Shown: piece after piece, positions 1 to 27,169 of the stretch
Numbering within the stretch: the stretch's first letter is position 1
Layout: every line of letters begins with the position of its first letter
DNA from: a virus
DNA: 27,169 bases
Reading direction: 5' to 3' (one strand)
IMG/VR virus record: IMGVR_UViG_3300044621_001215
Location: 1 to 27,169 of that record
Position numbers and translations under genes: made by a program
Notes under the pieces: model-generated
Seen by the model: the letters and a program-made list of their open reading frames with translations, nothing else
What the model was told of the DNA's origin: nothing
Database searches by the model: none

Positions 1-118
1 AATTGGTTGCGCTTTGCTATGTGGTTGGGTGGTTACTTGCTGCTTTGTTTTGTTGTATGGGGGGGGTGGTTGGGTCCAGGCGTTGCGGATCTATTGGCCC
101 GGGGCTGCCTGTTTAACT
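1..118. other. G/T-rich non-coding segment at window start
   Basis: The first ~118 bases are strongly G/T-rich on the plus strand, unlike the A/C-rich plus strand that follows. They contain a run of eight G (about 59-66) followed by TGGTTGGG, and earlier GGTTGGGTGG. A GC-rich dyad (GGCCCGGGGC) lies near 100-109. I found no credible ORF on either strand; the longest minus-strand reading frame has only a 12-codon ATG ORF. The complementary strand is A/C-rich like the early coding strand, which would fit a 5' untranslated region of a divergent minus-strand gene to the left, or an origin or genome-end region. Which of these applies cannot be decided here. Confidence 0.4.
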
Positions 119-174
119 GGTAACATATTAAATAAAATATTAATTTGTTAAAGTTTTACTAAGGTTTGTTTTAG

Positions 175-208
175 TTGTTCTAATTTACGCAATGTATAGC
201 TATATTTG
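175..208 (+). promoter_or_regulatory. Bacteroidota-type promoter of the early region
   Basis: TTG at 175-177 and TATATTTG at 201-208 match the -33 TTG and -7 TAnnTTTG elements known from Bacteroides and Flavobacterium, with a 23-nt spacer. The first gene starts 53 nt downstream, giving a leader of roughly 45 nt. This is the best candidate for the promoter driving the small-gene array. TAnnTTTG occurs by chance in AT-rich DNA, so confidence is moderate. Confidence 0.55.
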
Positions 209-261
209 CATTAACGGGCCAAAATATAGCCCAATATTAAAAAACTAAAAAATTTAGCAAA

Positions 262-546
262 ATGAACACACTTTTTACAAATGATTATTACCAGTGCTTT
301 AATGTTACTAAATGGCTTCCAACAAAACAGGAGCTAATACAGGACTTTAATAAAAGAAACGGCAAAGCCTCAAAAACGCGCTTTATTAATGAAGCATTGA
401 GAGAAGCACTGGAAACACGCGCGGACCTGATAGAAGCCCTGAACAACAGGAAAAACGGCATGTTACACGGAGCTACACATACTTACAATGATCTAGCTAC
501 ATATAACAACTATATCCAAAATATTGAAGATCTTAAAAGCATATAA
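262..546 (+). CDS. hypothetical early protein, first gene of the array
   Basis: This 94-residue protein is the first gene after the putative promoter. It is soluble, mostly helical in character (residues ~20-60 rich in K, E, A and L), with no signal peptide or TM segment and no domain I recognise. Its leader ends in GCAAA-ATG and lacks the CCAGTAA motif found before the next genes, which fits it being promoter-proximal. Function unknown; position suggests immediate-early expression. Confidence 0.7.
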   Translation: MNTLFTNDYYQCFNVTKWLPTKQELIQDFNKRNGKASKTRFINEALREALETRADLIEALNNRKNGMLHGATHTYNDLATYNNYIQNIEDLKSI

Positions 547-572
547 ACAAACACCCAGTAAAAAACAATACA

Positions 573-794
573 ATGAAAACAAAAGTAAAAATTCAATTCG
601 GAACGCATGGCTATTTTTTAGTAATTAATAACAAAGCCATTAAACAGGATCCAGCTTATTATTTAGGCTTTAAGGCAACAGAATTGACCTTTATTTATGC
701 AAATAACTGGATAGCCACAGAATTTGCAACTATTAAAGATTTGAGGCAATACTGGAACAATAACAGAAACAACATAATTTTTGCCACTAAATAA
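573..794 (+). CDS. hypothetical small protein
   Basis: This 73-residue basic protein has alternating hydrophobic residues suggesting beta structure. Its C-terminal half (NNWIATEFATIKDLRQYW) has the same pattern as NKWINVKFTYSNLVKALK in the next gene, so the two may be diverged paralogues; this is a weak by-eye match. It is preceded by CCAGTAAAAAAC and an ACAATACA-ATG leader. No known domain. Confidence 0.65.
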   Translation: MKTKVKIQFGTHGYFLVINNKAIKQDPAYYLGFKATELTFIYANNWIATEFATIKDLRQYWNNNRNNIIFATK

Positions 795-817
795 ACACCC
801 AGTAAAACAACAACAAC

Positions 818-1102
818 ATGAAAAAAGCCTATTTAATTAGAATGAGCGAGGACGGGAACGACAAGTACATCTTTACAAATGTAAAAGCGTTATTTAACCG
901 CGTTAATGAGCTCAATTATTCAGCGAATTATATTTGCACCCTAGACAATAGTAATAAATGGATAAACGTAAAATTCACCTACTCAAATCTAGTAAAAGCG
1001 TTAAAAGACGGGTGCGGGTATAGTTTAGACATATACCCGGATAAAGACGCCAACGGGTACGCGTCGCTAGAAATTCAAGAAATGATAATATCATCTAAAT
1101 AA
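818..1102 (+). CDS. hypothetical small protein, possible paralogue of upstream gene
   Basis: This 94-residue soluble protein of unknown function carries the NxWI-x3-F-x4-L pattern (NKWINVKFTYSNL) also seen in the preceding gene. The start is supported by the leader CCAGTAAAAC followed by AACAACAAC-ATG, almost the same as the leader of the gene before it. Confidence 0.65.
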   Translation: MKKAYLIRMSEDGNDKYIFTNVKALFNRVNELNYSANYICTLDNSNKWINVKFTYSNLVKALKDGCGYSLDIYPDKDANGYASLEIQEMIISSK

Positions 1103-1109
1103 ACGCCCA

Positions 1110-1184
1110 GTGAAAAAAACAACACAAACAGCCCTTTTAATTGCCCTTTTATTTTTATTAATAACATTAGCCGATAACCTATAA
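1110..1184 (+). CDS. possible 24-residue membrane peptide, GTG start
   Basis: A GTG-initiated frame encodes 24 residues: two Lys then a hydrophobic stretch (ALLIALLFLLITLA), like a signal anchor. The GTG lies inside a variant of the start-associated motif (CCAGTGAAAA for CCAGTAAAA), so the frame may simply arise from that motif. It fills an otherwise empty 93-nt gap. Weak call. Confidence 0.25.
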   Translation: MKKTTQTALLIALLFLLITLADNL

Positions 1185-1195
1185 ACATTAAAGAC

Positions 1196-1348
1196 ATGGA
1201 ACAACAAACCGCCCTTTTAGTAGACTATTTAGCCCTATTTATCCAAAAGCAACTGCCACATGATACTATTGTAAACATGATAAAAAGGGACACGGATATA
1301 AGCCCCGAAATACGCCAAAGATTAATTATTTTTATTAATTCAAAATAA
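1196..1348 (+). CDS. hypothetical 50-residue protein
   Basis: A 50-residue helical protein (starts MEQQTALLVDYLALFIQK) with amphipathic character and no known domain. The frame ends in TAA right before the CCCAGTAACC leader of the next gene, and its codon use resembles neighbours. The opposite strand is also open here but lacks a leader, so I prefer the plus strand. Confidence 0.5.
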   Translation: MEQQTALLVDYLALFIQKQLPHDTIVNMIKRDTDISPEIRQRLIIFINSK

Positions 1349-1359
1349 ACCCAGTAACC

Positions 1360-1536
1360 ATGCAAACAGAATACACAACACAACAAGCCCAGCAATACGC
1401 AAAGCAAAGAAACAAGCCAACGCGCTTTTATTTGAACGTATACGGCTGGAACACTTATTTTACATTAAAGCCAACTTTTGCAACCCCCAGCGGTAAGTTA
1501 AAGGCGTTCCCAAAATCATTAATAATTAAACCATAA
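1360..1536 (+). CDS. hypothetical 58-residue protein
   Basis: A basic 58-residue protein beginning MQTEYTTQQAQQYAKQ, with a Gln-rich N-terminus followed by aromatic residues (RFYLNVYGWNTYF). The leader is AAACCCAGTAACC-ATG, with the start-associated motif only a few bases from the start. The next gene begins 3 nt after the stop. Function unknown. Confidence 0.55.
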   Translation: MQTEYTTQQAQQYAKQRNKPTRFYLNVYGWNTYFTLKPTFATPSGKLKAFPKSLIIKP

Positions 1537-1539
1537 ACC

Positions 1540-1671
1540 ATGCAAACACTCAACACACTTTTACCCGTCATTTATTTTATTAATTTAACCCTTTGCGCTG
1601 GATCATTACTTTTGATTATTGGCGCTATTACCTTCAAAACATTAAAAGCGGTTAAAAATTATTTATTTTAA
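1540..1671 (+). CDS. single-pass membrane microprotein
   Basis: A 43-residue protein dominated by hydrophobic residues (about 6-33), ending in the basic tail KTLKAVKNYLF. This predicts one TM helix with the positive end probably in the cytoplasm. It begins MQT like the previous gene and sits 3 nt downstream of it. Small membrane proteins in phage early regions often inhibit host functions or exclude other phages, but nothing here identifies which. Confidence 0.5.
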   Translation: MQTLNTLLPVIYFINLTLCAGSLLLIIGAITFKTLKAVKNYLF

Positions 1672-1681
1672 TTTACACAAA
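1666..1681 (+). repeat. 16-bp repeat TTTTAATTTACACAAA, copy 1
   Basis: TTTTAATTTACACAAA is present here and again at 5503-5518, both immediately before a gene whose leader lacks a normal CCAGTAA start-associated motif. This copy overlaps the end of the preceding membrane-protein gene and lies 33 nt before the next start. It could be a shared regulatory element or a relic of duplication. Confidence 0.5.
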
Positions 1682-1714
1682 AACAAACTTAAACAACTAC
1701 AAAAATTTTATTTT

Positions 1715-1999
1715 ATGAAGTACCCAGTAACACAATACAATGAACTAAAAAGCGCTTTATTATTATTTATAGAACGCTATAAAATAGACAAAGAAACGGC
1801 AACCAGTAAAGCGGACTATTTGCACTATAAAATCTACCAGCAAAAGACCTACCAAGACAGCAACGCCAATATAATAAAAAACGAGGACGGCAGCCGCTTA
1901 TTTGAGCTGAACGAGGCATTTAGCTTATATCCAGAGGGCTGCAATGATACACACGTTAAAACAGCCATGAAGAACGTAATAAACGAAATATTTAACTAA
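1715..1999 (+). CDS. hypothetical early protein
   Basis: A 94-residue soluble, charged protein of unknown function, helical at the N-terminus (LKSALLLFIERYKIDKE). The leader is ACAAAAATTTTATTTT-ATG. Its first codons happen to spell the start-associated motif (CCCAGTAACACAATACA-ATG), but the ATG that follows is out of frame and stops after one codon, so 1715 is retained. It follows the 16-bp repeat, perhaps marking a new transcription start. Confidence 0.65.
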   Translation: MKYPVTQYNELKSALLLFIERYKIDKETATSKADYLHYKIYQQKTYQDSNANIIKNEDGSRLFELNEAFSLYPEGCNDTHVKTAMKNVINEIFN

Positions 2000-2027
2000 T
2001 TACAAAACACTATAAAAACTCAATACA

Positions 2028-2348
2028 ATGAACACACAAACAACAACCCCAGCAGCTTTACAGGTACAAACAATAGACATAAACGCAAAGCAGTGGTTTG
2101 ACAAAGTAAATGGCAATAGCTATTTTGCCGGATATGTTACAATTAATTACGGCCTACCTGATGAAACAAAATATTTTATGCCGTTTCAATACGGTTATGG
2201 AGATTTTTATATCTATAAAGGATTAGACATGCTGGAAAGATTAGGCCACATAACCGAAACAAATACCGCAACACTCCGCGCCATTGGTATAATTTTGCGC
2301 TCTAATATCCAACGAGGCTGCAAAAAGCGTGAACTAATGCAATATTAA
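2028..2348 (+). CDS. conserved phage hypothetical protein
   Basis: This 106-residue protein contains I-x-AKQWFDKVNGNSYFAGYVTI followed by a PFQYGYGDFYIY segment. I associate this pattern with small uncharacterised proteins in Bacteroidota phages and mobile elements. Aromatic and glycine richness suggest a compact beta-rich fold. There is no catalytic signature. Leader ACTCAATACA-ATG. Confidence 0.7.
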   Translation: MNTQTTTPAALQVQTIDINAKQWFDKVNGNSYFAGYVTINYGLPDETKYFMPFQYGYGDFYIYKGLDMLERLGHITETNTATLRAIGIILRSNIQRGCKKRELMQY

Positions 2349-2369
2349 TAAACTAATAAAAAATATAAA

Positions 2370-2609
2370 ATGAAAACAAATAAATATACTTATTACCTAG
2401 TTATTCAACAAAATTACGGGGCTGGTTGGGAAGATAATTCACTTTACCAATGTACCAGCAACGGCCTACCAATTGAAAAAAGCGACAAATTTAGAGAAAC
2501 AAAAAGCGGCCTTAAAATACCTATTTCGCTATATAGCCAAGATCTAGGAGAATATAAGCGCACCGGATACGCTACACGCACAATAAAACGCAAAGAAATA
2601 AACCAATAA
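2370..2609 (+). CDS. hypothetical small protein
   Basis: A 79-residue basic protein with an aromatic, beta-prone start (YTYYLVIQQNYGAGWED) and a charged tail (TRTIKRKEINQ). No recognisable domain. The opposite strand is open but without a suitable leader. Preceded by an A-rich leader (AAAAAATATAAA-ATG). Confidence 0.6.
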   Translation: MKTNKYTYYLVIQQNYGAGWEDNSLYQCTSNGLPIEKSDKFRETKSGLKIPISLYSQDLGEYKRTGYATRTIKRKEINQ

Positions 2610-2631
2610 AACAACCTTAAAACATTACACC

Positions 2632-2832
2632 ATGAAAACACAAAAAGAAGTTAGGGCAAATTTTTGGGCTTACCTTAAAGAAGTAGCCCCCCAGCACCTA
2701 AAAGAATATAGAGCCAGTAAAAGACAAAACCAATACACCGCAGATGTCAGGACATTATTTTGCGACTATATAGACTACCTACACAAAAGCGGAGAAATTA
2801 AACAGAATTTAGCCTATAAAATAACCCTATAA
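2632..2832 (+). CDS. hypothetical small helical protein
   Basis: A 66-residue, very basic protein (KEVRANFWAYLKEVAPQHLKEYRASKRQNQ), predicted helical and possibly nucleic-acid binding from charge alone. The leader contains ACAACCTTAAAAC, a CCTTAAAAC variant of the start-associated motif, then CATTACACC-ATG. Function unknown. Confidence 0.6.
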   Translation: MKTQKEVRANFWAYLKEVAPQHLKEYRASKRQNQYTADVRTLFCDYIDYLHKSGEIKQNLAYKITL

Positions 2833-2854
2833 AACACCATTAAAAAATAATAAA

Positions 2855-3298
2855 ATGAATAAGAAACAACAAAGAGCCGAAAATCTTAACCGCCATTATT
2901 TTAATATTGCGCAACTTTACCAGCAGACAACAGGCAAAGAAATTACACAAGATCAAGCCAAAAAGATTAGTAATAAATTACGAAAGCTGGAAAGACTGGC
3001 AACCATTGAAACAACCGCACAAAATAACGGCTATTATGTAGAGCCAAGCCCGTTAGATTGGAAAACAGGTAGAGCGGAAAAAATGCACTTAAAACTGGAC
3101 GAGGACGGCAGCTGCCCCGAAAGTGATGCAAAATTAGATGAAATTGAAAAACAGGTTCAAAAAATATTTGATAACAAATTAGAGGGCCTTTTTATCAATT
3201 ATGATAGTAGAGGTTATGCCCTTAAAATAAAGGCCGATAACAGCCCATTAGGGCAGGATTGGGGCGGTTACTATATATTAAGCCCTGAAATACAATAA
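2855..3298 (+). CDS. conserved hypothetical protein with RGYALKI...DWGGY signature
   Basis: This 147-residue protein is the largest of the early array. The N-terminal half (1-55) is helical and basic. The C-terminal half contains LEGLFINYDSRGYALKIK (~110-127) and DWGGYYILSPE (~135-145). I have seen this paired pattern (RGYALKI followed by DWGGYxIL-x-PE) in uncharacterised phage and mobile-element proteins, but no function is known to me. No Cys/His metal site. Confidence 0.75.
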   Translation: MNKKQQRAENLNRHYFNIAQLYQQTTGKEITQDQAKKISNKLRKLERLATIETTAQNNGYYVEPSPLDWKTGRAEKMHLKLDEDGSCPESDAKLDEIEKQVQKIFDNKLEGLFINYDSRGYALKIKADNSPLGQDWGGYYILSPEIQ

Positions 3299-3331
3299 AA
3301 CAACCTTAAAACAACCTTAAAACCTTAAAAA

Positions 3332-3538
3332 ATGAAATACCAGCAATATTTATTCAGCCAATTATTAGCCCTTTTTAACTTTGATTTTGCGGAGCAGCCG
3401 TATGATATACAATATAAAAACGCATTAACAATGTACGCAGATTTTGAGCAAAGCCCTTTTAATTTAGATAATATCGGCCTTTATGAATGTATTATTAACT
3501 ATTTACAAAACAAATACCAAACAACCTTAAAACCTTAA
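3332..3538 (+). CDS. hypothetical small protein
   Basis: A 68-residue acidic, aromatic-rich helical protein of unknown function. Its leader holds three CCTTAAAA units in tandem. Its own last codons (TTLKP-stop) are encoded by the same motif (ACAACCTTAAAACCTTAA), which is also the leader of the following gene, so a regulatory repeat has been used as coding sequence. Confidence 0.6.
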   Translation: MKYQQYLFSQLLALFNFDFAEQPYDIQYKNALTMYADFEQSPFNLDNIGLYECIINYLQNKYQTTLKP

Positions 3539-3541
3539 AAA

Positions 3542-3799
3542 ATGAACAACCACACAAAAGCCCAGCAATTTATCAACGACCTAAGCCCCGAAACACGCGC
3601 GGCCGTCCTAAACATAGCAACAACAATAAAGCCGGCACTGGATCAAATACACGCCCAGCAGCCAACGACTAAAAATTATTACGGGGACTATATGCGCTTA
3701 ATGTTAGTTAAACCCCAATATGCAAAGATTTTGGCCCTTGCCATGCTATACGAAGGAGCAAACCCCGAAGGAGTAGAGGCGGCAGTAAATTTAATTTAA
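3542..3799 (+). CDS. hypothetical small helical protein
   Basis: An 85-residue, probably all-helical protein, Ala-rich (LSPETRAAVLNIATTIKPAL). It starts 3 nt after the previous stop, with the leader ACCTTAAAACCTTAAAAA overlapping that gene's 3' end. No known domain. Confidence 0.65.
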   Translation: MNNHTKAQQFINDLSPETRAAVLNIATTIKPALDQIHAQQPTTKNYYGDYMRLMLVKPQYAKILALAMLYEGANPEGVEAAVNLI

Positions 3800-3821
3800 C
3801 AACCAGTAAAACCTAAATAAA

Positions 3822-4118
3822 ATGAATAAAGCGATATTAACAATAAACAAGCTAACCGACAGAAAAAACGGGTACGGAATGCCAATAGTAGAAGTAACCA
3901 GCACAAAGGACATAAAAGTAATAAATAGGGGCTATAATGATTTTGAGCCAGTGCAAGAAATAGATGAAACCGACCTTCTCAGGCTTAGAACTTACTTTTC
4001 CAGCTTCACTAATGAAACGCTAATGCTAGAAATAAAAACCCCCAATAGATTAACTAATTGCTGGTATAAATTGACAGACGTTTATATAGGGGGCAAAGGC
4101 TCCAATATAATTTGGTAA
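3822..4118 (+). CDS. hypothetical small protein
   Basis: A 98-residue protein with beta-strand character (AILTINKL, IVEVTSTKDIKVI, TLMLEIKTP) and a C-terminal YKLTDVYIGGKGSNIIW. Unknown function. Leader: CCAGTAAAACCTAAATAAA-ATG, a full start-associated motif. Confidence 0.6.
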   Translation: MNKAILTINKLTDRKNGYGMPIVEVTSTKDIKVINRGYNDFEPVQEIDETDLLRLRTYFSSFTNETLMLEIKTPNRLTNCWYKLTDVYIGGKGSNIIW

Positions 4119-4148
4119 ACTAATTAACAACCAATAAAACCTAATACA

Positions 4149-4343
4149 ATGGAAACAATAACACAAAAAGGCTATTTAGAAAAATTTGCTATAATTTATT
4201 TAGATAGAATGAATAAACTAAACTATACAAAACAAGAGGCAATAAAATTTTTTGAGGCCCAACACGAACATAATATAAAAAATAATATTGTAAACAATTT
4301 ATTTGACATGATAGCAGAGGCAACAAAATTAAAACAAAATTAA
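4149..4343 (+). CDS. hypothetical small helical protein
   Basis: A 64-residue protein, predicted all-alpha (EKFAIIYLDRMNKL, KQEAIKFFEAQHEH). No domain recognised. Leader: CCAATAAAACCTAATACA-ATG. Confidence 0.6.
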   Translation: METITQKGYLEKFAIIYLDRMNKLNYTKQEAIKFFEAQHEHNIKNNIVNNLFDMIAEATKLKQN

Positions 4344-4354
4344 AACCTAATAAA

Positions 4355-4600
4355 ATGAAAAACCAAATAACAATAGGCGGCCAAATTGGTTACCTAAATT
4401 TAAGCACTGGTAGATACAAATGGACTAAAATAATAGGAATGAATGGCAACGAGTTACAAATGCGAGAGGAAAGAAAACACTTTGCCAACCACTACACCGA
4501 AAAAACAGAGGACGTAATAAAGCACCTCAAAACTTCCTCAATTGATTTTAAGGACGGCCGCCCATTATTAAAATACAAAGGCACTATAAAACTATATTAA
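4355..4600 (+). CDS. hypothetical small protein
   Basis: An 81-residue basic protein; the N-terminal ~30 residues are Gly-rich and beta-prone (TIGGQIGYLNLSTGRYKW), the middle is charged and helical. Leader: TAAAACCTAATAAA-ATG, where the TAA is the stop of the previous gene. Unknown function. Confidence 0.6.
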   Translation: MKNQITIGGQIGYLNLSTGRYKWTKIIGMNGNELQMREERKHFANHYTEKTEDVIKHLKTSSIDFKDGRPLLKYKGTIKLY

Positions 4601-4621
4601 ACAACCTAAAAACCCAATACA

Positions 4622-4771
4622 ATGGAAAACATACAAGCCTTTGAAAAATTAATTTCGCTTTATGATATATGCGACTTATTACAAGACATAAACGAAGAAG
4701 AAACCGCCGAAGAAATGAGAGAAACGCTCAATAAATTATCGGCTTATATCCAATCATTAAACAACCAGTAA
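4622..4771 (+). CDS. hypothetical 49-residue acidic protein
   Basis: A 49-residue, strongly acidic helical protein (QDINEEETAEEMRETLNKL). Leader CTAAAAACCCAATACA-ATG matches the array pattern, and its stop codon is the TAA within the CCAGTAAAAC motif preceding the next gene, so motif and stop are shared. Acidic microproteins of phages can be nucleic-acid mimics, but that is speculation. Confidence 0.55.
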   Translation: MENIQAFEKLISLYDICDLLQDINEEETAEEMRETLNKLSAYIQSLNNQ

Positions 4772-4782
4772 AACCCAATAAA

Positions 4783-5181
4783 ATGAAAATAGAACTAACA
4801 CCAACAGAAGCAGAAAATTTATTTCATGAGGCGCTATCTAATTCGCTTGGATATATTGAAGCCGGATATAGTCTAGAATTAACATACACAAAAGCCGACT
4901 ATAATATAGCTAAATCTAATTTTAAGGCCCATGAAGGCCCTGATATAGCGATATGTCATGAAGATATATTAATGCAGATCTTAAAGGACGGAAACAGCCT
5001 TAAAATAATAGACTATGAAGATGAAACTAACACGCGCTCAATTACTATTGAGGACGTACATAAAAAAGTGGCGCTAACCCCTGCAAATCATCTACTAGAC
5101 GCCATAAATGAAAACGGGGACGCCATAACTGGCGATTGCATTTTACAGAGCGTATTTTTTGGCGAAATTATATTCGGCTAA
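4783..5181 (+). CDS. conserved phage hypothetical protein
   Basis: A 132-residue acidic protein. Notable stretches are KADYNIAKSNFKAHEGPDI, EDILMQILKDG and the C-terminal GDCILQSVFFGEIIFG. The ending (VFFGEIIFG) is one I associate with a conserved, uncharacterised protein of Bacteroidota phages. Leader: CCAGTAAAACCCAATAAA-ATG. It is the last gene before an AT-rich regulatory gap. Confidence 0.7.
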   Translation: MKIELTPTEAENLFHEALSNSLGYIEAGYSLELTYTKADYNIAKSNFKAHEGPDIAICHEDILMQILKDGNSLKIIDYEDETNTRSITIEDVHKKVALTPANHLLDAINENGDAITGDCILQSVFFGEIIFG

Positions 5182-5220
5182 TTATCTGTTAAGATTGCAG
5201 CCCTCAATAAAAACTTTTTT

Positions 5221-5233
5221 TTAATTAAATTAA
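5221..5233 (+). promoter_or_regulatory. palindrome TTAATTAAATTAA, copy 1
   Basis: The exact 13-bp odd palindrome TTAATTWAATTAA sits in the 76-nt gap between two genes, preceded by A5-C-T8. The downstream gene starts 24 nt later. No TAnnTTTG element follows it here, so a promoter is not demonstrated. One of seven intergenic copies in the window. Confidence 0.5.
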
Positions 5234-5257
5234 TAACAAACCACTTAAACCAATTTT

Positions 5258-5458
5258 ATGATTAATTTACAAAAACCACGCGCCCCACACAAAAACATCA
5301 AATTTATTGCCGTTAAAGATACTGGCAGCCCCGAAGCTATTTACAAAGTAGATAACAGGGTATTTTATGCAGAAGTCCAACAGGATCAAGACGGGGAATT
5401 TTATTTTCTGCACATGAATAGAGCGCAATATTTACCCCAAGAATTTCAACAACCTTAA
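5258..5458 (+). CDS. hypothetical small protein
   Basis: A 66-residue protein, Pro-rich at both ends, beta-prone in the centre (IKFIAVKDTG, AIYKVDNRVFYAEV, EFYFLHM). Unknown function. It lacks the CCAGTAA leader (leader is AACCAATTTT-ATG) and follows the TTAATTAAATTAA palindrome, so it may open a new transcription unit. Confidence 0.6.
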   Translation: MINLQKPRAPHKNIKFIAVKDTGSPEAIYKVDNRVFYAEVQQDQDGEFYFLHMNRAQYLPQEFQQP

Positions 5459-5502
5459 CAACCCATTAACAGCAGCCAGTATTTTTTACTTTTATTTTTG
5501 CT

Positions 5503-5518
5503 TTTTAATTTACACAAA
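5503..5518 (+). repeat. 16-bp repeat TTTTAATTTACACAAA, copy 2, with possible -7 element
   Basis: The second copy of TTTTAATTTACACAAA lies in the gap before the next gene. A TATTTTTG (-7 like) stands at 5493-5500 just upstream, but no TTG at 17-23 nt is seen. The start codon at 5538 is 19 nt downstream. Possible promoter region. Confidence 0.4.
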
Positions 5519-5537
5519 TAACAAAACCAACAAAACC

Positions 5538-5705
5538 ATGTCAAAAATTAACAAACTAAAAGCCCAAATTTTAGCGTTAAATACCCGAATTAAGACGGGT
5601 AAAGTTAAAAACGTGTATTCTATCCAAAATAAGATTAAGCAGCTGAAAAGCGACCTTAAAATTGAATTGGAGAACTATAATTGGGAAAACTACCTATCTA
5701 ATTAA
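5538..5705 (+). CDS. 55-residue coiled-coil-like basic protein
   Basis: A 55-residue protein (starts MSKINKLKAQILALNTRIK) with heptad-like Leu/Ile spacing along its length and a high Lys content, suggesting a short coiled coil, possibly nucleic-acid associated. Leader: AACCAACAAAACC-ATG. Function unknown. Confidence 0.55.
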   Translation: MSKINKLKAQILALNTRIKTGKVKNVYSIQNKIKQLKSDLKIELENYNWENYLSN

Positions 5706-5726
5706 TAAACCCAGTAAAACAAACCA

Positions 5727-5840
5727 ATGGAAGTAGCAATTTTATTAAGCATTTTATTGACCTTATTTGTAGGCGCAGACCTTACAGATAAAGAAACCGG
5801 CTACATTAACAACAATTTTGAAGATATTAATAACAATTAA
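5727..5840 (+). CDS. 37-residue peptide with hydrophobic N-terminus
   Basis: A 37-residue ORF: MEVAILLSILLTLFVGADL gives a signal-like or TM segment of about 16 residues, followed by a polar Asn-rich tail. Leader CCAGTAAAACAAACCA-ATG is a full start-associated motif, the main reason to believe it. Possible exported or membrane peptide. Confidence 0.5.
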   Translation: MEVAILLSILLTLFVGADLTDKETGYINNNFEDINNN

Positions 5841-5852
5841 ACCAACAAAACC

Positions 5853-6128
5853 ATGAAAACTTTTGACTTTTACAGAGATGAAAAACAAACAATTTGGGTA
5901 AGAACAAGATTTGATATCCAAGCTGAAAGCTATGAACAAGCATTGGAGAAAATTAAAGAAGTTGAAGCAGACAAATCCGAAAGCTATGAAAACACACATT
6001 ATTGGGAATTTTTAGAAGAAACATTGGAAGAAATAACACCGGAAGAAAACAAAGGAGAGGCAACCCTTGAAATACACTCCGAAGATACTGATGAACTAAT
6101 TTACACAAACGAAACCAAAACCAATTAA
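5853..6128 (+). CDS. acidic small protein
   Basis: A 91-residue, strongly acidic protein. It begins with a short beta segment (KTFDFYRDEKQTIWVRTRFDI) and an amphipathic helix (QAESYEQALEKIKEVEADK), a layout like the DpnD/PcfM-type small proteins of Bacteroidota elements; the resemblance is loose. The tail is rich in E and T. Leader AAACCAACAAAACC-ATG. Confidence 0.65.
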   Translation: MKTFDFYRDEKQTIWVRTRFDIQAESYEQALEKIKEVEADKSESYENTHYWEFLEETLEEITPEENKGEATLEIHSEDTDELIYTNETKTN

Positions 6129-6131
6129 ACC

Positions 6132-6344
6132 ATGAACAAACCACTTACCGCCATGCAATTATGGAAATTTTTAACCTCTTTACACGAGGAAGGCCACGAC
6201 CTAGAAAACATTAAAGTATTGTACCGACACGACCGCGATAGTGATGATGTGCTGGTATGTGCAGCCGAAGAAGATTTGTACGACATGAAAACCAATAGCG
6301 TACTAGAAACAATCATGTTATTAACTAACCCAGAACAACTATAA
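6132..6344 (+). CDS. hypothetical small acidic protein
   Basis: A 70-residue protein with helix (AMQLWKFLTSLHEEGHDL) then beta segments (IKVLYRHDRDSDDVLVCAAEEDLYD). Unknown function. Leader CCAATTAAACC-ATG, the second form of the start-associated motif, begins here and recurs through 7697. Confidence 0.65.
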   Translation: MNKPLTAMQLWKFLTSLHEEGHDLENIKVLYRHDRDSDDVLVCAAEEDLYDMKTNSVLETIMLLTNPEQL

Positions 6345-6364
6345 ACCAATTAAAACCAATTAAA

Positions 6365-6628
6365 ATGGACATTAGACAACAATGTAGAGAACGAGCAACC
6401 AAATTCGCTATTGAGTATGGCTTCACAGATGTAAGCGATCATATTATAGACGTTATGGTTTCTATTATGTGCACACGTGATAAAACCTCGCACGCTGGCG
6501 GCAGCTTTGTGCAAGCAGTTGTAAATAACAATTTGTATTTAGCTTTAAGTAAAGCAGATACCGATTGCAGAAACAATATTTACTTACTGGCCATGTGTAA
6601 AGAAAATTGCTTCTTAAACGAATTTTAA
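6365..6628 (+). CDS. conserved phage hypothetical protein (GGSFVQAVVNNNL motif)
   Basis: An 87-residue protein with GGSFVQAVVNNNLYLALSKAD (~43-63). I associate this pattern (GGSFV-x-A-x2-NN-L-x3-A-x3-AD) with small uncharacterised proteins common in Bacteroidota phages. Five Cys residues are scattered without a zinc-finger spacing. The leader has two tandem CCAATTAAAA units. Confidence 0.7.
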   Translation: MDIRQQCRERATKFAIEYGFTDVSDHIIDVMVSIMCTRDKTSHAGGSFVQAVVNNNLYLALSKADTDCRNNIYLLAMCKENCFLNEF

Positions 6629-6649
6629 CCTTATTAAACCAATTAAACA

Positions 6650-6922
6650 ATGGAAAGATATCAATTAATCGGAGAACTGCAAAAAAAGTACCCGAAAATG
6701 TTTTTACGAACTACCGAAGAATTTGACGGCACACCAAACGGCATATGGACTAATGGAGAGGAGCCCCCAGTAAACACAAAAGGGCTACCTCTATTTAACT
6801 ATTATGCAGAAAATAATAGTTATGATTTTGGCATTGAAACCAATTTTAGCCAATATTTAGATGAATTAGGCTGGTATTGTGAATGGTATGATGCTGGAAC
6901 AATTTTCATAGTACCTAATTAA
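6650..6922 (+). CDS. conserved phage hypothetical protein (GWYCEWYDAGT motif)
   Basis: A 90-residue protein with GIWTNGEE (~31-38), LPLFNYYAE (~46-54) and GWYCEWYDAGTIFIVP (~74-89). The combination GIW...LF-x-YY...GWY-x-EWYDAGT is a conserved phage hypothetical family in my recollection; no function is known. Leader CCAATTAAACA-ATG. Confidence 0.75.
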   Translation: MERYQLIGELQKKYPKMFLRTTEEFDGTPNGIWTNGEEPPVNTKGLPLFNYYAENNSYDFGIETNFSQYLDELGWYCEWYDAGTIFIVPN

Positions 6923-6957
6923 AAAAAATAAATTAATAAAATAAAAACCAATTAACC

Positions 6958-7164
6958 ATGAAAACACAACAAATTAATTTATCAAGAATGTACACAAATG
7001 CAAATGTAACCGCAACAGACGGAAAATTTACAAGAACAGAAAGCATTGATCTAATCAACAATGAATTATTTTCTGATGTTGGCTCCGCTGATGATATTAA
7101 AGAGCTTTACGAGGGATTTTGGGGCGGCCAGATACAAGTAACCAATGTTGAATTAACCAATTAA
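6958..7164 (+). CDS. hypothetical small protein
   Basis: A 68-residue acidic protein (DLINNELFSDVGSADDIKELYEGFWGG) of unknown function. Leader CCAATTAACC-ATG after a 30-nt A/T run. Its last codons (ELTN-stop) are encoded by CCAATTAA, again overlapping motif and stop. Confidence 0.6.
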   Translation: MKTQQINLSRMYTNANVTATDGKFTRTESIDLINNELFSDVGSADDIKELYEGFWGGQIQVTNVELTN

Positions 7165-7176
7165 ACAAATTAAACC

Positions 7177-7392
7177 ATGAAAAAAATAACCTTTGATTTT
7201 ACCCCTTATGTATTGGGATCTTGTAATGTAGAAGTAAACCGATATAATGAGAATGATGAATTAATATCATACTCAAAATTTACTTCTCATAAAATAGACG
7301 GCAGATTAAAATTTGAAAACTTTGATGTTGGCGGACACAATTTAAGTGAAGCAGAAGTAAGCTACATAGAAACTATATTATTAAATAATTAA
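7177..7392 (+). CDS. hypothetical small protein
   Basis: A 71-residue protein with beta-strand character (KITFDFTPYVLGSCNVEVNRY). Unknown function. Leader CCAATTAAACAAATTAAACC-ATG. Confidence 0.6.
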   Translation: MKKITFDFTPYVLGSCNVEVNRYNENDELISYSKFTSHKIDGRLKFENFDVGGHNLSEAEVSYIETILLNN

Positions 7393-7395
7393 ACC

Positions 7396-7413
7396 ATGAA
7401 AAAATATTTTTAA
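7396..7413 (+). other. 5-codon minimal ORF after a start leader
   Basis: Directly after the preceding stop the sequence reads TTAAACC-ATG-AAA-AAA-TAT-TTT-TAA: an array-type leader and an ATG followed by only four more codons, encoding MKKYF. The stop overlaps a TTAATTAAATTAA palindrome. It may be a vestige of a deleted gene, a leader peptide, or nothing. Confidence 0.3.
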
Positions 7414-7435
7414 TTAAATTAAATATTTACCTTTA
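7410..7435 (+). promoter_or_regulatory. palindrome copy 2 with -7-like element
   Basis: TTAATTAAATTAA at 7410-7422 is followed after 5 nt by TACCTTTA (7428-7435), one base off TAnnTTTG. The next gene starts 20 nt further. The spacing matches the three minus-strand promoters in this window that carry the same palindrome 5-7 nt upstream of the -7 element. Confidence 0.4.
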
Positions 7436-7455
7436 TTTTACAAAAAAAATAACCA

Positions 7456-7680
7456 ATGACAAAGAAAGAAATGCTGCGCGATACCATGTACCGCATGTAT
7501 AAGGGGGGTACTATACCCTTTGCAGACATGGACGATTTTATAGCCATGTGGAAGGCCTTAGCTGATAAATGGGGAATATACCTTACTGATGAAGAATGGG
7601 ATCAATTTGCCGAGGAAGTTAATAGTGAGGCCTCCAATAGACAAAACGTATTTAATGAGATTTTTGACACACATTTTTAA
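7456..7680 (+). CDS. hypothetical small acidic protein
   Basis: A 74-residue acidic, Trp- and Met-rich helical protein (MDDFIAMWKALADKWGIYLTDEEWDQFAEEV). Unknown function. Probably the first gene of a sub-operon given the promoter-like sequence upstream. Confidence 0.65.
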   Translation: MTKKEMLRDTMYRMYKGGTIPFADMDDFIAMWKALADKWGIYLTDEEWDQFAEEVNSEASNRQNVFNEIFDTHF

Positions 7681-7698
7681 CCAATAAACCAATTAACA

Positions 7699-7896
7699 AT
7701 GGCAAAGTATGAATTAATAAAATCAACTAACCCAAATGGCAGTATTTTTTATCATATCAATAGGAACGGCAGATATATTGATGGCTCACTTACCAATAAT
7801 TTAAGCATAGCCGAAGGAATGTTAAGTGATTTTGAGAATGGCAAACCCAGTGAACCTATTTATGAAACATTAAAAACTATTGAAGTAAATGATTAA
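7699..7896 (+). CDS. hypothetical small protein
   Basis: A 65-residue protein (NGSIFYHINRNGRYIDGSLTNNLSIAEGMLSDFENGK), beta-beta-alpha in appearance. Unknown. Leader CCAATAAACCAATTAACA-ATG is the last clear copy of the start-associated motif. Confidence 0.6.
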   Translation: MAKYELIKSTNPNGSIFYHINRNGRYIDGSLTNNLSIAEGMLSDFENGKPSEPIYETLKTIEVND

Positions 7897-7897
7897 G

Positions 7898-8041
7898 ATG
7901 ATAATGAACTATTTTTCACAAGAACAAAAGGAAAAAAGAAAAAAACTCCGCCAGATAGGGATTGAAATTGCAGAAACCAACGACTATAATGAATTAGTTA
8001 GATTAGTAAATGAATATAATAGATTAAAAGATGAAAACTAA
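7898..8041 (+). CDS. 47-residue basic helical protein
   Basis: A 47-residue ORF beginning MIMNYFSQEQKEKRKKL; starts 1 nt after the previous stop and overlaps the next gene by 11 nt. Highly charged, with an LVRLVNEYNRL helix. The tight packing and overlap suggest translational coupling. Unknown function. Confidence 0.55.
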   Translation: MIMNYFSQEQKEKRKKLRQIGIEIAETNDYNELVRLVNEYNRLKDEN

Positions 8042-8234
8042 ACAAATTAGCGTATTGGAATATGCCAGTAAAGTAAACCCTGAATTTTTTAGGAAGAATA
8101 GGAAGTACCCAGACGCACCGCTAACAAGACACGCTATCATGTACCGCATTAAAAACAATATGCCACTACCAGAAGTATTAAAGTATAACCGCGTAGGTAA
8201 GGTACATGTATTGACTGTAAATGCAAATTTTTAA
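8031..8234 (+). CDS. small HTH-like protein (possible excisionase/MerR-type fold)
   Basis: This 67-residue basic protein reads QISVLEYASKVNP...LTRHAIMYRIKNNMPLPEVLKYNRVGKVHVLTV. The layout (SVxEYA, then xxxAIxYRI, then VGK-x3-L-x-V) resembles excisionase or MerR-like winged-helix DNA-binding proteins of phages. The HTH would cover ~6-45 and the C-terminal strand pair ~52-66. Inferred by pattern only; it could control this region. Overlaps the previous gene by 11 nt. Confidence 0.55.
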   Translation: MKTKQISVLEYASKVNPEFFRKNRKYPDAPLTRHAIMYRIKNNMPLPEVLKYNRVGKVHVLTVNANF

Positions 8235-8256
8235 TAACAACTAAACCAACAAACCA

Positions 8257-8454
8257 ATGAAAACAAACTTAGAATGGGTGATCAACTGCATTAACTCATG
8301 CACTAACCTAGAACAATTAAAGACATGTGAAGTAATTATCGGGCTTTACAAATTTAGATTAGCCAAAGACGGCATGACAGAAGCGGACATATACGCCGAA
8401 GAAAGCCAGTTATTAACCGCTTATCTGGATAAGGAGGCCATGTTATTAATCTAA
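8257..8454 (+). CDS. hypothetical small helical protein
   Basis: A 65-residue protein with INSCTNLEQLKTCEVIIGLYKF, a two-helix pattern seen in small phage proteins. Leader AACAACTAAACCAACAAACCA-ATG. Its stop overlaps the next start (TAATG). Confidence 0.6.
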   Translation: MKTNLEWVINCINSCTNLEQLKTCEVIIGLYKFRLAKDGMTEADIYAEESQLLTAYLDKEAMLLI

Positions 8455-8648
8455 TGGGTAACAGGTATCAAATATCCGAGTCTGCCATGATCCAAATGGA
8501 GAATGACTACCTAAAAGAAAGGATAGAATTATTAAAAAATGAAGTTAGATACTTAAAGGAAAAGTTATTGTCTTATGAGGAAACCAGCACCAGAGAAGGA
8601 TATAATGCAGAGCAAACGTCAGGAACTCAAATCATCAGGGATAATTGA
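8454..8648 (+). CDS. small coiled-coil protein
   Basis: A 64-residue protein. Residues ~12-45 (MENDYLKERIELLKNEVRY and on) have clear heptad spacing for a coiled coil. Start overlaps the previous stop by one base (TAATG). The 3' end overlaps the following gene in another frame by 44 nt. Function unknown. Confidence 0.6.
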   Translation: MGNRYQISESAMIQMENDYLKERIELLKNEVRYLKEKLLSYEETSTREGYNAEQTSGTQIIRDN

Positions 8649-8796
8649 GGTATGGGTAAATGATGAATTGTATGCAACAAAGCAGTTCAAAGGGAAAAGC
8701 CACCGCAGTAAAATTATTCAGGAATGGCTGCAAATGATAGGCAAACCCTTTGAGCCAAGAAAAATTTATTTAGTAGTAAAACCAATGCACTTATGA
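8605..8796 (+). CDS. hypothetical small protein
   Basis: A 63-residue basic protein with SGIIEVWVNDELYATKQF (beta hairpin) and IIQEWLQMIGK (helix). An ATG at 8575 in the same frame is possible but would overlap the previous gene by 74 nt; 8605 gives 44 nt and is preferred. The stop overlaps the next start (ATGA). Confidence 0.55.
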   Translation: MQSKRQELKSSGIIEVWVNDELYATKQFKGKSHRSKIIQEWLQMIGKPFEPRKIYLVVKPMHL

Positions 8797-9011
8797 CAAA
8801 CATGACACCAATTAGACAAGTAATGGAAGCCAGAAGCTTTCGTAACCAAAATGATTTTGATACATGGTTATTAGATAACTTTGATAGGCTATTCAGTGAA
8901 GAAAAACAAATGATTGCAGAGGCTATGGAATATGCCTTTGATGATAAGGACGGCCATAATAAACATATAATTGAAAAGTATTATTTGGAAAAGTACATTG
9001 AAAAAAAATAA
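8793..9011 (+). CDS. hypothetical small acidic protein
   Basis: A 72-residue helical protein (FDTWLLDNFDRLFSEEKQM). ATGA overlap with the previous gene implies coupled translation. No known domain. Confidence 0.6.
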   Translation: MTNMTPIRQVMEARSFRNQNDFDTWLLDNFDRLFSEEKQMIAEAMEYAFDDKDGHNKHIIEKYYLEKYIEKK

Positions 9012-9017
9012 AAAATC

Positions 9018-9230
9018 ATGACAGAACTACAAAAGCAATACATAGATCAGAACCATAACCAAGAACCAATATCGGTAATGGTAACAGATACCGGCTTGAC
9101 CTACCTTGAAATACTTACCTATTACAAAGAAATGGGCTATGAACCAAGAAAGAAAAGAAGCAGAAGGCATGAACGTAAGACACCTGTTGGCTACTTTGAC
9201 ATTGATAACTATAAACCGGAAACAATATGA
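9018..9230 (+). CDS. small basic, possibly DNA-binding protein
   Basis: A 70-residue protein: an acidic/neutral N-terminal half with a helix-turn-helix-like span (ISVMVTDTGLTYLEILTYYKEMG, discontinuous hydrophobics) followed by a basic cluster (EPRKKRSRRHERK). DNA binding is plausible from charge and layout but unproven. Start follows an AAAAAATC-ATG leader; stop overlaps the next start (ATGA). Confidence 0.55.
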   Translation: MTELQKQYIDQNHNQEPISVMVTDTGLTYLEILTYYKEMGYEPRKKRSRRHERKTPVGYFDIDNYKPETI

Positions 9231-9847
9231 AATTAAATTCAAGCATACCAAACTTTAAGGCATTGGTAAAGAAATCATTTTTTACAAAAGATGATAACGA
9301 TAGCAACGAGTACTACAATGTTTATGTATTCGGCATACAATCATTTGCAGGTAAGATACTCACCTTCCATGTTATTACAGACTCCGGCATGTTAAGAAGC
9401 AGGGTGCCAATATCAGAGATATATACCAAAGTTCCGACAAACGATATACCATTTTATTACAAACAATTATGGGATTGTTTTAGTGAGAATGTAGCAGTTG
9501 TTGAGTATGAGTTTTTAGCCTTCCATAAGGCTCAGGTAGTATTAAGAAATGGCAGTAAGGTATGGGCTACATATATCTTAACTATTGACTGGTATAACAA
9601 TCCATATAGCAAAGAGCCTTCCGACTACAAATGCGGTCATTTGCTTGAATCTGATGACGGATATTTATTGTGTATGCCGAACAATAGAATATTCTGGAAA
9701 GACTCCAACTTTGTAACCAAGCCACTACCAGATGATTTGAAGCAGTTTAAGGTAGATACTGAACTTCCTTCCGTAGAAAACCAATCGGATAGGTGGGTTG
9801 CAGAAGATACAAATTCATTTTATTATGACATAATAGAAAACATATAA
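9227..9847 (+). CDS. conserved phage hypothetical protein, 206 residues
   Basis: This is the largest plus-strand gene before the glycosylation island. Features include YYNVYVFGIQSFAGKILTFHV (~29-49), QLWDCFSENVAVVEYEFL (~81-98), TIDWYNNPYSKEPSDYKCGH (~119-138) and PNNRIFWKDSNFVTKPLP (~151-168). I associate the QLWDCFS / TIDWYNN / PNNRxxW / FVTKP series with a conserved family in Bacteroidota phages whose function is unknown. No signal peptide or TM segment. ATGA overlap with the previous gene. Confidence 0.75.
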   Translation: MKLNSSIPNFKALVKKSFFTKDDNDSNEYYNVYVFGIQSFAGKILTFHVITDSGMLRSRVPISEIYTKVPTNDIPFYYKQLWDCFSENVAVVEYEFLAFHKAQVVLRNGSKVWATYILTIDWYNNPYSKEPSDYKCGHLLESDDGYLLCMPNNRIFWKDSNFVTKPLPDDLKQFKVDTELPSVENQSDRWVAEDTNSFYYDIIENI

Positions 9848-9850
9848 CCT

Positions 9851-10078
9851 ATGAAAACAGCAGTTCAAGAATTAATTGAAATGATGGAAGATGCAAAGGA
9901 AAAGAAGTTAGATTTAATAGATTGGCTCGTTATTATGAAAGTATATAGTACAGAAAAGAAAGAAAAAGACCAGATGATTAACTTTTATAAGTGGATGAAG
10001 ATTAACGAAAATTCAGAGTCTTATTTCCATTATTCAGATGAAGATATGCTTAACGAATATTTAACCCAAAACATATAA
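9851..10078 (+). CDS. small phage protein of the MKTAxQE family
   Basis: This 75-residue charged helical protein begins MKTAVQELIEMM and has EKKEKDQMINFYKW. The N-terminus and its leader (ATAACCTATGAAAACAGCA) are identical at DNA level to those of the 71-residue gene at 20493 in the glycosylation island, so the two genes share a 5' module. Such proteins are common in Bacteroidota phages; function unknown. Confidence 0.7.
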   Translation: MKTAVQELIEMMEDAKEKKLDLIDWLVIMKVYSTEKKEKDQMINFYKWMKINENSESYFHYSDEDMLNEYLTQNI

Positions 10079-10081
10079 CCT

Positions 10082-10285
10082 ATGGAAGCACAAGACAAAG
10101 CAATAGAGCTATTAGATAAGCACATGCTAAAAACAAATAATATAGATAAGGCAAAAGAATTAGCATTAGCAGAAGTAGACAAAATAATAAAATCATCATA
10201 CGCTTACTCGTGTTCAGAGGCTTATGGTAGATTTATGCAAGATCCTTTTTGGGACGAAGTAGAAGAAGAAATTAATAAACTATAA
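10082..10285 (+). CDS. small helical phage protein
   Basis: A 67-residue protein: AIELLDKHML, KAKELALAEVDKIIKSS, then FWDEVEEEINKL. The pattern (ALxxVDxII ... W-x-x-V-x-x-EI) recurs in small phage proteins next to MKTAxQE proteins, which is the arrangement here. Leader TAACCT-ATG. Function unknown. Confidence 0.65.
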   Translation: MEAQDKAIELLDKHMLKTNNIDKAKELALAEVDKIIKSSYAYSCSEAYGRFMQDPFWDEVEEEINKL

Positions 10286-10299
10286 AAACAAATAAATCT

Positions 10300-10488
10300 A
10301 TGAACAAAGATGAAATGTTGGAACAACCAACACCACCAGAAATTACAAGATTAGAAGTAATTAATCACGCTAAAAACGATAAGCCAGTTGGTAGGATATT
10401 AACCTTATACCAAGAGCTTGATGATTTTAAATCAATAGAATTATCCTTTCAAGACGGAGGCAAAACACTTAAAATCTTCTTAGATTAA
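10300..10488 (+). CDS. conserved phage hypothetical protein (LSFQDGGKTLKIFL)
   Basis: A 62-residue protein with ITRLEVINHAK, GRILTLY and the C-terminal IELSFQDGGKTLKIFLD. This ending is one I associate with a conserved phage hypothetical family. It is the last gene before the terminator. Confidence 0.7.
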   Translation: MNKDEMLEQPTPPEITRLEVINHAKNDKPVGRILTLYQELDDFKSIELSFQDGGKTLKIFLD

Positions 10489-10494
10489 TTAAAA

Positions 10495-10519
10495 AAAAGG
10501 TAGTAATACTACTACTTTT
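10495..10519 (+). terminator. hairpin terminator of the early array
   Basis: A dyad GTAGTA (10500-10505) / TACTAC (10510-10515) with loop ATAC, flanked by AAAA on the left and TTTT on the right (one bulged G), 6 nt after the last stop codon. The stem is AT-rich and the T tract short, so termination may be partial. TACTTTTG at 10513-10520 also fits a -7 element. Confidence 0.5.
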
Positions 10520-10520
10520 G

Positions 10521-10687
10521 GCTTCATTTTGTTACCGACTTTGGCAATTTTTACCCTCACTTTATGTCACACTTTTATATAAATATGTGACACTTTTGTA
10601 CGTTCTGATGTACATAATTTGTAATAAACTGCACAATTTGATGTGCTTTTATCCTATATAAAACAATTTAACTTAAAAACAAAAAAC
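10521..10687. other. non-coding gap with clustered dyads
   Basis: No supported gene in these 167 bases. It contains TGTCACA (10565-10571) paired with TGTGACA (10586-10592), spacer 14; TGTAC (10597-10601) with GTACA (10610-10614), loop 8; and GCAC (10631-10634) with GTGC (10643-10646), loop 8. ACACTTTT is directly repeated at 10569 and 10590. It lies where early plus-strand and late minus-strand transcription converge, so regulatory, terminator or origin roles are possible. Confidence 0.4.
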
Positions 10688-10846
10688 ATGAAAAAATTAA
10701 TTGGTATTTTTCAAGTAATCTTTTTCTTTTTAGTTGGCATACCAACTTTCCTTTTTATTTACGGGGCAATAATAATTTCCTTTGCAATAAAGGAGTTACT
10801 CATCTTCATCTTCGGGAGGCGCAAGGTCAATCTGGACAACAGATAG
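10688..10846 (+). CDS. small membrane protein
   Basis: A 52-residue protein: MKKLIGIFQVIFFFLVGIP then a second hydrophobic run (FLFIYGAIIISFAI) and a basic tail (GRRKVNLDNR), predicting one or two TM helices. An in-frame GTG at 10643 exists, but ATG 10688 has the array-type leader CTTAAAAACAAAAAAC. The last 51 nt overlap the 3' end of a minus-strand gene, so one of the two may not be real. Confidence 0.45.
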   Translation: MKKLIGIFQVIFFFLVGIPTFLFIYGAIIISFAIKELLIFIFGRRKVNLDNR

Positions 10847-10954
10847 TATCTTTAAGTCTTTGTATTTTTGTAGCACATCAGACATTGAAACGGCATAAAC
10901 CAGCTTAGTCATTTTGGTCCCTTCCTTTTCAAAGAATATGCGGTACGTTTTCAT
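10796..10954 (-). CDS. small protein with acidic C-terminus
   Basis: A 52-residue protein (MKTYRIFFEKEGTKMTKLVYA) ending in APPEDEDE. An upstream in-frame TTG (10981) would lengthen it, but ATG 10954 overlaps the upstream stop by one base (TGATG), typical of coupled genes. Last gene of the minus-strand unit. It overlaps the convergent membrane-protein gene by 51 nt. Function unknown. Confidence 0.6.
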   Translation of the reverse strand: MKTYRIFFEKEGTKMTKLVYAVSMSDVLQKYKDLKILSVVQIDLAPPEDEDE

Positions 10955-11178
10955 CAGTTTTGCCATTTGCCTTTTGGACAACCCTCTGCCCCTTTTGGTG
11001 AGAAAACTTTTTTACTTGTTGTGCAGCCACATACTTCACAATAATCCCGTAATGTACCCTGAACCCAGTGTTCGCAATCAATACAAGTTAAGAGTCTTTC
11101 TTGCGCAAGCTGGCTTTGTTCCTCTGTTGGATTGAAGGAAGCTGCATAAGATAGGAGTATTTCTTTTAACTTGTTCAT
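10954..11178 (-). CDS. Cys-rich (zinc-ribbon-like) phage protein
   Basis: A 74-residue protein with a helical N-terminus and C32-x2-C35, C47-x2-C50, C52 and C67 in a CPKGKW ending. The paired CxxC knuckles suggest a zinc ribbon. I associate the CxxC...CG-C...CPxGKW layout with a small family frequent in Bacteroidota phages; function unknown. ATGA overlap with the upstream glycosyltransferase gene. Confidence 0.7.
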   Translation of the reverse strand: MNKLKEILLSYAASFNPTEEQSQLAQERLLTCIDCEHWVQGTLRDYCEVCGCTTSKKVFSPKGAEGCPKGKWQN

Positions 11179-12035
11179 ACGAATAAATTGGTATAATCGG
11201 AGTGGTTGCCCCAGTAATCATGAGTTAAAGATAAATTATCTTTGCGATATATTGAGTTGTGGCTGGTAAAATGTACGCCATGATTGATGTGGATAGCTTG
11301 ATTTTGGCAGTTCCATTGGGTTCTATTCATGGTTTGCGTTTCAATCATACCGCTATTAGTACGCAAGGCATTGGGTAAAATGGCCAAACAATGCTCAATG
11401 GCATCATCAAATCTCATGGTCATTTGGTGAAATGGCTCATCATTTTGCCCTCTTTCCTGCCAACCATTAATACAAACGCCTCCGTAATTCATATTGGTAA
11501 GAACGCTGCCCCTGTTAAAATCAGGGAAATCAAAGTAGCCTTCGGGGTACATTACATCATGCTCTAAAAATGAAACGTAGTCGTACTCTCCGGTTTCTTT
11601 GGCTGCGTAAAGGCACTGCATAATTTGTAGCAACTGGTTAAGATGTGATTGGGATTGGTACCAGCTTCTAACTTGGTAAAAAGGGTTTTCCGGCATAGGC
11701 TCCCACATACAAGTTACAATGTCTGCTACTCCATTACTGGCTTTCTTAATTGTATCTAATGATTTGTAGATTGAGGGCCATATCTTTTTATTGTTGTTAT
11801 TGGAATAGAATATGCCCAATTTCCTGCTTTTAGACTTTGGGTATACGAATACACTACCTTCCCTGATACTGAATAAATTGCCGTCTATATCCAGCTCTAA
11901 ATACTTTACCTCCCCAACGGCCGGATCGCCTATAATATCATTATTGGACCTTACTACAAGTTTATCCGATACTACTTTATCTCTAATTAATTGAGTACAA
12001 TCTTGACCTCCGTATGTTGCTTTATTTATGATCAT
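11175..12035 (-). CDS. glycosyltransferase-like protein with N-terminal DUF3395-like domain
   Basis: A 286-residue protein. Residues ~5-50 (ATYGG-x-DCT...SNNDIIGDPAVGEVKYLEL) match my memory of the DUF3395 domain, with its YG...T...N-x3-GDP-x-x-G-x-x-K-x-L signature; this domain occurs in varied proteins and may bind carbohydrate or act as a scaffold. Residues ~70-286 look like a GT-A type glycosyltransferase: an N-terminal Rossmann-like strand (LGIFYSN) and VSFLEHDVMYPEGYF (~154-168), where E158/D160 could be a DxD-type metal site. Donor and acceptor are unknown. It follows an FkbM methyltransferase gene with 1 nt between. Confidence 0.7.
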   Translation of the reverse strand: MIINKATYGGQDCTQLIRDKVVSDKLVVRSNNDIIGDPAVGEVKYLELDIDGNLFSIREGSVFVYPKSKSRKLGIFYSNNNNKKIWPSIYKSLDTIKKASNGVADIVTCMWEPMPENPFYQVRSWYQSQSHLNQLLQIMQCLYAAKETGEYDYVSFLEHDVMYPEGYFDFPDFNRGSVLTNMNYGGVCINGWQERGQNDEPFHQMTMRFDDAIEHCLAILPNALRTNSGMIETQTMNRTQWNCQNQAIHINHGVHFTSHNSIYRKDNLSLTHDYWGNHSDYTNLFV

Positions 12036-12036
12036 A

Positions 12037-12549
12037 TTATCTTTTTGCGTGCATTATACCCATTTGCTCAATATCTGTGCAGAACCAACCAAATTTATTA
12101 GTTGCAAATATCTCAAAACCTAATTCAGTTAGCTTCTTTTCTAGTATTTCTTTACAGGTAGGATTATGGTACTCAACTGCTATCTCCTCTACTGATTCAA
12201 ATTGCTCAGCAGTAATATCCTTCATGTGTTGCTCATGTCCTTCTATATCCATTTTAATTAGCTCTGGTTTATACTCTGTAATCAATCCCAGTAAATCATC
12301 AAAATTAGAAATAGTTTTACAAACAAAAGTATGTTCAGGGAAAGTTGCATTTAGCTTCTCAATTTCTTGGCATGATGCATCTACACCTATTATTTTTTTA
12401 GCTCCTCTATTTATGAAGTATTGAGGAGTTGATTCAAATGGCTGGAACAACCACCCACAACCTAAATCTAACACTACTTTACCTTCTACATTTTGAATGT
12501 CGTTCCAATGCTCTAATGGATTTTCCGACTCTACTACTTTTGTTGTCAT
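12037..12549 (-). CDS. FkbM-family SAM-dependent methyltransferase
   Basis: A 170-residue protein. Motif I KVVLDLGCGW (24-33) binds S-adenosylmethionine, GVDAS (55-59) is motif II, and IKMDIEGHE (98-106) is the FkbM signature (K-x-D-x-EG-x-E). FkbM enzymes commonly O-methylate sugars or related hydroxyls; between two glycosyltransferase genes, methylation of a glycan is the likeliest role. It is shorter than many FkbM proteins but has the core motifs. ATGA overlap with the upstream HNH gene. Confidence 0.85.
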   Translation of the reverse strand: MTTKVVESENPLEHWNDIQNVEGKVVLDLGCGWLFQPFESTPQYFINRGAKKIIGVDASCQEIEKLNATFPEHTFVCKTISNFDDLLGLITEYKPELIKMDIEGHEQHMKDITAEQFESVEEIAVEYHNPTCKEILEKKLTELGFEIFATNKFGWFCTDIEQMGIMHAKR

Positions 12550-12944
12550 GTATATTGATTTTTTGTTTTAGGCTTTGGTAAGCCAAGTTTTTTTGCTTTT
12601 GTATATTGATTTTGACCTTTTAAGTTAGCAAATCCTTTATGATTTCCAGCTTTTACGGCATATAATATATTTTCCGACTGAGTAGTAATCTCTAAATTTT
12701 CTACTCTATTATCATCAATAATATTGTTTTTATGATGAACAACTTTTCCGGCAGTACAGCCGATAAAACTTTCAGCAACAAGCCTGTGGACTAAAAACCA
12801 TTTTTTATTTATTTTAATAGCACAATAACCTATGGAATTTTTTGCATTTTTATACATAGTTCCAGTTATAGAATTAAGTATTTTCCCATCATTTGACACC
12901 ATATAAATGCCACGCTTAGTTTTATAAAATTCTTTCCATGTCAT
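12546..12944 (-). CDS. HNH homing endonuclease with NUMOD4 domain
   Basis: A 132-residue protein. The N-terminal ~50 residues (YMVSNDGKILNS...IGYCAIKI) match NUMOD4, a DNA-binding module of homing endonucleases. The HNH core follows: VHRLVAESFIG (52-62), VVHHKNNIIDDNRVENLEI (68-86), with H70/H71, N79 and N83 as likely metal/catalytic residues. Free-standing, not in an intron. It is joined to both neighbours by ATGA overlaps, so the insertion preserved operon coupling. Its basic tail repeats NQYT (positions ~112-115 and 129-132). Confidence 0.9.
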   Translation of the reverse strand: MTWKEFYKTKRGIYMVSNDGKILNSITGTMYKNAKNSIGYCAIKINKKWFLVHRLVAESFIGCTAGKVVHHKNNIIDDNRVENLEITTQSENILYAVKAGNHKGFANLKGQNQYTKAKKLGLPKPKTKNQYT

Positions 12945-13870
12945 AATAAAACCGATTTTTTAGCCGTTTCTTGTATTATTTCCCAGTATTTTTTACTAGC
13001 AGTACCTTCGTTTATATTTAATTGGGCATTATAAGGCAGTGCATTCATCCATTCTGCTTTGTAGAATAAGCCACCGGCAGATGTAACAACGCCAGCGTTA
13101 TGGAATATATTCAACCTATCCCAATCTTCTTCGGTGCTTGTGCCCCATGAAAATTCTAAATCAGGATGACATATAGTTTGCGCTCCTAACTTCCAACCAT
13201 TCCACAACAAAGCAAACATATCTGCACACCATATCTGTAATTCATGATGTGTTGGATCTAATTGTTTCTTCTCATTATTCAGGTGAGTTACTTCATGGAA
13301 TAATCTTTCGCAATCCTTTTCCACGTCTGCCCAAAACTGAGCATTGATACCCTTCATTAAATATTGCGCACCAATTGAGTTAAGCTCATTATCTTTTATT
13401 AATGATTCTGGTATGTCTACTATCTCACACATCTTATCCATTACGTCTTGACCTTTGCCTAATATGTAGCTATGGGCTATGTACCAACGGCAGTCAGATC
13501 CATACCACTTATCATCTTGTAGGAACTGCTCCCAGTTTATCTTTTTGGTAAAAGCTATGTCGCAATCATGATAAAGAACCGCTTCTTGCTCTATGTATTG
13601 ATTTTGTTCAAAGTGCTGCTTCAATATGTTAGGACGTATTGAAGATATGTAGTGCCTAGTTTCTCTGGTATCAGAATAAAAAAAGAATCTTACTGGATAA
13701 TTGTCAGCTAGTTTAGTCCACTCTTCCGGAATAACATCATTCACCTTCCAACAAACAATATCTATCATGTTAGGGTTGATACCCATTTCAATAAAGTTAT
13801 TTATCATAACTTCTACTTGCCACGCGTAATAAAGGGAGGTTGGTTGAGCGCAGATGAATCTTAACTTCAT
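12941..13870 (-). CDS. GT-A-type glycosyltransferase
   Basis: A 309-residue protein starting MKLRFICAQP. A DxD motif is visible in AVLYHDCDIAF (D102-C-D104), the usual nucleotide-sugar/metal site of GT-A enzymes; a later IFHNAGV and many aromatic residues fit an acceptor site. No signal or TM segment. A TTG 15 nt upstream is in frame, but it lies within the -7 promoter element, so ATG 13870 is the start. First gene of a four-gene glycan cluster; its stop overlaps the HNH gene (ATGA). Confidence 0.75.
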   Translation of the reverse strand: MKLRFICAQPTSLYYAWQVEVMINNFIEMGINPNMIDIVCWKVNDVIPEEWTKLADNYPVRFFFYSDTRETRHYISSIRPNILKQHFEQNQYIEQEAVLYHDCDIAFTKKINWEQFLQDDKWYGSDCRWYIAHSYILGKGQDVMDKMCEIVDIPESLIKDNELNSIGAQYLMKGINAQFWADVEKDCERLFHEVTHLNNEKKQLDPTHHELQIWCADMFALLWNGWKLGAQTICHPDLEFSWGTSTEEDWDRLNIFHNAGVVTSAGGLFYKAEWMNALPYNAQLNINEGTASKKYWEIIQETAKKSVLL

Positions 13871-13882
13871 GTATTTTTTTTC

Positions 13883-13909
13883 CAAAGTTAACCGAGTTAA
13901 TTAAATTAA
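13883..13909 (-). promoter_or_regulatory. promoter for the minus-strand glycan cluster, with palindrome
   Basis: On the minus strand TAACTTTG (13890-13883) matches TAnnTTTG and ends 12 nt before ATG 13870. The palindrome TTAATTWAATTAA (13897-13909) lies 6 nt upstream of it, in the -33/-7 spacer. No clear TTG at -33. The 41-nt gap to the upstream gene leaves room only for this element. Confidence 0.6.
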
Positions 13910-13926
13910 AAAATTATTTTTATGTA

Positions 13927-14283
13927 TTAGTGCTTAACTATTAGCTGCTTCTTGTCTATGAATTTGTAGACAAACTCAGCTATGTGTCCTGATAACCATG
14001 CTCCTGCTTCATCATCTACAATACCTCTGTCACTTTTTATTACATTAACTATGTGGTAATTTTCATGTGATAGGGTATTGTGGCTTAAATACTTTTGTTC
14101 TATAATCATGTAATAGACATCTATGTCTGGGGTGATAACTGTACCTTCTGCATCTCCTTCAAACATCTGCTCCATTTTATGCTTTTTGTATACTTTATTA
14201 GCTTCATTGATTAATGAATCTGTAATAATAAGTACAACCTTGCAACCATAGGTAGATATTTTTAATGTAGAAGTTAGTTTCAT
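13927..14283 (-). CDS. putative HExxH metallopeptidase-like phage protein
   Basis: A 118-residue protein with LSHENYHIVNVI (H73-E-N-Y-H77), an HExxH zinc motif, followed by GIVDDEAGAWLSGHIAEFVYKF where E92 or D91 could be the third ligand. I associate this order (HExxH then D-x-E-A) with small zincin-like phage proteins. Substrate unknown. ATGA overlap with the DUF3310 gene. It is the last gene before the promoter at 13883. Confidence 0.65.
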   Translation of the reverse strand: MKLTSTLKISTYGCKVVLIITDSLINEANKVYKKHKMEQMFEGDAEGTVITPDIDVYYMIIEQKYLSHNTLSHENYHIVNVIKSDRGIVDDEAGAWLSGHIAEFVYKFIDKKQLIVKH

Positions 14284-14492
14284 TGGTCATCATTTATTAG
14301 TCTATTAATATACCAAACTGCCTTTTTTAAATCTTCTTTACCACCTTTGCGTTTCCACCTCCAAAGATACTTAATTGCGTTACCAGTAGCAAATGCTTCT
14401 TTACCATCTAACCCTTTAACTGCTTCCTCAATTGCGTCTATGCACTCTATATTACCAGCATTGTAGTGTGCCGGGTGGTCTACTTTTTCCAT
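14280..14492 (-). CDS. DUF3310 protein (T7 gp1.7-like)
   Basis: A 70-residue protein with VDHPAHYNAG (4-13), ECIDAIEE, GNAIKYLWRWKRKGGKEDLKKA (37-58) and WYINRLI, the complete DUF3310 signature. Family members in phages include the T7 1.7 nucleotide kinase region; most are short stand-alone forms like this one, and whether they have kinase activity is unclear. Start and stop overlap neighbours (TAATG and ATGA). Confidence 0.92.
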   Translation of the reverse strand: MEKVDHPAHYNAGNIECIDAIEEAVKGLDGKEAFATGNAIKYLWRWKRKGGKEDLKKAVWYINRLINDDQ

Positions 14493-15475
14493 TATAATAT
14501 TTTACCTTGAAAGATACGCTTATTCTTAAATTCAAAATCTTCCCCGTTTTCATCTAAATCTACTTCTGCAAAGCCATGATTCCATTTGTTTAATGGCATA
14601 TAGGACGGATGTAATTCTGATAAACACCCTAAACTCCAAGTAGTAACCATTTTACCTGCAAGTGTTGGTTCAGTATGCTCACTTGTTTGGTGATTATGCC
14701 CCTGAAAGCAACTAACCTTAGATTTAAGGAATAGGCCTCGCGCCGGATTTACTGGGGCAGATATACCGCCAATATATTCGTGACCATGAATACCCCACAA
14801 GTTATTTAACTTCATAGGTCTTTTATCTGCTATGACTTCAATACCTCTGGCTCTTGCCTTAATAATATTCTGAAATTCAAACTCCTCAATGCCTACTAAC
14901 TCTCCGGCTTTCTCATAAAGAAAATGCTCATATCTTTCTTCATGATTTCCAAGTTTAAAATAAATTTTGCATTTCAATTCCTTTTCAAACACATCAAACA
15001 AAGCCTTGAATGTATCAAGCTCTAATTTGAAGTTACGCTTCTTTGGATCTTTAATAAACCTACTAAGCCTATGGCAGTCTATTGTATCTCCGTTTAATAA
15101 CAAAGCGTCTGGCTTACTTTTCTTTAAGTAATCAAGCGCAGCAGTTATGCTCGCAATGTTGTGGTAGGGTACATGAATATCAGACAATATAGCTACTCGC
15201 TTATGTCCTTTTATTTCATAGGGGGCGAACTCCGTTTCATCGCTATCAGGCAGATTGTAAGGGTTCTTTGGTCTTTCTGGCATTTGTATTATAGTTTTGA
15301 ATTTTCTATTTTCAGATCCATGTTTCCCCTCTATATACCTTAAAGATAATCTCGCGGCCTCTACATCTTTAAACAAAAGATTGTTTTCAGCATACATTAT
15401 TCTAGCTAGTTTTAGAGTAGGCATTTTCCACCCATGCTCCTCTCTGTATTTTCTTGCTAAGCCCGATTTGTTCAT
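14492..15475 (-). CDS. calcineurin-like metallophosphoesterase
   Basis: A 327-residue protein. All core motifs are present: SDIH (98-101), NGDTID (128-133), GNHEERY (176-182), HGHEY (230-234) and GHNHQ (259-263), which bind two metals and hydrolyse phosphate esters or phosphodiesters. The N-terminal ~60 residues form a separate helical, basic, HTH-like domain (KYREEHGWKMPTLKLARIM) that may bind DNA, consistent with nuclease or DNA-processing activity. Located between a homing endonuclease and the DUF3310 gene; start overlaps the upstream stop (TAATG). Confidence 0.9.
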   Translation of the reverse strand: MNKSGLARKYREEHGWKMPTLKLARIMYAENNLLFKDVEAARLSLRYIEGKHGSENRKFKTIIQMPERPKNPYNLPDSDETEFAPYEIKGHKRVAILSDIHVPYHNIASITAALDYLKKSKPDALLLNGDTIDCHRLSRFIKDPKKRNFKLELDTFKALFDVFEKELKCKIYFKLGNHEERYEHFLYEKAGELVGIEEFEFQNIIKARARGIEVIADKRPMKLNNLWGIHGHEYIGGISAPVNPARGLFLKSKVSCFQGHNHQTSEHTEPTLAGKMVTTWSLGCLSELHPSYMPLNKWNHGFAEVDLDENGEDFEFKNKRIFQGKIL

Positions 15476-16137
15476 TATGCTACATATTTAAAAGAGTACC
15501 CTTTTACTTTTTTCCTACTGCCCAACCCTCTAGCAATTAGAGAAGCTTTGCCACTATATTTTACAGGATTTAAGCCAACTGAACGCAGAGCTTCCGAAAC
15601 AGAATGATATACACCAATAGATTCATTAGTATCACAATTTATGATTTCAGTTTTTTTAGCTTGTCCAGATTTTATGCTTGCCAACGATTGTTTCTTTTTT
15701 GTTTCTTCTGTCCTTTTCCTTGATTCAAAAACGCCTCTTTTCAAAAGGGTTTCATAACTTTGTTTTATACCAAACCTATGGTTTTTAGAACCAATTTTTT
15801 GTTCCCTTAACTTTTTACGCGTTTCTTCTGATCTAATGCAATTCCAAATACCATCTCCGCCATCAGTCAAATTACATAAAATCCCATTATTCAAATCTTT
15901 TCTGCCATACAACTTAATAAACTCTTTCTCCTTTTCAGATGCCTCTTCTTTTGTTAATTTATCAATTATTATCTCAACTTCATAAAGAGATTTCAATACA
16001 ATGTCATTCCATATCTTATTTCTTTTAGAAGAATGGTTCTCATAAGCCCTTGAGTAATTAGATTTATTACCTATCCCTATATAGAAAGGTTCATTTTTAT
16101 CAAGTCTAATATGTCTATAAACGTACCAGTTGTTCAT
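15475..16137 (-). CDS. GIY-YIG homing endonuclease with NUMOD modules, copy A
   Basis: A 220-residue protein. GIY-YIG domain ~1-95: WYVYRHIRL then FYIGIG (18-23), Arg30 in RAY, Glu in KEKEFIKLYGR (70-79) and Asn89 before LTDGGDG. NUMOD3-type segment RSEETRKKLREQKIG (~100-115). The C-terminal part (SIGVYHSVSEALRSVGL) resembles NUMOD1. It makes site-specific cuts to spread its own gene. Inserted between endolysin and phosphoesterase genes; close paralogue of 23558-24301, sharing most of the first ~95 residues. Confidence 0.92.
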   Translation of the reverse strand: MNNWYVYRHIRLDKNEPFYIGIGNKSNYSRAYENHSSKRNKIWNDIVLKSLYEVEIIIDKLTKEEASEKEKEFIKLYGRKDLNNGILCNLTDGGDGIWNCIRSEETRKKLREQKIGSKNHRFGIKQSYETLLKRGVFESRKRTEETKKKQSLASIKSGQAKKTEIINCDTNESIGVYHSVSEALRSVGLNPVKYSGKASLIARGLGSRKKVKGYSFKYVA

Positions 16138-16141
16138 ATTA

Positions 16142-16585
16142 TTACTTAAAGTACAAATCTGCTTCAGCTTTTCTTCTGCGAGTTAATCCAGCTAATTGCT
16201 TGCCACCTGCTTTATCCCACTTCATAAATTCTGTTCTAATAGTTTCATCAGAAGGATTAGCATTAACTTTTTTTAATAAAGTAGATTTCATAAGATTACC
16301 AATACCAGCGTTATAAGCAAAACTGGTTAATGCAGCAAATTGATTTTCATTTACTTGACTTTTTACCAATGGATCTACTTTATCTGCAAAATCTTTTGCT
16401 ATAATTTCAAACAATTCATTTGCACGCTCTTGAGTAATTTTATCACCCGGTTTTACTTTTGCACCATCTTCATAGAAAGTATTTCCGTAACCAATTGTGT
16501 CATGGTTAGCACTGCATTTGTAACTTGTTAATTTGCAGCCTTCAAATGATTTAATAAGGCTTTTCCCTGCTTCGTTTAATTTCAT
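16142..16585 (-). CDS. endolysin, GH24 lysozyme (muramidase)
   Basis: A 147-residue GH24 phage lysozyme that hydrolyses the glycan of peptidoglycan. The catalytic triad spacing E-x8-C-x5-T is exact: E15 in SFEGCKLTSY, C24 and T30 in HDTIGYGNT, the Glu-Cys-Thr variant of the T4 Glu-Asp-Thr triad. Conserved NQFAALTSFAYNAG (80-93) and LTRRRKAEADLY at the C-terminus complete the fold. No signal peptide, so it depends on a holin. It ends the lysis cassette; the following gene is a homing endonuclease. Confidence 0.95.
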   Translation of the reverse strand: MKLNEAGKSLIKSFEGCKLTSYKCSANHDTIGYGNTFYEDGAKVKPGDKITQERANELFEIIAKDFADKVDPLVKSQVNENQFAALTSFAYNAGIGNLMKSTLLKKVNANPSDETIRTEFMKWDKAGGKQLAGLTRRRKAEADLYFK

Positions 16586-16586
16586 T

Positions 16587-17036
16587 TTATTTTATTTGAG
16601 AGTAAAGAAATATTACTAATAATGTAAATAAGGTACTATTGAATTTGTGAAGTTTTTGTTCAAACTTCACATCTTTTTCAAACTGATTGTATATAGCTAT
16701 ATTTTTATAATACCTTGATTTGTAATCATTAAGAGTATCTATACTAACTTTATTCTGATAGTTTAATGTGTCTTTAATTCTAAATAAACTATAAATCTCT
16801 AATTTCAAACTATCTTTTACAGAATCATGGCGCTTCAATAAACTATCTATTTTATTGTTTTGATAACTAACCACATTACTCAGGCTATCAAATGCAGCGT
16901 TAATCTTTTCCCCTTCTGCTCTACTTATGATTATCTTTTCTTCACCACCGATTTTCTTAACGTATTGGGCGGAGCTGGAATTTCTTGCTGCTAGTGTCAA
17001 CAGTGTTAGCAGAATCAAGCTTACTTTTAACTTCAT
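16587..17036 (-). CDS. membrane protein of lysis cassette, overlapping frame
   Basis: A 149-residue protein with a hydrophobic N-terminus (SLILLTLLTLAA), a long polar, helical middle (~30-125, many Lys/Asp) and a hydrophobic C-terminus (STLFTLLVIFLY). The first 80 nt, encoding the signal-like segment, overlap the 3' end of the upstream lipoprotein gene in another frame, reminiscent of overlapping spanin genes. Later TTG starts would shorten the overlap but remove the signal. Possible spanin component; stop lies 1 nt before the endolysin ATG. Confidence 0.55.
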   Translation of the reverse strand: MKLKVSLILLTLLTLAARNSSSAQYVKKIGGEEKIIISRAEGEKINAAFDSLSNVVSYQNNKIDSLLKRHDSVKDSLKLEIYSLFRIKDTLNYQNKVSIDTLNDYKSRYYKNIAIYNQFEKDVKFEQKLHKFNSTLFTLLVIFLYSQIK

Positions 17037-17280
17037 TTAGCTCAGATTTTAATTGGTTTACTTCTGATTTTAAACTTAATATAGTTTTTACAGCTTTTCC
17101 CACTATCTGAACCTCTTTTTCGGCTGCTTTTTGTTGTGTTAATACGCTTAGTTGGTTGGTTTTTTTAACACCCTCCATAAGCTTTTGGAACTCTAATTCC
17201 TTCATATTTTCATCACTTACCGCTTGCGTGTTTGCAGATTGACACCCATACAGAACGAATAAAATGAATAAATATTTCAT
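16957..17280 (-). CDS. small lipoprotein with coiled coil, candidate o-spanin
   Basis: A 107-residue protein. MKYLFILFVLYGCQSA gives a lipoprotein signal with lipobox LYGC (C13). The mature part is helical, with heptads at KTILSLKSEVNQLKSELNEV (~66-85). A short outer-membrane lipoprotein following a TM/coiled-coil protein fits an outer spanin partner. Start overlaps the upstream stop (TAATG); its 3' end overlaps the next gene by 80 nt. Confidence 0.6.
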   Translation of the reverse strand: MKYLFILFVLYGCQSANTQAVSDENMKELEFQKLMEGVKKTNQLSVLTQQKAAEKEVQIVGKAVKTILSLKSEVNQLKSELNEVKSKLDSANTVDTSSKKFQLRPIR

Positions 17281-17606
17281 TACTTGATATTTTGTATCTT
17301 ACCTAATTGATTTAAAGTACTTAGTTTGGTTGTAGCTGATGATAAGGAGCTATCACATCTGCGAACCGCATCTTGCAATACATCAACCTTTACTTCTAGC
17401 TTCTCAATCTTACTACCTTGACCATCTATCTGCTTGTTAAATGTACTTCTAATATCTACATATAAAGCTGAAATACCTATGATAACTAAGAACATAGTGC
17501 CAACAACTGGATTCTTTGAGAATTGAGCAAAGCTTATAGGTAGAGGATTAGCCCCTATCTTTAAGCCTTCTGATTCTTCTGCTTTTTTTCTTACTGCCTT
17601 TGCCAT
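17280..17606 (-). CDS. TM plus coiled-coil protein, candidate i-spanin
   Basis: A 108-residue protein: basic N-terminus (MAKAVRKKAEE), a TM helix at ~34-50 (VVGTMFLVIIGISALYV), then a long periplasmic helical/coiled-coil region (KIEKLEVKVDVLQDAVRR). This is the inner-membrane spanin architecture and it is directly followed by a lipoprotein gene (TAATG overlap). A holin accessory role is the alternative. Confidence 0.5.
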   Translation of the reverse strand: MAKAVRKKAEESEGLKIGANPLPISFAQFSKNPVVGTMFLVIIGISALYVDIRSTFNKQIDGQGSKIEKLEVKVDVLQDAVRRCDSSLSSATTKLSTLNQLGKIQNIK

Positions 17607-17866
17607 TATTTACGATCTTCTTTATTTTGTAATAAAATTAATATCTGCTCGTTAGTTTTTTTGATGTCTTTAATATCATCTCTTATCTCTTTCTTATCCG
17701 CCTCTAATTGACCGATACGAACTTCATGGTTTTCATACTTTTTGCCATCTTCTTCAAACTTACCGGTAAGCCCATAATACCCACCTAATATAGTTAGAAG
17801 TAAAATAACTAATGACGCCTTTGAGTGCCAAGTTTGTTCAACTTGTTTTTGGATTGTTGCTTCCAT
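17606..17866 (-). CDS. TM plus coiled-coil protein of lysis cassette
   Basis: An 86-residue protein with a TM helix at ~17-33 (ASLVILLLTILGGYYGL) and a charged coiled-coil C-terminus (IGQLEADKKEIRDDIKDI). Similar in layout to XhlA-type holin partners. It starts 2 nt after the holin stop and its stop overlaps the next gene (TAATG). Its TM/coiled-coil plan is repeated in the next protein, suggesting ancient duplication or interacting partners. Confidence 0.6.
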   Translation of the reverse strand: MEATIQKQVEQTWHSKASLVILLLTILGGYYGLTGKFEEDGKKYENHEVRIGQLEADKKEIRDDIKDIKKTNEQILILLQNKEDRK

Positions 17867-17868
17867 TT

Positions 17869-18129
17869 CTATTCAGATGTTTTATTGCCTTTAAAGTTGC
17901 CAATTAAATCTCCTATCTCCTTTACAGAAGCTAAACCTAATGAGGTACATACCAAAACAACAGTACCCCATACCAATGATTCGGCTGGAACTACATGACT
18001 TTCGCTATGTGAATTTGAATAAAGTGTCCAGTATAAGAAACCGGCACCAACAATTCCTACTAATCTTTTGCTTGAATTTGGGCTATCTGCTGAGAAGAAC
18101 CCTGCTACCCAATTGAATAATTTTTTCAT
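17869..18129 (-). CDS. holin, two TM helices
   Basis: An 86-residue protein: amphipathic N-terminus (MKKLFNWVAGFF), SSKRL then TM1 (~23-37, VGIVGAGFLYWTLYS), a polar loop with HSESH, and TM2 (~51-67, SLVWGTVVLVCTSLGLA), with a charged C-terminus. Size and topology fit a class II-like holin, and it sits in a lysis cassette with endolysin and spanin-like genes. ATGA overlap with the upstream microprotein gene. Confidence 0.75.
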   Translation of the reverse strand: MKKLFNWVAGFFSADSPNSSKRLVGIVGAGFLYWTLYSNSHSESHVVPAESLVWGTVVLVCTSLGLASVKEIGDLIGNFKGNKTSE

Positions 18130-18212
18130 ATAAATAATGATATTAAGAGTACAATAATAACGTAAACTAATGCGAATACATACCCTTTGATATTATGATT
18201 TATACGTTTCAT
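18126..18212 (-). CDS. 28-residue membrane microprotein in lysis cassette
   Basis: ATG 18212 opens a 28-codon frame: MKRINHNIKGYVFALVYVII followed by VLLISLFI. A basic N-terminus and one TM helix (~11-28) are predicted. The start overlaps the upstream u-spanin-like stop by 4 nt (ATGA) and its own stop overlaps the holin start by 4 nt (ATGA). The double overlap without any leftover base is strong evidence that it is translated. It could be an antiholin or pinholin-like peptide; function unproven. Confidence 0.7.
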   Translation of the reverse strand: MKRINHNIKGYVFALVYVIIVLLISLFI

Positions 18213-18646
18213 TTTTTGAGCTTAGTATAAATGTAAATAACAATAAGGGCAATAAGAATAAAGAACAAGAACTTGTAAAAGTTATTGGCCATTTTCTTCT
18301 TATCTTTTTCTACTATGGTTTTCGTGATTTCTTCTGCCTTTGAAATATTAGCAGAGTCGGTTTTGGTTAGCTTGGATTCAGATTGCTTCTCGCGGCTGCC
18401 AGAAGTCCAAGTTTCTGTATACTTTGGTATGGTTATCATACTATCTTTTGTTACCCATAAGGTATCGTAGTATGTTATTGTTTTAGTAAAATATTGTTCT
18501 TTTTCTATGACTTTTGTAACGCTATCATAGAACGTAACTCGCACACTATCAATGGATCTTACAACTGTACTATCCATTCTCCTCTCGGTTTTCTTAACCG
18601 AAGCGCAGGAGCAGAAAAAAATCATTATGATAGCGAGTCTATTCAT
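18209..18646 (-). CDS. u-spanin-like lipoprotein with C-terminal TM
   Basis: A 145-residue protein. The N-terminus MNRLAIIMIFFCSCAS is a lipoprotein signal (Cys15 likely lipidated). The middle is Thr/Ser-rich and beta-prone (RVTFYDSVTKVIEKEQYF). The C-terminus is a TM helix (~122-141, FYKFLFFILIALIVIYIY) with a KLKK end. An outer-membrane lipid anchor plus an inner-membrane C-terminal helix in one chain is the unimolecular spanin (u-spanin, T1 gp11) architecture, which fuses inner and outer membranes at lysis. First gene of the lysis cassette. Confidence 0.7.
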   Translation of the reverse strand: MNRLAIIMIFFCSCASVKKTERRMDSTVVRSIDSVRVTFYDSVTKVIEKEQYFTKTITYYDTLWVTKDSMITIPKYTETWTSGSREKQSESKLTKTDSANISKAEEITKTIVEKDKKKMANNFYKFLFFILIALIVIYIYTKLKK

Positions 18647-18650
18647 CTAT

Positions 18651-18684
18651 CAAAAATAACTTTTTTCTGTCAAATTCAGCGCAA
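18651..18684 (-). promoter_or_regulatory. possible promoter of the lysis cassette
   Basis: On the minus strand TATTTTTG (18658-18651) with a TTG at 18684-18682, spacer 23. However only 4 nt separate the -7 element from ATG 18646, so the mRNA would be leaderless or nearly so, unlike the 12-18 nt seen at other promoters in this window. A chance match is possible. Confidence 0.3.
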
Positions 18685-18694
18685 AAAATATAAA

Positions 18695-19072
18695 TTAATA
18701 AGCATTATATGACTTCTCCTCCACAATATCGGACTTGTACTTTATGTTAATTTGCTTCTTAATGGCTGCTCTATGGTCATTTAGCCTATAAACCTGCCTT
18801 GCCAAAAAGACAAACAACTTATCAAACTCCCTGTCATTTTCGCAATCTCGGAGTGAATCTTCTACCACCCATAACTGCCTGTTTATATCCAGAAGCCTAT
18901 GCGTTAATGGATCTGCGGCTAATTCAGGGAAGCTTTCTTTTATTACACTATTGATGTACTTCCATTCTTTTTTAATGTTAAGTTGCTTTTGTTCGTCTAA
19001 AATTTCAAATGATTTGATGGTTAAAATGGTGTACTTGTCGGCTATTTCGCCAATGCTTACTTCTATTTTCAT
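18695..19072 (-). CDS. DUF6165 family protein
   Basis: A 125-residue helical protein. IEVSIGEIADKYTILTIKSFEI at the N-terminus, LLDINRQLWVVEDSLRDCE in the middle, FVFLARQVYRLNDHRAAIK and the ending DIVEEKSY match my memory of DUF6165, an uncharacterised family often beside glycan or glycosyltransferase genes. That context holds here: it is transcribed divergently from the methyltransferase-glycosyltransferase fusion. A TTG at 19090 is in frame but lies in the -7 element, so ATG 19072 is the start. Confidence 0.75.
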   Translation of the reverse strand: MKIEVSIGEIADKYTILTIKSFEILDEQKQLNIKKEWKYINSVIKESFPELAADPLTHRLLDINRQLWVVEDSLRDCENDREFDKLFVFLARQVYRLNDHRAAIKKQINIKYKSDIVEEKSYNAY

Positions 19073-19087
19073 AATAATTATTTTAGG

Positions 19088-19115
19088 CAAAGATATATTT
19101 ATTTAATTAAATTAA
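19088..19115 (-). promoter_or_regulatory. minus-strand promoter of the DUF6165 gene with palindrome
   Basis: TATCTTTG (19095-19088, minus) matches TAnnTTTG and ends 15 nt before ATG 19072. The palindrome TTAATTAAATTAA (19103-19115) lies 7 nt upstream of it. No -33 TTG is visible. This half of a divergent intergenic region also serves the plus-strand gene at 19143. Confidence 0.6.
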
Positions 19116-19138
19116 TTACTTTTGCTTAATTAAATTAA
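19103..19138 (+). promoter_or_regulatory. plus-strand promoter of the glycosylation island, two palindromes
   Basis: TACTTTTG (19117-19124) fits the -7 element, 18 nt before ATG 19143. It is bracketed by two copies of TTAATTAAATTAA (19103-19115 and 19126-19138), the second lying over the expected transcription start. The layout suggests an operator pair controlling both divergent units. No TTG at -33. Confidence 0.6.
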
Positions 19139-19142
19139 TTTT

Positions 19143-20489
19143 ATGCCAACTAGCTTTCAATTCTTCAAGCAAGAAGTCAGGGATTACATTGTAGATAACG
19201 TAGCCGTAAACAAAAAGATATTAGATGTAGGAGCTGGTATTGGCACCTATTCTGATTTGCTTAAAAACTATGGTTACTACATGGATTGCGTAGAGATATA
19301 CGAACCCTATGTAGTTAATTACCAATTAGATAAGAAGTACAATAACGTCTTTATACAGAGTGTAGTTGGCTTCCATTTTGACTATTACGAGTTCATTATC
19401 ATGGGAGATGTGCTGGAACATTTATCTGTGGAAGATGCACAAAGCATAATCAAAAAGATAGTCCATAGCGGTAAACAATGTCTGGTGGCAGTGCCATATC
19501 TGATGGAACAGGGAGAGCATGAAGGCAATGTCCATGAAACTCATTTACAGCCTGATTTAAGTCCGGCAGTCATGGAAACCAGATACCCAGAACTTCAACT
19601 ACTCTATGCCAACCAGTACTATGGTTATTATGTAAACAAGAAACAAAAGCATAAAAGAGCCTATCTGTTGTATGCAGATGAATCATATGCCGACTTGGTT
19701 CAAGTATGTGTTGAATCAATCCGTAAGTTCAGTAACATACCAATCTTAGTTTACATGCTTAACTCTGATAAAAAGATTGAAGATACTGAAACAATAAGAT
19801 GGGATTGTGATGTAAAGCACCTGAAACAAAGGGCTGATTACATTGATAGATCCAATAAAAGCATCTACAAACTACTTATACAAAGACCTTTAATAACTAA
19901 ACATGCACTTGAAAACTATGCTGAAACGATTGCCTATGTTGATTCTGATTCTGTGGCAAGCCCCTACGTTGACAATATCTTTACTTTCTATAATGAAGAA
20001 TCTAGTCACCCCTATTTTACAGAAGGTATCTATGAGTATCTTATGGTCAATGGTAGAGGCGGCGCTGAAAGTAGGGCGGATTTAAGCACTACATTAGAAG
20101 CACCAGCCTGTGAACTATTTAACATAAACCAATATGTCCGCAATAGATACAGGCAAACAGGATATTATGTTGCAGGGCAGAATACCATTGAATTTTTAGA
20201 TGAGTGGTACTGGATGTGCAACCACCCTAAAGTATTAAAGAACCACAATTATTACGCACCCTTCCACGAAGAAACCATACTTCAAGCCCTTTTGTATAAG
20301 CGTATGACATTTTCAGGACTGCCATACTGCTACATCAATGGACTACATAAAGACCTAGAATTTACTGGTCATGATAACTTAATAGGGCCATGGATTAAAG
20401 TACCTTCACACAAAGAACATCTCCTATTCTATCATGGAGAAAAGAACATTCAAAAGATTAAAGAATTTATAAACCAACTAAACAAATAA
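19143..20489 (+). CDS. methyltransferase-glycosyltransferase fusion
   Basis: A 448-residue two-domain protein. Residues ~1-165 form a class I SAM methyltransferase: KKILDVGAGIGTYSDLL (~24-40), acidic CVEIYEP as motif II, and IIMGDVLEHLS, typical of the Methyltransf_11/UbiG-like group. From ~170 (RAYLLYADESYADL) a GT-A-like domain begins, with a DxD motif in IAYVDSDSVASPYVDN (~264-279) and HEETILQALLY later. It probably both transfers and methylates a sugar, or acts on the same glycan as the following genes. No signal or TM segment. It opens a three-gene plus-strand operon. Confidence 0.75.
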   Translation: MPTSFQFFKQEVRDYIVDNVAVNKKILDVGAGIGTYSDLLKNYGYYMDCVEIYEPYVVNYQLDKKYNNVFIQSVVGFHFDYYEFIIMGDVLEHLSVEDAQSIIKKIVHSGKQCLVAVPYLMEQGEHEGNVHETHLQPDLSPAVMETRYPELQLLYANQYYGYYVNKKQKHKRAYLLYADESYADLVQVCVESIRKFSNIPILVYMLNSDKKIEDTETIRWDCDVKHLKQRADYIDRSNKSIYKLLIQRPLITKHALENYAETIAYVDSDSVASPYVDNIFTFYNEESSHPYFTEGIYEYLMVNGRGGAESRADLSTTLEAPACELFNINQYVRNRYRQTGYYVAGQNTIEFLDEWYWMCNHPKVLKNHNYYAPFHEETILQALLYKRMTFSGLPYCYINGLHKDLEFTGHDNLIGPWIKVPSHKEHLLFYHGEKNIQKIKEFINQLNK

Positions 20490-20492
20490 CCT

Positions 20493-20708
20493 ATGAAAAC
20501 AGCAATGCAAGAACATTTTGAATGGTTACAAGAGAATCAATTATACTTTGGTATACCTATTGAGGCTATTGATAATGCTGAAGATTTACTTGAAAAAGAA
20601 AAAGAGCAGATAATTAAAGCGCATATAGATGGCTTTGACCATATTGTTGTAGATTTTAAAAAACAAGAATACGCAGAACAATACTACAACCAAACCTATA
20701 ACCAATGA
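20493..20708 (+). CDS. small phage protein of the MKTAxQE family
   Basis: A 71-residue acidic helical protein: MKTAMQEHFEWLQE, LLEKEKEQIIKAHIDG and the ending EYAEQYYNQTY. This pattern is common for small Bacteroidota phage proteins. Its 5' end, ATAACCTATGAAAACAGCA, is identical to that of the gene at 9851. It starts 3 nt after the upstream stop and overlaps the downstream heptosyltransferase by 4 nt (ATGA), so it is co-translated with glycan enzymes. Confidence 0.7.
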   Translation: MKTAMQEHFEWLQENQLYFGIPIEAIDNAEDLLEKEKEQIIKAHIDGFDHIVVDFKKQEYAEQYYNQTYNQ

Positions 20709-22714
20709 GAATATTATTTTTAGCTCCGCATCTTAGCACAGGGGGTATGCCCCAGTTCCTTTTGAAAAGACTTCAAGGACTGATAAATTATACCAATAAT
20801 GAATATTATGTGGTAGAGTATCAATGCCATAGCCTAGATTATGTAGTTCAACGTAATGCCATATTGGAAATAATTGGTAGTAATTTTACTACCCTTTATG
20901 AGAATAAGATGGAGCTATTTGATGTAATAGAAAGCTTCCAGCCTGATATAATCCATATAGATGAAATGTCTGAAAGATTGGATAGGGAGATGGTAAAAAA
21001 GCTTTACAACCCAGAAAGAAAGTATCGCATTGTGGAAACCTGCCATGACATATCTTTTGATCCGAACAGCAAGTTATTCCACCCAGACCTGTATTCTTTT
21101 TGCACTCCTTATCATGAAGAAACTTTCGCTGATTTAGAATCCAAGTATGTTACAATAGAATACCCTATAGACATAAAAGAATGTAGAGCCAAAAGAAAAG
21201 TAAAAAATGTTCTTAATGTTGGACTGTGGACTCGTGGTAAAAATCAAGGGGAAGGCATAGAGATTGCTCGCAAATACCCCGATATGACATTTCATTTTGT
21301 TGGCAACCAAGCTGGTAACTTTAAAGACTATTGGGAACCATTGATGCAAGATTTGCCGCCTAATGTAATTGTGCATGGTGAGAGAAGTGATGTAGATGAG
21401 TTTATGAAGATGGCTGATATGTTCATGTTTAACTCTACATGGGAGTGTAATCCATTAGTTTTGCGTGAAGCAATAGGATATGGTTTGCCTATTATAGCCA
21501 GAAATTTACCTCAATATAGAGATATGTTTACTGATTATTTACAACCAATAGATACAGATTTAAACACAATTGAAGCAGATTATGAAATACCAATAAACAA
21601 CACTACAAGTTGTTTTGCGATAGCGCATCAGGAAGCCTATGAAAAGATATTAGAACTTCCAGCACAAAAACAAAAGGTCCGCATCTTACAAAACTTCATT
21701 AACCACCCTTTCCTTGAAATAAAAGGAGAAAGCGATAGTGACTTTGATGTTAGATTCTATGATGAAAATGATGTATGCCAATACCAAAGCATAATCAAAA
21801 GTAATAGCTGGGTAAGGCTTAACAGACAATACTATACCAAATGGAAAACGTATGTATATCAGGACGGCGAGTTAATATATGAAAACATATTAGACCTGCA
21901 TGGTAAAAGGGTATTCATATCAATAGAAAGCAGCGCACTTGGAGATACGATTGCGTGGTCACCCTATGCATTAGAGTTCCAAAAGAAGCATGGTTGCAAG
22001 GTTATTTTGTCTACTTTTCATAATAAAATACTGGACTATCCTGAACTTGAATTAGTAGAACCCGGCAGTTCTGTTAATTGCTATGCCATGTATAAGATTG
22101 GTTGGCACTATGATACCAATAGAGAACCAGAACTTCCAAACACAATACCACTACAAAAGGCAGCATGTAATATTTTGGGCTTAAAATACACTGAAATTCG
22201 CCCCAAATTATTTACCAAGAGGAATTGTCCAGAGCATGATAAATACATCACTATTGCCACTAATTCTACCACAGGATGTAAGTTTTGGATAAGGGATGAA
22301 TGGCAGAAGCTAATTAACTATTATACCGAACAAGGCTACAAGGTATACAATGTTTCCAAAGAAGTTAATCCATTTGATAATTGCCCACAGATACCAAATA
22401 CATCAATGGAATCCACAATGGATTGGATATACCATAGTACATTTTTTGTAGGGCTTAGCAGTGGCTTATCGTGGCTCGCGTGGAGTCTAGGTAAACAAGT
22501 TGTACTAATAAGCAACTTTACTGAATTTGACCATGAGTTCCTTACCAACTGCATACGAATCACAAACGAAAAAGTATGTCATGGATGCTGGAATAAACCA
22601 GAAATAAAATTTGATAAAGGCAATTGGAATTGGTGCCCATACAATAAGAACTTTGAGTGCCAGACATCAATTACCGCAGAAATGGTAATAAATAGAATTA
22701 GTCGTTACTTCTAA
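20705..22714 (+). CDS. GT4 glycosyltransferase fused to TibC-like O-heptosyltransferase
   Basis: A 669-residue bifunctional protein. Residues 1-~300 are a GT4/GT-B enzyme: LSTGGMPQFLLKRLQGL at the N-terminus, NVGLWTRGKNQGEGIEIA (~168-185) and the E-x7-E signature in STWECNPLVLREAIGYG. After a ~100-residue linker, ~400-669 resembles the bacterial autotransporter heptosyltransferases (Aah/TibC): ESSALGDTIAWSPY, STTGCKFWIRDEW, VGLSSGLSWLAW, and the cysteine site C625-x2-C628-x15-C644-x7-C652, as used for iron binding in TibC. TibC/Aah add heptose to Ser residues of autotransporter adhesins in the cytoplasm; the phage substrate is unknown. Last gene of the operon, followed by a strong terminator. 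Confidence 0.88.
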   Translation: MRILFLAPHLSTGGMPQFLLKRLQGLINYTNNEYYVVEYQCHSLDYVVQRNAILEIIGSNFTTLYENKMELFDVIESFQPDIIHIDEMSERLDREMVKKLYNPERKYRIVETCHDISFDPNSKLFHPDLYSFCTPYHEETFADLESKYVTIEYPIDIKECRAKRKVKNVLNVGLWTRGKNQGEGIEIARKYPDMTFHFVGNQAGNFKDYWEPLMQDLPPNVIVHGERSDVDEFMKMADMFMFNSTWECNPLVLREAIGYGLPIIARNLPQYRDMFTDYLQPIDTDLNTIEADYEIPINNTTSCFAIAHQEAYEKILELPAQKQKVRILQNFINHPFLEIKGESDSDFDVRFYDENDVCQYQSIIKSNSWVRLNRQYYTKWKTYVYQDGELIYENILDLHGKRVFISIESSALGDTIAWSPYALEFQKKHGCKVILSTFHNKILDYPELELVEPGSSVNCYAMYKIGWHYDTNREPELPNTIPLQKAACNILGLKYTEIRPKLFTKRNCPEHDKYITIATNSTTGCKFWIRDEWQKLINYYTEQGYKVYNVSKEVNPFDNCPQIPNTSMESTMDWIYHSTFFVGLSSGLSWLAWSLGKQVVLISNFTEFDHEFLTNCIRITNEKVCHGCWNKPEIKFDKGNWNWCPYNKNFECQTSITAEMVINRISRYF

Positions 22715-22718
22715 TAAA

Positions 22719-22745
22719 AAAAGCAGGTTCGCAGCCTGCTTTATT
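22719..22745. terminator. bidirectional intrinsic terminator
   Basis: AAAGCAGG (22720-22727) and CCTGCTTT (22735-22742) form an 8-bp stem with a 7-nt loop. The plus strand continues TTATTTATTATT, and the minus strand reads into a T-run from the A-run at 22716-22722. It separates the plus-strand glycan island from the minus-strand gene that ends at 22772, and can serve both. Confidence 0.85.
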
Positions 22746-22771
22746 TATTATTAAACCACTAAACCAAAAAA

Positions 22772-23113
22772 CTATTTATCCAATTCCTTGCTTAAATCTA
22801 CAATTGTTTTTGATACTACTCCCCACTTCATTTCTTTGAATAACTCTTTTAACTTGGTAAAATCAGCATCTTCTAATTCTAATGTGGCTTTTCTTTCAAG
22901 AAGCTCATCTTTAAAATCTTCTGGCTTGATATCAAATAAGTCTTTGTGCTTTTCAACTTCACCTAATAAACGAAGTCTTTTGATCATTTCATCAACATTA
23001 AATCCTCCTTGTGTTGGGTTATTAATTGCTGATTTTAATAAATCATAAGTGGTTAAAAAGGTATCTCTACCACCAATGTTTTCTTTAGCTACTACTAGTT
23101 CAATTGATTTCAT
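22772..23113 (-). CDS. hypothetical helical protein
   Basis: A 113-residue soluble, charged protein: IELVVAKENIGGRDTFLTTYDLLKSA (discontinuous hydrophobic pattern) then long helices (DEMIKRLRLLGEVEKHKDL, ELLERKATLELEDADF). No domain recognised. It has its own canonical promoter 14 nt upstream and ends at the bidirectional terminator, so it is probably a single-gene transcript. The isolated unit suggests independent regulation. Confidence 0.75.
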   Translation of the reverse strand: MKSIELVVAKENIGGRDTFLTTYDLLKSAINNPTQGGFNVDEMIKRLRLLGEVEKHKDLFDIKPEDFKDELLERKATLELEDADFTKLKELFKEMKWGVVSKTIVDLSKELDK

Positions 23114-23127
23114 ATATATATTTTTAA

Positions 23128-23157
23128 CAAAATTAATAAATTAATTTAATTAAACAA
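23128..23157 (-). promoter_or_regulatory. canonical Bacteroidota promoter with palindrome in spacer
   Basis: On the minus strand TTG (23157-23155), a 19-nt spacer and TAATTTTG (23135-23128), the best consensus promoter in the window, ending 14 nt before ATG 23113. The palindrome TTAATTTAATTAA (23141-23153) fills most of the spacer, 5 nt from the -7 element, a position where a bound repressor would block RNA polymerase. Confidence 0.75.
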
Positions 23158-23162
23158 AATAA

Positions 23163-23552
23163 TTATGGAGCCTCAGTTGTTGTAGTTGTATCAGGGGCTT
23201 TTGTAGTAGTCGTGGTGGTTGTTGTTGGAAGCCAAGGCAATGGAAGTGTAACCTCAACAGGATTTATCTGTAAAGCAATATTGTTCTCTAAAGCTAATTG
23301 CATAGCTTCAACAGGCAATATTTCTTCCAGCCACCCGATAACTTCTGATTCTGTTACATCTGGGTAAGGAATAAAGTTTTGTGGATTTGGCTGAGCTACG
23401 CTTGATGAACCATAGCTTTCTGCAAAATAAACCTTTCCATCATGCTCTTGTGTAGCATTATATCTCCAATGTATCATATTGATTACATCAGGTAAACCTT
23501 CTGATTCTACAGCGCAATTGAGCTGCGAAATTACGAACTGAAAATTTGTCAT
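23163..23552 (-). CDS. phage protein (DUF7936-like) with poly-Thr tail
   Basis: A 129-residue protein. The core (VINMIHWRYNATQEHDGK, FAESYGSSSVAQ, NFIPYPDVTESEVIGWLEE) resembles a small family (DUF7936 in my recollection) found in tailed phages including cyanophages; function unknown, but next to tail genes it may be a virion or assembly protein. The C-terminus is low complexity: T110-T117, KAPD, five Thr, EAP. The Thr codons are mixed (ACA, ACC, ACG, ACT), so the tract is kept at protein level. It follows the GIY-YIG gene. Confidence 0.7.
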   Translation of the reverse strand: MTNFQFVISQLNCAVESEGLPDVINMIHWRYNATQEHDGKVYFAESYGSSSVAQPNPQNFIPYPDVTESEVIGWLEEILPVEAMQLALENNIALQINPVEVTLPLPWLPTTTTTTTTKAPDTTTTTEAP

Positions 23553-23557
23553 TTTAT

Positions 23558-24301
23558 TTAATTTTTATATTTCCAAATACTTTTTTTATGATGCTTATAT
23601 ACACCATTTATGCATTTCCATATAGCTACATTACAATATCCTTCTTTTTTAGCACTCAAAATTGAATTCCATTCTTTTATAAGACTACCATCTAAATCAA
23701 ACTGTAATATACTCCTACGTCTTGATGCAGCTATTTTCTCTTTGGTTTCATTGCTTGCTTTTTTGCCTAAGCAGGGATGCCCATTTATTTTAAAATTATT
23801 TCTAATCTTTTCCTTATGCTCCTCCGACCTTATTTTGCCCTTATTTGCTAAACTTACTTTTTTATTAATTTCTTCTTGTGGAGTTGTTCTCAATAAGTAT
23901 TTTTTATTACCTAATTGAGCCTTGCCCATTTTTGACCTTGTTTCTTCTGAATAAAACCTTCCTATGCTTTTTTCTCCTATCTTTCTTTTATGTTCATCTG
24001 TGAATAATATTCCAACAACTCCATCTCCTCCGTCAGTCATATTAGCCAAAGTTCCCGTTTTCAAATCCTTTCTTCCATATAAAGCAATAAATTCCCTCTC
24101 TTTATCACAAGCTTCTTCCCAAGAAAATTCATCAAAAATAACTTCAACCTCATATTCTGTTTTAGCAACAATATCTAACCAAATCTTATTCCTTCTATTT
24201 TTGCTATAATCGTAAGCTCTTTTATGGTTTGATTGATTGCCAATGCCAATATAGAACGGCTCATTTTTGTCAAGTCTGATATGTCGGTAAACGTATGCCA
24301 T
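23558..24301 (-). CDS. GIY-YIG homing endonuclease with NUMOD3 repeats, copy B
   Basis: A 247-residue protein. GIY-YIG domain ~1-95: YVYRHIRLDKNEPFYIGIGN, Arg in KRAY, Glu in CDKEREFIALYGR and Asn before MTDGGDG. NUMOD3-type repeats follow (TDEHKRKIGEKSIG, SEETRSKMGKAQLG, SEEHKEKIR). The C-terminus (DLDGSLIKEWNSILSAKKE) resembles NUMOD1 or a small HTH. Its first third is closely related to copy A (15475-16137) also at DNA level. Inserted between the tail fibre gene and the DUF7936-like gene. Confidence 0.92.
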   Translation of the reverse strand: MAYVYRHIRLDKNEPFYIGIGNQSNHKRAYDYSKNRRNKIWLDIVAKTEYEVEVIFDEFSWEEACDKEREFIALYGRKDLKTGTLANMTDGGDGVVGILFTDEHKRKIGEKSIGRFYSEETRSKMGKAQLGNKKYLLRTTPQEEINKKVSLANKGKIRSEEHKEKIRNNFKINGHPCLGKKASNETKEKIAASRRRSILQFDLDGSLIKEWNSILSAKKEGYCNVAIWKCINGVYKHHKKSIWKYKN

Positions 24302-24314
24302 TTAATTTAATTAA
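24302..24314. promoter_or_regulatory. palindrome TTAATTWAATTAA directly at a start codon
   Basis: TTAATTTAATTAA abuts the ATG of the GIY-YIG gene (24301). No -7 element is seen in the 53-nt gap up to the tail fibre gene. Protein binding here could block translation initiation or local transcription, or the element may have arrived with the endonuclease. Confidence 0.4.
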
Positions 24315-24354
24315 ACTTACTTATGTCTTACCCATTTGTAAGTTGTTGCCATTT

Positions 24355-27169
24355 TTATTTATTTTTTAATGTGTCTAATTCTTGTTTTAATTCTTTGATT
24401 GCATTAACTAGGGTAACAAAGATTCCTTCATTCTCTAAACCTAAGTAGTCTGTATTTGCTCCCAGTCTTCTTACTAGGTCAGGCATTACATCCTTAACTT
24501 CCTGAGCGATGAAACCATATTTCAATCTAGCCTTAGTTACATCATCGTTGTAGTAGAAGGTCTTAGGGTTTAATTGAAGCACCTCGTTTAATCCGTAGGT
24601 TAAAGGAGTAATGGTATTCTTAAGTCTGTAGTCTGAAGGGTTAGTATTGGTTAGGAATCCTGCATTTGAATAAACAGTACCTGTACCTAATGCTCCAACA
24701 TATACACTTCCAAATGCACCTATTCCATTTACATAGAACTTAGCTCCTTGAGTTGTTGATGTTGCGTTTACTAATACATCCCCCCCATTTGTTAGCCTCA
24801 TTACTTCTGTTCCACTATTCATTACATCGTAAGTCATATTAACTTTAAATGTAAGTGCTTTACTCAAATAACTATTTGTGCCAATTCCTGCTTCATTTGT
24901 TAATGAATATAGTTGTAATGTAGGTGTATCGCCACCATCTAACATAACGCCAACATTACCAGCTAACGCACCACCGAATATTGTTAATTTTTGACCCGGA
25001 TTACTTGTATTTATACCTACGTTACCATCCCCTCTAATGTTAAAATATGGAATAGTATTAGCAGCGTTATTTACTTTAAATGCTACATCACTAGAATTTG
25101 TACCACCTCTTATAATTGCTCCATAAGATTGACTTGTTGTAGTACTTGCATAAGTGCTTAAAGCCCAATTATTAGCAATTCCAACTACTTCTAATCTATT
25201 TCCATTATCTGTTGTAATTCCTATTAATACATTACCCCCACTTGTTATGCGCATACGCTCTGCATTCCCAACACTAAATCCAATTGCATCAACTCCACTT
25301 GGTAAAAATAAGCCACTATTTGAGTTGTAAAAACGAACACTTGGCGCAGAAGAAGTTCCGTCTGCTGCATAAATTTGACTCCTAAATCTTGCTATACCAT
25401 TAACATCTAATAATTCCGTTGGATTGTTAGTACCTATACCTACGTTACCATTTCCTAATATTCGCATTTTTTCAGTTGCCGTATTAGTAGTACCCGATGA
25501 TTTATTTTCAGTTGCAAAAGCTAAATATGAAGCATAAATAGCTGTTGGGGCATCTCTACCAACTAAAATATTTGCGTGATACCAACCAATGCTATTTGGT
25601 GTGCCTCTTAATGTTATTGTCGAGCCGTCATATCCAGGTGATAATAATATACCGGTAGTATTTACTGAATCACTATAACTTGTAATACCATTTGAAACAC
25701 TTAAAATACTACTTGAAAATGTAGCTGCTCCTGTTGAGGCTATGTTTAATGGAGTAATATATGTAGAGCCTGTTTGTGTTGTAGATACCTGTATTGCAAA
25801 GTCTCCCCAATTAATTTGGTCATTAGATAATCTCCAACTTCTTGAACCAGTATTTGGTCCACTATTATAGAATAAAAGCCCTTGCGCTCCTGCCGTATTT
25901 GATGCACTATTTAAATATAAAAATTGTGTAAATCTACCTGTTCCACTCACATCAAGTTTAAAAGTATCATTAGTGTTTCCTATTGATAAATTACCAGAAG
26001 CGTTTAACGTCATTGCTTGGGTAAAGGATATAGCGTTACCTGCCGTTCCTGATGGAGCTTGTCTAAATTTAATAGCACCATCTTCAAATCGTATTTGCTC
26101 GGCAGTTCCATTAGCTATATACCTAAAAGAACTATTGCCATAATAAGTATTTATTTGAAAGCCGCCATCATTTGCAGCATAACCATAAATACTTGCTCTA
26201 CCAACTTGAAATCCTGTTACCGTATTCCACGCACTCGGTGTAACTCCTAATCCTAAATTGCCTCTATTCAAAATATAATTAGAAGCCTCAAAAGTCATAG
26301 GAATATAAGCAGCCGTACTTCTATTGTAAGTAATAACTGAACCTGTATTGCTAAATTCCCAACCTGCTGCTCCTGAATTGCTAATTACAAAACTATCATT
26401 GAAACTTGTTGTACCAATAGAAACTCTACCTGTACCATTATCTGAAATAGAACTATTACCTATTGTACTTGCACCTGTAAACTTAGGTAGGTAGTTTGTA
26501 GTACCTGTACCACCAACAGGGTTAGCAGGAATTGCACTTGTTAAAGCTAATGTTCCGGTAGCACTTGGTAGCGTAAAAGTGTTAGTGCCGTTTGTAATTG
26601 TAGAACCTAATGTAAGCTGACCTGCAAAGTTAGCTGCTCCGTTGTCTGACAAAGTAATAACGTTGCTACCTTGCTTTTGAATTGTAAAAGGTGCAGATGT
26701 AGATGCCGTTGTATTATTTATGATAATACCAAAGCCGCTTGCACTTGATGCTATGTTTAATGCTCTACCTGATGAATGATTAATTTTTAAGCCATCGCCT
26801 GTGCTACTATTTGTAATTTCTACACCTATGCCACTTCCTGCATTTGCAAATGTAGAAGTAGTGCCAATTATAGCACCTGTCATAGTACCACCTGCTAATG
26901 GAAGGTAAAGAGAAGATGCAGCACTTGTAGTTAAGTAAGTTGAACTATCTACACTACCATCGGCTTTTAAAAATTGCGAAGATGTGCCGCCCGACTTTAC
27001 TAAAGTAGTTGCGTTTAACGTACCTATAATTGTAGCAGCGTTACCCGAACCGCTTGTTTTGTTTATGTATAAGCCTTCGCCATTACCACCCTTAGTGATA
27101 TTTAAAGCAATACCACTACCGCTTGAATGTGTTATGCCAACTGTATCGCCACTACCAGAACTTGAAAAA
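24355..27169 (-). CDS. tail fibre with S74 intramolecular chaperone, 5' end outside window
   Basis: The frame is open from the window's end: codons before the Met at 26883 read SSLYLPLAGGTMTGAIIGT, a typical fibre motif, and no stop occurs up to 27169, so at least 937 residues are coded and the N-terminus is missing. The shaft is Gly/Ser/Thr/Asn-rich beta repeat, with several GNVGIGT-x-NP-x-ELLDVNG-like units. The last ~97 residues are an S74 endosialidase-type chaperone: SDYRLKNTITPL, LNPKTFYY, YGFIAQEVKDVMPDLV and a C-terminal coiled coil. Family knowledge predicts trimerisation and self-cleavage just before Ser (codon 24634-24636), releasing ~93 residues. Likely receptor-binding fibre. Confidence 0.93.
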   Translation of the reverse strand, partial: FSSSGSGDTVGITHSSGSGIALNITKGGNGEGLYINKTSGSGNAATIIGTLNATTLVKSGGTSSQFLKADGSVDSSTYLTTSAASSLYLPLAGGTMTGAIIGTTSTFANAGSGIGVEITNSSTGDGLKINHSSGRALNIASSASGFGIIINNTTASTSAPFTIQKQGSNVITLSDNGAANFAGQLTLGSTITNGTNTFTLPSATGTLALTSAIPANPVGGTGTTNYLPKFTGASTIGNSSISDNGTGRVSIGTTSFNDSFVISNSGAAGWEFSNTGSVITYNRSTAAYIPMTFEASNYILNRGNLGLGVTPSAWNTVTGFQVGRASIYGYAANDGGFQINTYYGNSSFRYIANGTAEQIRFEDGAIKFRQAPSGTAGNAISFTQAMTLNASGNLSIGNTNDTFKLDVSGTGRFTQFLYLNSASNTAGAQGLLFYNSGPNTGSRSWRLSNDQINWGDFAIQVSTTQTGSTYITPLNIASTGAATFSSSILSVSNGITSYSDSVNTTGILLSPGYDGSTITLRGTPNSIGWYHANILVGRDAPTAIYASYLAFATENKSSGTTNTATEKMRILGNGNVGIGTNNPTELLDVNGIARFRSQIYAADGTSSAPSVRFYNSNSGLFLPSGVDAIGFSVGNAERMRITSGGNVLIGITTDNGNRLEVVGIANNWALSTYASTTTSQSYGAIIRGGTNSSDVAFKVNNAANTIPYFNIRGDGNVGINTSNPGQKLTIFGGALAGNVGVMLDGGDTPTLQLYSLTNEAGIGTNSYLSKALTFKVNMTYDVMNSGTEVMRLTNGGDVLVNATSTTQGAKFYVNGIGAFGSVYVGALGTGTVYSNAGFLTNTNPSDYRLKNTITPLTYGLNEVLQLNPKTFYYNDDVTKARLKYGFIAQEVKDVMPDLVRRLGANTDYLGLENEGIFVTLVNAIKELKQELDTLKNK

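Follow-up and report, generated by a model that had tools for sequence, protein, structure and literature searches.

Bacterial autotransporter heptosyltransferases (BAHT, TIGR04414) use ADP-heptose, form dodecamers, and bind iron. Glycosylated collagen-like and serine-rich repeat adhesins also occur in bacteria, among them BclA and the substrates of SdgB/GtfA. For activity, TibC needs D110, K230, W305, and each of its cysteines (PMC4358343). In mycobacteriophages, virion glycosylation is reported to include capsid and tail tube glycans (Freeman 2023, as cited in PMC12619734 and PMC13313380).

Here the whole 27,169-base contig of viral record IMGVR_UViG_3300044621_001215 (IMG/VR), from an aquatic phage and called the window below, was analyzed. 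We consider, with a probability of roughly 70%, that the cassette at 19143-22714 (Table 1) is a phage-encoded system of O-glycan assembly for repetitive virion fibres. This reading is based on computed domains and folds, invariant catalytic and metal-binding residues, domain fusions, and the co-inheritance of the enzyme with glycine-threonine/serine (GTS) repeats in phages, together with its co-occurrence with such repeats in bacteria.

Table 1. Features of the cassette and the convergent tail fibre in the window
Feature	Coordinates	Strand	Basis or remark
Methyltransferase (residues 1-168) plus GT-A glycosyltransferase (169-447), P0003, 448 aa	19143..20489	+	
71-aa ORF between the enzyme genes, 4-base overlap with P0001 gene	20493..20708	+	No family match
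GT4 plus TibC-like protein P0001, 669 aa	20705..22714	+	Intact ORF; profiles, phmmer, AF2 model
GT4 domain, residues 1-320	20705..21664	+	PF00534 48.8 bits; fold match; conservation
TibC-like domain, residues 324-669	21674..22711	+	TIGR04414 225 bits; Z 35.9 to 4rap_D
Predicted iron-finger cysteines C625, C628, C644, C652	22577..22660	+	Invariant in 40/40 relatives
S74-chaperone tail fibre, convergent, cut by window end	24355..27168	-	Complete in L002:10044-13658, 1204 aa

The fusion protein and its phage context

The original prediction described P0001 as a complete GT4 domain fused to a TibC-like domain and encoded by a phage, and profiles, the structural model, and the viral contig all agree with it. 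The TIGR04414 (hepto_Aah_TibC) profile matched residues 345-667 with 225 bits (cut-off 200), Glycos_transf_1 matched residues 163-278 with 48.8 bits (Pfam cut-off 26.4), and Glyco_transf_9 also scored above its Pfam cut-off. TibC structures 4rap/4rb4 were phmmer matches at about 1e-39. The cysteine set C-x2-C-x15-C-x7-C that had been pointed out lies at residues 625/628/644/652, and the segments ALGDTIAW and GLSSGLSWLAW are at residues 411 and 583, respectively.

The AlphaFold2 model of P0001 has a mean pLDDT of 88.9. Comparison of the model with TibC, which had been proposed as a check, aligned residues 324-669 to 4rap_D with Z 35.9 and an rmsd of 2.0 Å over 341 residues, N-terminal barrel region included. 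Residues 1-318 matched GT4 enzymes with Z up to 27.8 (6eji), with HepE at 27.4, and SdgB and GtfA were among the other GT4s to which this part aligned in structure. The E-x7-E motif is formed by E247 and E255 (21443-21469), and K179 and G13-G14 are conserved. Assignment of residues 1-320 to GT4 is based on the Pfam cut-off, the E-x7-E motif, and the GT-B fold. The GT4-TibC fusion is encoded by about 60 viral contigs, and thus it is not an assembly artefact.

Contig L002 encodes a protein identical to P0001 and extends the window sequence to a tailed-phage portal gene. The closest records to this portal gene are Nonlabens and Cellulophaga phages, which suggests that the host of the window's phage is likely a member of the Bacteroidota. 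The window DNA had no nucleotide match among phage records, and tblastn of phage records returned only four homologues, all distant. A search for Gp23 (T4-like head) found no match anywhere, not even in the control genomes, and so carries no information on the head type. The cassette is also present in a second, crAss-like lineage, whose terminase shares about 25-33% identity with those of Cellulophaga phi4:1 and of crAss-like phages, and 38.8% with that of Leptolyngbya phage Lbo-JY46. Other genes in the window include a 206-aa protein in the left block of small genes (9227-9847, +) that matches phrog_3704 (annotated ferredoxin), and two homing-endonuclease-like genes (phrog_314) at 23558-24301 (-), with NUMOD3, and 15475-16137 (-).

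Active site and donor sugar

Alignment of P0001 with TibC paired D414 with the catalytic base D110, T522 with T226, K526 with K230, and W590 with W305. The four cysteines C625/C628/C644/C652 correspond to TibC C339/342/358/370 and are the predicted iron-finger residues. D414, T522, K526, W590, and all four cysteines are invariant across 40 aligned relatives. The TibC-like domain of P0001 resembles TibC in fold and probably in chemistry.

P0001 could be a true TibC/Aah-like O-heptosyltransferase that uses ADP-heptose of the host and modifies either a virion protein or an adhesin of the host. The TIGR04414 equivalog cut-off is passed, and the catalytic and iron-finger residues are retained. In addition, S585 occupies the site of TibC P300, which concerns stereoselectivity, and AAH, which accepts both ADP-heptose isomers, likewise has a serine there (Ser294). 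However, Arg286, the adenine-contacting residue of TibC that was used as a mark of membership, aligns without gaps to T571 in P0001. This position is T in 33/40 relatives, is mixed in the nearest bacterial homologues, and has kept R in 71/74 copies of the more distant bacterial group. No autotransporter substrate was found among the long window ORFs scanned, and phage relatives of the enzyme pair with GTS fibres instead. We therefore regard a heptosyltransferase of this type as rather unlikely. Loss of Arg286 in the subfamily suggests that the donor may be a nucleotide sugar other than ADP-heptose, so heptose as the first sugar, part of the original prediction, is not established. Because its subfamily is without the adenine-binding Arg and has no link to autotransporters, P0001 is not filed as an autotransporter heptosyltransferase.

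Gene neighbourhood and candidate acceptors

The gene directly upstream of the P0001 gene encodes P0003, with one small ORF between them that is missing between the two enzyme genes in L007. The AF2 model of P0003 has a pLDDT of 87.1. Residues 1-168 matched the SAM methyltransferases BelI/CysG with Z about 15, and the GT-A part matched LgtC and GT6 enzymes with Z about 16, indicating a GT6/GT8-like fold. D267-x-D269 (D-x-D) is invariant in 21 aligned sequences, and the GT-A assignment is based on the fold together with this motif. In many relatives a methyltransferase/GT-A protein of the P0003 type is fused in frame to GT4-TibC in one chain of 1,118-1,182 aa, and in other relatives only the GT-A part is fused to it (953-988 aa). 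Further arrangements include GT4 with TibC in a protein of a Microcystis phage (its annotation reads FkbM methyltransferase), a GT9-TibC-TylF methyltransferase combination (L067), and GT4 and TibC as two separate neighbouring genes (L069).

In relatives, the enzyme gene converges with a gene for a tail fibre in which G-[T/S]-[S/T] triplets (the GTS repeats) form long runs. A GTS ORF lies on the opposite strand at most 4 kb from the enzyme gene in 34 of the 38 full-length relatives whose sequence continues for 6 kb or more downstream. Among the other four, L034 carries GTS repeats elsewhere in its genome. The fibre of L055 has about 400 Ser/Thr within its GTS runs. NCBIfam placed the GTS repeats near collagen-like adhesins with scores below cut-off. 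A tblastn search of the phage collection with a GTS fibre returned no match because low-complexity filtering was on.

Co-occurrence was assessed in crAss-like close relatives sampled by terminase, independently of enzyme or repeat. TIGR04414 was present in 10 of these 36 records. Among the near-complete crAss-like genomes (>=88 kb, query genome left out), the strict GTS pattern occurred in 8/8 TibC-positive and 0/11 TibC-negative records (Fisher p 1.3e-5). Full reading of five TibC-positive genomes showed triplet repeats that were 80-90% S/T, and eight TibC-negative genomes had either no triplet repeats or repeats of Q/P/I type. Exceptions were five fragments of 50-79 kb with GTS repeats and no TIGR04414, and one such fragment with TIGR04414 and no GTS repeats. 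The terminase tree implies about six switches of the TIGR04414 state, of which well-supported branches force at least three, and GTS always switches with it. Phylogenetic inertia as the source of the association is countered by these changes, though only three independent pairs rest on well-supported branches; all three are concordant, but a sign test on so few pairs cannot reach significance.

The reciprocal sample consisted of IMG/VR records picked only by GTS-coding DNA. TIGR04414 scored over its cut-off in 20 of the 33 such records among the matches listed, with 13/33 lacking it. It was found in 0/40 random-pattern IMG/VR records, which differ from the GTS-selected set in being unmatched for size and habitat (p 1.3e-9 for this comparison among the matches listed). 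These 40 records had no GTS repeats.

Bacterial homologues add a second setting for the pairing. Scanning genome contigs with a single sequence found no P0001 relative, and an alignment-based scan of cellular genome contigs found 80 TibC-like loci. An S/T-G repeat protein is present at 12 of the 23 bacterial loci nearest the phage type and at 0/57 of the more distant ones (p 2e-8). These repeat proteins are mostly small, lipoprotein-like or secreted, and encoded near the enzyme gene; the one at L555 is a phage-like fibre. Together with the TibC-like genes, they possibly form a cellular glycoprotein system. Small proteins with Ser/Thr-Gly triplet repeats lie by TibC-like genes at L557, L560, L563, and L569 (Gammaproteobacteria), and at L552, L558 (Methylobacter luteus), L566, L570, and L573. 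The Ser/Thr-Gly proteins near bacterial TibC-like genes are lipoprotein- or signal-peptide-like, and several have Asp-rich tails.

Phage glycosyltransferases are usually proposed to act on the DNA of the phage or on polysaccharide at the host surface, in anti-restriction or superinfection exclusion, and a set of GT4, GT-A, and methyltransferase domains also fits polysaccharide. If this were the role of the cassette, its link to GTS repeats would be indirect. However, the characterised members TibC and AAH have protein substrates, and the repeats and the enzyme switch jointly among close relatives and pair again in bacteria. A DNA or polysaccharide target is therefore quite improbable.

The fibre of the window's phage, an S74-chaperone fibre, occupies the same place as the GTS-repeat fibre of relatives. 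Its complete copy in L002 is free of GTS repeats, and about half of the genome is outside the available sequence. GTS repeats are present in L066, which has a 97%-identical enzyme fragment, and in L007. The acceptor in this phage could instead be some other Ser/Thr-rich protein, for example the 129-aa protein with a C-terminal poly-Thr tail encoded at 23163-23552 (-). The repeat-free fibre in the window favors such an acceptor, as does the position of a poly-Thr protein gene between the enzyme and fibre genes in several relatives. Poly-Thr tails do not track the enzyme, however, and occur in TibC-positive and TibC-negative genomes alike, so we consider this acceptor improbable. Poly-Thr tails or Thr/Ser blocks (TTTTTTEAP-like) were seen in the window protein and at L007:12512-12901 and L081:19369-20000, and one of the homing-endonuclease-like genes in the window sits between the fibre gene and the poly-Thr gene.

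In the preferred reading of O-glycan assembly on virion fibres, we infer enzyme activity, the order in which the enzymes act, and the role of the fibre as acceptor. The TibC-like domain would add the first sugar to Ser/Thr of a repetitive virion fibre, the target in relatives being collagen-like Gly-Thr/Ser-Ser/Thr repeats. The GT4 and GT-A domains linked to it would probably extend the glycan, and the methyltransferase would probably cap or modify it; in many relatives, all four of these domains share a single polypeptide. The association of enzyme and repeats is not proof of modification. A more specific proposal, which we put forward tentatively and at slightly less than even odds, is a distinct branch of the TibC family in tailed phages and some bacteria that is dedicated to collagen-like Gly-Thr/Ser repeats. 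Its phage line would carry the four domains in a single chain for glycan assembly, able to coat hundreds of Ser/Thr sites per fibre and so to give the virion a mucin-like shaft, and the first sugar would not be heptose.

The interpretation in the original prediction is partly supported; it missed the methyltransferase/GT-A neighbour and the GTS fibre as candidate acceptor. It had placed an O-linked glycan on a virion or host protein; a virion protein is the best-supported reading, given the GTS fibres of relatives, and nothing pointed to a host protein.

Comparison with known systems

Our literature search found no paper tying TibC-like enzymes to phages or GTS repeats. Matching a phage enzyme to a specific candidate virion substrate makes the role of phage glycosyltransferases directly testable on defined peptides. 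If the reading is correct, dense fibre glycosylation could influence how the phage adsorbs, how stable its fibres are, and how exposed they are to proteases of the host. The single-chain enzyme could then be used to produce collagen-like polymers with O-linked glycans. Bacterial GTS proteins, through their link to this type of enzyme, point to a wider system of protein glycosylation, of which no description was found in the literature searched.

The TibC-like domain shares with TibC/AAH its whole-domain fold, catalytic Asp, Thr/Lys phosphate contacts, Trp, and the four cysteines of the iron finger (PMC4358343). Unlike TibC/AAH, it is phage-encoded and joined to a GT4 domain, and the chain of many relatives also includes GT-A and methyltransferase domains. 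In addition, Arg286 is lost in P0001, and the genomic partner is a set of GTS collagen-like repeats, not an autotransporter.

Mycobacteriophages are reported to encode glycosyltransferases, in some phages with a methyltransferase, for which decoration of virion proteins has been shown or proposed, and the cassette is likewise proposed to act on the virion. It differs from the reported mycobacteriophage systems in its TibC-type enzyme, in having repetitive fibre shafts as the candidate target, and in its occurrence in phages related to Bacteroidota phages.

Like the BclA and SdgB/GtfA systems, the cassette is proposed here to pair a dedicated enzyme with a low-complexity Ser/Thr repeat that would be densely O-glycosylated. 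Unlike in those systems, the first sugar would probably be added by a GT9/TibC-type domain, and the candidate acceptor is a virion fibre, not a cell adhesin.
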